A DNA stretch of 64,000 nt from Cafeteria roenbergensis (lineage: Eukaryota > Sar > Bigyra > Bicosoecida > Cafeteriaceae): assembly GCA_008330645.1 (NCBI GenBank), contig VLTN01000068.1:62001-126000 (forward strand), written 5' to 3'. The notes under the pieces are model-generated. The model saw only the letters and a program-made list of their open reading frames with translations, made no database searches and was not told the origin of the DNA. This document shows, piece by piece, positions 1 through 64,000 of the stretch (position 1 is the stretch's first letter; each line of letters begins with the position of its first letter). The position numbers and the translations under genes are program-made.

Positions 1-1370
1 CGAGGGGCAGGCTGTAGCTGGACACGTGGATGAAGCGGGGGACGCCGGGCAGGATGTGCGGCACGATGGGCTCGGAGATGCGCACGCCCGCGGCGTCGTA
101 GACGGAGCGGTCCGCGGTGGCCTGGTCCAGCGTGTGGCCGTAGCGCTTCTTGGACCGGAGGTAGGCGATGTTGAAGCGGGTGGGCCGCGCCTCGATCTTT
201 TCGGTGCGGGCGATGGGCAGGTCGTGCTCCTTGAACGCGCTGATTTTGTCCGGGTTGTTGGTCAGCATGATCCACTTGGGCGAGATGCCCAGCAGCTTCA
301 CCGCGTCGGCCACACAGCGGAACTCGCGGTGGTCGGCCTTGAGGCCCAGCTCGCGGTAGATGTCGTAGGTGTTGATCGTCTCGTGGCTGTACTGCACAAG
401 CATGCGGTCGCGAGACTTGCACACGTACGAGGCGCCGCGGCCCTCGTGGCTCGCACCGTACAGGAAGAAGAGGATGCCCTTGCCCAGGCGCACGATGCGC
501 TCGAGGGCGCCCTCGAGCTGCTGCACGCAGTCGCAGTCGCGAGCGCCGAGCGTCTCGGACGTGACGCAGCAGGAGTGGACGCGCGTGGCGAGCTCCTCGC
601 TGTTCAGATCGCCGTAAGTCAGCGCGAGGATGTAGCCCTTGGCCACCACGTCCTGGTAGATGAACGTGCGCCACGTCACTGGCTTGCCTGCGTCGTCGAG
701 GATGCTGGTGCGCAGCATCTTTTCGCCCAGGAAGATTGTGGTGCCCGTCATCACCCGCTCGTCCGCTGTGGCCCGAAGGTGGCCGTGCGTCTTGTTGATG
801 TCCTGGATGGCCTTTGCGGACCGGAAAACGTCGCTGCCGAAGCCGCGAAGCTGCCGCTCGGCCTCCGGGGTAACCGGCAAGTCAGCAGCGGCAGCCGCTG
901 CTTCCTCGCGGACCTCTGCGCGCGCGCCAAGCGGCACGGGGAGGGGGGCGGCACGCGGCAAAACAAGTCGCGGCGCACCGAAGCTCGCAAGCTCGCCCCA
1001 CTCGTGCCAGCGGCGGGCGCGCGCTGACGGGTCGGGGCGCGGGAGACCGCGGGAGCAAACGGAAATGGATTGCAAAGGGCAGCGCTGCATGGTTTGTGGC
1101 CGCGGCTGGCGGCAGGCGCCCCAGAGCCGACCCAGACCCCCCTCCGGGGGCCCAAACGCACTGCCAGTGCGCATTGCCCTCTATGGGCCGGGCGCGCAGG
1201 CTGGCACAGCCGAACCAGCGCTGCAGCAGCGGGGCCAAAGTCTACCGGCCACAACCTTGACGCCAAGAGGTTCAACAGCAGGGCTCTGGCCAGGGCACGG
1301 GTGGAGCGCGCGGCGGGAACGGCCTCTCACCGCTAAGCATCTTGGGGATCGCAACTGCGGGGGGGTCCAT
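1..1370 (-). CDS. GTP cyclohydrolase II-like protein (RibA family), 3' end outside window
   Basis: GTP cyclohydrolase II opens the GTP ring in the first step of riboflavin synthesis. I model two exons, 1370-1331 and 915 to the window edge. The intron (1330-916) starts GTGAGA and ends GCGCAG, and the reading phase is kept. About 318 residues are visible. The zinc motif C-x10-C-x-C (C130, C141, C143) follows RVHS as in E. coli RibA. Further on come HEGRG, an ADHRE motif matching the catalytic Asp and Arg, and LTNNP near the end of the core. A Cys (C129) replaces the usual Glu just before the first zinc ligand, and the stretch after HEGRG is longer than in E. coli RibA, so this may be a divergent subfamily. 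An unspliced alternative would start at the ATG at 1090. I see no DHBP synthase (RibB) domain upstream. Family call is firm, exact substrate less so. Confidence 0.8.
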
Positions 1371-2392
1371 GGTCGTCAAGAGCTCCGGCCGATCCGAGCT
1401 GGTGTGCTCCGGGGAAGCAGCCACGCTGAAAACAAAGAGAGGCGTGGTCACTCGATATTAGCAGACGGATGAATATGCATATCTGCGTTCAGCATGGCTG
1501 ACGCAGCGCGCAGCCGGCCCGGGAGAGCCTCGGCGGCCAGCTGGGTGGTCACGCAAATGCAAGCGCCACCACAAGCGCCGATTGCCAGCCGGAAACTGTG
1601 GGCGCCGGTCGCCGGACACGGTCCGCACAGTGCCGTGTCGGCTGCTGCGACTTCAGGCGTGACTCGGCCGCGGTTGCCGCCAGAACACGTCTACTGCACT
1701 AAATGGACAGCGTGGTGGCGGCCAGCTCTCCTGGTGAGGGTCCGCGAGCGTCGGCCCAGGAGCGGAAAGAGCGCGAAACATGCGCGAGCTCAAGTGTCGC
1801 AGAAACGCGCTGCAGCCCAAGCAACCGCTGTTGCCACGAGTTGTGCGGCTGGGCCTCGGCAAGCGCTTCCATGACGGTTGTGCTGTACGCCCGCCCACGC
1901 GCACACGCGCACACGCGCACACGCGCACACGCGCACACGCGCACGCACACGCACGCTTGACGCCCGATGCCGCCGGCTCGACCTGGATATTGCCCCCGCC
2001 GGCCGCACGGCACCCGGCGACGCCAAGCCACGGCGCAGGCAGTGCATGGCATTTTGCAACCCCAGGCGGCGGGAAACACGTCCTCAGGGATCTTGCACGG
2101 GGGCAGCCAGGCAGCGGCAGGCGGCCAAATTCGGACTGCAACATAGCTTTGCCCCGGCCTCGTTGCCCCTCCACTTGCACAGGGCGCGGCGCCTTCGGTG
2201 GTGGCCGAGCACGAGCCTGGAGAGCACTCGCGCGCGCCTCCACCAGCCGCCCAACTGCAAGGCCGCTCGCCCCAGCGCCATTCGTCTGTTGCGCGGCCGT
2301 CGCCTGCTGTCGAATCGATGGGGTGTCAGATGGGAAATGCTCTGCCAAGCTTGCCGCACGGGGGCAGGCCCCGGCACACGGGTCTGCCCGCC
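1371..2392. promoter_or_regulatory. Divergent intergenic region between the cyclohydrolase and lipase genes
   Basis: This 1.0 kb gap separates two divergently transcribed genes and must hold both 5' regions. I see no convincing coding exon. It contains an AT-rich patch with the palindrome ATATGCATAT at 1473-1482, standing out from GC-rich surroundings, and the alternating purine-pyrimidine tract at 1897-1956. No TATA box was recognised with confidence. Confidence 0.4.
1897..1956. repeat. 8-bp microsatellite-like tract (ACACGCGC)n, strictly alternating purine-pyrimidine
   Basis: Sixty bases alternate purine and pyrimidine without a break, mostly as tandem ACACGCGC units, ending in a few irregular GCAC steps. 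Such CG/CA alternation is the classic sequence able to adopt Z-DNA under negative supercoiling. It lies about 440 bp upstream of the lipase start codon and about 530 bp from the cyclohydrolase start. Confidence 0.9.
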
Positions 2393-3478
2393 ATGGACTT
2401 CCTCTTCTCCGGCTCCGGCATCGCTGCTGCTGCGGTGGCAGCGACGCTTGGGGCGAGCACGGCGCTCGCGTTGGCGTTTGGCGACGAGGACCCTCCCGCC
2501 GGTCCGGCTGAGCATCGCGCAGCTGGCACGCAGGCCGCGGCCATCGCCGCTGGCCGGGTGTTCCCCAGCAAGAGTACGGGAATGCACCTCGCCTTTCGCG
2601 AGTGGAATCCGCGCGCTGAGGTCCGGATGAGCGTTGTCGTGCTGCACGGCTTCGGCGAGCACTGCGGCCGCTACGACCACGTCGCCCGGGCGCTCGGCGA
2701 GCGCTGCGGCGCGGCAGTGTTTGCGTACGACCACCAGGGGCATGGCGCGTCGGAGGGGGTCCGTGCGCACTGCAAGCGCTTCAGCGACCTGGTCGACGAC
2801 GCGGAGGGCTTCCTTGCGTTTCTGCGAGCCTCCGGCCGCCTCCGCGACGGCGAGCCGCTGGTGATCCTGGGACACTCAATGGGCGGGCTTGTCGCTGCGC
2901 ACCTGTGCCGGCGCATCCAGGACGGCAGGGTGGAGGGCGTGACGCCTCACGCTGCGGGTCCCGTACCGGCCGGGGCCTCCGTGCCCTTTGTCGGTCTGGT
3001 GCTGTCCTCCCCGTTCTTCAAGGTGGCTGCCGCCACGGACACGCCCGCGCTGCGCGCCGCGTCCAGCGCCCTCTCCGCGACCCTTCCGCTCCTCCCCGTC
3101 GTGGCTCTGGACGTCAACGCCGTGGCGGCCAACGCCTCGGTGCGCTCCCAGTACGCGGCGGACCCGCTCGTGTACCACGGCATGGTCAGGGCTCGCATGG
3201 GCGCCGAGATGTCCGCCGCCTGCGCGTCCATCCTCGCCTCCGCCAAGGAGCTCGTCCTCCCTTCGCTCCACCTCGTGTTCGGCGGGTCGGACACTCTGGT
3301 CGACCCGCAGGGGGCGCGGGACGTCGCAGCGGCCTGCTCCGTTGCCGAGGGCGGCATCAGCGAGGTGCTGGAGCTGGAAGGATCGCTGCACGAGGTGCTC
3401 AACGACGACCGGTCCGCCGAGGTCATCGACGGCATCGCAGCCTTCCTGCTTCGCAGGCGGGCCGCGGTTTCGCGCTAG
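2393..3478 (+). CDS. Alpha/beta hydrolase, monoacylglycerol lipase-like
   Basis: The 361-residue product is a serine hydrolase of the monoacylglycerol lipase/lysophospholipase type, expected to cleave monoacylglycerols or lysolipids at a membrane. The nucleophile elbow GHSMGG places Ser162; the acid is probably Asp300 in GGSDTLVDP and the base His333 in SLHEVLND, so the triad is complete. The oxyanion-side HGFGEH and the DHQGHG(A/S)EG motif are also family hallmarks. I chose the ATG at 2393 because it begins a hydrophobic, Ala-rich stretch of about 25 residues that looks like a signal anchor. The open frame extends further upstream, but that part is low-complexity. No intron is needed. Substrate is inferred from the family only. 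Confidence 0.88.
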   Translation: MDFLFSGSGIAAAAVAATLGASTALALAFGDEDPPAGPAEHRAAGTQAAAIAAGRVFPSKSTGMHLAFREWNPRAEVRMSVVVLHGFGEHCGRYDHVARALGERCGAAVFAYDHQGHGASEGVRAHCKRFSDLVDDAEGFLAFLRASGRLRDGEPLVILGHSMGGLVAAHLCRRIQDGRVEGVTPHAAGPVPAGASVPFVGLVLSSPFFKVAAATDTPALRAASSALSATLPLLPVVALDVNAVAANASVRSQYAADPLVYHGMVRARMGAEMSAACASILASAKELVLPSLHLVFGGSDTLVDPQGARDVAAACSVAEGGISEVLELEGSLHEVLNDDRSAEVIDGIAAFLLRRRAAVSR

Positions 3479-3883
3479 ACGCGCCGCGCGGCGCGACCCG
3501 TCGCGGATCATGCTGCCGTGACCGGGCAGCTGGAGGGGGCAAGGCGGCGCGGCGCTGCGGCGACAGCCCGGCGCGGCGCTGCGGCGACAGCCCGGCGCGG
3601 CGCTGCGGCGACAGCTCGGCGCGGCAGACATCCGCTTGGCAGGCGGGGATAGCGTGAGGCCACAGACTGGTGGGGAGGGCACGGTCCATATGCTTTGATT
3701 GTGTGTGTTTTACGCGCGCCGGCGCTGTTGCGCCCCGTGCGTCGTGCGTGAGCAGGTGGGCGGTGCCTCCAGCGGCGGAGACCAAACCGGATTGGGTTTT
3801 GTGGCCGCACGCTGCGCTCGGTCCGGAAGCCGCCTCTGCCGGCCTGCCACCCGCCGCCGTGCACACCTCATTCCCGCAGCCCG
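3479..3883. other. Convergent 3' region between lipase and dCTPase genes
   Basis: This gap holds the two facing 3' ends. It contains a 24-bp tandem repeat (3546-3625) just after the lipase stop and a GT-rich stretch around 3694-3711 that may mark the cleavage and polyadenylation zone of the lipase transcript. No AATAAA was seen. Confidence 0.5.
3546..3625. repeat. 24-bp tandem repeat, about 3.3 copies
   Basis: Three copies of a 24-bp GC-rich unit (GGCGCGGCGCTGCGGCGACA followed by GCCC), the third with one change, plus a partial fourth. It begins about 65 bp after the lipase stop codon, so it probably lies in that gene's 3' UTR. Confidence 0.9.
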
Positions 3884-4615
3884 TCACAGCGAGGGGGGCA
3901 GCAGACCCGACACCGCGCTGATGGCGGGCCCCAGGCCGTACACGACCAGCAGCGTCAGCAGCACGCCCACCAGAACGCCCTCTTGGAACACCCCCTGCGG
4001 CTCTGCTGCCGCCACAGGCGCTCCTGCGTCTGCTGGCGCCGGTCCTGGGGTGGCCTTGCGAGAAGGCTCCGACGCGCTTCCGGACGCAGCGCGGGACACA
4101 GCGTCGGCGGCGTGGGCGGGGGCCTCCTCGGCTGCACTCTGCACTGCACGCGTCCACCACCCCGCCTGCCCCCGGCGCGCCTCCAATTCGTCGATCTCGT
4201 CAATGCTGAGAGGCTGCTTGCGTTTGAACAGCTCCGCGCCCGCCAGCTCCGTGTACTTGCCAGCCTTGCCCCGGACCACGTCGGCCGGGTACTTGAGGTG
4301 GTTGATTCGCACCTTGCGAATCGCTGCCGCGCCAAGGTCGACGCTGCACAGGTCCGCGAGCCGCACGAGGTAGACCAGCACGTCCGAGAGCTCCTCGCCA
4401 AGCCGCGTGCGGTCAGCCTCCGACAAGCCGGGGGCGCCGGGCTCCATCTCACCGCGCCACTGGAACAGCTCCGCCACCTCGCCCACCTCGCCCACCAGCG
4501 CCAAGGCCACGTTCCGCGGCGTGTGAAAGCGACCCCAGTCGCGCTCCGCAACAAACTGCTCCATCAGCCGTCGCAGGCCTTCGAGGGTGACGCCGCTGCC
4601 AGTGCCGGACGCCAT
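3884..4615 (-). CDS. dCTP pyrophosphatase 1-like MazG-type NTP pyrophosphohydrolase with C-terminal membrane tail
   Basis: The product (243 residues) belongs to the all-alpha MazG/dCTPP1 group, which hydrolyses dCTP and modified analogues to the monophosphate and cleans the nucleotide pool. The core, residues about 8-125, shows the metal-binding EVGEVAEL and EELSD...RLAD helices and the closing INHLKYP motif typical of dCTPP1. The family is usually about 170 residues and soluble. Here a roughly 110-residue extension follows: a Lys-rich linker, an Ala/Ser/Pro-rich region and a final hydrophobic segment (about residues 210-235, VLVGVLLTLLVVYG) very near the C-terminus. That suggests a tail-anchored protein facing the cytosol. 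The ATG at 4615 gives the family-typical short N-terminus. It is divergent from the next gene with 271 bp between starts. Confidence 0.87.
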   Translation of the reverse strand: MASGTGSGVTLEGLRRLMEQFVAERDWGRFHTPRNVALALVGEVGEVAELFQWRGEMEPGAPGLSEADRTRLGEELSDVLVYLVRLADLCSVDLGAAAIRKVRINHLKYPADVVRGKAGKYTELAGAELFKRKQPLSIDEIDELEARRGQAGWWTRAVQSAAEEAPAHAADAVSRAASGSASEPSRKATPGPAPADAGAPVAAAEPQGVFQEGVLVGVLLTLLVVYGLGPAISAVSGLLPPSL

Positions 4616-4886
4616 GGCAAGCAGCGGACAGACAGTCACACACACACACAAAGCGCTGCCGCCCGTCCTCCCGGAAGGCGCGGGGCGTGTGCCTGCGGGC
4701 GCGGGGCTCGGCAAGCAGGGCCTCGGCTCTGCCGGAGAGTTGCCGACGGGGGTTGTGTTGCGTGGGGCAACTGCGGTGCGAAGCTGGGCGCTTGCGCGGC
4801 GCGCGCACCCGCGCAGCGAGCGGGGTTGCCGTCGCCAGGGCGCCCCCGTGGTCTGCCGGCCCTCGGCTCCTGAGGCAGGCTGGGCC
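4616..4886. promoter_or_regulatory. Short divergent 5' region with a (CA)n tract
   Basis: The 271 bp between the start codons of the dCTPase and the membrane protein gene must contain both promoters and 5' UTRs. A short (CA)7 run lies at about 4637-4650. Confidence 0.4.
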
Positions 4887-7800
4887 ATGCCGGGCGCGAG
4901 GGGGCTTCCAGTGCTGGCGGTGGTGCTGCTCGCCTGCTCGGCGACGGGCGGCGCAGCGTCCCTCCGGACCGGCCCCAGTGCCGGCCCATGCGCCACAGCG
5001 AATGTGCATGTCGGGGCAGCGCATGCTCGCAGCACGGCGGAGGACATCAGCACGCCGGTGCTTAACCCCAGCACTGGCCTCCCCGTTTGGTTCCGCAACG
5101 TGACCGTCAGCCGCACCGTTGGCTTCCCGCCCTACTCCGTGGTCATGACGGTTGCCGACCTCGTAGCGCCCCTCCCCGATTCGTTCCTTAACTCGTCCAG
5201 CGCGAACGGCACGGCCAACAGCTCCGTGTTCGTCCCGCCCGAAGACTTCCAGGAGCGAGCCGTTCCGTCGCAGTTCGGCACGCCCCGGCTCGTCTACATG
5301 CCGCACTTCCGGCCGGGAGTCACGCCGCCGGTGACCTGCGACGTGCTCCACGCGGAGCGGGTGCTGGAGGACGTGTGGCAGGGCGTCTTCGTGGTGAAGT
5401 CGTCGCAGGAGCTGGTGGTGCTGGGCTGCGTGGGGCAGGTGCCCGTGACGATGCCGACGCGCGTGTCGCTGCGGGTGGAGGAGTACGCGGGGACGCTGCC
5501 GCTGGTGATTACCTGGAGCGTGGGGTCGGGCATCGGTGCCGTGGTGGTGCTGCTGCTGAGCCGTGGGCTGCGGCGGGGCCTGGTGCCCGTGTATGACTTC
5601 AAGGCGCAGTTCATCGTGCTGGTGCGCGTTGTGGTGGCGCCCCTCTACTTCCTCATGCTGATAGACCTGTGGCAGGCCAACGCGGGGTGGGTGGCGGACA
5701 CGCTGGCGGGGGTGTACGTGGCGGGGGCCGCCATCGTGGTCGGCGTTGGCCAGTGGTGGGTGCACCCGCGCAACATCGCGGCGGCGGGGGTCACGACGGC
5801 CCCCTCTGTGCAAGGCTGGGCGTGGTCCTTCCGCGCGCGAAACGTCGTGGTCGTGTGCACCGGCGTCATGGGAGCGCACATGCTTGCCTCGCTGTGGAGC
5901 GGGCTCATGGGGCTGCGAATGTTCCAGGCACCCGGGGGCATCTGGCGGCGAGTCCCGCTGCTTGACCTGTCGCTGGTGACGGTGCTGCTCATGGACGGGC
6001 CCGTGATTGCGGCCGCGACCTACACGCTGGTTCGGGACGAAGCCGACGTCTTCATCCCGCTCAGCGCGTGGCCCGTGGCTGTGGCGGCCGGCGGGGCCAT
6101 CCTGGTGGAGTTCATCATGGCCCTGGCCGCGCCCCTGGCCGCTGACGAGGCCGTCCAGATCACCCGCCTGACTGCCCTCTACGCGATGCGCAGGGAGATC
6201 CAGTGGATCCGGCGGAAGGACAAGGAGCGCGAGGCGGCGGAAAGAAAGGCCGCGCGAGAGCGCGCGAGGCTGGCCGTGTCCGGGGGCGCCGTCGAGGCGG
6301 AAGAGGCCATGGACGACGGGGCGACCACCGTGGTGCGCAAGGTCGGGGTGGTGGCGCCCTCCCGCGGCCTGGCCGTTGACGTGGACGACAGCGCGGCGGT
6401 GCGGCCGACGGACGGCAAGGGGATGGGAGGCCGCGATGCCCCCGCCGCGGTGGAGGAGGCGCTTGCGTTTGACGCCGTGGAGGGCGTGGGGCCGGAGCAG
6501 GGAGGCGAGCTGGGCCTGGCGCTGGACGAGGGGGGAGGCTACGCCGGCGCGCTCAAGCCCATCCCGTACGTGCCGGGGGTGCGCCGCGACGCGGTGGTGT
6601 ACATGCGGTCCGTGGGCCACCAGGCGGTGACCGTGCCGGGGGTGCCCCGGCCGGACCGCGTGGCGGGCCGAGGGGCCCTGCGAGGCGGGGAGCTGGACGA
6701 CGAGACGGGCCTCCCTGCCCTCCGCGAGGAGGGCGTGTGGGGCGGGAACGGCGCCATGGAGGTGGTCGGGCGGCCCATCACCCCGCCTGAGGAGCGCCGG
6801 CGGAGGGCGCGGAAGGACGCTGAGAGGGCCGCCCGCAAGGCGCGCCGGACAGCCCGGCGGGAGGCCCGCCGGCAGGCGCTGCTCGGTCAGCTGACGGGCA
6901 GGATCGAGGAGGCGGTGCTCACTGCGCGGTCCCGCGAGAGCGGGACCGCGAGAACGGCGCGCGGCGAGGGTGGCGGGATCGGCGGCCGGGGCGGCGGGAT
7001 GAAGGACGCGGTCGGCCTGGCGGACACGCGCTCCAGTCTCGGGTCGGGTATGGGGAGCCGTCTCGACGCACCCACGGCGAGGTCCGACTTCACCACCGGC
7101 GGCCTCATGACGCTGCGGTCCGAGGGGCCCCTTGGGAAGGCGGGAGCGGCTTCGCGGGAGTCTGAGGGAGGCAAGGCGCGCGCGTCAGCCACCGGCAGGT
7201 CGGTCTCTGCTGCGCCGTCAGCGCGGCGCCCGGGGCCTCAACCAGCGGCGGAACCAGCAGCCGCAGGCCCGGCTGCCGGAACGGGGCGGTCTGCGAGTAC
7301 CGGCCCCACAACGGGGAGTTCGCGGTTCCGGTCCGTTGCGAGCAGCCGGCGGTCCACCCGCAGCGCGCTTCCGGCCACAGGCAGGACCGGGGACAATTCG
7401 GCGACCGGCCGGACGGGGCCCTCAACGACGCGGGGCACAGAGAGAACTGGCAGGAGCGACTCGCTGAGCGACGTGTCGGAGGGGACGGAGCTGGCATCGT
7501 CGTCGCGGCTTGGGCTGGACACCGGGAGGTCGCCCCTCGCGACCGGAAGGGCGAGCAGTGGCGCCGGGCCGACGCAGCAGCAGCGGTGGGACCCGGACGA
7601 CGAGGCCGCCACGGCCGACGTCGTCACCGCCCTGCGCGCCAAGCGGCGCGATGCCGCAGCTCGACGCGTTCAGCACTCCGGCCACGGGATCGCGGGCGGC
7701 GCGCCCGGCCGCATCCTCCACGTGCCCTCCACCCGATTGGTCACCACCAGCCAGCGCTTTCTCACTGGCGGCGTGGGCGGGAGGTCTGGCCGGGGCGGGC

Positions 7801-7925
7801 ACTGGGCGGACGCCAAGCCCACGGGTACGGGCCCGTCCTTCGGCGTGGCCCCTGGAGCAGCTCCGCCTGACGCCGCGTCCGCGCGGCTCGTAGCGCTCAA
7901 GCAGAGCGTTCGGAACTTGGTCTGA
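4887..7925 (+). CDS. Unidentified multi-pass membrane protein with long disordered tail
   Basis: I do not recognise this 1012-residue protein. It starts with a probable signal peptide (residues 1-24, LPVLAVVLLACSATGG), followed by an extracytoplasmic domain of about 180 residues with several N-glycosylation sequons (NVT, NSS, NGT). About six hydrophobic segments follow, near residues 203-228, 241-262, 270-291, 319-342, 357-383 and 394-418. Then comes a charged, probably coiled-coil helix rich in Arg, Lys and Glu (about 430-470). The last 500 or more residues are low-complexity, with Gly/Ser/Thr/Arg-rich stretches and many TGR triplets. A helical bundle of six TM segments behind an N-terminal ectodomain could be a receptor or transporter, but nothing in the sequence decides that. 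The ATG at 4887 was chosen because it begins the signal peptide; the frame stays open further upstream. Confidence 0.75.
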   Translation: MPGARGLPVLAVVLLACSATGGAASLRTGPSAGPCATANVHVGAAHARSTAEDISTPVLNPSTGLPVWFRNVTVSRTVGFPPYSVVMTVADLVAPLPDSFLNSSSANGTANSSVFVPPEDFQERAVPSQFGTPRLVYMPHFRPGVTPPVTCDVLHAERVLEDVWQGVFVVKSSQELVVLGCVGQVPVTMPTRVSLRVEEYAGTLPLVITWSVGSGIGAVVVLLLSRGLRRGLVPVYDFKAQFIVLVRVVVAPLYFLMLIDLWQANAGWVADTLAGVYVAGAAIVVGVGQWWVHPRNIAAAGVTTAPSVQGWAWSFRARNVVVVCTGVMGAHMLASLWSGLMGLRMFQAPGGIWRRVPLLDLSLVTVLLMDGPVIAAATYTLVRDEADVFIPLSAWPVAVAAGGAILVEFIMALAAPLAADEAVQITRLTALYAMRREIQWIRRKDKEREAAERKAARERARLAVSGGAVEAEEAMDDGATTVVRKVGVVAPSRGLAVDVDDSAAVRPTDGKGMGGRDAPAAVEEALAFDAVEGVGPEQGGELGLALDEGGGYAGALKPIPYVPGVRRDAVVYMRSVGHQAVTVPGVPRPDRVAGRGALRGGELDDETGLPALREEGVWGGNGAMEVVGRPITPPEERRRRARKDAERAARKARRTARREARRQALLGQLTGRIEEAVLTARSRESGTARTARGEGGGIGGRGGGMKDAVGLADTRSSLGSGMGSRLDAPTARSDFTTGGLMTLRSEGPLGKAGAASRESEGGKARASATGRSVSAAPSARRPGPQPAAEPAAAGPAAGTGRSASTGPTTGSSRFRSVASSRRSTRSALPATGRTGDNSATGRTGPSTTRGTERTGRSDSLSDVSEGTELASSSRLGLDTGRSPLATGRASSGAGPTQQQRWDPDDEAATADVVTALRAKRRDAAARRVQHSGHGIAGGAPGRILHVPSTRLVTTSQRFLTGGVGGRSGRGGHWADAKPTGTGPSFGVAPGAAPPDAASARLVALKQSVRNLV

Positions 7926-8258
7926 CCCGCTGACAACTTGCGCCGTGGCGCGCGCCAGCCTGCCCGAGTGATCGTTTGTGTTGTTTGGGCCTGGGGAGGG
8001 GTTGGTGGCTGGCGGGGCCGGCTCGAGCGGCGAGCCCTCAATCCTCGCTGAACCGCGGCCAGCGTCTGCCAGCAACCACAGCCGCGGGGGCAAAGAGAGG
8101 CGCAGTATTCGAAGCAGCTCCACCCGCCACACAAACACAGATGGGGGCGGACGGGCGGGCACGGGTCGAAGCCGTTGCAGCAACCATGCGCTGCCAGCGA
8201 GAGCTGGCGCAAGCGGTCGCGTGAGACAAACACCAAATGCAGCGTTGGCATGACGGGC
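7926..8258. other. Convergent 3' region
   Basis: This gap lies between two facing stop codons. T/G-rich stretches follow the plus-strand gene (about 7973-7987) and, on the minus strand, follow the EF-hand gene (about 8237-8223 and 8142-8130). They are candidate 3'-end processing signals. No gene seen. Confidence 0.45.
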
Positions 8259-9832
8259 TTACATTGCGCCGGAAGCAATGGCAGCTTCGCGAACGAGGAC
8301 GAGGAACTCGCGGAAGGAGAGCTGGCCGTCGTGGTCGGCGTCGAACCTGGCCACGAGCGCCTGCGCCTCGGCCTCGCTGATGTCGCAGCCGATGCGGTGC
8401 AGGCCGCGTCGCAGGTCGTGGGGAGGGCAGCCGGCCGCGCCCCGCTCTGCCATGCCGTCGTGGATGTCCCGCGCGGAGAGGGAGGTGCTGGCGAACGCGT
8501 CGCCCACGCGCTCCAGCAGGTCCGCCATGCCGCCTCGCACGCCGCTGCCCGCCAGCGGATCCGCCGCCTCGTAGCTGCGGTAGGAGGCCACGCGGGGCGC
8601 GTGGCTGCGGGGCAGGGCGGTGGCCGGGCGAGAGCGCGTGCGGGACGGCTCCCTGCGACGGGAGGCGCCCATCGCGGCGCTCGCGTCCTCCGCGGGGCCC
8701 TCCGGCCGGCTGAGCAGCAGGCGGAACTGGGCGAAGGTCAAGGTGCAGCCCTCAAGCCCTGCAGAGTCCATCATCGCCTGCAGCTGCGCCAGAGGCACGG
8801 GGAAGCCCTCGCGTCGCAACGCGGAAGCGAGGCCGGAGAGCCGCAGCTCGGGGCGCCGGGAAACGGAGCGATACGCGCGCCACGCCTGCTGCAGCGTGCC
8901 GTGCTTGTTCCACACATGCAGGCGCACCGCATCAGAGGCCTCCTCTGTGCGAGCGTCCCGGGACCGGCGAGGCATGCCGCGCGAGCCCGCACGCCGCGGA
9001 TGCGCCTCCGCGAGCCGCCGTGAGAGCGTCGAGGCCTCGTCACGACGCAAAAATGCCGCCTCCTCGACGGCGCTGCAAAACTCCTCGTAGTCCACACTCC
9101 CGCTCCCGTCGGTGTCGAACACCCGCATCAGATCGCGAAGCTGGGCCTTGTCCACGCGAATCTGCGCACGGGGCCAGCGGGCAAAACGGTGCACGGTTGC
9201 CGAGGGCGGCGCCGGCAGCAGGCGCGGGCGGGCGCGCGGGGCCCGGAGCTGCGCGCCGCTGTGGCCTAGGCCGAGCTCACGCCGAGCTGATCAAGCGCGT
9301 ATCCCAAGTCCTCGCTGCCGATCTTGCCGTCGCCCATGTCGAACCGCAAGAAGGCGGCGCGGATGTCGACCTCGCGCCTGTAGATTTTCTCCGCGAGCAA
9401 GGACAAGATCATGCCGCTGGTCTCCCCGGCCTTGGTGTCGGCAACCACTTGCTTGCCGGCGTTGCGCTCGCGCGCCGCCGTCAGGGCGTGCTCCAGGGTC
9501 TGCGCGCCTCAAGGGAGTCCAGGGGAGAGCCTCGCCGTTGCATGCAGTTGAGCGGCAACCAAACCTCGCGGGCTTGCGGTGCCGCACTGAGCGCGAAGCC
9601 ACAGCCCCCCGCAGCCTTTCTATGGAGAGCAATGCCCCACAGCCGCGTGCGGCGAGGGGCTCGTGCCCTTAGGACTGGGGCTCGCTGAGTTGCCTCGCGG
9701 GCAGAGAGGGCAGCAGCGTGAGCTCACCTCCATCGCGTCGCTGAGGAGCTGAGCCCGGTCCGAGGCCGACAGCTCGGCGAGCTCGTCGAATCGTTTGCCC
9801 ATTGATGCGAAAGCGACCTCGAACGATGCCAT
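8259..9832 (-). CDS. EF-hand calcium-binding protein, three exons
   Basis: I assemble three exons, 9832-9728, 9499-9281 and 9161-8259. The introns are 228 and 119 nt; both start GTGAGC, both end GCGCAG, and both lie in phase 0. The 408-residue product has two canonical EF-hand loops, at residues 124-135 (DTDGSGSVDYEE) and 382-393 (DADHDGQLSFRE). A degenerate loop in exon 2 (FDMGDGKIGSED, apparently one residue short) precedes the first. The middle is basic and low-complexity, with weak helical segments that may be decayed hands. A calcium sensor or calcium-regulated adaptor is likely, but no subfamily could be assigned. Retaining intron 2 would end the protein four codons past the splice site. 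It is divergent from the TRPM-like channel with 296 bp between starts. Confidence 0.85.
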
Positions 9833-10128
9833 GATGCCCGGGGGAGTTGTGCCAGCCGAGAGGCCTCGCGCGTTTTCAGACCCGAGCAACGCCGCGAGTC
9901 AGTCGTGCCTGGCGACTTGCAGAGCCCCCGTGGCAAAAGGCAAGCGGCCTGCCACCCAGCACTTGAGGTTGCACGCCGCCCGCGGTCGGGCACGAGTCCC
10001 ACCCCTCCACCCGCCCCCTTGGCGGCAACCCGAGTCACAGTCTCGCACCGGAGCGCCCCTGCGCTGCGAGCATCGACCGTGCTGGCGCCGAAGCCCGCGA
10101 GATCCCACTGCAATTTCGGACCGCACGA

Positions 10129-13100
10129 ATGTGGTCCGGAGCAGCAGGCGCCTCTGGGAGCCCCCGCGTGGGCCAGGAGGCCTCAGCCGTGGGCCCAGAC
10201 GCGAGTGAACCAGTGCAGCCTGGGCCGGCCACTTCACAGGCGAGCTTGCCTGCCACCGCGTCAAGCTCCGCTGCTGCTGCGGTTGCCGACGAGTCTGGTC
10301 ACGAGGTCGGGGCGGCCGCGGCGACTGCCGAGGCGCAAGAAGAGAGCACGCCGTCGCCCTCGGCGCTGCCTCCCCCCGCCGCGCCGATGACTCCGCCCGT
10401 ACCGCCAGCGCAGCGCGCGGGCCACCCGCAGGGGCGGACTCCCGCGGCGTCGTTGGCGGGGCAGACATCTCCGCGCGCCGCGCAGTTGCCCCGGCCAGGC
10501 CCCGCCGGCCCAGGCGGCCCAGCCCAGGCGGGAGGGCCGTCTTTGTTGCGGCCACTCGGCGGGGCGAAGGGGCGCGCGGCAGTCCCTGGATTGCAGCGCA
10601 CGGCCACGCCTGGGCTGGAGCGGTCGGAGACGCACAAGGCACGAACGGCCTTCGCAGGCGGCACGGGCCGGGGCGCGCCGCTGGTGCACGGTCAGTTCAT
10701 GTTCCCTTCCAGCGCTGGCGGCGTGGCCGGCGATGCGCGCTACTACGCTGTGTTTTTGCGCGAGGACGCCGAGCAGTGCGCGTGGAGCGTGCTCGCCTTC
10801 ATGGCGCGGCAGTGGGGCCTGCGCCAGCCGGAGGCGGTGTTCTCGGTCACGGGCGGAGCGAATCTGAACAAGTTCGGAGCGGAGCGGTACCGAGAGCACA
10901 GGGAGGCCTTCATGGAGGGGCTGGGGAACACCGCCAGCGGGGTGCCGGCCTGGGTGGTCACCGGCGGGACTCAGAGCGGGGTCATGGAGCTGGCAGGGCA
11001 GGCCCTGGCGCGGGTATCAGTGGGGGTGCCACTCATTGGCGTGGCGTCCACGGCCAACGTGCGTCTGCCGGCCAAGCTGCACGACGCCATCACCGCGGCC
11101 GAGACCGCCGGCCAGCCCCAGACAGAGCCACTCGGCTGCTCTGAGAACATCATGATGTACCCGGACGCGGGCGCTGCCCCCATGGTCTCGGCAGGCTCCA
11201 CAGGATGCCTGAGCACGGCCCTGGGCAAGGAGCGCGCGGCGGCCGTTTTGGCGGCCCGCAGGAGGGGAACCAAGGCAGCGATTCGAGCCGACAGCTCAGG
11301 CGGCATCTCGCTGGACCCGAACCACACACACTTCATCCTCATATACGACCCCAAGAGGAAGAGCGGCTGGGGGGGCGAGGTGATCGCGCGGCAACAGCTG
11401 GAGCGCGTGCTCGCATTCGGCTACTGGCCTGACGAGGAGGTGGCCGGCGGCGACGACACCTCCGGGGCAGACGGCGGGAGCTCGGGTGGCGCGCCTGCCG
11501 AGGACGAGGATCTGAGAGACGGAAGCTTCGACGACGACGCTGGCCTGCGCACTGCCGCTGGCTTGGGCGGCGGCAGCGAGTCGCCGGCCGCAGCAGGTGC
11601 CGACTCAAAGACGTCGTCCGCCTGGGCAACGATCGCCAGCGCCGCCGGAGCGGCGTCGCGAGGCAGCACGCCGCGTGGAGCGCGCGGCACAACGGCCGGC
11701 CGATCCGCCCGGCCGCCGCAGCCGCCCCGCAGACCAACGCCGCCCCTGAGATCGCCGTCGCAGGCAGCGGCGCGGCCAGGGGCCGGCCCCGTCCATGCAG
11801 CGCACTCGTCGTCAGTCGGAAAGGAGGGGGGGCCTTCCCCCAAATGTCGCTTGCCGGCCCGGGTATCTCGGGAAAAGTCCCATCACGACCACATCAGGGA
11901 GGCCGCAATGCACTGGGCCTCGCAGGGCACGCGCGGCGCCCCCATCCTGCCAGTGCAGTTCGTTGTCGGGGGAGGGCCAGTCACGCTCCGTACCGTCGAG
12001 GCGGCGGTCGAGAACCGCTTTGCCGTCATTCTCTTCCGCGGCACGGGGCGGCTGTGCGACAGCCTGGCGGACACAGCGTGCATGCTGCCCTCCATAGAGC
12101 AGGTCGTGCGCGGCCGGTTGCGCGCCCTTGAGTCTCTCGTCCGGGCCAAGGACGCGCAGAACGCGCCCTTCTTGCAGGCCGCAGACTCGAAGTCGCCGGG
12201 CACCATCGCATCCGCCGCAACGCGCGGACTTGCGGCGTCGGCAGTGGCAACTGCGGGGAGAAGCCCCGAAGCGGAGCACCGGCCGATCGGCGGGACGGCG
12301 ACTGCCGCAAGAGCAGCCATTCCTCGGCCGGTGATCGGGCGGGCGGGCTCCAAGGCGCGCAACCTCGCTGCCGTGCCGTCCACGCCCCGGTCGCTGGCAG
12401 GGCTGCTTCGAAGCGCCAGGCAGCCCCTGGACGAGCAGGACATCACAGGCGACGCGGCGCTGTGGGTGCTCTGCGCCGACGATCCGGCGCGCGTGGCCAT
12501 GGAGCGGCCGGTAGAGGTCTGCGGCGCCGGGGGCGTGACCCTGTCGGCCGAGGCAGAGTACTGCGCGGTGCTGCCTGACGCCGACCGGCGGCTGATGCTG
12601 GAGCTCCTGGTCTTCGGCCCTCAGCTTCACGACTTGGACGTGGGCCCCGAGGACGTGCTCGAGAAGGCGGACGAGCAGTGCGGAGATCTGAGGCTTTTGG
12701 GATTCGTGGCCAGTAAACCCGGCGCTGAGCAGCAGGAGGCGGCGCACCGCTTCGCTATTGGCCGGGCTCTCCGGGCCGTTTCGGGCAGCGGCGGCGCCGA
12801 AGCATGGGACGAAGCCCGCTACATCAAGCTGGGCTCCGAATGGCTCGGCCAGGTGGCCAGGCACGTGTCGCAGCGCCTGAGCCAGGTGCTCGGGTACGTT
12901 TTCCAGGGACGCCTGCGGCACCTCATCCCCCCCGAGCCAGCGAGCGGGGTCCCTTCGGCCAAGGGGGCAGTCGGGCAGTGGGTGACTGTGCGCCGCGTGC
13001 TGGCTGTCACGCTGCGCGCCCGAAAGGCTCTCGGGGGCGGCTACGTGATTTGCTCGCTGGAAGACCTGGCGGCCCGAGGGCGGACGCTACTGCGGCGACG

Positions 13101-16100
13101 CCACTTGTCCAGGGCCACCGCAGCGTCACTGGGGGGCGCTCGAGCAGCCGAGGGTCGCGCCAGTGCCGCGGGCACCACCGCAATGCTGCAGGCGGTCGGG
13201 AATCGGGTGGCATCGCTCGAGACCCAGCTTGAGGAGGCGCTGGCGCTGCTGCGCGCCCAGCAGGGGCTGCAGTCGCAGCAGTCGCAGCAGCAGTCGCAGC
13301 AGCAGCCGTCGCCATCCCCCGGCCTTGGGACGCAGGGCTCCCGTCGCAGCTCAGACGCGGGACTCCCTCCAGGGGCCGGCAGGCAGGGCTTGGGCGCCGT
13401 GAAGTCCAGGCGGCCCAGCGTGGTGCCCAGCAGCCAGCGGCGCGCACAGCGGGACGATGCCCCAGCTTCTGCCATGGTTGTGACCCCGAGGCGTCGAGTC
13501 AGCATTGCGCAGCTGCTGGCCAACCCCTCGCGCAAAGGCAGCGGCGAGCAGCCCCACCAGAGCACGGCGCTCACATTCAGACCGTCGGGCTTCGGTCCCA
13601 GCGTTGACGGCCGCGAGGCCGCCGAGCAAGGCGACGCGAGCCGCGGTGGCGGCGCCCCTGGCCCCGCCGCAAGCAGCCCCGGGAAGGCAGCGAGCCAGAA
13701 TCCAACCCTGTGGAGGCAAGCGCTCGAGCCAGCCGTGCGGGCCGAAGCGGCAAGCTCGCGAAAGCAGGACGAGCCGCATCTTGGCGTGCTGTCCGAGCAC
13801 ACGAGCCAGGCGGACGATGGCAGCATCGAGCCCGGACAGTTGGAACCTGCCGAAGAGCCGGGGGCCGGCGCGACAGCGCCACCGAGGGGCCGGCAGAGGC
13901 GCATGCAGTTCCAGCTCCCGTCCCTCGACCTGGCGCAGAGCAGAAGCGTGTCCGGAGCTGAGCCCGTCGCGCAGGCAGCTCCTGGCAGCCCGGGCGCCGG
14001 CGCTGAAGGCCCCGGCGCGGCCACCGATCCCGCGCCTGCTTCTGGCAACTGGGCCGCAGGAGACTTTTCGCCCGCTGGAGGGCAGCTCGACGCAAGCGCA
14101 CCCCGGCATGCACCGCCGCCGGAGCACAGCGAGGCGCTGGGGGAAGGCCAGCCCATCTCGGCCAGCGTGTCGTCGGACAGCGACGGAGGGCCGGTGGACC
14201 TGGGAATCAACGACCTCATGGACTGGCTCCCGGACACGGACCCAGCCGCAGCGTATGCTCGGACGGTGCTGGACGCGCAGACGCTGCGGGATGCAGTGGC
14301 AGTGGCCTGCCTGGCGCTGTCTGTTCGCTGCGAGGAGGACGAGTCGGCGCACGGTCTGTCGGTCCCGCAGGCCCTGCGGCTGTGCGTAAGGTGGGGCATG
14401 GCGGAGCGGATCGGCGAGTTCGTGCGCGGCTGCGACGTCTACTTGGCGTCATCGCAGGCAGCAAAGCTCGGCCCGCTGACTGCCTCGTCGGGCAGGAGTC
14501 GGCCGATGCCCGGAGACACGCGGAAGCGGAAGCCGCACCTTGGCCCGCGGGTAGTCCCCAGAGGAGAGTGGGGGGACAACGTCAACAACCTGAGCTCGGT
14601 TGTCGATGCCGTGGAGGACTTCCAGCGAGCCCTCGCCGAGGCCGCCACCAAGTCCGCGTCCAGCCCGGCGTCCCTCTGGCTCTCGGGGCCGATGGCCGTG
14701 GCGTCCCCGGCGCTGAGCCTCAACGTCTCCCACAGGGACTACGCCGGCGCCAAGGGGCAGCTGGGGGCCAGGGCTGCGGTGCTCTCGGAGACCGTTAACG
14801 CTGGCCTCAAGGTCGCCATTCGCAACGCAGCATCGCTCGCCGCTTCGCTCGACAGGGCGGACGTGCTTGCAGAGCTCGCAGCTTGCAACCCCGGCGAGTG
14901 CCTGAGCGCGCTCCAAGTGTTTGCGGCGGTGGAGATCAGCGCCTGGGCCATCGCGGCCGTGCAGTGCGAGTTGCGGCATAGAGACGCCTTGGATGCGGCT
15001 GCCGAGCTGCTGGACGACACCTCCTGCCTGCTTGACAACGGCTTCGCTGTTCCAAGGGGTTCGCCCGCGCGCGCCAGGGGGGCAGCATCCGCGGTGGGCG
15101 ACTCGGTCAGGGCGCTGGCGGGGTGCCGGTTCTGCTGCGATTGCACGGAGAGCGGAGGCCCGGCACGCGCGTCCGAGCCCGGGAAGGTGCGAGCGGCGCT
15201 GCGCCGCGCCGCTTTGGTCGCCAAGACTGCGGCCCATATCTCGGCTCCCCATGTCCACGTGGCGGGGAGGCTGAGTGATGGCGTCGAAGCGACGGTGCGC
15301 GTTCGCGAGGGGACACGGGAGCCATCCTTTTGGCTCGGCTTCTTCCTCGGGACGGTCATGCGCTCGGCCACAGGCAAAGCGGCGTTGCGCGAGCACGATC
15401 GGCTTTCGAAGCATCCAGACTGCGACTCTGATGCAATATTGGAGCGGAAAGCAGTCAACGCCGCTCGCCTTGCAAGCCGGCCGATGATGGGCAAGTTTTT
15501 GCGCCTGCGCTGTGACAAGGACGCGTGCAACCTGGTCGAGAGCAGCCTCCCGGCCATTTGGGCGGCGGTGACCGGCAGGCTGCTCGTTGTCCGCTTTGCA
15601 TGGCGCCTGGCCTCGTCGCCGCTGCGTGTGTGCCTGTACTGCGCACACCTGCTCCGCATCAGCTCCGACGAGAACTCCGCTCGCAAGGCATCCATCCTGG
15701 AGACGGCGACGTTCCTTGAGGGCATGGCTATCCAGCTCATTCGAGAGGCGGGCTGCACGACCTCGCCGTCCTCGTGGGACGCTGGCTCCATCGAGCTGGC
15801 GGCTCTGTGGCTCAGAAGCCAGGCTGAGCCGGAATGGGAGCTCATTGACGCCTTCCTGGATGCCCACGGCTCCAAGAGGCTGGGGACCGACGCGTGGCTG
15901 CTGTCACGCCGCACGCCGTTGTTCTGCGAGCAGGACCCAATGACGATTCTGGCTCTGGCCGCGGCGGCGGACTGCAAGCGATTCCTTGCCGAGCCGGTTG
16001 TCCAGGCCGTGGTGGACGAGCTCTGGTTCTGCTCCCGGTGGGTGCCTGACCTGACTGCAGGCTCGGACAGCATCCTCAGCCCAAGGCCCCACGGGAAGCA

Positions 16101-17880
16101 CGCAGCGAAGCAGAGCGACCTGTTGGCGCGCCTGGGCGACGTCGACAAAGCGCGCACCGTGCTCAAGGCCGAGCAGTGGAGCCAGTCGCGTCCGGTCAAG
16201 TCGGGAGGCAAGCCGGCCGACGGCTCGGGAGCACGGCACGGAGACACCAGCAAGCTCTGGGCGCACCAGCTGCACACCCCGCGCGCGAAGCACTTTGCGA
16301 TGCTGGTGTCGTCCCTCATCATGCTTGTGCTGCATGCGCTAGCCGCGCTCGGCGTGCGCGGCAGCAGCGAGGCGGTGCACGTCGAGTGGGCGCTCGCCTG
16401 TTTCGTGGCTGGCTTCGCCTTCGACGACCTCTCCCTCATCGTGCGCGAGCGACAGCTCGGGCCGCTCCTCTCCGACTGGACGACCTGCTGCTTCCGGCAA
16501 AGCGCGCACGGCATGCCGCGGCCGAGATGCACGCTGCGCGGGCGCCGTCAGTGCTCCGAGGTCGCCATGTTCCACGCAGTGCTCATCGTCTCAAACATGC
16601 TCTTCGCTACGACCTTAGTGCTGCGCCTCGTCGGCTGGGGGGCGCAGATTCCTGCTCTCGGGGAAGGGGCCCAGGACCTCCTTGCCTTCCTGGCCGTCAC
16701 CTCGGGCATGCGGGTGCTGTCGCTGCTGGGCGCGTTCCGCACCGTGGGCGTGCTCTTCATCGTGGTCAGGGAAATCATCAAGACCAACTTGCTTGTGTGG
16801 GGGGCCCTTGCCTTCTTCATTCTCGGGCCGATGCTGGCGACGTTTGCGAGCGTCTTCGTGCTGCGCAACAACTCCGCGCAGGACACTGCCACCAGCAGCC
16901 TGTTTTGGGCCATCTTCGGGATGGACTTTGCGCTGGGCACCAACGTGGAGGCGAGCGAGGTGCCGTACGCGCCTGCGCTCCCGCAGCTGGCGGACGCCCT
17001 TACCTCCGTGTTCCTGCTCACCGTGCTCATTCTTGTGAACCTGCTGGTGGCGCAAATGGCCCAGACGTTCGAGGCAGTCTCCAGCCACGCCGACATGGAA
17101 ATCCGGTTTGAGCGCGTACCCAGCACGAGGCACTTCCTGCTCTCCTCTTGCCTCCCGCCGCCTCTCAACCTGCTGGAGGTCGCCGTCAAGGAGGTCATGC
17201 TCCTCTGTTTTGGCAGCGGGCCGTCGTCGCCGCTTTGCTGCTGCGAGACGCGCCGGCGCGAGTCCTGTTGCGGCGCCTGGCTCTTGGCTGGAAACGCGGC
17301 GTGCACCTGTCTGTGCTGCCCTCTGTTTGCCGCCGCCTGGTGCTGCAAGCACCGGCCAGAAGCGGCCGGCGCGTCGGACGCGCGACTCTCGTCCGTCTCG
17401 CAGCCGGCAAGCGGCGCTCCGTTGGCTGGGGGCACGCCCGCAAGGCACCAGCCTGCCGCGGCGACGTACCTGCCATCGGCGGCCAGAGCGTACCGCTCTC
17501 GCTGCGCCACTGCGCGTGCGGTGGCTCGCGACCATGGCATCTGCGGCTTCTGCTGCGGCGAGCCCATCCCAGAGGCGCGAGGCTGTGCGCCGGGCAAGAT
17601 GCCGGAGCAGCAGGCCAGCGGCTGCGAGTGCGACTGCCTGTTGTGGCCGTGCCACGACTTGCGGCTGCTGAGCCTGGCCGTGCAGGCGGTGAGGAGCACG
17701 CGCCGTGGCTGCACGGCGTGCTGCCGATTGCAGTGGTGCTCCGACGCGCAGCGCGTGTACGCCAAGGCCGTCCATCCGCTCGAGGCGCGCGAGCGCGGGC
17801 GGCTCAAGTGGCTTCGGCAGTCGGCACTGCGGGCCGTGGCTCTTGCCAACAGCCTGCAAGACCACCCCGGCCCGTCCTGA
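10129..17880 (+). CDS. TRPM-like cation channel with N-terminal SLOG (LSDAT) domain
   Basis: A single 7.75-kb exon encodes 2583 residues. Residues 1-186 are Pro/Ala-rich and disordered. From about 187 a TRPM-type SLOG/LSDAT domain appears (WVVTGGTQSGVM, LIGVAST, LDPNHTHFIL). It breaks off near residue 428 and resumes near 595 with VVGGGPVTLRTV and ILFRGTGR. About 160 acidic and Pro/Ser-rich residues are inserted between the halves. A long Gln/Ser/Pro-rich region and a helical repeat-like region follow. The transmembrane part spans about residues 2054-2320 and ends in a pore helix (SLFWAIFGMDFALG) and a last segment with NLLVAQMAQTFE, as in TRPM. The tail has three Cys-rich clusters (for example CCCETRRRESCC) and no NUDT9 or kinase domain. 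It is probably a calcium-permeable channel of the plasma or ciliary membrane. Gating ligand unknown. Confidence 0.85.
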   Translation: MWSGAAGASGSPRVGQEASAVGPDASEPVQPGPATSQASLPATASSSAAAAVADESGHEVGAAAATAEAQEESTPSPSALPPPAAPMTPPVPPAQRAGHPQGRTPAASLAGQTSPRAAQLPRPGPAGPGGPAQAGGPSLLRPLGGAKGRAAVPGLQRTATPGLERSETHKARTAFAGGTGRGAPLVHGQFMFPSSAGGVAGDARYYAVFLREDAEQCAWSVLAFMARQWGLRQPEAVFSVTGGANLNKFGAERYREHREAFMEGLGNTASGVPAWVVTGGTQSGVMELAGQALARVSVGVPLIGVASTANVRLPAKLHDAITAAETAGQPQTEPLGCSENIMMYPDAGAAPMVSAGSTGCLSTALGKERAAAVLAARRRGTKAAIRADSSGGISLDPNHTHFILIYDPKRKSGWGGEVIARQQLERVLAFGYWPDEEVAGGDDTSGADGGSSGGAPAEDEDLRDGSFDDDAGLRTAAGLGGGSESPAAAGADSKTSSAWATIASAAGAASRGSTPRGARGTTAGRSARPPQPPRRPTPPLRSPSQAAARPGAGPVHAAHSSSVGKEGGPSPKCRLPARVSREKSHHDHIREAAMHWASQGTRGAPILPVQFVVGGGPVTLRTVEAAVENRFAVILFRGTGRLCDSLADTACMLPSIEQVVRGRLRALESLVRAKDAQNAPFLQAADSKSPGTIASAATRGLAASAVATAGRSPEAEHRPIGGTATAARAAIPRPVIGRAGSKARNLAAVPSTPRSLAGLLRSARQPLDEQDITGDAALWVLCADDPARVAMERPVEVCGAGGVTLSAEAEYCAVLPDADRRLMLELLVFGPQLHDLDVGPEDVLEKADEQCGDLRLLGFVASKPGAEQQEAAHRFAIGRALRAVSGSGGAEAWDEARYIKLGSEWLGQVARHVSQRLSQVLGYVFQGRLRHLIPPEPASGVPSAKGAVGQWVTVRRVLAVTLRARKALGGGYVICSLEDLAARGRTLLRRRHLSRATAASLGGARAAEGRASAAGTTAMLQAVGNRVASLETQLEEALALLRAQQGLQSQQSQQQSQQQPSPSPGLGTQGSRRSSDAGLPPGAGRQGLGAVKSRRPSVVPSSQRRAQRDDAPASAMVVTPRRRVSIAQLLANPSRKGSGEQPHQSTALTFRPSGFGPSVDGREAAEQGDASRGGGAPGPAASSPGKAASQNPTLWRQALEPAVRAEAASSRKQDEPHLGVLSEHTSQADDGSIEPGQLEPAEEPGAGATAPPRGRQRRMQFQLPSLDLAQSRSVSGAEPVAQAAPGSPGAGAEGPGAATDPAPASGNWAAGDFSPAGGQLDASAPRHAPPPEHSEALGEGQPISASVSSDSDGGPVDLGINDLMDWLPDTDPAAAYARTVLDAQTLRDAVAVACLALSVRCEEDESAHGLSVPQALRLCVRWGMAERIGEFVRGCDVYLASSQAAKLGPLTASSGRSRPMPGDTRKRKPHLGPRVVPRGEWGDNVNNLSSVVDAVEDFQRALAEAATKSASSPASLWLSGPMAVASPALSLNVSHRDYAGAKGQLGARAAVLSETVNAGLKVAIRNAASLAASLDRADVLAELAACNPGECLSALQVFAAVEISAWAIAAVQCELRHRDALDAAAELLDDTSCLLDNGFAVPRGSPARARGAASAVGDSVRALAGCRFCCDCTESGGPARASEPGKVRAALRRAALVAKTAAHISAPHVHVAGRLSDGVEATVRVREGTREPSFWLGFFLGTVMRSATGKAALREHDRLSKHPDCDSDAILERKAVNAARLASRPMMGKFLRLRCDKDACNLVESSLPAIWAAVTGRLLVVRFAWRLASSPLRVCLYCAHLLRISSDENSARKASILETATFLEGMAIQLIREAGCTTSPSSWDAGSIELAALWLRSQAEPEWELIDAFLDAHGSKRLGTDAWLLSRRTPLFCEQDPMTILALAAAADCKRFLAEPVVQAVVDELWFCSRWVPDLTAGSDSILSPRPHGKHAAKQSDLLARLGDVDKARTVLKAEQWSQSRPVKSGGKPADGSGARHGDTSKLWAHQLHTPRAKHFAMLVSSLIMLVLHALAALGVRGSSEAVHVEWALACFVAGFAFDDLSLIVRERQLGPLLSDWTTCCFRQSAHGMPRPRCTLRGRRQCSEVAMFHAVLIVSNMLFATTLVLRLVGWGAQIPALGEGAQDLLAFLAVTSGMRVLSLLGAFRTVGVLFIVVREIIKTNLLVWGALAFFILGPMLATFASVFVLRNNSAQDTATSSLFWAIFGMDFALGTNVEASEVPYAPALPQLADALTSVFLLTVLILVNLLVAQMAQTFEAVSSHADMEIRFERVPSTRHFLLSSCLPPPLNLLEVAVKEVMLLCFGSGPSSPLCCCETRRRESCCGAWLLAGNAACTCLCCPLFAAAWCCKHRPEAAGASDARLSSVSQPASGAPLAGGTPARHQPAAATYLPSAARAYRSRCATARAVARDHGICGFCCGEPIPEARGCAPGKMPEQQASGCECDCLLWPCHDLRLLSLAVQAVRSTRRGCTACCRLQWCSDAQRVYAKAVHPLEARERGRLKWLRQSALRAVALANSLQDHPGPS

Positions 17881-18075
17881 GCGCTGGCGCGACTGCGCCC
17901 TGCAGAGCGGCACTCCATGCAGGGTGCGTGTGTTGGGGGGGAAGGGGCGTGCCCGGCTGGGTTCGGTTTGATGCGCAATGGCTCCCGGCGGGTTTGTGTG
18001 CCTTTGCAGCTTTGCTTGTCTTCTTCTGCCTGTGTGCGTATCAGCGCCCATATCCTCGCTCCCGCCTGCCACGCA

Positions 18076-21000
18076 TCACGCCGTCTCGTCCGGCTCGTCC
18101 AGGCCCTGCGCCTTGTTTGCCTCTGCTCGCAGCGAGGCGGCCAGCGACGCCCAGTGCGCCTCCCACCGCACCACTGACTCGAACAGCCCAGTGTACCACC
18201 GGTCGGTCGTGCCTGAAACCGCTCGGCAGCCCTCGCCGAACGCCCGCCAGGCGGCGTCTCGAGTGCGCATGACGTGCCTGCTGCACTCGCTGTACCGCGA
18301 CACGGCGGCCTCGCCCGCGGCAGCGCCGGCCGGCAAGAGGACGCGCGCGCGCTCCTCGGCCTCCGCCTGCGCGGCGCTGCCCCACTCCTGCGACGCCGGA
18401 AGCGCAAGCAGCGACTCCGGGCGCGGCGACAGAACTGCCCAGCGGCGCCGCTTGTAGGCTCGCGTGGGCACCCCTGCGCCATCTACGGCCGTGCCCGGGC
18501 CCTCGGGAGGAAGCATGGCGCCGGCCTCGGCGAGCGCCCTCTCGGCAGCAGCTGCTTTCGCCGCCTTCTCCGCAGCCTCGCGTGCGGCGTCTTCCTCGGC
18601 CGCCGCGCCCGCTGCCCCCTTCTTGCCACCCTTGGCAGCGGGCTTGGCCTTGGCCCCCTTGCCCGTTGCAGCCGCCTCCTCCTCCGCTGCCGCTGCAAGC
18701 CGCGCCGCTTCCTCGGCCGCCGCCGCGCTCTCCGCCTTGTCCCGCCGCAGCTGCTTGCGGAGCCGGCGCAGCCCCAGCTTCGTCGGCGCCTCCTCCTCGT
18801 CCCCCGGCAGCGCCGCCAGGTCCTCCGCGATGAGCATCGCGTCGCTCACCCGCAGGCACCACGCGGCGCAGTGCACCGCCCGGCGGCGCAGCAGCTCCCC
18901 GCCAATGCGCCGCGCCAGCAGCTCCCTGGCCCTGCCCGTGGCCACCATGGCTGCGTGCTCCTCGCACCGTCGGCGCTCCTCCCTGTCCAGCTCCTCGAGC
19001 TCTGCCGCCTTGTTCGGGTCGGCGAGGGACGGCACGAGGCGGGCCGTGTGGGCCTTGCGCACGTCCACCAGCGCCCGCGCGGCGCTGCGGAAGCGGCGCC
19101 TGGCCCAGCCAGCTGCGTCGTCGCTGTACCGCGCGGCGCGGGAGGCGACGTCTGCCACTGCCGCAGCGGGAGCCTCCGCCATTACCCGCCACAGCCGCTG
19201 CACTAGGTCGCGCAGCCGGCGGCAAGCGTCCACCCGCGCCGACTCGCAGCGCAGCTCCTCCCGCTCAAGGTAGTCCCGAAGGCTCTGAGGCAGGCCGGCC
19301 TCGCCCTCGGCCAGCGGCTCCCCCTCCTCGTCGAACAGCCTCCTGGTCGCCTCGCGGCAGGCTGCCAGAGCCTCCTGCACCTGCGCCCGAAGCGGGGGGG
19401 ATGCCGCTGCGTCGGCCGCATCCGCAGCAGCTGCTTCCTCCTCCGCTGCCTTGGCCGCAGCGGCCGCCGCCGCGGCGTCCGCCTTGCCCTTGCCCTTGCC
19501 CGTGCTCTTCCCAGCCTTGGCCCCCTTGGGCGCGGCCGCGGCAGCTGCTGCGGCAGCCGCCTCCGCCTCCGCCTCCGCATCTGCAGCCTTGGAGCGACCG
19601 CCGCCCCTGGGGGGCTCGTCGCTGAGGGTCAGGTCTGCGCAGTCGTCGAACGGCCTCGTCTCCTCCTTGAGGGCCTCGAGCACGCGCGCGCGCCGCAGCA
19701 GCGCCTCGTGGATGCACAGCATGCAGAAGCGGAGGCGGGCGGAGAGCGACGGCGCGGCTCCGGCCGCCGCACTGCTGCCGCCCGCAAACAGCGGGGCCGC
19801 TGGGTCGCGCAGTGCTAGCGCGTCCAGCGCCTTGGGCGGAGCCTCCAGCCGCGGGCCGGACCTCGCCCCGGCCCCCGCCGCCACCGCTCCATCGTCGCCT
19901 GCCGCCGCGCCCTCGGCCTCCTCCTCGTCCCCACCGCCCCCATCGTCGCCGTCCTCCGCGTCGTCCTCGTCCTCGTCCTCCGTGGAGTCGCCGTCGCCCT
20001 CGCCCGCCGCGGCCCGCGCCTGCTTCCGCATTCGCCGCACGAACGCTGTCGCCCGGCCTCGCGCAGCCTGCAGCGTGGCGCCTCTGGCCATCAGACGCAC
20101 GGTAGCCTCGTCCTCCTCTTCGTCCTCCCCAGCGGCAAACCCGGCGCGAGGCGGCGCGGTGGTCGCCTCTGCCAGCATGGCCGACACGCCCTCTCCACGG
20201 GCGGCTGCGGCCTCTGCGGCCTCTGCGGCCGCCTGGGCGGCGGCCATGGCCTCGTTGGTGACCTCGTGGCTGGCGTCCGGCCCGCCAGCCCGCCGTCGCG
20301 CCTCGGCCTCCTGAAAGGCCGCTACCTCCCGCTCGCGCAGGGTCCTGCCGGCTGCCGACCCTTCCTCCGTCAGAGCCTCCAGCTCGTCCAGCCGAGCAAC
20401 GATGCGCCGCTCCTCCTCGTCGCTCCAGCCCAGCAGCGTGCGGAGTCGCTCGGTGCACTGCCGACGCGGCGCGCCGAAGCGCTTGCCCAGGCCTTCGCGC
20501 ATGGAGAGGGCGCGGAGGGAATCAGCAAAGGCCTGCTCGAACGCCGCGAGGCCCTCCTTGGCCTCCCGCTGCGCGGCAGTGACCGCCTCGGCGTCGGCGC
20601 GCCGCCTCGCGACGTCTGCTGCCAGCTCCTTCTCGGCCTGGGCGAGCGCTGCCGCCACGTCCCGCACCTCGGCGTCGTCGTACTCGCCCCCCTCCGCGAA
20701 CCGCGTGCAGGTTCGCATAAACTCCCGGTTCAGAGCGGTGAGACGCCTGGGCTCCGCGGCGGCATACCCTGCCAGGCGCGCCCGCCAGCCCTCCGCCTCG
20801 GTCTCGTACGCCACCAGCATGGCCTTGGCGCGGCTTTGCTGGCCCTGCAGCGCCGCCAAGGAGGCCTGCGCGGGCAAGCTGGACTGCAGTTCCGCCAGGC
20901 GGGCCACGAAGGCGGCCGTGTGCTGGCGCGCGGCCTCCGCCTCGCCGTCGAACGCCTTGGCCTGGCGGTCGGCCTTTTCCCGCCACGCGCGGCAGTGGCG

Positions 21001-24000
21001 CTCCAGCCGCTGCGCGTGGGCGAGCAGCTCGGCCTCTCGAGGAGCCCGCAGCTCCGTCTCCGCGCGCGCTTGCCGCGGCCAGTGCAAGCGCACTCGCTCA
21101 GTCAGCTCCGCCGTGAACAGGCTGACCCGGTCCTCGCACAGCTCGGCCGCCTGGACGCGCCTGGCCTGCGCCTGCCGCTGGAAGGCGCCGAGCAGCGCCT
21201 GCCGGATATCGGCCACCCACCCCGCAGCAACGTCGGCGTTCGCCTCACAGTACAGGGCCATTGGCTCGCCGCCGGGGCTGAGCGGCACCCCTCGGTCGTC
21301 CTCCACGCCGGCCGAGTACACAGCGGTGGCCGCCTCGTGGTCGCGGCGGGCGGCCGCCTCCTCGTCCTCGCGCTCCATCCCCGCGCGGGCCCTGGCCTCC
21401 CACTCCAGTTCCTCCTCCTCGTCGGCGGGCCGCGGCCACTGCTTTGCCTCGGCCTCTTCCTCTGCCGCCGCTGCCCCCTTCTTCCCGCCCTTGGGGCCCT
21501 TGGCCCCCCCGGCCTTGCCCTTGGCCGGCTTGGCAGCCGTCTTGCCGCCCTTGGCCCCCTTCCCCCCCGCCTTGGAAGCTGCCGCGGCCTCGGCCTCCGC
21601 CGCCGCGGCCGCCGCTGCCGCTTCCTCCTCCTCCTCCTTCGCTCGGCGGGCAGCCGCGCCGCCCGCCTCCTCCTCCTCAGCGCGCCGCCGTGCCTGCATC
21701 TCGGCCTCCGTCTCCCGGCGCGTCACCACAAGCGCAGCGGCCAGGTCGGCAACCGGCACCTCCTCTGCGTAGGTGGCGCCCTGCGCCCCGCCCGCCCCGG
21801 CCCCGCTGCCCGCTCCGGCCGCCCCGTCGTCGTCGGCCCCCTTGCCCTCCTCGGAGCTTCTTTCCCCCGCTGCGGCGCCGGCGTCTCCTGCTGGAACCGC
21901 CACCAGCTTACACCCGCGCACCTCCGCCTCCTCAAGGGTGCAGCTGGGCGTGGGGCCCTCCTCCTCCATCAGCAGCGCAGCTTCGTCCCGGGCTCCCGGC
22001 CGCACGGAGCGGGGCGAAACGCCGTCCTGGGGGTCCAGCGCCACGAGCTCGAGCAGCTCCGCGCCGAGCGGAGTGAGGCCCGGCGGCCCGCCGGCCGGAG
22101 GCCCTGCGCCACCGGCTGCCGCTCCGGCTGCCGCAGCCGTGTCCTGCTCGGCGGTGCCCGACGGTCCATCGCCTGCGCCAGCGCCGGCCCCAGACCTGGT
22201 GGCGCCTGCGGCTGGGTCACCCTCCGCGTGCTCCCCCCCCTCATCCGCTTCCTTCTCCTCCGCGGAGGCATCCGCGGCAGCTGCCTCGCGAGCGCCGTTC
22301 CTGGGCACGCCATCGATTCGGTCCGCGTCCGGGAAGCGCAGGCCAAACAGCTGGCAGAGCGCTCGCCGGTGACGCCTCACGTTGGCACCCACGGCCACAG
22401 GGTGCTCCCGCGACCGGGTCGTGACCTGCTCGTGATAGGCGCGGTACCCCTCCTCCACAGCAGTGAGCGCGGCCTGCACGTTGGCAAACCGCTCCGCCAA
22501 GGCGTCTTCATCCGGGCTCTGCCGGCAGAGCTTCGCGAGTCGCTCAAAGTCGGCTTCTCTGGCGGCGTGCGCCTCCTCGAAAGCGTCGAGGGCCTCGTTG
22601 AGGTCGTCCGCAGCGCCGTCGTCCACTGCGGTTTCACGCGTCGCGTGTCGGATGTCTGCGCGAGCAAGGCGCGACCAGAAGCGGCACAGGTTGACGCTGG
22701 CGGCGTCCAGTGCGCGGCTCTGCCGCTCGAGGAAGGCCGCGATCCTGTCGAGCAGGGCGGCGCCCTCGGCTTCGCGGCGCCGGATCACAGGGAGGAGGCC
22801 CTCCGCGATGGCTGCGTCGACCGCAGTGTTGGCCACCGCCTGCTTGCGGAGGGCTTGCAGCGCGTCGCGGAGAACGGCCTGGGCGTCGATTGGCAGCTCG
22901 CAGGCGACGACGAGCATGCCGACGCGCCGCTGCAGCGCCCTGAGCTCCGCCATGGGAAGGGTCTGGCCGATGACGGTCGAGCGGGCGTCGTCGGCGATGC
23001 TGCCCGCCCCTGCACCGCCCGACGCCCGCGAGCGCCTGCTGCGGCCGGACTTGGCAGACTTGCCGGCGCCGCTGGCCTGCGACCGCCGGCCGACGCTCGC
23101 GGCTCTGCCGCCCCTCCTCCCCACGCTGCGGTGGGCGACGGAGGCCCCCGTCGACCCGGACCGGTGCCTCGCCGTGGCCGCCCCGCCCGCGGCGCCCCCG
23201 CCCGCGGCGGAGGAGCCGTCGCCCGCGCCCTCGCCGCCGGCGCCGGCGGCGAGCCCCTCGCCAGTGGCCACTGCGCGCAGGGCCGCGGGCACCTCCAGCC
23301 GGTTGGCCACCAGCGCTTCGTAGCAAGCCTCGCACAGCTCCGCCAGGGCCTCTGCGCACGCCGCCAGCTCCGCGCTCACCACCGGCTCCAGCCCCGTGGC
23401 GGATGCCAGCCTGGCCGTCTGCGTCTGGAGGCGGGCAACCAGGCCTGGCAGCTCCGTTCGCCTGGCAGTGCGCATCTTGTCGGCCGTGGCGGCGAGCGCC
23501 TCGCGGTCCGCCGCCTTGCCCTGCTCGGCGAGCACGTCCCCCAGGGTGAGCGACGCGACCAGCAGCTCTGCCCGCTCTGCCGCGGCCTGCAGGTGCATCG
23601 CGAAGACGACCTCGTCGCTTGCAGCGCGCGACGCCAGCAGGGCCACCTCGCGCTGGAGGCCGCCGCCCCGCCGCCAGAGAGCTTCGTTTTCCGGTGCTGA
23701 GAGCACCTCGTCGTTGATCGCCTCGGCCACCTCGCGCAGACCCGAGGCCGGCGCCAGGGCCGCGAAGCCGTGCAGCTCCAGCCGTAGGGCGTCCCTGGCC
23801 TCGTCTGCGGCCTGAGAAGCGGCTGCCTGGGCGGCCTGAATGCCGCGGAAGCCGTCGGCGGCGGCGGCGGCCTCGGCATCAGCAGCGGCCTCGAGCTGGG
23901 CGCGCACGTCCGCCACCGCCTCCTCCGTGAGCTGGGGGGGGCGGAGAGCCGCCAGGCGTCGCAGGGCCGGCAGGAGCACCTGCTCGTGGACGCGTCCTTG

Positions 24001-26082
24001 CGCCTCTCGGAGCCTCGCCGCCGCCTGCACCCGGGCCGGCGGGTCGACGAACTCGGGCGAGTTGAGCCTCTCGCGCACCCGCTCCATGGCGTCGTCGTGC
24101 CGCAGGACGCGCCAGGCCTGCTGCGCGGCCTCCCACCGGCGCAGGTTGGCGGCCCGGCTGAGCGCGGCTGTGGCCAGCAGCTTCGCTCCGACGTCTGCCG
24201 CGTCCGTGCGGTTCTTGAGAGCCAGCGCGTTCACGTCGGCCGCCTCCTTGGCCACGATGCGCTCCACGGCGCCGGGCTGGGCATGGCCCACCGACGACAG
24301 GCGCGAGGTCAGGGCACGCAGCTCGGCACCAAGCCTGCGGGGGGGGGGCGGGCGGGGCGGAGCACGGGGAAGCCTTGCGGGGGCCGGCGGCAGGGACTTG
24401 CCACGTGGCGGCCAGAGGCGCAGGAGGCTGGAAGCGAGGGCGGCCAGAGGCGCAGGAGGCTGGAAGCGAGGGCGGCCAGAGGCGCAGGAGGCTGGAAGCG
24501 AGGGCGGCCAGAGGCGCAGGAGGCTGGAAGCGAGGGCGGCCAGAGGCGCAGGAGGCTGGAAGCGAGGGCGGCCAGAGGCGCAGGAGGCTGGAAGCGAGGG
24601 CGGCCAGAGGCGCAGGAGGCTGGAAGCGAGGGCGGCCAGAGGCGCAGGAGGCTGGAAGCGAGGGCGGCCAGAGGCGCAGGAGGCTGGAAGCGAGGGCGGC
24701 CAGAGGCGCAGGAGGCTGGAAGCGAGGGCGGCCAGAGGCGCAGGAGGCTGGAAGCGAGGGCGGCCAGAGGCGCAGGAGGCTGGAAGCGAGGGCGGCCAGA
24801 GGCGCAGGAGGCTGGAAGCGAGGGCGGCCAGAGGCGCAGGAGGCTGGAAGCGAGGGCGGCCAGAGGCGCAGGAGGCTGGAAGCGAGGGCGGCCAGAGGCG
24901 CAGGAGGCTAAGAGGGCGCGCGGCTTCGAGGGAAGCGACGGCGCCGCGGGGCCGCGCAGGCGGCTGTGCTGCAGCCTTGGCTCCGCGGACGGGGGGTCTC
25001 ACTCCTCGCAGCGACGGTTCTCCAGCTCTGTGAGGAAGGCCTTGAAGTCCTCGGCGCGCGCCACGCGCCGCTCCTCCAGCCCCTCCACTGCGGCCCAGCA
25101 CGCGGTGACGTCCTGCCTGCACATCGCTATGGCCTGCGTGGGGTCTTCGAGCGCGGCCAAGCGCGTCTCCACTTCGTCGTCCAGCTCTGCGAGCTGCTGC
25201 CTGAGGGCTCTGCCCGCCTCAAGCACGTCGTCCTCCGCCTGGTCGTAGAACTCCCGCTGCTTCACGAGCCACGCAGCCACGGCGGCGTCGTGGTCCGCCT
25301 TGCGCCTGGCCTGCATGGAGCGGATTCCAGCGCCGCCCTTTTGGCTGGCGGGCGCGGGCAGGTCGTGGCGGTGGCCGAGAGACTTGACCTCATCGGCGGC
25401 GGCGGCAGCTGCTCGGCGCGCTTCTGACGCTGGGTCGGCGCGCAGCAGCGCGAAGTCGCTGCAAAGGGGTGACGGGCGGGGTGGCGGGCGGGCGGGCGGG
25501 CGAGAGGGAGGGAGCAGCGGTGACAGGCGGCGCTGGAGGGCAGGCAGAGGCGCATGCGCCCAACGGGGGCCTGGTACAGCCGATTCGGTCGCTATACGCA
25601 GAAGCGAACCCGCTCGTGGATGTCTCGCGGGCCGCTGTCGGCTGTCGGGGCGAGCACAACCTGTCAGGCCGTTGCGCGACCTTTGCAGTGCGGCCCCAGT
25701 CACTGCTCGCCCCTGCAGCCTCGCGCTGGCAGGAGCGCCTGCCCAGTGCCATGCGCGCCAAAGCCTCGGGCAAAGGACGCAATGAGGCCGCCTTGCCTCG
25801 GCCAGGCGGCGGCGGCTGCCAGCAAGGCCGGCGGCAGCCTCACCTGGGCCTGATCACGTGGCCATCGGGCGCCCGAACCTCCGCCTGCGCGCCGTAATCC
25901 CGCTCTAAATTTTTGAACGACTTGCGGGGCTTGCGAAGAGATGCCATGAGCGCCCGCGGCGCCCTCGTCCCGCCGGCGGCGCCGCGGCCGCTCCGTGAGC
26001 TGACGCCCGTCGGCTCCACCACCGAGAGCTCGTCGCCCGACGACGACTCCCCGTCGTCATCGTAGCCGCCCGTCGCGGCCAT
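18076..26082 (-). CDS. CCDC180-like coiled-coil protein, three exons
   Basis: The model has exons 26082-25844, 25458-25003 and 24334-18076. The introns (385 and 668 nt) start GTGAGG and GTGAGA, and end TTGCAG and CCGCAG. Phases match and give 2317 residues. The N-terminal 400 residues are alpha-helical, and the passage VERIVAKEA...LKNRTDAA...WRVLRHDDA resembles the DUF4455 region of CCDC180, a large coiled-coil protein of motile cilia. The C-terminus ends in Trp-rich helices, as in DUF4456. Between them lie long Ala/Glu/Lys-rich coiled coils with several AKGGKKG-type low-complexity linkers. The family name rests on remembered pattern, not a search. The frame of exon 3 runs on through intron 2 only because a 32-bp minisatellite there lacks stops; that stretch should not be translated. 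Role inferred: structural protein of the axoneme. Confidence 0.7.
24407..24908. repeat. 32-bp minisatellite, about 15.7 near-identical copies, inside intron 2 of the CCDC180-like gene
   Basis: The unit GGCGGCCAGAGGCGCAGGAG plus 12 more bases (GCTGGAAGCGAG) is repeated head to tail with almost no variation, which points to recent expansion. Because 32 is not a multiple of three and the unit has no stop codon in these frames, long frames run through it on both strands. In the sense (minus) direction it is pyrimidine-rich and carries a TTCCAG in every unit. Confidence 0.95.
25473..25513. other. G-rich tract next to the intron 1 acceptor of the CCDC180-like gene
   Basis: Repeated GGGC blocks on the plus strand form a motif able to fold as a G-quadruplex. 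On the transcribed (minus) sense it is a C-rich pyrimidine tract ending about 14 bp before the TTGCAG acceptor. Confidence 0.6.
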
Positions 26083-26502
26083 CAGCAGCAGCCGGCGGCC
26101 GCGGCCTGGCTTGTGCGCCCGTCGCGCCTGGCCGCGCGGTCGCTGCCGGTTGCCAACGGTGTTTGCTGCCGGCCGGCAGAGCCGCCGCCCGCCGGCCTGG
26201 ACGCTGCAGCAGCAGCAACAGCTCCAGCAGCGGCGCTCGAACATCGCGGTTGCACATCAGCAAACGGTCAACGCGGCTGCACGAGCAGGGACTCTCGCTC
26301 GGAGTCCGCCTCCCCCCAGCCCCACAGGCCGCCCCGGGGCTCTTGCCTCGGCTTGCGCAGGGCCGGGAGCGCCCTCAGCCCAGCCCGGCGCCCAAATTCC
26401 GGGCACGCGACCGCGACTCAGCTGCAATCATCGCCAGGCTGCGCCAGCGGCCGCGTCGCTGAGCCCCCGCCCCGACAGCCACCGCCTCGGCACTCCGCGC
26501 CC
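26083..26502. promoter_or_regulatory. Divergent 5' region between CCDC180-like and F-box genes
   Basis: The two start codons are 420 bp apart and face away from each other. The stretch includes a short (GCAGCA)n-like run near 26203-26233. No further gene or clear promoter element was recognised. Confidence 0.4.
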
Positions 26503-28701
26503 ATGGCATCGGCCTCTGGGCCCAGCTTGCGGCCCGGCCACGATCTGCACGCGTGGGCGCGGGCGCAAGAAGCCGGTGCCAAGTGCTCGAGCCAATGTTC
26601 GTGGTGGCTCGACCCGCGAGTTTGCATGGACGCGCGCCTGGCCGTGGCCTCCTGGCTGGACGAAGCCGACCTCAAGGCCCTCAGCCTTGTAAACAAGGAC
26701 AGCCTGGCCTTTGCCCGCTGCGACGTGCTCTGGAAGCCGCTGTACCTGCGACGGTGAGCCTTGAGTTGCCGCGATGTCGGCCTCGGCGAGCGCATTCCCG
26801 GCCTCCTCGGCTGCGCAGCTCGCGCAGCGCGGCCCGGGGCGCCCGTGGCTTGCGCAGCGCCGCAAGGCGATGCCTCTTCCGCGCGTTGGCCCCCCCTGCT
26901 CCCCCCCTCGCGCAGGTATGGCGACTGCCGGCCCGGATTTTCGGTCCCGCCGGCTCCTCCGCAAACGCCGTCGAAGCGGCGGGCCAGGAGCAGCCCCCAC
27001 GAGGCCGCTGACCAAGAGACCCCCCCACGCCCCGCCGCCGCTGCCGAGGCTGGGTCGCCCGTTGAGTCCCCTCTCTCTGTGGCTGCGGCCACGCCGCCCA
27101 GGGCCGGCCAAGGCGGCGGGGGTCAAGCGCTGGCGGCTGGCCGGCACCGCACGCGAGCTGCAACCGTGGGCACCACCGTCGGCTTCCTGCCTCGGCCAAG
27201 CCGCGTGGAGCCAGACCTCGCCGCCCTTGCCACTACCGAGGCCCCCGGTGGCGTGTCCTGGTTCGAGCACGCCCGGCGGCGGTATTTGAGCCCTCTCGCC
27301 GGCGACACCGTGCAGGTGCTGTGGGACGGCGCGTTCAACCTGGTCGAGGGCGAGCGGGTGCGCTCCTACAGCGGCCGCGGCTGGTGGGACGCCAGCGTCG
27401 TGCGCAAGGACGCCGGGGGACGCTTTCTGGTGCACTACCTGCGCTGGTCAGCGGCTGTGTGGGACGAGTGGGTGCCGGCCGCCCGCATCCGGTGGCCCCC
27501 CGCCGACGCCCACGTGGCCTTGCGCTGGCGGCGCGGCGTGAGGACAGCCCGGAACCGCCTGCGCCGGGACCGCTCGGAGGAGGCGGCGGCGGGAACGGCA
27601 CCCGGGTCGGGCGCCGCCGCGGCTGGGCTGGGCCGCGCCGTCGGGGCGCAAGCCCCCTCCGGGGGGGAGGTGGGCCGGGCCCGCAGCGCGTCCATGCCGC
27701 TCGCCCTGGCCGCGGGCGCCCGGCCGCCGAGCCGCAGCTCTTGCGAGGCCGCCGCGGCGGAGGCGGCCTCGCGGCGAGACGCGTGCGTTGCGGAGGCCCA
27801 CCGGCGGTGGCCGTGGCTGGCCCGCTCGGGCGCCATGGACCCGTCGCGCGGCCCCACCGCGGCGGACGCGGATGCGCTGGCCCAGATGTGCGCCGACGGC
27901 GAGGCGCGGCGCGACTGCGAAGGGCTGCCCGACCTTCGCCCCGGCGATGTGGTGGAGCTGCGCTGCGTGTCGTCGCTCGGCCGCTCCCCCTGGCTGGAGA
28001 CGGTGGTGGACGCCGTGGTGCCGATGGAGTGGAGCCGCAGGGCGCTCACGCCCGATGTTGAGGCGGCCGTTATCGAGCAGCTGGAGCTGTGGCTGGAGGC
28101 CTGCGAGGCGGAGGCGGAGCGACGCCGAAGCCTCGGGGAGGACGCGCCAGAGCGGCCGGCCTCACCGTTTGCGGCCACGCCCTCCCCCCTCGCCGCGCTG
28201 GCGCCCCGCCCTGTGGCCGTGTCAGGCAGAGGGCGCCCCACGGGGCACGCGCAGCGCCTCGCGGCGCCGGAGAGGGGATCTGCCATCGCCCCGCCGTCGG
28301 CCGTGCAGCGCAGGGCTGTGGTCCCTGCCATGGGCGCTGTCTCCCTCGCCGGCCTCGCCCGGCAGCCCAGCCTCAACGGGGCCGGAGTGCGCGCTGCCGC
28401 GTCGGCTGCCGTGGCCCGCATCAGCGGAACCCCCATCCCGCGCAAGGAGCGTGACGAACTGCCCTTCGGCACGGTCGCGTTCCGCGTCGGGCAAGCTGTG
28501 ATGGACGAGGACAACCGGCTTGTAGCGAGGCATCGGCTGCGGCTGTTGCGCCGCGGACCCTCCTCCGACAGCGCGGGCGCAGCGGCCGCAAGAGGGCACG
28601 CACGCTGCGGGCTGGGGTGCGCAGCGTCGCCCGGAGCCGCCGCCTCAAGGCCCACGCCTGCCCCCCAGGAGGGGCCCCGTCAGGGCTGCGTGGTCATGTG
28701 A
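26503..28701 (+). CDS. F-box protein with Tudor-knot/chromo-barrel domain, two exons
   Basis: Exons 26503-26753 and 26916-28701 join across a 162-nt intron (GTGAGC...GCGCAG) in phase 2 and give 678 residues. Exon 1 ends in an F-box-like segment (residues about 45-84): ASWLDEADLKALSLVNK followed by LWKPLYLRR. It continues across the junction into YGDC, as the F-box does in many SCF receptors. Residues about 180-250 form a Tudor-knot or chromo-barrel-like domain: GDTVQVLWDG, GRGWWDASVV, FLVHYLRW and WDEWVP, the pattern of MSL3/MRG15/Tip60-type barrels. A second, weaker barrel-like segment starts near residue 390 (LRPGDVVELRC). F-box proteins recruit substrates to SCF ubiquitin ligases; the barrel suggests a chromatin or methyl-lysine target, which is inference. 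The ATG at 26503 is the first sensible one before the F-box. Confidence 0.75.
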
Positions 28702-29006
28702 GCGCCCTGTCTTCGTTCTCTTCGTTGTGTGCGGGCTGCCTCGGCGTGCACTGTTGGCGCCAGAGCGCTGCGTGGTGCGTCTGCCAGCGCTTTTGATTGC
28801 TTTCGCGCTCTGTGATTGGCTGCACGACTGCGGCGGGGCCGTCCGCTCGCGTGGCACCGAACCCCGCTCTTGCACGCGCGCTGCCAGAGCACACGAGCAA
28901 TGGGCTATCACCTGGTGTGAATGCTCTCCGAATCAGGCAGGTACGCACACGCCAACAAGCACGCACACAGTCACACGAACGAGGCGCCGCAAACAGCGGT
29001 GCGTTG
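28702..29006. other. Convergent 3' region
   Basis: This 305-bp gap lies between facing stop codons. A T/G-rich stretch follows the F-box gene (about 28708-28731). On the other side a run of ACAC-type sequence (about 28945-28981) reads as GT-rich downstream of the minus-strand gene. No gene seen. Confidence 0.45.
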
Positions 29007-32000
29007 CTACCACCACCCGTCGTGGCCAGAGCTTCGTCGCGTCACCCGGCCGGGCACCACCGGGGGCTTCGACACAGCAGCCACTGGCTCAGTCGCGGAT
29101 GCCTCTTGGGCTGCTGCCGCAGCGATTTGCGCATCAACAAAGCTAGAGCGCGAGGCGCCAGCGCGCGACGGCTCGCCCGGCGGTCCCAGGGCTGCCCTGA
29201 GACGCGCGGCGTATTCTGCCAGGCCTTCTTGCGCCGAGCCCCCCGGGCAGGCCAGCACTTGCTCGGCGACGTGAAGCCCAGCGCGTAACCCTGCGCCCTC
29301 AGCCCCCTCCGCCGCCCAATCCTGCCGCACGCCGAGCCAGGCCAGCAGCGCCGAGTCGTAAGGGGCTGCCTCGCGGTCGAGCGTGTCTGCCACGAGGAGC
29401 TGCAGCGGCCTGATCAAGCTCGCAGCGGCACCCAGCCTCCCCTGAGCCGCGCACAGCCCGGCGGCAGCCCCGGGGGCGACCCCAGCCGCCGTGAATAGGC
29501 AGCTGGCGGCCCGTGGGTCGCAGTCTGCCGCAAGAATTGCGGCTGCCAGCACGCCTGGGTCCACCTCAGCGTCTGTGGCGGGCACGAGCGCGGCGGACGC
29601 GAGTCGAAGTGCGGCTGCAAGCCTCGCCGGGCCGGGCGTGCTCGCACCCGCGGTCGAGGCCGGGGCGGCCTCCGGCCCGCGCTCGCATGGCCCGTGCGCG
29701 GCTGCAACGGCCAGAAAACCGCACCACGACGCCAGCGCGCTTGCCGCCTCCGCTGGAGATGCCTCCCCATCATGGAGCTGGACTGCGCGGCGCAGTTGGC
29801 GCACTGTCGCGCTCGTCGCGTCCAGGGCGAGCAACGAGAGCACCTCGGCGCGCACTGGCCGTGCCTCGCAGGAGACGCCGATCGCGAGGGCAGATGCCGT
29901 CGGCGCCCACTGTCGCCCGGACGAGTCGACGGCAGCGGCGCATCCCAGCGCAGCATGGATGGCGTGAAGCGGCTGGGGCAGCCGGCCGCCCAGCGGCCCA
30001 GCAGCCCACCGCTGTGCCTCGGCGCATGCGCCGAACCCCGAGTGCTGCGCCCAAAGCGGAACCCAGAGCCGGCGGCCCGCCTGTGGCCAGCCCGGCGGGG
30101 CTTGCGCGAGAGCGATGACTGCAGCGGGCCCAACAATGCCACCCGCACGTGAGCGGCCCGGCTTGGCCGCGACCGAGAAAAGGCAGGCAGCCAGAAGCGG
30201 CTCCCGCTCTTCTCCCGGCCAGCAAACCGGCGAGAGCTGAGCTGGCTCTCCGCCGGCAGCCCCAAGCCGCAGCACAGCTGCGGCACCGTCGGAGCGCCTC
30301 AGCAGGCACGCGAGGCCGCTTGACACAGCCGCAGCAGCGCCGGCCAGCCGGTCAGGCGGTGTGACTTGAGGAGCCCGCGACGCCGATTCGGGCGCCTCCG
30401 CTGGACTGTCTCTCGTCCCGGCGGCACCTCCCGCGCCAGCCCACACCCATGCTGCGTCCTCGACTCCCGATGCACACGCGCCGACGCAGCGAGGGTGCCA
30501 CCCATGGGGCAACACTGCCGCTCGAGTCAGCGAGACAGCCGCCTGCCGCCGGCAGCGCTGCAATGCCGAGCCGCGAACGGCAGGGTCGGGAGAGGCCACC
30601 GCCGCAAGCGCCGTGGCCATTGCGCGGGCGCGGTCTGTGGCGTCTGACAACGAATCCACGCCTGGCCGCTCCCAAGAGACCCTGAACAGCAGGACAACGC
30701 CGCGGGCGCCCCCTCTGCCTTGCTCGCCGGAGCGAGCCCCAGCGACATCGGATGGAGTCGCAGCAACCGCGCAAGAGGCGGCAGTGCCCCTGCCACGAGA
30801 GAGGCTGAGGGCGGCGCCGACGCCGGTGCGGTCGGCGGCGCACAGCATCGCGACCCACGCGCTGGACGGCGACAGCGGCCCCACGGGACTCGCAGACACG
30901 GGCACGAGCCCCGGCGGGAGTGGCACGCGAGCAAAGCAGCCCGTGCGGTGATCACCTCGCGCCGGGGGGCGCCAGCTCCTCGCGCTGGGCGCCATGAGCC
31001 ACACGAACCGGCGGCGTTCCCGCAGGCGCCACGTGGGCCCTCCGCGGACAGCGACCTCACCCCTGCCCCTGGCCTTGCCACCCGCCTCCTGCTGCTCGGC
31101 CTCCGCGGCCTCCTCCGCTGCCGCCGCGTCAGCGTCCGCGTCGACATCCCCACCCTCGTCGTCGTCGTCGGAGCCGGTCGCTTCGGCGCCCCGCGGCTCG
31201 CAACCCCAATCGGCGCCAGCTTGCAGCCAGAACGAGGGCGAGGTGAGCGCGTCCAGCGGCGGAAGCAGGCGCCAGCACGCGCTTGGCGCGTGCGTCGCCG
31301 CCCGCTGCTCCCAGCACTCGGCAGCAGCTGCTGCAACAGCCGCAGACGGCCTGGGGGCCCACGGATCGCCCTGGCCCTCCTCCAGGACGTCGGCGAGCAC
31401 CGCCTCCTCTTCTGCTCCTGCGACCAGCAGGCAGCCGCCTGCGTCGCCAGGGAGCCAGGCCATGGTCTCGGCGCGAACGCAACTGCCCGCCCTCCCACCC
31501 AGGGCGTGCCAGTGCCCACCCGCTGTCCGGCAGAGCACGCCTCTCGCCCCAGCCACGGCGATTCTGCTCTTGCTGGCTGCCGGCCCCACAGGCTCGCCGG
31601 CTGCCATCCGTAGGCCGCCCCACCCGAGGCCCTCTGGCCCCACAGGGAGCTCCTCCGTCTGCTCCACAACGCCTGCTCCCGAGGGGAGCAGCAGCCTCAC
31701 CGCAGGCGAGCCGCCGCCGCCACCTGGCTGAAGTGCCGGCGCCCACCCGATCACGGCGGCGCACTTGCCCGCAGTTCGAGTGCCGCCCACACACGCGGGT
31801 ACGGCGCTGCTGCTGGGCCGGCGCCACAGCGGCACCAGCGCGCCCTCGTGCTCCAGCAGCGGCGCGGGGGCGGCCGATTCCGGCGAAATCCCGCGCGCCG
31901 CAGCTGCGGCCTCAGCGGGCGAGCTGGCGCTGCTGGGCCCTCCGGCCGCTGCTTCCGCGCTGGACCGCGACACCCCTCCTCCCACCAGCAGGAGCGCGCG

Positions 32001-33509
32001 GCCGACTGCGGCGCCGCCGGGCACTGCTCGGCCCTGCTCCGAGCCCAGCCACGCTGCTCTTGTTGCCCCGGTCTGTCGCGACCCGCTCACAGCGCCCGTG
32101 GCTGGCTCCCACGCCGCCCACAGCCCGCCGCGCGACGGCCACACAACCGCCAATGAGCTGCCGCTGAGCGACTCTCCCTGCTCCGGGCCCTGCTCCGTGA
32201 CTGGCTCCCACGCGCAGCGAGCCGCCGTCCTGACAGCTTCTCGCTCCGCGGACCCTCCGTCCGCGCCGGCGGCCGCTGCACCCCCGCCCTCGCAGCAGCT
32301 GCCAGAGTCCGCCGCAGGAACGCCGGCAGGCGTGAGGGCCGCCACGGGTCTGACCCGCACAGCAGCGGCGCCGTCCGAGCCGAGCTGCACGAGCACCACC
32401 GCCCCGCCCGCCGTGCCGACGGCGACGGTGTTCCTTAAAGGCTCGGACACTGACACGACCTCGCTCTCCCCCTCCGCGCGCAGCGCCTGGTGCCACCCTT
32501 GCTGTGAGCCCAGGCTTGATGCCAGAGGCCCAATCGCGGGCCCCCAAGCGGCCCCGGGCGGGACGAGCCTCCCTGCGCTGGTGGCCCGCACCGATGGCCC
32601 CGCAACAACCTGCAGCGGGATAGCGCCTCGGCCGTCGGCCGCGGCGAGGGCCGCAAAGACGAGAGACGCCCCCGCCCCCCTCCCGTGCCTGCCAGCTCGG
32701 CCCGTGGGCCCCGCCTCCTCGCCCCCTCCTGCCATACCCTGCACGAGCAAGAGCAACCCCGCGAGCGATGGGACTGCAACCTGGTGGAGCACCTGGGACC
32801 CGGGCAGCAGCTGCAGCGTGCCCAACGGGCGCACAGCTCCGCGGTCCGGGGTCACCTCCACTGCCAAGAGCTCCCCCGGCTGCCCCCCCCGCACGAGGCA
32901 CACTGCCGCCTCGTCCGCCACAAGACGCCGCCGCTCCTCGTCACAGCTGGCGCTGCTCCCCTGCCACCAACAAGCGCCCTCCAGGTCCACGATACTCGCG
33001 CGGCCAGCTCCCTGCGCGTGTCTGTCCTCCATGGACGGCGCTGCGAATTCGCCGAGGGCGCGAGCGCCGCCGGCCCGGCGCGAGAGGCTCTTCACCAGCT
33101 TCAAGCAAAGTGCATCGTCTGCGACTGGCGCGGTCCCGAGCAGCCACGAGAGTGCCGGCGCCTCCGCGGTGTCTGGGTCTGCCCCGCCCGTGACACTGGC
33201 CACGGTCAAGCACGCGCCGGTCCACGCCACAAGCCGGCGGCCGCAGGCAGTCCAGCGAATCCAGCTCGAGTCCGAATGCTCGCCCGCCTCACAAGGCACC
33301 TCCAGCAGCGCAAGGTGAGCTGGTTCGGGAGCAACCTGGACCAGGTCGATGCGCCCGTCTCGCCCAAGCGCCGCGACTGCGGCAGTGACTGGCACGCCCG
33401 ACTCAAGTTGCCGCCGCCTCGTTGCGTCTGGCGCCTGTGCGGCTGCCACAACGCCCAAGCCGGGTTTGGATAGGCGCAGGGTAACGCATGGACCGCTAGT
33501 GCGCTCCAT
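29007..33509 (-). CDS. Unidentified 1500-residue protein, possibly beta-propeller plus helical repeats
   Basis: I do not recognise the family. The first two thirds read like repeated beta strands with WD-like phrases (GRDGRIDLVQV, NTVAVGTAGGAVVLVQL, SIVDLEGACWW) separated by Ala/Gly/Ser-rich linkers, consistent with one or two divergent beta-propellers. The last 300 residues are Ala-rich and helical. An acidic Asp/Ala run (about DDDDEGGDVDADADAA) lies mid-protein. This order, propeller then alpha-solenoid, is typical of nucleoporins, coatomer-like and IFT proteins, but no signature identifies one. The start is the ATG at 33509; the frame is open upstream without another ATG, so a 5' exon remains possible. 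It follows the DJ-1-like gene on the same strand with 229 bp between. Confidence 0.6.
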   Translation of the reverse strand: MERTSGPCVTLRLSKPGLGVVAAAQAPDATRRRQLESGVPVTAAVAALGRDGRIDLVQVAPEPAHLALLEVPCEAGEHSDSSWIRWTACGRRLVAWTGACLTVASVTGGADPDTAEAPALSWLLGTAPVADDALCLKLVKSLSRRAGGARALGEFAAPSMEDRHAQGAGRASIVDLEGACWWQGSSASCDEERRRLVADEAAVCLVRGGQPGELLAVEVTPDRGAVRPLGTLQLLPGSQVLHQVAVPSLAGLLLLVQGMAGGGEEAGPTGRAGRHGRGAGASLVFAALAAADGRGAIPLQVVAGPSVRATSAGRLVPPGAAWGPAIGPLASSLGSQQGWHQALRAEGESEVVSVSEPLRNTVAVGTAGGAVVLVQLGSDGAAAVRVRPVAALTPAGVPAADSGSCCEGGGAAAAGADGGSAEREAVRTAARCAWEPVTEQGPEQGESLSGSSLAVVWPSRGGLWAAWEPATGAVSGSRQTGATRAAWLGSEQGRAVPGGAAVGRALLLVGGGVSRSSAEAAAGGPSSASSPAEAAAAARGISPESAAPAPLLEHEGALVPLWRRPSSSAVPACVGGTRTAGKCAAVIGWAPALQPGGGGGSPAVRLLLPSGAGVVEQTEELPVGPEGLGWGGLRMAAGEPVGPAASKSRIAVAGARGVLCRTAGGHWHALGGRAGSCVRAETMAWLPGDAGGCLLVAGAEEEAVLADVLEEGQGDPWAPRPSAAVAAAAAECWEQRAATHAPSACWRLLPPLDALTSPSFWLQAGADWGCEPRGAEATGSDDDDEGGDVDADADAAAAEEAAEAEQQEAGGKARGRGEVAVRGGPTWRLRERRRFVWLMAPSARSWRPPARGDHRTGCFARVPLPPGLVPVSASPVGPLSPSSAWVAMLCAADRTGVGAALSLSRGRGTAASCAVAATPSDVAGARSGEQGRGGARGVVLLFRVSWERPGVDSLSDATDRARAMATALAAVASPDPAVRGSALQRCRRQAAVSLTRAAVLPHGWHPRCVGACASGVEDAAWVWAGAGGAAGTRDSPAEAPESASRAPQVTPPDRLAGAAAAVSSGLACLLRRSDGAAAVLRLGAAGGEPAQLSPVCWPGEEREPLLAACLFSVAAKPGRSRAGGIVGPAAVIALAQAPPGWPQAGRRLWVPLWAQHSGFGACAEAQRWAAGPLGGRLPQPLHAIHAALGCAAAVDSSGRQWAPTASALAIGVSCEARPVRAEVLSLLALDATSATVRQLRRAVQLHDGEASPAEAASALASWCGFLAVAAAHGPCERGPEAAPASTAGASTPGPARLAAALRLASAALVPATDAEVDPGVLAAAILAADCDPRAASCLFTAAGVAPGAAAGLCAAQGRLGAAASLIRPLQLLVADTLDREAAPYDSALLAWLGVRQDWAAEGAEGAGLRAGLHVAEQVLACPGGSAQEGLAEYAARLRAALGPPGEPSRAGASRSSFVDAQIAAAAAQEASATEPVAAVSKPPVVPGRVTRRSSGHDGWW

Positions 33510-33738
33510 GGAGCAACGGAAGGCCCTCCGCACGGTGAGGGTGCGGCCCGGCGGCTTGCGTGGGACAGTGGCGCCGTGCAGAGCCTGGACGCGAGCCTCG
33601 CCCACACCCGCGCAGCCTGGACCTCTCGGCCGCGCGTGGTCGCATTCTGGAAACACGGTGCACAGTCACACATGCGACGCTTCAAGAAGCATACAGACAT
33701 GCCGGGTGATCGAAACGTGCGCTCAGTCGGTTCTGCGC

Positions 33739-34962
33739 TCAGGCCGCGATGGCCTTGACCACGGCCTCCGCCATCGCGGTTGCGCTGGCAGGGTTCTGGC
33801 CGGTGACGATGCGCCCGTCCACGACGACGTGCTCGCCCCACTGCTCGGCTGCCTTGGAATACTCAGCCCCGCGGCCCACGAGCTCGGTCTCGAGCATGAA
33901 GGGCATCACTGAGGACAGCGACACAGCATCCTCCTCCGCGTTGGAGAAGGACGTCACCTTGCGGCCGTCGATGAGGAACTTCCCTGTGCTCAGCTTCACG
34001 TTCAAGAGTCCAACGGTACCGTGGCACACAGCTGCGAGAGGAGAGAAAGGCAAGGAGAGCGTCGGGCCAGTGAGCAGGCGTGGAGGCTGATGACACTCCA
34101 GTCGCGGGCAGACGCGTCAACTCTGAAGGGCCCCAGCAAGCCGCACAGCCCCCTGAGAACCGTCCGAGCGACGACTCACCTGACACGACCTTGCCGCCCT
34201 CGTAGGCCTTGGCCACGAAGCCGTTGAATGCCTCGTCGCCGGGGAGGTCCCACATGGGACCGTGGCCCCCAGCGACGCACACCGCGGCGTAATCCAAAGG
34301 CTCGCACTCGGCGATGGGCTTGGTTGCCTTGATTGCGGCGGTGGCCGTCTCGTTCGCGAGGAAAGCCTTGCACACCGGGTCCTCGGCAAACGCCTCGCCA
34401 GAGGACGGGTCCATGGGCGCCTCGCCTCCCTTGGGGCTCGCAAACTCGACAGCGAACCCAGCCTTCGTGAACACCTCGAAGGGGTGCGCAACCTCCGGAA
34501 GGTACCTGCGAGCGGTGAGGCATGGGCAGGCGCAGCCAGGTGGAGCACGACAGTGGCGGGCTCACCCAAGCAATGCTGCGAGCGAGCGCCACAAAGCAAG
34601 ACTCCCCGCTGCACCAGGGCTCTCTGGCGTTGAGGAGGCGAGAACGCCGGGACCAACGTGTGACGTGGGCCGAACACTCGCGCCACCCGCCTCAACCAGC
34701 CCCGCCGCGCGCATGCGGTGGAGCACCCGACGGCAATGCGTTGGCCAAGGCCACTTGGGGGGCCTCGTGCGCTTGGCACCGAGCGCAGCGCGGCAATGGC
34801 GCCCGGGGCGGGAAAGGACGGAACTGACACGTCCCCCGTCTCAGGCGCTGCGCCCCAGCATTCGCCGACGGCTCACCATCCGGTCTTCTTGCCGGTCTCG
34901 CCGAGCTTGGCCCAGTTCGTCACCACCACGAGCACCTTCTTGGTCGAGTCAGCGGCGGCCAT
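33739..34962 (-). CDS. DJ-1/PfpI superfamily protein, Hsp31-like, three exons
   Basis: Exons 34962-34877, 34505-34180 and 34031-33739 join by introns of 371 and 148 nt (GTGAGC and GTGAGT donors, TCGCAG acceptors) and give 234 residues, the usual family length. Diagnostic motifs are VLVVVTNW at the N-terminus, GWYLPEVAHP across junction 1, the GGHGPMWDLP loop, and the nucleophile elbow AVCHGT across junction 2 with Cys140 and His141. Class I Hsp31-type members act as glyoxalase III, protein deglycase-like or holding chaperones in the cytosol under carbonyl and oxidative stress. All catalytic-site residues I can see are present. An upstream in-frame ATG at 35085 would add 41 residues of unrelated sequence. 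I preferred 34962, which gives the compact family start. Confidence 0.92.
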
Positions 34963-35603
34963 TTCTCGAGCTGCGCGTGCGTTCGCGAGTGCGGCAACGT
35001 CGCCGTCCGACTTGGTCGTGTGCGGGGGCAGCAGAGCCCCGGCGCCCGGCGAACAATCGAATTCGTTTTGGTAATCTTCATCCACTGCGAGCGCGCTTCA
35101 CGACGCCGGGGTACCCGGCCGCGCGCGCATCGTCTGCCTCTCCGTGCTGCGCTGCCCGGGGCCGCACGCATCAATGGAGAGGCGATCACTCGCCGGCGTC
35201 GGAGCGCGGCGTCGAGGACCTGGGACTGCGCGTTTCCAAACGAAACAAGCGCACGAGTCAGTGCAATTGCAGAATGGGGCGCAGGGGAGAGAGGAGTGCA
35301 CAGGGCCGCAGCTATGTGCTCTCTTGGCCACCTCCCCTGGCCCATTCCCTCCCCCCCTCCCCCCCCCCCAACGAACGACGAAACCAGAGCAGGAGGGGAA
35401 GTGGGGGGGGGGCGGGCACGTTGCAGTCGAGTCGACGGACTCGGCCCGCAAATGAGTCGCTGCAAGTGTACAAGACATAAACAAGCCCCCTCTTTCAATC
35501 CTGGCATGGCAGAGAAGAGGGAAGGAGTGGAGCGGGCACCGGCGGAGATGCTCGCTCGCGAAGGCGAGACCGGTGCCCGTATGTGCGCGGGTCTCCACAT
35601 TGC
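34963..35603. promoter_or_regulatory. Intergenic region between Zn2Cys6 gene 3' end and DJ-1-like gene 5' end
   Basis: Both neighbours are on the minus strand, so this 641-bp stretch carries the 3' UTR of the Zn2Cys6 gene and the promoter of the DJ-1-like gene. It contains a long C run (about 35347-35369) and a G run (about 35396-35416) that can pair, and AT-richer patches near 35460-35485. No gene seen, apart from a possible longer N-terminus of the DJ-1-like protein up to 35085. Confidence 0.4.
35347..35416. repeat. Facing poly-C and poly-G runs able to form a hairpin
   Basis: A run of mostly C (about 35347-35369) is followed after roughly 25 bp by a run of mostly G (about 35396-35416). 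The two can pair as a stem. On the minus strand this lies roughly 190-260 bp after the Zn2Cys6 stop codon and upstream of the DJ-1-like gene. Confidence 0.6.
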
Positions 35604-38600
35604 TCAACGAGTCGCCGCCCACCCCTGGCTGGTGAACGGCTGAGCATGGCTAGACCCGTGCCCGTGGTCGCTGCTGCCTGGATGGGAATTCATCTGGCGC
35701 TGCTGGTGTTGGTGCTGCTGCGCGAGGGACATCTGCTGCTGGTGCTGCAGGTGCATGAGCGCGCCTGACGACGGCCCCGCGGTCAGGAAGTGCTGGGGCA
35801 ACTGATGCTCCCGCACCGAAGCCATGGCGCTAGCCAGAGGGAACAGGCCAGCCAGGCCGCCGATTGAATGCGCCCAGAGCCCCGACTGGTGCTCAGGGCC
35901 AACGTCAGCATCCATGGCATCGTTGTACGGGCCGTGGCGCGGAGCGGGCGGCCTCGAGTGGTGCATGCTGCTCATGGCCGTGCTGTACCCCCCGGTGATG
36001 GCAGGGTGGCTCCGCTGGATGCCGGGGGCGAACATAGAGGCAGGCACCTCTCCGGGCTCGGAGGTCAGGTGGCCCTGCTCCATGTGCGAGCGCGAGAGCG
36101 CCCACGCGTCGATGGCCGGAGCCGAACGTGCAGGCACGAAGGGTTCGCCCCGGCTGACAGCAGCGGCCGTGCTCACTGCTGCCTCGGAAGCTGCGGCTGC
36201 TCCCGCTGCTTCGGCCGCTGCTGCGCCCGTTGCGGCAGAGCCAGCCGCGCCTCCGTTGCCAACGACCAGACGCGGGCTGGCAGGCGCGCTGCCGTGCTCG
36301 CCGTCGGCGGACTGCTGTCCAGGCCGCCGCGTGCTCTCCAGCGACTGGCTCACGTGCTTGGGAACGACAAGCGTGCCAGCCGGCAGCACGGACCCCGTGG
36401 GCACGATTCCGACCCAAAAGGTGAAGGTGCGCTTGAGGCGGTCGGACCGGCCATCGTAGAAGAGGACCATCACCTCCGTCGCCCTGAAGGTCGCAAAGGG
36501 CACGAGCGCGACTCCGTCCTTGGTGACGGCCTGCCCCGGGGGAGGGTGGACGCGGCTGATGTAGAGGCCGTCGTACGTGAACTGGCTCATGCGGCGAGAG
36601 TTGGCCTTGATGCTGACCGTGGCACGCCGTGCGACCTCGTGGGGATGGATCCAGGCCAGCTCAACGCCGTTCTTGGCGTCCTCGGCCACCTGCTCGCGCG
36701 TGTTGTTGAAGAGCCGCACGGCGAGGTCGTTGCTCTCGAGGGCAATGGGCGCCCACTGCATTGGCACATCGTCGTCGTCGTCGTCGTCGTCGTCATCTCC
36801 GAACTCGTCGGCGATGTCGTCCTCCTGGTCGCCATCCTTGCGCCCTGCCTCGGCGAATGCCGCTGCAGAGCGGTTCCGTGCGCCGGCTGTGCCAGGCGGG
36901 CCGCGCGACGGCGTGGAGCGCTCAGCGCAGGTGCTCGCAGAGTCTGCGGCCTGGCCGTTGGATGCTGGCTCTGCCGCGGCAGCGGCCGCGGCGGGCTGAC
37001 CCGGGGCCGCCGCAGAAGCAGCCTGCTCAGCCGACTCGGCAGGCTGGGGCCCCGCGGGAGGCCGCTCAGCTGACGACGACGTCGCATTAGCCTCGGTCGG
37101 CTCCTCTGCGGGGCGGGGGCGCTTGCTGGCCAACCCGCTGGCGTCGCCGCCTGCCTCGCCGCCTGAGGCGCCACCGTCATCCGCGAAGGACTCGCGACGG
37201 CGCTTCGTCGCCACCGGGCCTGAGGACATCGACTGGGAGTCGCTGTGGGGAGTGGCCAGCATGGCCGGCACGGCGTCGAGCGGAAGCCTCGACACGTCGG
37301 CGTACTCGACGATCACTGTGGGCATGGGCAGGTCCCGGATGGCCTCCACGGCCTTGGCAAGCGGTGCCTTCTCGAGCGAGTTTGCGAGCGCAATCGCCTC
37401 GCACAGGGAGGCCGCGTCCGCGGGCATGAGGGGCACTGCTCCGCCCACGCCAATCGTGAGCATGCGTCCTCCTGCAGCCGGACCCCTGCAGTCCGACCGC
37501 GAGCTCTGGCTGCGATCGCTCAGCGCCTTGCCTGGCGCGTCTGCGCCCTGGGGTGACGGCCCGCTTGTTGGGGGGGCCTCCTCCGGCTCGGGCGATGCGA
37601 CCACAACTTGGGGCAGGTTGCCGGCCTTTGGGGCCGCGCCCTCCTCGCGCGAGGCTCCCCGCGAAAGCGACGCCTGGCCTGAAGCAGGCGCGTCCCTTTC
37701 AGAGATGTCAGGCGGCCTGACAGCCGGGCCGTCCCGGACGGAGGCGTGCGAGGTCGGGAGTTGGGTGGCCTGAGGCCGTGCGCCCGTCCGCGCACCCTTC
37801 GCGCCCGCTTCCCCGACCAACGCCCCAGCGGCTGCCGGCAGCTCCGCAGCTCCGCCGCCCCCAACAAAGGTCATCGAGGGCGGGCGAATTTGGTGCTGGT
37901 CCGGCGGCGCGGAGCTTGCAAACGACGAGGCGCCTGCCAGGGCAGCGGCAGCCGCCCGAACGTCGGCAGACGGCGCAGGAATGTAAGGCCGCGCCGACAG
38001 CAGCGCATAGTCCTGCGCCGACGGGAGCGGCGCCATCCTGGGGAGCTGGCTCGGGAGGTACTGCAGGTGCTGGTGGTGGTGGGGCTGGTGCATCTGGTGG
38101 CCGTACTGGGCAGCGTGGCCGGGCAGAAGCCCGGCTCCAGGATGCTGGGGGTGCGTTGGCATCCGCGAGGAAGCAGCCTGCATGGGCATGGGGCCGTGGC
38201 CGCCGAAGCCCATGCCGGGAGCCATCCCCGGGTGCATCTGGTGGTGAACCATCCTCCCGTCGTGCATCATGAGCGCGCGGGGCACGGCCACACGGCCTGC
38301 TGACGCTGCGTGGACCGAGGCACGCGCTCCGCTTCCATCAGCTTGCGCCGCCATGTGGTGCGCCCCCCCCTGGTGGGGCTGGCGCATGTGGTCAGCGTGC
38401 CCGGAGTAGCCAAGAGGCTGCTGGTGCATGTGCGGGCGGCCCGGGCCGCCGGCAAGGTGATGCGGAGGGTGCGGCGCTCCCATGGCGGGGGGAGCCATGG
38501 CTCCGGCGCCGTCTTCGTCGTCGCGGGGCGTGCGCTTGCGCCGCACCACCGGGCAGCAGTCCTCCTCCTTGCCGAGCCGAACGCACCTTCCGCAGGGGAA

Positions 38601-38687
38601 GTTGCCGTCGCACGCCCGCTTGCCGCGCGCGCAAACGATGCACGCAGTCTTAACTTGCTTCCGCTTTCCCCGCGCCTTCGGAAACAT
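35604..38687 (-). CDS. Zn2Cys6 (Gal4-type) binuclear cluster transcription factor
   Basis: A single exon of 1027 residues starts at the ATG at 38687. Residues 16-44 have the spacing C-x2-C-x6-C-x5-C-x2-C-x8-C (ACIVCARGKRAC, FPCGRC, EEDCC) preceded by a basic stretch (KARGKRKQ). This is the DNA-binding zinc cluster of Gal4-type regulators. His/Met/Gln-rich and Ala/Ser-rich low-complexity regions follow. A poly-Asp run is encoded by a (TCG)n tract near 36769-36794. Just after it, about residues 640-780, lies a compact segment with MQWAPIALE, HPHEVARRATVSI and FTFWVGIVP that may be a ligand or protein interaction domain. The fungal middle homology domain was not recognised. Targets unknown. It sits divergently from the membrane protein gene at 39614, about 0.9 kb away. 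Confidence 0.88.
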   Translation of the reverse strand: MFPKARGKRKQVKTACIVCARGKRACDGNFPCGRCVRLGKEEDCCPVVRRKRTPRDDEDGAGAMAPPAMGAPHPPHHLAGGPGRPHMHQQPLGYSGHADHMRQPHQGGAHHMAAQADGSGARASVHAASAGRVAVPRALMMHDGRMVHHQMHPGMAPGMGFGGHGPMPMQAASSRMPTHPQHPGAGLLPGHAAQYGHQMHQPHHHQHLQYLPSQLPRMAPLPSAQDYALLSARPYIPAPSADVRAAAAALAGASSFASSAPPDQHQIRPPSMTFVGGGGAAELPAAAGALVGEAGAKGARTGARPQATQLPTSHASVRDGPAVRPPDISERDAPASGQASLSRGASREEGAAPKAGNLPQVVVASPEPEEAPPTSGPSPQGADAPGKALSDRSQSSRSDCRGPAAGGRMLTIGVGGAVPLMPADAASLCEAIALANSLEKAPLAKAVEAIRDLPMPTVIVEYADVSRLPLDAVPAMLATPHSDSQSMSSGPVATKRRRESFADDGGASGGEAGGDASGLASKRPRPAEEPTEANATSSSAERPPAGPQPAESAEQAASAAAPGQPAAAAAAAEPASNGQAADSASTCAERSTPSRGPPGTAGARNRSAAAFAEAGRKDGDQEDDIADEFGDDDDDDDDDDVPMQWAPIALESNDLAVRLFNNTREQVAEDAKNGVELAWIHPHEVARRATVSIKANSRRMSQFTYDGLYISRVHPPPGQAVTKDGVALVPFATFRATEVMVLFYDGRSDRLKRTFTFWVGIVPTGSVLPAGTLVVPKHVSQSLESTRRPGQQSADGEHGSAPASPRLVVGNGGAAGSAATGAAAAEAAGAAAASEAAVSTAAAVSRGEPFVPARSAPAIDAWALSRSHMEQGHLTSEPGEVPASMFAPGIQRSHPAITGGYSTAMSSMHHSRPPAPRHGPYNDAMDADVGPEHQSGLWAHSIGGLAGLFPLASAMASVREHQLPQHFLTAGPSSGALMHLQHQQQMSLAQQHQHQQRQMNSHPGSSDHGHGSSHAQPFTSQGWAATR
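36769..36794. repeat. (TCG)n trinucleotide tract coding poly-Asp
   Basis: About nine TCG units in the Zn2Cys6 gene encode a run of aspartates on the minus strand. In-frame triplet slippage would change the length of the acidic run only. Confidence 0.85.
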
Positions 38688-39613
38688 TTTCGGCGTCGGC
38701 GGCCGTCACGCAGCTCGGCTCGAGCACGCGCTGTCGGGCGGTCCGCTGCAGCCAGCCGGGGCAGTGCACCCCTGCCTGGTCGCCCGGAGGGGCGGGGCCG
38801 AGAACCGCTTGCGGCACGGGGCCGAGTGCGCACAAAGTCAGGGCGGCGGAGGCGCAAGTGAGCGACACGCGCAAGGTCGTTGAAGCGGAGCCACGTCCTC
38901 GGGGCAAGCCTTCGAGTGCCAGCACGCGCCACGCCGAGTGCCCGGAGGCCGAGTCTCGTCGCCTGACGCCCGGCGCGGGCTCGCGGGCTTCGGAAGCGAG
39001 CTGCGCTCGATGGCGCTGTGGCGGGGGGGGCTGCGGCCGCGAGTCACTGTCGGCGCCGAGGTCGCTGTTGCGGACGCCGGCGAGCTTGAACCTCGGGCGA
39101 CTGCGAAGTTTCCGGTTTGTCGAGATCCTCGCGCTTGCTCGAGCCCTGCGAACGGTGCGCCCGCGCGCCCGCTGCCGCTGCTCGGCCCTCGGCTTTTGGC
39201 CAGTCCAAGGAGGGCCTGCCGCTCAGTTTGGGGCCGCAAGCGGGCCAGCAGCGCGAGCCAAGGGCCGCGAAGCATCGAGACGGCCCGCGGCAGTTGGCAC
39301 ACTCCGCGCCGAGCCTGACATTGGCATAGTTCCCCCGCTTCCGAGCACCACCACACCCAGCATGCGCGGCTGGCGCGCGCCCGGCCCCGGCCCCAAGAGG
39401 CGATTGCCCCGATTCGCCCGCTCGCGCCCCGGGCAGGTCGCCGGGTCGCGGCAGCAACGGCTCGACGCTGCAGCCGTCTCCCGACAGAGTTGAGTTGGAC
39501 TCAGTGCAAGCACCAGCCCCGAACCGGAAACGACCCTCATTGCCACCCCGCCGCCCAACGAACCTGCGCCCCCAACCCCGCCCGCCCCCCGGCCCGCCCG
39601 GAAAAAGGCACGC
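38688..39613. promoter_or_regulatory. Divergent intergenic region between Zn2Cys6 and membrane protein genes
   Basis: This 926-bp gap separates two divergent starts. Several long open frames cross it on both strands, but none has a recognisable domain or a splice-supported start, so I treat it as promoter and 5' UTR sequence. Confidence 0.4.
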
Positions 39614-41344
39614 ATGCGCTCGCAGCGGGTGCTGAGCTTCGCGTCGCGGGCCTCGCACCGCGCGCAGACGCGGAGCCTGTGGTTCCAGTCGGAGCAGGTC
39701 AGCCTGAAGCGCCGCCGCGCGCAGCGCATCGACTGGTGGAACCCAGGCGACCGGCTCAAGTCCGTGCCCGATGAGGTCCTGTATGCGATGCCGCCGCCCC
39801 CTCCAGCCGGGGCCCGGACGATGCAGCAGCACCGCAAGTGGCTGCTGCGCACTCGCATCCCAGTCGTGCTTGCGTTCCTCTTTGCTGCCGGCCACTGGAC
39901 TGTCAGCTCGCTCGGAGACCGCCGCTCCCTCGCCAGCGAGGTGGAGCGCACTGCGCCTTGGCTCGGGAGCCTGCTCGCCAAGCTCGGGGTCTTCCCCCGG
40001 TACCCGGAGGCAGAGGGCTTCGACCGCGACTTCGCCTTCGAGCGCGTCTTCCTGCGGTACAAGCAGCTGACGGCCGCGGCATCCTCCGGCCAGAGCGAGT
40101 GGGGGATCCCGCTTCGCGAAGCTGTGGGGCTGTGCGCGGTCCTGCTCTCCGCTGGCGCAGCTGATGCCGGCGAGGGCGCTGCTGCGGGCAATTCGGGCTG
40201 GCTCGCGCGCTTGATCACGTCGCTGGCCTCCGTTGCCAGCAAAGCCGGGGACGCGCCTGGCCCTGCGGACGAAGCCGCTGCGGTCCTTGAGGCGCGCGCC
40301 GTGGTCGGCCGGATCCTGGCGCAGCGCGCTGACGGGCGGGACGGCCCCCTCGACGCCCACGAGGCCAAGGCGGCGCTCGCCGCTGCGGCGCAAGGCCTGC
40401 CGGACAGGGCCGCGTACCTCACCCTGGCGCAGCGGCTGGGAGTCCACGCCGTTTCGCGCGACACTGCGGAGAGCGTGGGAGCCCTGTTTGACCTCGTGGC
40501 GCTTGAAGCGGCACGCGAGGCGCGCGAGGCCGCAGCTGCAGCCGATGCGGCGGCCGCAAGGCGGCGCACGCCCCGCGACGCCGCTGGGAACGGAGGCAAG
40601 GGCGCCGCTGAGGGCCCTGGCGTGTCGACAGTCGGCTGGCTGCTTGGCTGGCTTGGCTTGGCTGGCTCGGCTCCCGCTGCTGCTGCGTCTGCCACGCAAG
40701 GAGGCACCCCTCTCGATGGGGACAAGCCTGGGCGGCACGCCGCTGCCCCCGCTGGTGCTGCTGAGGACCCGGAGTGCCTCATGACCGTGCCTCTCTTGGC
40801 GGCGCTGTGCGAGGAGCTGGGGCTTGGCTTCAGGGAGGCGGAGGCCCGCGACGCGCTGACCGAGACGTGGGCCATCAGGTCGGGCCGCATGCGGATGGCC
40901 CCCACGGACTGGCTCGTGATCGAGCCGGCGGCGGCCGCTGTGCGATACCGCAAGAAGCACGGAGAGCAGTCCGCCGAGGACCTGGCCAAGGCGGCCGAGG
41001 AGGTCGCGCGCGCCTCAAGCGAGCTCTCCGGGGTCGACCCGACTCCCGGCACCGACTGGGGCACCGGAGCGGCGGAAGCGGTCGTAGGCTCTGCCGGCGT
41101 CGGGGCTCCGAGCGAGGTTTCGGCAGCGGAGGAGGAGCGCGTGCAGCTTCGCCGCCGCTCGCGGCTCGTCGTGCGGTCACACCTGCGTGTGCCCATGCTG
41201 CGCTCTGAGTTCATCAACTTCATGTCGCGTGTGGGCGCGGGCATGGGCGAGGACGAGCTGGTCCGCTACTGCGACGTGTTCATGTACATGGCCGGGCTGC
41301 GAGGCCAGGCTGGCGTGGCGGGACCCGGCCAAGGCACGCAATGA
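39614..41344 (+). CDS. Unidentified protein with one N-terminal transmembrane segment
   Basis: I do not recognise this 576-residue protein. The first 75 residues are Arg-rich and poor in acids, which could be an organelle-targeting or matrix-side segment. A hydrophobic helix follows at about residues 80-100 (IPVVLAFLFAAGHWTVSS). The rest is mostly helical with Ala-rich stretches and two blocks that look folded: about 130-160 (FDRDFAFERVFLRYKQL) and about 510-560 (MLRSEFINFMSRVGAGMGE). An EF-hand-like or all-helical domain is possible, but no calcium loop is seen. Single-pass membrane protein, perhaps mitochondrial, is inference. It converges with the CPT1 gene, 287 bp between stop codons. Confidence 0.65.
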   Translation: MRSQRVLSFASRASHRAQTRSLWFQSEQVSLKRRRAQRIDWWNPGDRLKSVPDEVLYAMPPPPPAGARTMQQHRKWLLRTRIPVVLAFLFAAGHWTVSSLGDRRSLASEVERTAPWLGSLLAKLGVFPRYPEAEGFDRDFAFERVFLRYKQLTAAASSGQSEWGIPLREAVGLCAVLLSAGAADAGEGAAAGNSGWLARLITSLASVASKAGDAPGPADEAAAVLEARAVVGRILAQRADGRDGPLDAHEAKAALAAAAQGLPDRAAYLTLAQRLGVHAVSRDTAESVGALFDLVALEAAREAREAAAAADAAAARRRTPRDAAGNGGKGAAEGPGVSTVGWLLGWLGLAGSAPAAAASATQGGTPLDGDKPGRHAAAPAGAAEDPECLMTVPLLAALCEELGLGFREAEARDALTETWAIRSGRMRMAPTDWLVIEPAAAAVRYRKKHGEQSAEDLAKAAEEVARASSELSGVDPTPGTDWGTGAAEAVVGSAGVGAPSEVSAAEEERVQLRRRSRLVVRSHLRVPMLRSEFINFMSRVGAGMGEDELVRYCDVFMYMAGLRGQAGVAGPGQGTQ

Positions 41345-41631
41345 CCTCGGCGACGAGGTGCTGTGCGCTTTGGCGCGGGGATGCGATGGAGCTGTTGAGA
41401 GTGTGCCCGCGCAAAGTTTCAACGATGCTGGCTGGAACGGCCAAATCGCCGCAACGAGACGCTGCTTCGACGTGCGCGCGCGCCGCACTGCAGCGCCAAA
41501 TACCACGCATCGACCAGGGCCGCCCTGCGCCCACCCACGTAACAGCTCGCGCGCACCGGCGCGGGCTGGAGCGGTAGCGGGACCGGAGAGAGAGGGCGAG
41601 AGCGGGAGAGCGCGGGCCGCAGGGATGAGGC

Positions 41632-44136
41632 TCAAGCGCGCGCGCTCTTTGCAGGCGCATCCACGGCCAGCTTGAGAATGTCCTGCATCTTCGCCAGGGC
41701 CTTGAAGATGTTCTCCGCGAACCGGTTGGCGTCCGTGCACTTGGAGGACTTCTTGGCGCTCACGTGGAAGTAGAGCGAGTCTTCGCGGGCCACCATGTAG
41801 GACACGCCATACCCGTCGTCGGTCACAGGGCCGAAGCCGCCTCCCGGCGAAATGGCGTGCGACCACGCCGGGTCCTTTGTGCTCCACAGCTCCGTCTGCT
41901 GCTGGGGCTGCTGCGAAGTGGAGAGGCGCCACGACCTGCCAAGCGCGTGCTTGAGGAAGTCCGAGTCCACGTCCTTGCCCTTGGACACCACGTAGAGGGC
42001 GAAGAGGTGGCGGTCCACGCCGCGACCGGCCATGCTGTCGCGGAAGGTGGTCACGTGGTGGTTGGCGGCCTCCTGGAGCAGCTTCAGCTTCTCCGCCGGC
42101 TCCTTCGACTCGTCGAGCATGGCGCGAACAAAGGCGCAAGACTCGATGGAGCAGGCGCGGATGGTCTCCGTGCGACCCTGCAGGAAGAGGCGCGTCATGC
42201 TGGACTCGTAGGTGGCGTCGAAGCGGCCCTGGTCCATGAAGTATGCCAGCTGCAGCGCCATCTGCACGAAGCCGTCAGGCGACACGCGGCACTTCTTCAT
42301 GAAGCCCTTGCCGTACTTGGAGAACTCGCGCACCGTCAGGTCGATGTCATCCGCAAGCGCGCGGGCGTCTTTAAGCGCACCGTTGATCGCTGCCTTGGCG
42401 GAGTCGGTGAGGCCCCAGTCGAGGTGAGACCAGCGGGGCTTGGAGCTGTCGCCGCGGCCGCAGCTCTCCGCGCAGCCGGCGGCCAGGGCCGCGGCCTCGG
42501 TGCTGATGCCGCCCTTTTCGAGGCGCTCGCGCAAGCCGGCACCGAAGGCGTCCGGGAGGAGCTTGCCTGTCTCGGGGTCGTACGGCTTGACGGTGTTCTC
42601 GTTCAGGATCATCGCCACCTCCATCACGTGCGCCATCACGGGCGCGTCGGCCCAGGAGTGCTCGGCGTTGAGGCCCATCTTGCCGTTCTTGAACACGGTA
42701 ATGTTGAAGCTCTTGTCGAACCAGCAGCTCTTGCCGTCGCCGATGAAGAGGTCGCGGCCGCGCCCGGTCCAGTCCGTCTTCTCGAACTTGGCCTCGTCGC
42801 CTGCAAGGCGGAGCACGAACGCAGAGCCCTCGACGGCGCGCAGGGCGCGGCGAGCGCGGCCCTCGCTGAAGTGGTCGGCGCGGGCCTGGGCCCACTTGGT
42901 GCGGTTCCACGCGGTGAGAGCGGCGACTGCGCCCTCCTCCGTAGTGGGGGGGCTGCGCGCGCGGCTGTCTTCGCGGATGTCCTCGAGGGACGCGCAGAGG
43001 GAGACGGGATCGATGATGCGGCCGGTGCTGTCGCAGACGTCCAGGGTGTACCAGTGGCCGTTGGAGAGCACGGCGATGTGACGGCTTTCGTCGTTGGAGA
43101 AGTGGCGGATCTCGTCAGTCTCCAGGCCGGGGACGCGGGTGGTGTTAAAGATGCGGTGGAACTGGTGCATGCAGAGCGGGACGCCGCCGGTGACGCGGGT
43201 GGGCGGCAGGCGCTCCGACTCGAGGTCCGAGCGGTAGAGGAGGAAGCTCCAGACGAGGACGGCGGCGCGAGAGCACTGGTCCGCGCTCGGCGTCCACTCG
43301 GCGGCATCCAGGACGTAGTAGTTGGAGTTCACGGCGAGCGGGCTGCGGCCCGCAAGGTAGACGTACGACTCCCACCAGTCAGTCACGTAGTTTGGCGAGG
43401 TCCACGCCTTGAGGGTCAGGTACCACTGCAGGCGGGGGCCCTCGGCGGGGTCGGCGAGGAACTTCTTTGCGGCCCTCTCCTCCTCCGCGTAGTCCTTGTC
43501 GTCGAGGATGGGGCGGACGGAGCGAAGGTAGCGGCGGACGGTCGCCTCCAGGTCGGGCACAGGCAGCCGGGGCAGCACGGACTGGAACGCGTACAGCAGA
43601 GGCTTGCCCCCGATGGCACCCGAGAGCAGCCGCACCGCGAAGAACCAGGCCTTGACGAACACCGAGGGCTTGCGGCTGGCGTAGAGGAAGCCCTTCCACG
43701 TGAGCAGGAGCTGCAGCAAGAAGCGCTGGGCCGCCGTCAGCAGGATGAACCCCACGATGGCTGCCCACGCCGCCAGCACGCCCACCTTGAGCTCGTGGGG
43801 AAAGTCGGGAACCCAAGGAAACAGCATCGCGGTGTCCCAGATGAGCTGGGCCAGCCAGCCGGTGCGGAACCAGCTGTCGCTCGGAGCAGTGGTCACGATT
43901 CCGACGATGATAGCCGCGACGCCGATGAGCACAGAGAGGCCCCAGGGGAACACGGAGTAGTACAGCAGCCGGCGCATGCGCTCGATGCGCGTGCACGCGA
44001 TCCGGTAGCACGCGCGCGGCGGGGGCACGGTCACTGCCAGGTTGAGGTGGAGCCCGGCCTCATCGATGGCGCTCCCGATGTTCACGCCGCGCTTGAGCTC
44101 GGCACCCACAAACTGGATGCTGCGGGCCTCAGCCAT
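41632..44136 (-). CDS. Carnitine O-palmitoyltransferase 1-like
   Basis: This single exon encodes 834 residues of the choline/carnitine acyltransferase family. CPT1 transfers long-chain acyl groups from CoA to carnitine on the outer mitochondrial membrane and controls entry of fatty acids into beta-oxidation. The N-terminus has the short CPT1-type regulatory segment and two hydrophobic helices (about residues 55-76 and 108-134), which separate it from CPT2 and the soluble acetyl and octanoyl enzymes. The catalytic His493 lies in NAEHSWADAP, and FSKYGKGFMKKC, FMDQGRFDATYESS and the Gly-rich GGGFGPVTDDGYG(V)SY near the C-terminus are family motifs. The length is near that of animal CPT1 (about 770). 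The ATG at 44136 gives MAEARS, like known starts. No defects seen. Confidence 0.95.
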   Translation of the reverse strand: MAEARSIQFVGAELKRGVNIGSAIDEAGLHLNLAVTVPPPRACYRIACTRIERMRRLLYYSVFPWGLSVLIGVAAIIVGIVTTAPSDSWFRTGWLAQLIWDTAMLFPWVPDFPHELKVGVLAAWAAIVGFILLTAAQRFLLQLLLTWKGFLYASRKPSVFVKAWFFAVRLLSGAIGGKPLLYAFQSVLPRLPVPDLEATVRRYLRSVRPILDDKDYAEEERAAKKFLADPAEGPRLQWYLTLKAWTSPNYVTDWWESYVYLAGRSPLAVNSNYYVLDAAEWTPSADQCSRAAVLVWSFLLYRSDLESERLPPTRVTGGVPLCMHQFHRIFNTTRVPGLETDEIRHFSNDESRHIAVLSNGHWYTLDVCDSTGRIIDPVSLCASLEDIREDSRARSPPTTEEGAVAALTAWNRTKWAQARADHFSEGRARRALRAVEGSAFVLRLAGDEAKFEKTDWTGRGRDLFIGDGKSCWFDKSFNITVFKNGKMGLNAEHSWADAPVMAHVMEVAMILNENTVKPYDPETGKLLPDAFGAGLRERLEKGGISTEAAALAAGCAESCGRGDSSKPRWSHLDWGLTDSAKAAINGALKDARALADDIDLTVREFSKYGKGFMKKCRVSPDGFVQMALQLAYFMDQGRFDATYESSMTRLFLQGRTETIRACSIESCAFVRAMLDESKEPAEKLKLLQEAANHHVTTFRDSMAGRGVDRHLFALYVVSKGKDVDSDFLKHALGRSWRLSTSQQPQQQTELWSTKDPAWSHAISPGGGFGPVTDDGYGVSYMVAREDSLYFHVSAKKSSKCTDANRFAENIFKALAKMQDILKLAVDAPAKSARA

Positions 44137-44655
44137 AGGGGCCGCGGACCGCCTTGCGGCTGCAGAGTGCTCGGTCCAACTTCGGGCAGATCGCCCTCGC
44201 GCTCCGCCGTCGCCCGGGCCTTGCCTGCGGCTCTGCCCGAGGAGCGGCGCCGGCGGCGCAAAACGCCGGCCCGCCGACCTCAAGTTGAACCGGCGCGCGG
44301 CCTGTCCGCCTGCAGGCCGCGCCCGAGCGCGGGAGGCGGACCGCCGCGTACGCTGGCTGCCGGCGGGCAGCCGCCTGCGGCCGAGGACGGGGCCGTGTGA
44401 GCGTGCGTGCAGCGCTGCGCGGTTGCCATTGTTGCATTTTCCCGGGGCCGACGGCAAACGCGCGAGCAAGTGACATGGCCTCGCGTATCTGGGGCGCCCC
44501 TGTGGCACGCACGAGCAAGCTACGATCGCCTCAGACACGCGCCCCACCGCCTTCCCGGCCGCCGGGGCCGGGCCTTCGATGCGCGCTGCGCGCCTCAAGA
44601 TTGGCTCTCCGGGAGACGGGCTCAACTCGCCCGCGAAGCTCGCTCGCGGCTCCCT
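44137..44655. promoter_or_regulatory. Intergenic region upstream of the CPT1-like gene
   Basis: Both neighbours are on the minus strand. The 519 bp hold the 3' UTR of the TBC gene and the promoter of the CPT1-like gene. A small AT-richer patch (about 44425-44445) is the only compositional feature I noticed. No gene seen. Confidence 0.4.
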
Positions 44656-47600
44656 TCAGCCGCGGCCAGCTTCGCCCTTGTCGGCGCGCTCGTCGTCCCC
44701 AGCGCCAGCAGCGTCCTCCGTCTCTGCAGTGCCCCCTTGCGGGGTCGGAGTGGCGCTCGCGTCGGCGCCTGGCGGCGACGTGTCCGACCCCTCCTGCTCC
44801 AGGGGATCGGGGGACGCCTCTTCGTCCACTGCCTCCGGCCCAGCACCGTCGCCGCCGGCACTCTCGTCGTCGTCGACGCCGTCTTCCGCATCGGCGCTGT
44901 CCGCGGCCATCCCCAAGTCGTCGCCGTCGGCCGAGCCAGCATCGGACGCGGACTGCGGGCTTGAGCCCCCGCCCTCGGGCTCCTCCTCGAGGGCCTCGAC
45001 TTGCGAATCCTGGGAGCCGAACGAGCCCAGGCGCCTCTCCTCGGCGCCCCCACGGGCGGGAGTCGCCGCCGGCGCGGCCGCCTGCGGTGCCCTAATCGAA
45101 GCGGGGGCCGCGCCGGGCGATGCCAGAGGGCGAACAACCGCGGCGAAGCTCTCGGCAGCCGGAACAGCCACGGCCGCGGCAGCGGCGGGAACGTCTGCTG
45201 GCGCCACCGAGGGCGAGCAAGTGACCTCCTCGGCAGGAGGCGCCGCCGCTGCGACGGGGGTGGACGTCCCACCCACTGCCCGCTTGCGGCCGCGACCTGG
45301 CACCCCCTTGCCAGCGGACCGCTCCCCCTGCTGCCGAAGGGTGCGCCAAGCCACCTCCCGAGCCTCCGCGAGCAGGTCCGGGCCCATGCTGAGCCCCCAG
45401 CGCACGCCCGGCTGGCCGCTGCGAGTCCGCCCAGGGCTGGACGCGCTCCCCGACGGGTTCCCTGCCGCACGCCCCGAGCCCGCCCCTGAGGCTGCACCAG
45501 CGCTGCGGCGGAAGAAGCGAGCAATGCGGGCGGCAGGGCCGGCGGCGCCGTGGCGGCGGCCGGACGGGCCGTTCGTGCCGTCGCCGGGCGGGAACGCGGC
45601 GTCGATGAGCGCGTCTTCGTCGTGCACATCGTACGGGAGCGTCTTGAGGAGCTGGAAGAGCCCACCCATGCCGGTCAGCGATGAGGCGGAAGGGCTGCCC
45701 GGTCCGGCAGCGCCTGCGTCGCCAAAGTCAATGCCAAGCGCGCCCAGCTGCGCCTCCGCGCGCGACAGCAGTGCGATGGCCACGCGGAACAGCGCTTCCG
45801 TGCCGTGGAGGAACATGCAGTCCCAGACCCGTAGCGCGGTATGCACCGGCAGCACTGTGGAAAACAGCGCGACGAACCACTCGGTGCAGATCATGTACAG
45901 GGGAAGGCCGGCCGCGTCCAGGGCGCGGCTGAGCCGAGGGAGGAACTTCTCCACCAGCTGAGCCAGGACAGCCTGCTCGGCGCGGCAGCCCGTCATGTCG
46001 GGCGACCAGAACTGGGGCGGAAGGATCTCGTGCACCAGGCAGTCCAGCACCCAGAACGCCTCCTCCTCCTCCATCACCCACAGCAGCAGAGCCGCCACAA
46101 AGTTGAGGCTCTGGCAGTACCCGACGCTGGGCGAGTGCGCCACGTGCGCGAGCAGCAGCCTGGCGAGGGCCTCCTGCGCGCCGTCCGTCTCGAAGAAGGG
46201 GTGTCCCGGGAACGTCCTGGGCACATCCTTCCTCACGATGCGCAGGGCCTCGGGGTCGGCCCGGCAGCGGGACAGCGTCGCGTAGTACCCCGGCGGGTGC
46301 AAGGCGCGCTTGGCTGCTGCGCCGCTCATCGCGTACCACACGGAGCCGCGGAAGGCGGCCGGAACGCCTGCGGAGACGAGGCTCTGCAGCCGGAGCCGCA
46401 GCTCCTCGCGCCGCTCCGAGGCCATGGGCCGCCCATCGGGCCCAGCGCCGCCGGGCTCGGACAAGAGGGCCGCCCGACCGCGGCGCATAGCAGCCCTCGC
46501 CGCCTCCGGGGTCGAGTTGCCCATCGGCTTGGCCACCCCGACGCTGCCCGGCCGCCAGCACCGCTTGAACACGTGCATCGCTCGAACGGTGCCCTCGGCT
46601 GCTGCCGCCTCCTCGTCCAGCTCGTCGTCTCCGGGGTGCCCCGCGCCCTCGCCGCCGATGCCGCCCCCCGGCCGCGCCCACTGGCCTGCGCCCAGGCCTG
46701 CCGAGGCCTGGGCGACGCTCATGGCGCCTCCGCCGCCGGGCCGCAGGGGGCCGGCAGCAGAGAGGCTTGGGGGCGCCGCGCCGCTGTGCAGCCCAAGCAG
46801 GCGGAGCGCGTCGCCGCCACGAGCGCTCTCTGCAGTTCGCAGCAGGAAGTCGGCACCGTGCCCCGCCGCCGCCGTCACCCCACCCTCGCTTCCCGTGGCG
46901 CCGCCCCCTCCGTCGAAGGCGATGACGCCGCGAGCGTCCCGCCGCAGCCACTTCACTCCGTCCTGGGCCGCCACCGAGGGCGGCCCCGCCTGCCGGCCGC
47001 CCCTCTCGCCAAACGGGTTCTCGGACGCCAGACCGCCGAGGAAAGCGGTCCACTCGCGGTCAACGGAGGTGCGGTGAGCGCGTGTGCGCTTGTGGTACTC
47101 CAGCTCGCCGCGCATTTGCGCCTCGGAGCACAGAAAGTCGAACGAGTCCCTGCGAAGCCGGCAAGCGAGCGGAGGGCGCGGCGCAAGGCGGGCGCTCAGG
47201 GCGGGGCGCAAACGCAGTGCAGCGAGGCACGGACACCCGCAGCACGCCAGGACGGGCAGGTAGGAGCCGCATCGCCCTCACCTGAACTCTGGAAGCGACG
47301 GGTCTGCAAACACAGTCTTGAGCGGCCGGCCGCGCGTGCGGATCAAGTCAACGATCTGCGCTTTGCTAGCAACTCAAGGCGGACGCAAGACTCCGGCGCT
47401 CGCGAGCAGCGCTGTACGCGACAAGGAGGGCCCTGACAGCCATCGATGCCTTCCCTTGCGCAGCCCGCCGCGCGCCTGATGCCGCTTTCGCGCGCGCGGG
47501 GAGGGACAAACCAGCCCGCGGCGTTGCCGTGGCATCGCCCTGCCATGCGCATTTCACCGCAAGCAAAGCCCGCACGGCGCGGCGCTCCTCACGCGGATAA

Positions 47601-47826
47601 AGTCGGCATGCTCCACGCGAATGTCATCAACCCGGATCAGCTTCATGCCTGGGCGCAAGACTTTGGTGCGCTCGGCCTCGCGCGCGCTGCCGTCGGCATT
47701 TTTTTGCAGGTGCTCAATGACTGCGCCGCGCTCGTCCGGCCCTGGCTTCAAGAATATGCCCAGCAGGATCTCGGTGAACACCACCGTCTGGTGGCGCGAT
47801 GAGGTAGCGAGTGGGTCGGACGCCAT
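44656..47826 (-). CDS. PDZ-TBC domain protein, putative Rab GTPase-activating protein, three exons
   Basis: Exons 47826-47593, 47355-47282 and 47149-44656 join by introns of 237 and 132 nt (both donors GTGAGG; acceptors GCGCAG and TCGCAG) into 933 residues. Residues 1-103 form a PDZ-like fold split over exons 1 and 2: LLGIFLKP, LRPGMKLIRVDD and LIRTRGRPLKTVFADPS. The TBC domain (about 365-600) carries both catalytic fingers, Arg414 in IVRKDVPRTF and Gln449 in YCQSLNF. It should therefore be an active GAP that turns off a Rab GTPase on membranes. The C-terminal third is acidic and disordered. The long frame of exon 3 extends upstream only to non-ATG codons, and the spliced model supplies a proper start. 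It lies 266 bp downstream of the DENND4-like gene on the same strand. Confidence 0.88.
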
Positions 47827-48092
47827 CGCTCCCTGCTGCCCCCCCACCGCTCGTGGACCGGGGTGCCGCGCGTCGGCTCGCGCCGCTAGTTGCACCTCCG
47901 ACGCCTCTGCCAAAGCCTGCGCGTCGGCGCCACGCTCCTGCTCGCGTCCGCGGCCACACACTGGCCCTGATCGGTCTCCAGTCGTGTGGATGAGGTCGGA
48001 ACCTTCGTGTGGCGGCTGCGCAATCGCGTGCGAACGGCTGTCATTGTCATTCCTGCGCCCGGCGGGCGCAGCAACAGCCTCGCAATCAACCT

Positions 48093-51000
48093 TCAGGACT
48101 CTGGCTCAGACTCTCGCAGCGCCCTCGCAAGCTCACGAACGGCGCGCGCCAGTGACGGGACGTCGGTGTCAACACCAGCCGACTCTCCTTTCCCTGCTGC
48201 ACCCCTTATGTAAGCGCTGCCCACGGGCCTCCTGAGTGCCTGCAATGGCAGGCCCTCGCCGAATGAGTACCGAGCCAGGTTCAACCACAGCCCAGGCTCG
48301 ACGTTGTCCAGGGCCGTACCACTGTCCGGTCCCCCGACCGACATTGGCGTCTCTGGCCACGCCCCGGGCTTCCCGTCCCGCGATTGCAACACCAGCCGCA
48401 GCTTTCGCAGCAGGCTCTCTGGCGACTCCACGTCGACCGTCCGAGCTCGGCCCTCGCCTCCGCCACCTCCTTCAGGAGGTGGCGGCGTCCTGTCACGCGC
48501 GGCGGCTCGCTCAGCGGGTGAGTGAGCCCGGCTCGCCCCATCCTGCGACTCGCGGCGGCCCAGCATCGCCGCTCGCGTGTGCCTGCAGCCTGCGCCCTCT
48601 GCCTGCGAGTCCAAGCCTGTGCCCGCGGACACGCCCTGCCGCAGCTCTGACTCGGAGAGCGTCACCCCGCAGCCGGGGCAGCGCGGCAGAGACACAGCAG
48701 GCACACTGGCCGTCTGGCAGCCTCCGCCTTGGCGTGCCTCGACGGCCTGAAGTGCCCGCGTGAAAGCGTCGGCCGCGTCGGTGTACGGCAGCGCCTCGTC
48801 TGGGGGCGACGGCAGTCTGCTGCAAGCCCCCGCGAGTGCGTCCAGCTGGGCAGCGTCCAGCTCCACCACCGTTCCCAAAGTTGCGGGCTTTTGCGGCTCA
48901 GCGGCTGCGGCCGATGGACCCGGCAGGGAGCCCCGGCGCTGCCCCGAAATGCGAGAGAAGATGCTGCCAAAGGCGGAGAGGCGGCGCTGCAGCGGGGATT
49001 CGCTTGCAGGCCGCGACGGGGGACTGGGAGGGTGGTCCTTGGACGCCGAGCTGGCCACAGGGGACGTTTGGCAGGACGACGCGTCTGCCAGCAGCTCCGA
49101 CAGGCGAGCCAGCAACGGAGCGTCGCCTCCAGAGAGCTCCATCAAGTCGGCGATTGTCCCTGCGTCGGGAAGCATCCCCAGGGCCCCGAGAAGCTCCAGC
49201 ACGACCACTGCGCGCCACGCCTCCCCCGCAGCAACGCACACCTCCAGAAACGCGTCCAGCGCCCAGTCCAGCGTGGCGGCGCCCAGCCGCTGCGAGACGA
49301 CCGCCAGCAGGCGCCCGGGCGTCGCTCCCGCCTCCCCGCCACCGCCAGAGTCGGTCCCTGGCTCGAGCAGATGCGTGGCCGCGCCGGCTTGCGACTCCGA
49401 AGACGCTGATTCGTGCGCTGCTTGGCGGCTGCTTGCTGCGGCCGCGGCGCGCGACTCCGCGCCGCCTGCGTCGGCAGGCAAAGCTGCGATGTGCACATCC
49501 TCAGATGGCGGACTGGCAGCCTCGCCGAGCAGACTGCCCAATGGCGCGATGGGCGGAAGACTCAGGTCGTCGTCGTCGTCGTTGTCGTCGTCGTCGCCGC
49601 CGCCGCTGCCGCCGTCGCCGTCACCGTGGCCGCCGCTGCCGCCGTCCACGGCCTTGTGCGCTGCTGACCAGGCCTCGCTCGCGCCTGGTTGGCCAGCAGC
49701 GCTGGGCGGGCCGCTGCCAGCGCTGCCCTCTCCTGCTGAAGCTCTGTGCGTGTTGGCCTCGCGTCGAGGCGCCACAACAATCCCGCTTCTCGCAAGGCCG
49801 AGCCACGCCCACCGCTTGCCAACGGTGACATGGCCAAACGAACAGCCCGGCGGCGGGAGGAGGCCAGAGGCGACCAGCAGCCCGGCGAGCCAATCGTCCA
49901 GCAGCCCGCGGAGGGCAGCGAGGGGGACAGGGCGCTGGCTGGCGACGCGACGGGCCGCTGCGGCCTGCCACTCCATCCACGCCTCCCAGACGCACTGCCG
50001 CCCTCCCGCAGGAAGGGCCACGCCGTCGCCTGCCCGCGCGAGCTCCGAGCTCCCGGCCTCGACGACGGCCAGGTGCCATCGCGTCTTGGCCTGCGGCGCA
50101 TCTGCCCGGGGCCGCTCCGCGGCTGAACCCGCCTCGGGCTCGCACGCAGAGGGAGCTCGCGGAGCGGTGGACCCCGATTCACCAGCGAGCGCGGCCGCTC
50201 CTTCGGCCGCCACGGCCTGAAGCGCGGCGGGGAGCATCGACGGCTCAGGGGCGCGTACGCGGTCGAGGGGCCGGGTGGGGGTGGCCGGGGGGCCGTGGCT
50301 ACGGCCCGACGTGTCCCCACCGAGGGATTGGGGCGGGGCGGTCTTTGAGAGGCGGACGGTGGGCGCAAGCAGCGAGGTGCGAAAGTGCGTGGGAAGCGGG
50401 GACGCGGACCAGACCCCTGCGGGAGCGGTGGGCGTGGCCTCGGACGGGACCGCTGGCAGGTCGTCCAGGCACGGCCCCGGTGCGACCACCACGGAAACGT
50501 GCCGAAAACGAGTGTCGTCAAGGAAAGGCGTCTGCGTCTTGTTGCCGCGGAGGCGCCGCCAGGTGGAGCGGTCGCGCTTGGCGAAGATGCTCTCGTCGAA
50601 GAAGAGGATGTCTGCCCTGGCGGCATCAGTGCCGGGGCCGCGGGGCGGCCGGGCCCGAAGCTGGATGAACTGTGCAAAGGCCTGCGACTCGAGTATTTCC
50701 CCGAGGATGGGCCACGCCTCCGACCCCATGTAGTGAGAGGACATGAAGCCGGCCTTGTCAAAGAATGCGATCATGCGCAGCGGGCGCGGGGGGCGCTGCC
50801 AGGCCCGTCGCTGCTCCGGCGACTGCTCGCTGCGCGGCACAGGAGGCAGCGTCGACCCATGCGAGCCTGCGTGCGGCGACGCGGCATGCGACAGTTCACC
50901 TGCGCCCACCGCGCCTGCGCCCACCGCGCCTGCGCCCACTGCGCCTGCGCCCACTGCGCCTGCCGCGGCCGTCGCCGACGGTTTGCCCTGGGCGCCAGCG

Positions 51001-52676
51001 GGCGCCTGACCCGGGCTCGGCGCGGCATCCGGCCGGGCTGCGGCCGCTCCCGCGCCGGGGGCAGCAACTGCCGGGGGCGGCCGCGCGCTGGCAGACGTCG
51101 CAACCGCCCCAGGCTGCGACGTCGGCGGGCCCGGGCCGGCAAATGACGACCCTGTCGCCTCGAAGCGGATGAAGCTCCTGTAGTCACGGAGAAGCGAGGT
51201 AAACACGCGCAGGAACCCGGCGCGCACCTCCCCGAGGTCGACCGGCTTGCGGGCGTGCGGCCGCAGCGACGCGCCCCCCCTCGCTCGGGCAGCTGGGGGG
51301 CCGTAGCTGAAGGCGTCCCCGTGCCGAGGGAGCACCTCCTCCGCCCAGCCGGGAGGGCGGCTCTCGAACAGGCTGCCGTGATCCGCGAGGCATGCGCGGA
51401 GCTTCGCCTCCGCGCGAGACGGCAGAGCGGGCAGCTTCTTTGCCCGGCCGGTCTTCGAGCACAGCTCCGCCGGAGCGGACCAGGCGGAGGCGGTGCCGGG
51501 CAGCACCACTCGCCCCTCGTCCAGGTTCACCACAGTCAGCCCGGCAGCGAGTGCGCCACGCGCGCCGCCCGGGGTGCGCTCGATGATGCGGCGGAAGCGG
51601 TCGCTGCGGACGCCGAGCAGCATCAGGCCCGGGAAGCGCAGAAGCGCGCCGGCGGACGGCGGAGAGGGCAGCACGGGCGCGTATACCCCGGGGAAGTCGA
51701 AGGGGTACTGCAGGGCGACGAGGGCCTCTGCCGCGTGGGTGAGCGCCAAGACGGAGGAGCAAACGAGGACGACTGCGCGGCCGGCCAGCATGCAGCGGAA
51801 CGCGATCAGCAGCTGGTCCCTGGGCAGGGCCTTGAGCAGCAGCTTGAGCGGGATCTCAAGGTTGTCGGGCGCTGCTCGGCGGTTCGCCGGGGGGCGCCAG
51901 AAAGCGAGCTCCTCGTCGCCGATGGTGTGACGCACGGACAGGCCCCCCAGCGGCGGAACCGGAACGCCCAGCAACGCGTGCACCACGCGCTCCCACGGGC
52001 ACTCGCTGCTGGCAAACGACAGACGGTAGAGCTGCACCAGTGCCTGTCGCGCAGCAGGGAGCATCAGCGGGGACACCAGGACCATGGCGCGAGGCCCCAG
52101 GATTGGGCCATGAGCAGACGGCGGGCCAGGGAGCTGAAAGACGGTGCGGTCCAGGTCGGCCAGCTGCTGCTCGGTGAGCTCCTCCCAGACGATGAGGGTG
52201 TGCAGGAAGAACCGGCCACCGCTGGCGTCGCTCAGCACCGGAATGCAGTACTCGGGGACAGGCGGCGGGTCCGTGCGGTACGGCTGCCTGAGTTTTGCGC
52301 CCTCGGGCAGACACAGCCCGGCTACGCTAGCAGGAACTCCAGAGGGTGCGAAGGCTCCGCCTGGAGGGTCCGGAAACACATCGTGAAGCGCGGCGGCAAA
52401 GGGCTCCTTGAACGGGTGGTGTTTTTTTTTCGGACGCTGAGACGCTGGCCCGCCGAGCCCAGCCGCCCCGTCGTCGTCCCCTCGCTGAGCCTTGGTGAAC
52501 GACCTGAACGAGACAGCCGAGTCGGTGATTGGGCTCGCAGGCGTCGGCGAAGCCACCGATGGGGAGTCGGCAGCCGGGCTGTTGTCTGCATCTTCCCACA
52601 AGCTCACAGGCAGAAGGCCGCTTCGCGGCAGCCCGCACAACACGAAGCAGTTGAACAATGGATCAGTTGTGGCCAT
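48093..52676 (-). CDS. DENND4-like tripartite DENN domain protein, putative Rab guanine nucleotide exchange factor
   Basis: One exon encodes 1527 residues. Residues 1-25 (LFNCFVLCGLP) and about 130-170 (YCIPVLSD, FFLHTLIVWEEL) are the uDENN part. About 180-350 is the cDENN core, with ALPRDQLLIAFRCMLAG and YPFDFPGVYAPVLP. The dDENN part is split: FLRVFTSLLRDYRSFIRF near 490-510, then a linker with four 15-bp repeats, then MIAFFDKAGFMSSHYMG and FAQFIQLRARP near 635-675. Further on, a PPR-like helix pair (WRAVVVLELLGALGMLPDA) and a CPGC zinc knuckle recall DENND4, the Rab10 GEF group. DENN proteins load Rabs with GTP on membranes. The ATG at 52676 starts directly at the uDENN motif. Acidic GDDDDNDDDDD is encoded by a triplet tract. 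Confidence 0.85.
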   Translation of the reverse strand: MATTDPLFNCFVLCGLPRSGLLPVSLWEDADNSPAADSPSVASPTPASPITDSAVSFRSFTKAQRGDDDGAAGLGGPASQRPKKKHHPFKEPFAAALHDVFPDPPGGAFAPSGVPASVAGLCLPEGAKLRQPYRTDPPPVPEYCIPVLSDASGGRFFLHTLIVWEELTEQQLADLDRTVFQLPGPPSAHGPILGPRAMVLVSPLMLPAARQALVQLYRLSFASSECPWERVVHALLGVPVPPLGGLSVRHTIGDEELAFWRPPANRRAAPDNLEIPLKLLLKALPRDQLLIAFRCMLAGRAVVLVCSSVLALTHAAEALVALQYPFDFPGVYAPVLPSPPSAGALLRFPGLMLLGVRSDRFRRIIERTPGGARGALAAGLTVVNLDEGRVVLPGTASAWSAPAELCSKTGRAKKLPALPSRAEAKLRACLADHGSLFESRPPGWAEEVLPRHGDAFSYGPPAARARGGASLRPHARKPVDLGEVRAGFLRVFTSLLRDYRSFIRFEATGSSFAGPGPPTSQPGAVATSASARPPPAVAAPGAGAAAARPDAAPSPGQAPAGAQGKPSATAAAGAVGAGAVGAGAVGAGAVGAGELSHAASPHAGSHGSTLPPVPRSEQSPEQRRAWQRPPRPLRMIAFFDKAGFMSSHYMGSEAWPILGEILESQAFAQFIQLRARPPRGPGTDAARADILFFDESIFAKRDRSTWRRLRGNKTQTPFLDDTRFRHVSVVVAPGPCLDDLPAVPSEATPTAPAGVWSASPLPTHFRTSLLAPTVRLSKTAPPQSLGGDTSGRSHGPPATPTRPLDRVRAPEPSMLPAALQAVAAEGAAALAGESGSTAPRAPSACEPEAGSAAERPRADAPQAKTRWHLAVVEAGSSELARAGDGVALPAGGRQCVWEAWMEWQAAAARRVASQRPVPLAALRGLLDDWLAGLLVASGLLPPPGCSFGHVTVGKRWAWLGLARSGIVVAPRREANTHRASAGEGSAGSGPPSAAGQPGASEAWSAAHKAVDGGSGGHGDGDGGSGGGDDDDNDDDDDLSLPPIAPLGSLLGEAASPPSEDVHIAALPADAGGAESRAAAAASSRQAAHESASSESQAGAATHLLEPGTDSGGGGEAGATPGRLLAVVSQRLGAATLDWALDAFLEVCVAAGEAWRAVVVLELLGALGMLPDAGTIADLMELSGGDAPLLARLSELLADASSCQTSPVASSASKDHPPSPPSRPASESPLQRRLSAFGSIFSRISGQRRGSLPGPSAAAAEPQKPATLGTVVELDAAQLDALAGACSRLPSPPDEALPYTDAADAFTRALQAVEARQGGGCQTASVPAVSLPRCPGCGVTLSESELRQGVSAGTGLDSQAEGAGCRHTRAAMLGRRESQDGASRAHSPAERAAARDRTPPPPEGGGGGEGRARTVDVESPESLLRKLRLVLQSRDGKPGAWPETPMSVGGPDSGTALDNVEPGLWLNLARYSFGEGLPLQALRRPVGSAYIRGAAGKGESAGVDTDVPSLARAVRELARALRESEPES
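49566..49610. repeat. Imperfect GTC/GCC triplet tract coding an Asp/Gly-rich run
   Basis: Imperfect triplet repeats within the DENN gene encode an acidic run followed by glycines on the minus strand. It is low-complexity and likely length-variable. Confidence 0.8.
50901..50960. repeat. 15-bp tandem repeat, four copies, coding VGAGA units
   Basis: Four copies of TGCGCCCACCGCGCC (the last two with one change) inside the DENN gene encode a Val-Gly-Ala-Gly-Ala repeat in the linker that splits the dDENN region. Confidence 0.9.
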
Positions 52677-53164
52677 GCCAGACGCCACTGTTGCACAGCA
52701 CCCGTCGAGGCCAGGCCCCTGTTGCCGCAGACAGCGGTCGCCAGACTTGTTGCCAGCCCGGCCGCGCCGGCGAAAACGCCGACAGCGCCAGCGACGTGCC
52801 GTGCGTCGTACAGTCTGGTTGGGGTCGGCTGTGGCGGGCGGCGTTCGCGCGGCAGCGCAGGCCTGCGGTGGCGGCGCGAGGCGCGCAAACAGGCAGGTGC
52901 GCCCGCAGCAACTTGCAGAGCACCCGAGGGATCCCCGACCAGGACGCGGCCCAAAGAGGGTTGTGTGAGTGGATGTGCAACTCCCTGCAGCAGCCACCTT
53001 CGCAGCCCCTAGCCAAGCTCCCGCTCCGTGCATTCTGATCGTGTGCTCAGGCTGGGGAACCATCGTGTTTGACCGAGCCGTTTCTTCAATTGCGGGCCTA
53101 TGCTGCGGAGCAAGTGACCCGCCTCCATCACGCTCAACCGAAGTGGCGCACTCGCCAGCGGGCA
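52677..53164. promoter_or_regulatory. Intergenic region upstream of the DENND4-like gene
   Basis: This 488-bp stretch lies between two minus-strand genes and contains the promoter of the DENN gene and the 3' UTR of the next gene. No further gene or element was recognised. Confidence 0.4.
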
Positions 53165-56100
53165 TCATAGCACCAGGGCCCACCCAAGAGGGCCGAGCCA
53201 GCTCCACCGAGGCCTGACCCTGTGGGACGGCAGCACAAAGAAGCCCACGACGCCGGCCTCGCTGGCCGTCTGCACGAGATACCACCGGTCCCTCGGCGCG
53301 AGCTCCGGAAGAGGCAGGCGCTGCACAGCCTGCGCCAGCGCACCAGCGGTGGGCGCGAAAGCTTCGACCTTGCCGCTGGATTTGGGCTGGTGCCGCGACC
53401 GCCCCCCGCGACCTGAGCCCTTGGGCCCGTGTGCACGGGCCTGTCCCTCGGCCTCCATTTGCTGGAGCGCCAGCAGGGCGCCGCGTGCGGCGCGATACGA
53501 GCCCACAGCCAAAACGGTCGCGTTGAACCAACTCCAGCAGTGCAGCACTTGGCACGCATCCCCGGGCCCGGGCGTGGCAATAAGGCTCAGCGCAGAGCCG
53601 CCGCGGCGCCCGCGGAGCGGAGCCGATGAGTTCGCAGTCCCGGACCCATCTGGGAGCGCGGTGCCTCCATCGCCCAAGCTGGGCCACGCAGACGGGGGGA
53701 GGGGTTGGACTCGCCAGTGTGACAGCCGCAGTCGGCTGCGCCAGCGCCGCCCAGGCGGAGGGTGAGGGTGGCGGCTCTGCAGCTCAACGGGCTTGTCTGG
53801 AACTCCTGCCTTGGAGCTCGCCTCTGTCTCGGCCGCCTCGCTGGGGCCACTGCCCTCGCTAGAGGGCACGGACGCGGCCTGCTTCCGGGCGTGCCGAGCG
53901 CGCTTAGAAGGCCGCCGCGGCTTCGGGCCGGGCTTGTGCTGCTCCACGGCCACGGTTGAGACTCGAGCGCGCTTGGACGCACGTGTCGGGCCGGGCATCT
54001 CCGGCCCGCTCCGGTCCGGCTGAGCCGCAGCAGCCTTCGCTCGTCTCGCCGTGGATGCGGCGTGCGTCGCTGCTGTCTCGTGCCCGAATGGAGGTTGGCC
54101 GCGGCTGCCGCTCTCAGGCGCTGCCGGCTCCGGGCGGCCCCCAGCAGCAGAGGAATGGGACAGCTTGCCCTTCTGTGACGAGGGGGAGGGACCGACGGCG
54201 CCAGGCGACGCCAGAGTGGCGCTGCTGGAGCCTAGCTCCGCCGATACTCGCGCTCCTGCGTGGCTCCCAGCTGGGCTGCCGACGGAGCCGGGAATCCGTG
54301 CGTCGCTACACAGGCGCAGGATCCGAGCCAGCACGCTGGTATTCTGCTCAACAACGAGCTGATGCTCCCGAACCATGGCCGCAGGCGCACCGACGAGCTG
54401 GAGTCCGCGGGCCAGCGCTGCCGATGCCTCTGCGGCGAGGACGGATGCTTCGACCCCTTCAATCGCGTGCGGAGTGAGCTGGGGGCTGACCCCGAAGCTG
54501 GTCAGCGTGCCATGCACTCGGCGCGCCCTGTTGGCGCGGTGCCTCGCGTATGCCGCCTTGAGCAGCCGAGCCAGTCCGAGCTGGGATGGATGGCCATCTG
54601 AGTCCGTGTTGGCTTCCCCGACAGGACCCGGGGGGCGCTTGTCCAGTCGCACCGCGGTGCGCAGCAGCGCTTCCGCAATCGGCTGGGATACCGTCGCGCT
54701 GAACGGGACGCCGGGATACGCCGTGCAGGCGAAGTGCACGATCACGTGGCCTCGATGCGAGGCAGAAAAATCCAAGCTCACGGGCGTGAGCCTGTTGCTC
54801 GTGCCACGGATGCCAGCGGCGGCATGCGCGTCGAGCGGAACTAGCCCGTCGGGGTCGATTGCCATGTTCAACTGACTCGAGAGCGTCGCTGCCGCCATCG
54901 CCCGAGTTTCGGACAAGCCAGACAGCTCCGATGCACAGGCTGGCGGCAGGGTTGGGACCCAGACGAAGCAGGCGCGGACGTCCACGACGACCCGCCGTTG
55001 CATGGACGCAATGTCCATTTGGTCTGCGGGGCTCAAGGCAACCTCATGCCCGCCCGGAATGAGTCGGGAAGAGACCGTCTCGAGCACAAGCTTGTTCGCG
55101 TGGGCCAGCGCTGCCGCCTCCGGGGAATGGAAGACCCCCTGTGGAGTGGGCGGCGGCACTCCCAGCTCCCCCAAGCTCGCGGCAGGCATGGACGCAGACG
55201 AGCGCGCGGCTTCAACGAGGAGAGCAGCGTTTTGCTTCATCAAGGCGGCGAAAGACTTTGAAACACCTGCGAAAGCGTCATCGACGATGGAGGCGAAGAG
55301 ATGAGTCCGGAGTGCAACAATGTCCACCTCGCCGAGCCCCGATCCGCGACAATGCGACAGCAGCGATGTCGTCGGATCTGCTGCTTGGTGAGACAAGGGC
55401 TGGGGCGATTGGTGGGCTCCCGAGGCGCCGCCCGTTTCACCACCCCTCAAGCGTGGTCGAGCTGGAGCGTTTCCTCCGTCCGGCTGCTCCGGCTCTGAAC
55501 CGGCCCCAGCTGCAGCCGCCGACTGCGAAAGTTCCCCGCCAGCTTCTTCCGCCGAATCGCCCGGCGCGGCTACAGGCGGCTCCGCTGCTTGGCTCACCAA
55601 CGAGCGCGGGCTTGCCGCTGCTGCTGCCGGCGAGTGCGTGCCGCCCCGGCCACGCCCTGGCGGGGGAGGTTGTGCAGCCGCTGCCCACTCGTGCTTCCCC
55701 GCCCACACAACTGCTCGAATTGCCTCGGCGACGGCACTCGGCGTGGCAGTGAGCTCCGCAAGGATCCTGGCCGAGGCATCAGACGAAACCGCATCTGAGG
55801 CGCTGTCAGTGTTCTGGAGGACGAGGCCGTCGGCCGCGCGGATCCAGGCAGGAAGGGCGTGGCCCCACTGTCCCCATTCGAGCGCCGCCAAGTCCGCCTC
55901 GTGCGACTCGTCGGAAAGCCGCCCGGGCTTGCTCTGGCTGCTTGCCCAGAACCCTGCAGGAAGCGGCTGTAAGATTGCATCGGGCGAGAGAGCCCCGGCT
56001 TCCGCGTCCCAGTCAAGATACTCAACCTCTATGTCAGCGTCCTGGAAGCACTCCAATGCTGCCCCGGCTTCGCACGATAAGTCCGCGCAGCCATTGGCAG

Positions 56101-59100
56101 ATGCTCCCGGCTGACCCTCGATTGGGGGTGCTGGTCCGGCCGATGCGCTGGAGAGCCGAATGGCCTGGCACACGCTCGATGCGCTTGGCTCGAGAACATG
56201 GACCGGGATTTGAGCGGACGTCGTGGCGCGAGCTGCTGTCAGGCCAAAGAACGCTGCAAGCCCGCTGGCCGACCGGACACTTCGGGCCAGGGGAATCAAG
56301 GGCCGGCTCTCCTCGCTGGCGTGCGCTTCCAGCAGGACGCTGCTGCTCGCGCCTGCGGCTCTGGGGCGCAGAGCCACGGGCAGACGGCGGGCCCCATGGC
56401 GCAGCCCCTCAGCTGCGGACAGGGCCAGAAGCCCTTCCTGAGCGCAAGACCCGGCGCCGCCGGCAGCAGGCGCTGCTGCATGCGCGAGCTTGGACGCCAG
56501 CCTCCCCGCTGCAGCAATCGCCTCCGGCTCTGAAGCAGTCGCCGACTTGGGATGGTGAAACCTGCCTGCTGCTGCCGCGCGTAGCGCCTCGCCAAGCTCG
56601 GCCGGGTGGCTCGCCCCGGACGCCGAACAAGCCGCAAACACCTCGAGCGGTGTCTTCCGCACATCAACCGATCCGGCGCGCCGCAACGTGGCGCCGAGAA
56701 TCACCATCGTGCGCGCGGACGCGTCGGCTGCCGCTGAGGAGTCGCTGTGCTGGGCTTTGGCATCGTTTTGAATCGAGTCGTCCGTCGGCCGCCCCGCCGG
56801 CGTCAGCCGCGACTTCGAAAGTTCGGCTGAGCAGGCAGCCCCAGCTCCGACTGAACGGGCTGCGAGCGGGACTGCAGAGGGGCTGGAGGCCTCCCTTCGC
56901 TTGCTGCCAGCGGCAGGTGCTTGCGGAAACTCTCTCACTCCCACAAGCGCCCGCTTCCTGTCGGCCTCAATCTCCTCGTCTAGCTTCCCGAGGTCGGGCA
57001 CGGAGGGGCCCAGGGCCTTTTGAACCCACTCGCACGCTGCTTTGATTGCTTGCGAGCATCCGCCGGCCTCTCGCTCCGCCCTCAGCAGGGCCTCCTCACA
57101 CGGCTTGTGCTCGCGAGCCAAGGCCCGGAGCAGCTCCACCCCGCGCGGGCCTCCCTCGATGGCGCTTCGCACAACGCGGGTCACAACTGTAGGTCCAAGC
57201 TGGAGCATTCGATCGGTGCACTTGTCCCTGATGGCCTTGGGCGCGGCCTGGAGGATCGCCCACGCAGCGGCCTCCGAGCGAAAGACGAGGGCAGCCTTGG
57301 CGTCAGCCGAAGAGCCCACCAGGCACGCAGCGTAGCGGTCCTCGAGCTCCTCCACACACGCATCCGGCTCACCCAGAGCAAGGGCCGCATCTTCTTCGCT
57401 CAGGCCCTGGCTGGGCAGCGCGGAGTGGCGCGCCGCGTCTGCATTGCCCCGCAAAGTAGGCGGCCCGGCAGCCTCGCTCGCCGCCTCGGCTCGGGCAGCG
57501 GACGCATGCGCAGCGCCTTCCGACGAGGCCCAGGCCGCGGCGGCCGCAGCGTCCTGCTGCTGGCATCGCGATGAGCGGCCGCTCTTGTCCAGCCGCAGCG
57601 GCAGCTTTCGCGCTGCCCTCGCGGTGAGCAAGTCCCGGGCAGCGGCGAGGGCAACCGCGGAAGACGCGTTCTTCGGGCTGACCGAGAGCTGGATGCGCCA
57701 CGACGACAGAAGGTACGTGACCCCGACAAGCGACCCCGGTTTCCCTGGCCCGACACCCGGCAGCTGTTCCCAGAAAGACAGCGGCTGGGCAGCGGATGGA
57801 TCTGTCGGAGGGCAGACGAGCCACTGGCAAGCTTCCTCGTGCGGGATGCGAGGAGGCACAGGCTCCAATTTGGGGAAGCCCTTTGTGGCGTCAATGGGGC
57901 ACGCGCCCCCCTGCGCTGTCAACGCGCCGAGGTCCTCGGCTTGCCACCGGGTCCACAGGGCAGCGCTTGGACGCCACCGAGCCAGGCCCAGCATGACGCA
58001 CACCAGCGGCTGGAGCCCTGCCGGCACGCCTTTGGGGAGCTCAGAGGCATCGGGGAAGGCAATTTCCAGTCGCTCGAGTCGGTTGCGCATCGGCCCGAAG
58101 AAGCGCCGGGCATCCCAAGAGCGGAGCAACAGCGGAGGCGATCCTTCAGGGACAGCAAGTCGGCGTGCAGCAGCAGGGGAGCTGGCACTGGCGCGGTTGG
58201 TCCGACTGTGGCCCCCAGAGCCAGTTGAGCTCACGCTCGCCACAGGACTTTCGACGGGGCCCTCGCTCGCGCTGCTGGCCGCCACGCGACGCAAGGCGGG
58301 TACCCGGCCGGCCTGGGCGGACGCTCCAGGTGCCCTTGCGGGCTTTCTCAGCGGGCCTGCAGGTGCGCGCGACGCCAACCTCTCGGCTTTCCTGGCATCG
58401 ATCCCAGCGGCTGCCCCGCCAGCTGGGACGTCGGAAGGCAGCGACTGGTGCGACGCGCCGGCGTGGTCAGCCGCGCTGGACCTGGCTGGACGCAAGAGGC
58501 GGTCTGCCTCGAGCAAGTCTTCCTCTGTCCAGGGGTGGGAGGATGCCTCCGAGGAGCGAGGGCTGCTGTCGCTTTGCCACCATTTGCCGAAGCTGCGCCA
58601 GCGCCGTGCAGTAGAGAGCTTGCTTGATGCCTTCCTCGAGCGCCCAGGTGCCTCTCGCGAATCGAGCGAGGTGGCTACAGCTGTGGCAAGCCGCACAAGG
58701 CTTCGAAGGGGCACGTTCTGGAGCTGGCCCCAGCGCTCGCTCGGCGCCAAGTCGCTCTCCGAGCTTGCGCCGAAGAGCAACCTGTACGCGTCGTCGTCGA
58801 GAACACCCCAGGCTGCGCAGCTGAGGGCCCGGCCGGCGAGCGCGAGCGCGGCAGGGCTCTCCAGCTCACTGGGGACCTGGTACCTGGACTCTAGCTCCGT
58901 CGAATCATCGCCTTCCGCCGCAGCAATAGCTCGGAGCTCAGAGGTGGAGAGCGATTCGGACGAGGTCGGCCCAGTGGGGGTCACTGACACGATGCGCACC
59001 ATGGTGTGCGAACGCGAGAAGAATGGGGTGAAGGGCCGAAGCTCGGCCGTGCATCCAGCTCGAGACCAAGCGAACGCCCGAGGCAGGGTCGCACGCGGCC

Positions 59101-61471
59101 CTGGGGTCACGTGAGGAGCTTTGGCCTCGGTCAGGGCGGCCCGGCCGGAACTGGGCTTGCGACTTGAGTGCTGACCCGATTTGGTGCTGGGGGCGGCAGC
59201 GCCCCCATCCCGAGCCCTCCCCTCGCCTGCTACGGCGTGGTGCGACTGCCCGGACCCCCCGACACAGCGGTGAAGCCATTCGGCGGCGGCTAAAATGCGC
59301 TCGCCAGCCGAGTGACGGCCAACGCTCGCGCCGATCGCATCGGCAGGCCGGTACGGGACCGACCCCGAAGTGAGACACCAGGCGTCCGAGGCTGAGCTGC
59401 CAGCAAGGTTGGGGTCTGTAAAGAGCACCGCGGCCGCCCGGGACGCGAGGCCCTGGACGTCCACGGCGGGCGCAAGTTGCGGGTCGACCCCAGCGGCCGG
59501 CTCTGGCGCACCCCCGCCGGCTGCTGGTTCTTGTTCACTGCTGCGCGCCCCCGCGCCGCCCTGTGACCAGGAGCTGGGAGGGGCACCCGCGGGCAGGAAA
59601 CTCGGACCGCTGGGCGCGACACCCACAGGCGACACTGCCTGGCCGGCGCGCCACGTGGCGTGGGCGAAGGGGTTGGCGGCACCCAGCGCTGGAGGATGCG
59701 GCGTCGGTGACAGCACTGAGAGGACGGAAGCCGCAGCCGCCGTGGCGCGCGCATCACCGACGAGCAGAGCTGCCCCCTTTGGCGCCGTTCTGCCTGCTTC
59801 TGCCTCAGCGCCGTCGAGAGCGCTTCCGGCCAAGCTCCTCGAACACGGCCCTTGCGACCGAATCGAGCTGAGCGCACCCATCGAGCTGGCGGCGGCTGCG
59901 AGCTGCGCTGCCTGCCCAGGCTGGCTTGCGGCGTCGGCGAACTCCTCCGAGGCCAGGTCGGGACCCACCAGAGCCGCGCTATCCACCCAGAGCGACGCCG
60001 CGGCCAACGCGGATTGGGGAAGCCTCGCGGGGGCCGGCGCGGAGCTGGACGCGCGGCGGGAGCCCTGCGCGGCCCTGGGGGCACTGGCCTGGTGCGCCCG
60101 GCGGGACCGCTTTCCGGAGCGACTGCCCGCCGCGCTGTCCGCTCGGAGGCCGTCCGATGCCGCATCGGCAGCTGGCGTGCTGCTGCTTTTGTCCGCGGAA
60201 CCGCGGCATTTGGACGAGCGGGCCCGCTTGGAAGCGTGCGGACCCGGCGCGCCCACCGACACCTTTCCAGAGCTGCCTACACTGGCAGCGTCGTCGCCCC
60301 CTCGCCGGTGCTTGGATGGGGTTCGCGCCGAGGATCGGGCCGGCGAGGCCAACGGCGAGGGCGACCCGGCCGACGACGCGGTGCTGGCCGTTGGCAAGTG
60401 AGAGCTGAGCCAGCGGCGGGCGCCATCGCTGGCGGCCCGCAGCACCCCACCTGGGCTGAGGTCGCCGGCGGCAGTCGCGTCCTTGATCTGCTTGATTGCC
60501 AAGGCCATGTGCAGCAGCCGGGCGCGTGGCACCGCGAGGACGTCACGCAGCTCGTGCACCGTGGTCTCGTTGTATTCCCGCAGGCCGTGGATCCTGGAGC
60601 TGTGCTTGCGAAACCGCCTGAAGTAGGATTCCAGCATCAAGAAGCTGCCGCGCACTGCAGCCTCTGACCACGCGGGCGAGGCGCACACGGCCCGGGCCAT
60701 CTCACTCGCCCCTTGCAGCGATGCAGTTGTGCCCACATAAACGGTGTTCCCGACCGCGTGCTCGGCGCCGGGCGGGCCTGACGTCGCGATGACGGGCGCA
60801 GCGGCCAGCGCCCGTGGTGCAGTCGGCACGCCCGGCGTGGAGCTGCTGCCCAGGTCGCGCGCAGAGCTGATCGGGGCACAACCCACTCCTGCGGGTTCAC
60901 GTTCGACGGCCTCCGAGGCGGCCGCCGAAGCGCTGCCGGCTGCTACCAGAGCCGTCGCTGCCGTCTCGACTGGTGGCTGCGGCGCGGGGGACCCGGCGGC
61001 TGGTTGCCCCGGAGACCCAGGGACTGCTGGGGACAAATCCACTGCTGGGCCTTGGACGCACGGCTCCAGACCGGTTTCCACCATGCAGTCGGGGGCCAGC
61101 AGCTGGCCAACCTGAACGTACGCATCAACCACCCTGCGACCCGCGCTGGACAGCCGCGCCACATGCGCCAGGGGCACGGGTGCGTCCGCCACAGGAACAT
61201 GCAGCCTGCGCAGGCCTTGCACGCCCCGCGGCACCTGCCTGCACTCGCTGCAAGTCCACCACGCGCCGTCGGCGAGCGCTGCAGGATTGGGCAGCGTGTT
61301 GCCGGCCGCAGGGTCGCGCACCTCCCCGTACAGCTCCAGTATGCACTCGAAGCAAACGGCTGCGGGGCAGATACAGCGGGCGAGCCGGGACTGGCCGTCA
61401 AGCAGGGCACGGGTGCAAGCGCCGCGGCCAAATTCAAAGGCGCGGGCGAGTCTCACCCTGCTCGCAGTCAT
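53165..61471 (-). CDS. Unidentified giant protein with N-terminal Cys-rich zinc-binding motif
   Basis: I do not recognise this 2768-residue single-exon protein. The N-terminus has paired cysteines: C-x-C near residues 31-33 (RCICP), CFEC a few residues later, and WWTCSEC near 72-76. The spacing could bind one or two zinc ions in a treble-clef or PHD/RING-like way. Residues about 260-340 hold a helical stretch (FLMLESYFRRFRKHSSRIHG, then VHELRDVL) that looks folded. The remainder is mostly Ser/Ala/Pro/Gly-rich and disordered, with shorter ordered islands, including the last 150 residues (CQVLHCWSWFNATVLAVG, DRWYLVQTASEAG). Basic KRAR-type clusters are common, compatible with a nuclear protein. 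The ATG at 61471 is the first before the zinc motif; the open frame extends further upstream without ATG support. It is divergent from the small gene at 61731. Confidence 0.6.
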   Translation of the reverse strand: MTASRVRLARAFEFGRGACTRALLDGQSRLARCICPAAVCFECILELYGEVRDPAAGNTLPNPAALADGAWWTCSECRQVPRGVQGLRRLHVPVADAPVPLAHVARLSSAGRRVVDAYVQVGQLLAPDCMVETGLEPCVQGPAVDLSPAVPGSPGQPAAGSPAPQPPVETAATALVAAGSASAAASEAVEREPAGVGCAPISSARDLGSSSTPGVPTAPRALAAAPVIATSGPPGAEHAVGNTVYVGTTASLQGASEMARAVCASPAWSEAAVRGSFLMLESYFRRFRKHSSRIHGLREYNETTVHELRDVLAVPRARLLHMALAIKQIKDATAAGDLSPGGVLRAASDGARRWLSSHLPTASTASSAGSPSPLASPARSSARTPSKHRRGGDDAASVGSSGKVSVGAPGPHASKRARSSKCRGSADKSSSTPAADAASDGLRADSAAGSRSGKRSRRAHQASAPRAAQGSRRASSSAPAPARLPQSALAAASLWVDSAALVGPDLASEEFADAASQPGQAAQLAAAASSMGALSSIRSQGPCSRSLAGSALDGAEAEAGRTAPKGAALLVGDARATAAAASVLSVLSPTPHPPALGAANPFAHATWRAGQAVSPVGVAPSGPSFLPAGAPPSSWSQGGAGARSSEQEPAAGGGAPEPAAGVDPQLAPAVDVQGLASRAAAVLFTDPNLAGSSASDAWCLTSGSVPYRPADAIGASVGRHSAGERILAAAEWLHRCVGGSGQSHHAVAGEGRARDGGAAAPSTKSGQHSSRKPSSGRAALTEAKAPHVTPGPRATLPRAFAWSRAGCTAELRPFTPFFSRSHTMVRIVSVTPTGPTSSESLSTSELRAIAAAEGDDSTELESRYQVPSELESPAALALAGRALSCAAWGVLDDDAYRLLFGASSESDLAPSERWGQLQNVPLRSLVRLATAVATSLDSREAPGRSRKASSKLSTARRWRSFGKWWQSDSSPRSSEASSHPWTEEDLLEADRLLRPARSSAADHAGASHQSLPSDVPAGGAAAGIDARKAERLASRAPAGPLRKPARAPGASAQAGRVPALRRVAASSASEGPVESPVASVSSTGSGGHSRTNRASASSPAAARRLAVPEGSPPLLLRSWDARRFFGPMRNRLERLEIAFPDASELPKGVPAGLQPLVCVMLGLARWRPSAALWTRWQAEDLGALTAQGGACPIDATKGFPKLEPVPPRIPHEEACQWLVCPPTDPSAAQPLSFWEQLPGVGPGKPGSLVGVTYLLSSWRIQLSVSPKNASSAVALAAARDLLTARAARKLPLRLDKSGRSSRCQQQDAAAAAAWASSEGAAHASAARAEAASEAAGPPTLRGNADAARHSALPSQGLSEEDAALALGEPDACVEELEDRYAACLVGSSADAKAALVFRSEAAAWAILQAAPKAIRDKCTDRMLQLGPTVVTRVVRSAIEGGPRGVELLRALAREHKPCEEALLRAEREAGGCSQAIKAACEWVQKALGPSVPDLGKLDEEIEADRKRALVGVREFPQAPAAGSKRREASSPSAVPLAARSVGAGAACSAELSKSRLTPAGRPTDDSIQNDAKAQHSDSSAAADASARTMVILGATLRRAGSVDVRKTPLEVFAACSASGASHPAELGEALRAAAAGRFHHPKSATASEPEAIAAAGRLASKLAHAAAPAAGGAGSCAQEGLLALSAAEGLRHGARRLPVALRPRAAGASSSVLLEAHASEESRPLIPLARSVRSASGLAAFFGLTAARATTSAQIPVHVLEPSASSVCQAIRLSSASAGPAPPIEGQPGASANGCADLSCEAGAALECFQDADIEVEYLDWDAEAGALSPDAILQPLPAGFWASSQSKPGRLSDESHEADLAALEWGQWGHALPAWIRAADGLVLQNTDSASDAVSSDASARILAELTATPSAVAEAIRAVVWAGKHEWAAAAQPPPPGRGRGGTHSPAAAAASPRSLVSQAAEPPVAAPGDSAEEAGGELSQSAAAAGAGSEPEQPDGGNAPARPRLRGGETGGASGAHQSPQPLSHQAADPTTSLLSHCRGSGLGEVDIVALRTHLFASIVDDAFAGVSKSFAALMKQNAALLVEAARSSASMPAASLGELGVPPPTPQGVFHSPEAAALAHANKLVLETVSSRLIPGGHEVALSPADQMDIASMQRRVVVDVRACFVWVPTLPPACASELSGLSETRAMAAATLSSQLNMAIDPDGLVPLDAHAAAGIRGTSNRLTPVSLDFSASHRGHVIVHFACTAYPGVPFSATVSQPIAEALLRTAVRLDKRPPGPVGEANTDSDGHPSQLGLARLLKAAYARHRANRARRVHGTLTSFGVSPQLTPHAIEGVEASVLAAEASAALARGLQLVGAPAAMVREHQLVVEQNTSVLARILRLCSDARIPGSVGSPAGSHAGARVSAELGSSSATLASPGAVGPSPSSQKGKLSHSSAAGGRPEPAAPESGSRGQPPFGHETAATHAASTARRAKAAAAQPDRSGPEMPGPTRASKRARVSTVAVEQHKPGPKPRRPSKRARHARKQAASVPSSEGSGPSEAAETEASSKAGVPDKPVELQSRHPHPPPGRRWRSRLRLSHWRVQPLPPSAWPSLGDGGTALPDGSGTANSSAPLRGRRGGSALSLIATPGPGDACQVLHCWSWFNATVLAVGSYRAARGALLALQQMEAEGQARAHGPKGSGRGGRSRHQPKSSGKVEAFAPTAGALAQAVQRLPLPELAPRDRWYLVQTASEAGVVGFFVLPSHRVRPRWSWLGPLGWALVL

Positions 61472-61730
61472 GGCACTGGGCCCCAGGCCGTACGCGGGTG
61501 CAAAGGCCGCACGATGGCGTCGCCATCGGGCCGCGACCCCCGGACCCCGGAAGCGAATCGCGCCTGTGCCCGAGCAGGCCTTGCCAAGCGGGCAGAGCCG
61601 CGCCCCGGGCTTTGTCGGCGCGCTGGCTGGGCCGCACCGCGGCGGGCACCCAGCAGTGGCGAGTGAGAGGGAGCCAGGCTCGTGCCTATCTGCTGAGGGC
61701 GGCCATCCTTTTGGGGTGGCGCCTGCTCCC
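61472..61730. promoter_or_regulatory. Short divergent 5' region
   Basis: The start codons of the giant protein and the small coiled-coil protein are about 260 bp apart and divergent, so they probably share this 5' region. No specific element was recognised. Confidence 0.35.
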
Positions 61731-62192
61731 ATGGAAGTCCCAGACGCGGAAACTGGCGAGCTTCTAGTCCTGAATGCGGCAGTTGCATTCGGTCGCTCCG
61801 AGACGGACGAGGAGAGCGCCCCTCGCGAGCCGATTCCGGGCGTGCAGCGTCGGCGGGACCAGTTCGCCTCCGCCCGCGAGCGCCGAGGCTTGCCGGCTGT
61901 CACAGTGCCGGCGCATCGGTCGCTCGCCGTCAGCCCAGAAGCTGCTGCCGAGCTGCACTTGCTTCGCGCCAGGCTGGACGAACAGGTCCGAGAGGCTGTT
62001 GGCAGGGAGGAAGCACGTGAGGTTCACCGGCAGAACGTCCTGGCGGCCACGGCACAGCGATGGAAGCGCGACAAGATGCGCAAGGACTTCGCGCAGGAGC
62101 GCAGGCAAGCCCGCCAAGAAATTGAAAACCTTCGATACGACTCAGAGATGGCCCTGGCCCACGCATTGGCCCGCATGGGCCTGCTCAAGTAA
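61731..62192 (+). CDS. Small coiled-coil protein, unidentified
   Basis: A 153-residue product begins at the ATG at 61731 (MEVPDAETGELL). The second half (about residues 65-150) is strongly charged and helical, with Arg/Glu/Gln heptad-like spacing (RRQARQEIENLRYDSE), so a coiled coil is likely. No domain was recognised. Small basic coiled-coil proteins of this size occur in cilia and mRNA-processing complexes, but there is nothing to choose between them. A TGTG-rich stretch follows the stop directly. Confidence 0.6.
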   Translation: MEVPDAETGELLVLNAAVAFGRSETDEESAPREPIPGVQRRRDQFASARERRGLPAVTVPAHRSLAVSPEAAAELHLLRARLDEQVREAVGREEAREVHRQNVLAATAQRWKRDKMRKDFAQERRQARQEIENLRYDSEMALAHALARMGLLK

Positions 62193-62471
62193 TGTGTGGC
62201 TTGGATTGGGCAGGAAGCGGGCTGCAGCAGGACACCCGACCGACATGTCAAGCCGAGCCGCCCTGCCGCGGGCAGGAAACGCTGTTGGCTGCAAAATCCC
62301 AAGCCCCACACAATGGCAATTCAAACGACGCGTGATTCCGAGCCCGAGAGCACCAACCCGTCTCTGTTGGGGGAACGGGACAGGTCCGAGGACTGGGATG
62401 CAGGCCTCGCACGCAGCCAGCTGCCACGCTCCAACGCTCAGGGCCTCGCCATGGAATGCCACACAACACTG

Positions 62472-62953
62472 CTATGAGGCCGAGGCCGAGTTGCCCATTG
62501 ACTGTGCCAACGAGAACGCTGCGATCTAGCGGCAAAGCCAGGCAAAAAATTGTCTATGAGGCATCGGTCGCGCGTTCTCGCGCCCACAACGAATCGGGTA
62601 CGACAAGAGGGCCTAGAGACTCGCGACTCACCAACAAGTGTGGCGAGGGCGGCCCCAATCCGGTTCAGCGACTTGCGCTGCTGAGCGCGGGCGTGCATGA
62701 ACTTTTCGTGCACCAGACCTTGAAATCGCCTGCGCTCGCTCTCCGAAATGGCCGAAGCTGAAGCAGCTCGCCCGGCATGCAACTCGTCGAACCACTTATT
62801 CAAAGCAGCTTTGCGGTCGGTTCGGGCCAGCTCCCAATCAGGCTCGGAAGGCCTGGTCGACGCGAACCGCAAATTTCCCCGAGGCGTGCCTGCGCAGGCC
62901 CACGCTGGCCGCAGAAGGCGGCCGACCGCCAGTGAAGGCCTAGTGGCTGCCAT
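62472..62953 (-). CDS. Small protein with probable mitochondrial presequence, two exons
   Basis: Exon 1 (62953-62632) starts MAATRPSLAV and continues with Arg, Ala, Ser and no acids for about 35 residues, which looks like a mitochondrial presequence. A charged helical region follows (about residues 37-95), then a hydrophobic start of a segment (IGAALATLV). The donor is GTGAGT. Two acceptors keep the frame. TCGCAG before 62518 adds a short end with AFSLAQSMG and a stop at 62472, making a plausible transmembrane helix (122 residues). TTGCAG before 62288 instead adds ANSVSCPRQ with a stop at 62248. I prefer the first because it completes a hydrophobic helix. An inner-membrane subunit is a guess from size and layout. 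Confidence 0.55.
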
Positions 62954-63082
62954 TGTTTGAACCTTTCGCGCACCCGCTCCCGTCGGGGTTCGCGGCACGC
63001 GACGCTGGAGTTGTGCAGGAAGGCCGGACGCTCGCTTGCGGCAGAGGCCAACCCGCTCCGTCACGAAATCGGAAGCACTGAA

Positions 63083-63910
63083 TTAGGGTTCGACTGCGCC
63101 GCCACCAACCCGACTGAAAGCCGGCGCCCACACCGAAAGCAAGGCGAGCACAAGCGCACTGACCCGCAGCATGGCCTGGTCTGCGGCTGCTCGCTCCAGC
63201 GTCAAGTACTGGCCGCCTGCCAGAAAATCACCCGCCTCATTCGTCTCGCACACTGGAGAACGCTGCTCAAACGCTGCGCGGTGCGCGGCGGGGTCACACG
63301 GGTTGTGGGTCGCCCCGTCGCGAAGGCGGGTCCACTCGGACAGCTCCATCCGACCTCCGTCCAGCCTCAGAGCCATGCAATAGAGCTGCTGCGACTGGTC
63401 GTCGCGGGTGATGGCGATCCCGGTTTCTTCAGCGAAAGACACGAACTGGCGCTGGCCCTGCAGGTTGACCTCGGTCCGCAGCTCGGCTTCGCCCGAGAGC
63501 CCCTTGCCTCCAGCTCCGAGGACCCGGCTCACGTAGATGCCGTCGAAGCCAACGGAGACCTGCACAGGCGTTGCCAATCGATCGAGGCACGACGGCGTCC
63601 GGCCCTGGCCAGCCACCCCGAACGACACGGCACCGTTCCCGACCCACTCGCCGTGAAGCAACGCGGGGACCTCTGCGTAAGACTGCCTTGAAGCAACCGT
63701 GCACTCCGACCAGTACACGTCGGGGTATGAACCGAAGCAGAGCGCTCGGTTCCGCATGACCGTCGAGTAGCCGCTGGGGAGGCTTGCTTGCACTCCGAAC
63801 CGCAGGTACTCCCCACGAAGCTCAACGAAGACGAGCTGTTGAACATCCGAGTGGAACTCCAGCAATGCGTGGGCGAGCGCGCCTGTGGCAGAGTCCGTCC
63901 AAGTGATCAC
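63083..63910 (-). CDS. Unidentified protein with C-terminal membrane segment, 5' partial
   Basis: The visible part (275 residues) has no ATG at its start and is closed by a stop upstream, so it is probably an internal or last exon. A possible acceptor (GCACAG) precedes 63910. It lacks the GCAG ending of the other introns, so the boundary is uncertain. The sequence alternates short beta-like strands with turns (VFVELRGEYLRFGVQASL, VYWSECTV, VQVSVGFDGIYVSRVLG), and the Cys residues suggest an extracytoplasmic beta-sandwich domain. A hydrophobic helix lies close to the C-terminus (LRVSALVLALLSVWAPAF), followed by about ten residues. This fits a single-pass type I or lipid-anchored surface protein. 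No family recognised. Confidence 0.55.
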   Translation of the reverse strand: MITWTDSATGALAHALLEFHSDVQQLVFVELRGEYLRFGVQASLPSGYSTVMRNRALCFGSYPDVYWSECTVASRQSYAEVPALLHGEWVGNGAVSFGVAGQGRTPSCLDRLATPVQVSVGFDGIYVSRVLGAGGKGLSGEAELRTEVNLQGQRQFVSFAEETGIAITRDDQSQQLYCMALRLDGGRMELSEWTRLRDGATHNPCDPAAHRAAFEQRSPVCETNEAGDFLAGGQYLTLERAAADQAMLRVSALVLALLSVWAPAFSRVGGGAVEP

Positions 63911-64000
63911 CTGTGCTTCAAGCGCTTGCACCAGTCAGAAATTAGGGAACAAGATGAGCAGAGAGCATGCCCAATGTCTGAGTACCGTGCCGACTGATCA

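Follow-up and report, generated by a model that had tools for sequence, protein, structure and literature searches.

A minisatellite in a predicted intron of a Cafeteria roenbergensis CCDC180 homologue mimics coding sequence

The tandem array described here reads as an open, apparently coding sequence. It almost certainly sits in intron 2 of a CCDC180-like gene, from whose message it would be removed by splicing. This was the proposal of the sequence-only reading, and it is now well supported by homology, by the stop codon that retention of the intron would introduce, and by the loss of codon bias within it. We consider it very probable that the array is a neutral or near-neutral minisatellite, which expanded within the intron and is spliced out with it. 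The window referred to throughout is the whole 64,000-nucleotide stretch of DNA that was analysed (contig VLTN01000068.1, positions 62,001 to 126,000), which has a GC content of 71.2%. The gene lies on its minus strand, and the features discussed below are as follows.

25844-25947, minus strand: exon 1, with the ATG at 25947; predicted from its GTGAGG donor and the open spliced frame, with no homology match of its own
25459-25843, minus strand: intron 1, 385 bp; predicted from GT-AG sites and the open spliced frame
25003-25458, minus strand: exon 2, matching DUF4455 profile positions 2-104; profile match of 33.3 bits
24335-25002, minus strand: intron 2, 668 bp, GTGAG...GCAG; predicted from splice sites, phase, loss of codon bias and homology across the junction
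24407-24909, no strand assigned: minisatellite, 15.7 perfect 32-bp copies; Tandem Repeats Finder and copy-by-copy comparison
18076-24334, minus strand: exon 3 with the stop codon, matching DUF4455 profile positions 108-297 and 287-462, and DUF4456; profile matches

The array

Tandem Repeats Finder (TRF) assigns the array a period of 32, with 100% matches and 0% indels, and a score of 1006, compared with 155 for the second-best of its 19 rows in the window. The array is 503 bases long and is far beyond chance expectation. When the copies are compared one by one, all 16 rows (15 full and one 23-base partial) show 0 differences from the 32-bp unit, which is 75% GC. Minisatellites are made of head-to-tail units of about 10-100 bp, and the array falls within this description. 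The count of about 15.7 near-identical copies had been read correctly from the letters. The coordinates given with it, 24335-25002, hold for the whole of intron 2 and not for the array itself, which makes up 75% of the intron and is separated from exon 3 by 72 bp and from exon 2 by 93 bp.

Replication slippage, or unequal exchange between misaligned units, is the probable origin of the copies, and either process would also keep them identical. Provided that the assembly is correct, the copies have diverged by less than about 0.6% since they were homogenised (0 of 503 bases, by the rule of three), and the expansion may well have been recent. It is very unlikely that the copy number or the perfect identity is an artefact of assembly or polishing, given that 503 bp falls within the length of a long read and that the coding exons on either side of the array are unique and in the phase expected. 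If the source is the BVI assembly, PMC6972860 describes it as produced with Canu on PacBio reads, with polishing first by PacBio and afterwards by Illumina reads, and polishing could even out differences between copies. On the basis of these published methods, the 100% identity could partly reflect read-based polishing rather than recent expansion.

A dispersed repeat family is unsupported. The first 23 bases of the unit, with up to 3 mismatches, have no copy elsewhere in the window (shuffles also gave 0), and a DNA search of the genome (36,303,456 bases in 167 contigs) with the unit scored one candidate place, the array locus itself. Counts from this search are lower bounds; it passes over simple repeats and very common words, and does not prove that copies are absent. 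There were 0 exact matches of the unit in viral_contigs, where records from the same genome or its near kin may be excluded.

The gene and its second intron

Joining the three exons gives a single open frame of 2272 codons. The donor of intron 2 is GGA/GTGAG, with exon 2 ending at 25003, and the acceptor is CCCGCAG/G, with exon 3 starting at 24334. Exons 1 and 2 together contribute 560 nt, so that codon 187 is split between exons 2 and 3 in matching phase. The intron length is not a multiple of 3, and retention of the intron would produce a stop after residue 187, at the junction. Intron 2 thus has the GT-AG ends, matching phase and open spliced frame of a spliceosomal intron, and both splice sites and the phase are as originally proposed. 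We infer from these features that it is spliced in cells. A special RNA structure for intron 2 is not supported: there is no excess of structure, and the fold is weaker than those of shuffled sequences (z +3.26), with 20 of 20 shuffles folding at least as well.

Judged by its sequence, the gene is a homologue of CCDC180, a protein of the flagellar central apparatus. Exon 3 alone matches DUF4455 (145.4 bits) and DUF4456 (68.5 bits), both over the curated cut-offs. DUF4455 followed by DUF4456 is the domain pair that we take to mark CCDC180, and the pair is present here. A search of the genome with the DUF4455 profile gave three pieces among the best candidates scored, all from this gene. In the unspliced genome, the match in exon 2 stops at profile position 104 and exon 3 picks up at 108. 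In the spliced protein there is one DUF4455 stretch (E 2.8e-40), in which residues 85-381 align with profile positions 2-297, running across the split codon 187.

A search with the first 500 residues identified mouse CCDC180 (9ijj_F, entry 9IJJ; E 7.7e-08) as the sole distinct PDB sequence at E <=1. The alignment is gap-free over query residues 78-281, and the junction at codon 187 lies inside it. Entry 9IJJ is the mouse sperm central apparatus, in which CCDC180 is positioned along the C1 microtubule (PMC12297659). The continuity across the junction proposed in the sequence-only reading is therefore borne out by the profile and by the mouse protein.

Codon bias

A codon model was trained on exon 3 minus its first 900 bases, and the contrast drawn is consequently within one gene. 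On this model, the score in bits per codon is +0.60 for exon 2 in its own frame and +0.48 over the opening 600 bases of exon 3; each of the three sense frames of the array scores between -0.69 and -0.70. A sliding score lies between +0.45 and +0.77 bits per codon in the frame of exon 2; in the frame of exon 3, it is -0.36 to -0.78 for windows starting in or just before intron 2, and +0.20 to +0.76 within exon 3. The sliding score thus goes negative at the donor of intron 2 and positive again at the acceptor. GC content by codon position is flat in the array (0.75 at each), compared with 0.81/0.58/0.86 in coding sequence. A coding tandem repeat would have a unit that is a multiple of 3 and show coding bias within the array; the unit here is 32 bp, and there is no bias.

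Why the array looks coding

As the sequence-only reading had noted, the frames that cross the array contain no stop codon, and this is so on both strands. As the unit length of 32 is not divisible by 3, successive copies are read in all three phases whichever frame is chosen, and a strand is open either in all frames or in none. The stop-free array is unremarkable, a by-product of base composition, as a unit of 75% GC seldom has a stop. In 20,000 trials, shuffled units were stop-free in 70% of cases on the plus strand, 89% on the minus strand and 63% on both. The open frame is therefore what composition gives, because nearly nine in ten shuffles of the same 32 bases are also stop-free on the strand of the gene.

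Long open frames are also found elsewhere in this gene. A stop-to-stop frame of 1293 codons runs antisense to CCDC180 exon 3 (window 19819-23700, plus strand); open frames mean little at such a GC content.

In the long sense ORF (18076-25218) no ATG occurs before or within the array, the first being at 24087, past its downstream end. The ATG-initiated ORFs over the array are both antisense (plus strand), at 23840-25033 and 24283-25248, with 397 and 321 codons. With the first sense ATG so placed, ORF callers that depend on an ATG would call the antisense strand. It had been predicted that automatic annotation would probably create a false repeat protein, and this prediction is weakened. According to PMC6972860, the published annotation of Cafeteria roenbergensis was produced with BRAKER, for which transcript data served as training, and WindowMasker is listed for repeat detection.

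It is extremely unlikely that either of these two ORFs is a real antisense gene for a repeat protein. Both start with ATG and span all 503 bases of the array, but they overlap the conserved CCDC180 coding sequence of the opposite strand, and open antisense frames are expected in a GC-rich genome, as the frame over exon 3 illustrates. On the antisense strand, the codon model scores the array at about 0 and gives -0.09 or less both for exon 2 and for the beginning of exon 3.

Alternative splice sites within the array

Since there is no sense ATG upstream of or inside the array, the repeat could join exon 3 only via an acceptor in or before the array. It could be proposed on this basis that the repeat belongs to exon 3, with a CAG in the array used as acceptor, in which case CCDC180 would gain 31 + 32n repeat residues. 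The full unit has one CTTCCAG and zero GT on the sense strand, so that the array could give acceptors but not donors. There are 15 copies of CTTCCAG in the sense strand of the array, each resembling a 3' splice site and each with 11/15 pyrimidines upstream. With five of the 15, the reading frame would stay open as far as the gene's end, giving proteins of 2303 to 2431 residues. Of the 24 AGs in the intron besides the proposed acceptor, 8 keep the frame, one of them at the array edge (window 24908). The alternative 3' splice sites in the array could then form a ladder, generating minor CCDC180 isoforms longer by 31, 63, 95, 127 or 159 residues.

Against this, the DUF4455 and mouse CCDC180 matches continue through the junction with no insertion, and neither the codon scores of the array nor the length of its unit is that of coding sequence. 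The acceptor at 24335 is richer in pyrimidines than the array sites (13/15 vs 11/15), and is also the one supported by homology. The repeat peptide has no Pfam match over the curated cut-off, and three below it. We therefore see little chance that the repeat belongs to exon 3, and an equally slight one that the array works as a ladder. If the ladder did operate, a change in copy number between strains or alleles would shift which isoforms are possible.

Similar arrays in the genome

The reading that we favour, a minisatellite removed together with intron 2, describes a situation that may occur more than once in this genome, and arrays like that in the CCDC180 intron are not rare in it. A TRF survey was made of 264 kb, comprising the window and 20 ten-kb stretches, each spanning bases 20001-30000 of a contig chosen by its number. 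It gave 64 non-overlapping arrays with periods of 9-100, of which 11 have at least 4 copies. Four of the 11 combine a period of 20-60 with 5 or more copies and 95% or more matches, and pass the filter set on these values, namely 24407-24909 in the window, 3114-3541 in stretch L018, and 2945-3135 and 7179-7289 in stretch L022. The 200 kb outside the window thus contain three comparable arrays, which would correspond to some 15 per megabase, in a sample that is small. No such arrays were present in two six-kb stretches adjacent to the window.

The first of the L022 arrays lies in a second apparent intron, a 281-bp GT-AG stretch at 2877-3157, of which its 5.8 copies of a 33-bp unit occupy 68%. 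Just before this stretch, the upstream frame has a codon score of +0.19 to +0.27; after it, the frame predicted by splicing scores +0.04 to +0.38 for about 200 bases, and then the signal fades. The 140-residue spliced stretch has no Pfam match at E <=1, and the whole ORF has one sub-threshold PAN match. The intron call, drawn from the splice sites, the frame shift and weak codon scores, is an apparent one. The L018 array (9.1 copies of a 47-bp unit, 98% match) starts 79 bases past a 546-codon stop-to-stop ORF, and looks intergenic or part of a 3' UTR. The largest array of the survey, outside the filter, is at 6145-8696 in stretch L010: 2.5 kb in which a 30-bp unit is repeated about 86 times with divergence between copies (81% match), in long open frames on both strands.

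Comparison with known systems

The CCDC180 array is an ordinary intronic minisatellite, a known kind of repeat. It resembles intronic minisatellites of the VNTR type in unit length, head-to-tail copies and intronic position, and does not differ from them in kind. Length variation between strains, predicted in the sequence-only reading, may also occur; a copy number that differs among individuals is the mark of the hypervariable subclass. In two green algae, the density of tandem repeats was highest in introns among the regions compared (PMC3887541). That survey counts all tandem repeats, the abundant intron motif being the dinucleotide GT/AC, and supports intron repeats in general rather than 32-bp units. 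Human segmental duplications contain internal tandem repeats that change exons or introns; their units are 30 bp on average and may be retained in transcripts or removed from them by splicing (PMC2812944). The human repeats come with transcript evidence and copy-number variants among paralogues; the CCDC180 array is described from genomic DNA, and it lies away from the exon boundaries (72 bp/93 bp). A literature search found nothing on minisatellites in Cafeteria roenbergensis, or on intron minisatellites in haptophytes.

The species is named Cafeteria roenbergensis in PMC6972860, and the same assemblies are named C. burkhardae in PMC8547959. If the sequence is from strain BVI or a near relative, long-read data exist for three sister strains; PMC6972860 also names public transcript data of strain E4-10P. 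Identification as a photosynthetic alga is unsupported, as matches to photosystem I and light-harvesting proteins are absent from the genome search: no match was found to PsaA/PsaB or to a chlorophyll-binding protein, in a search that is blind to introns and a genome that is possibly incomplete.

Significance

The finding serves mostly as a warning: where the GC content of a genome is about 70%, the fact that a repeat is crossed by an open frame is almost no evidence of coding, and the tests that decide the status of such repeats are homology over the junction and codon bias. Should its copy number prove variable, the locus could be used to tell strains apart.
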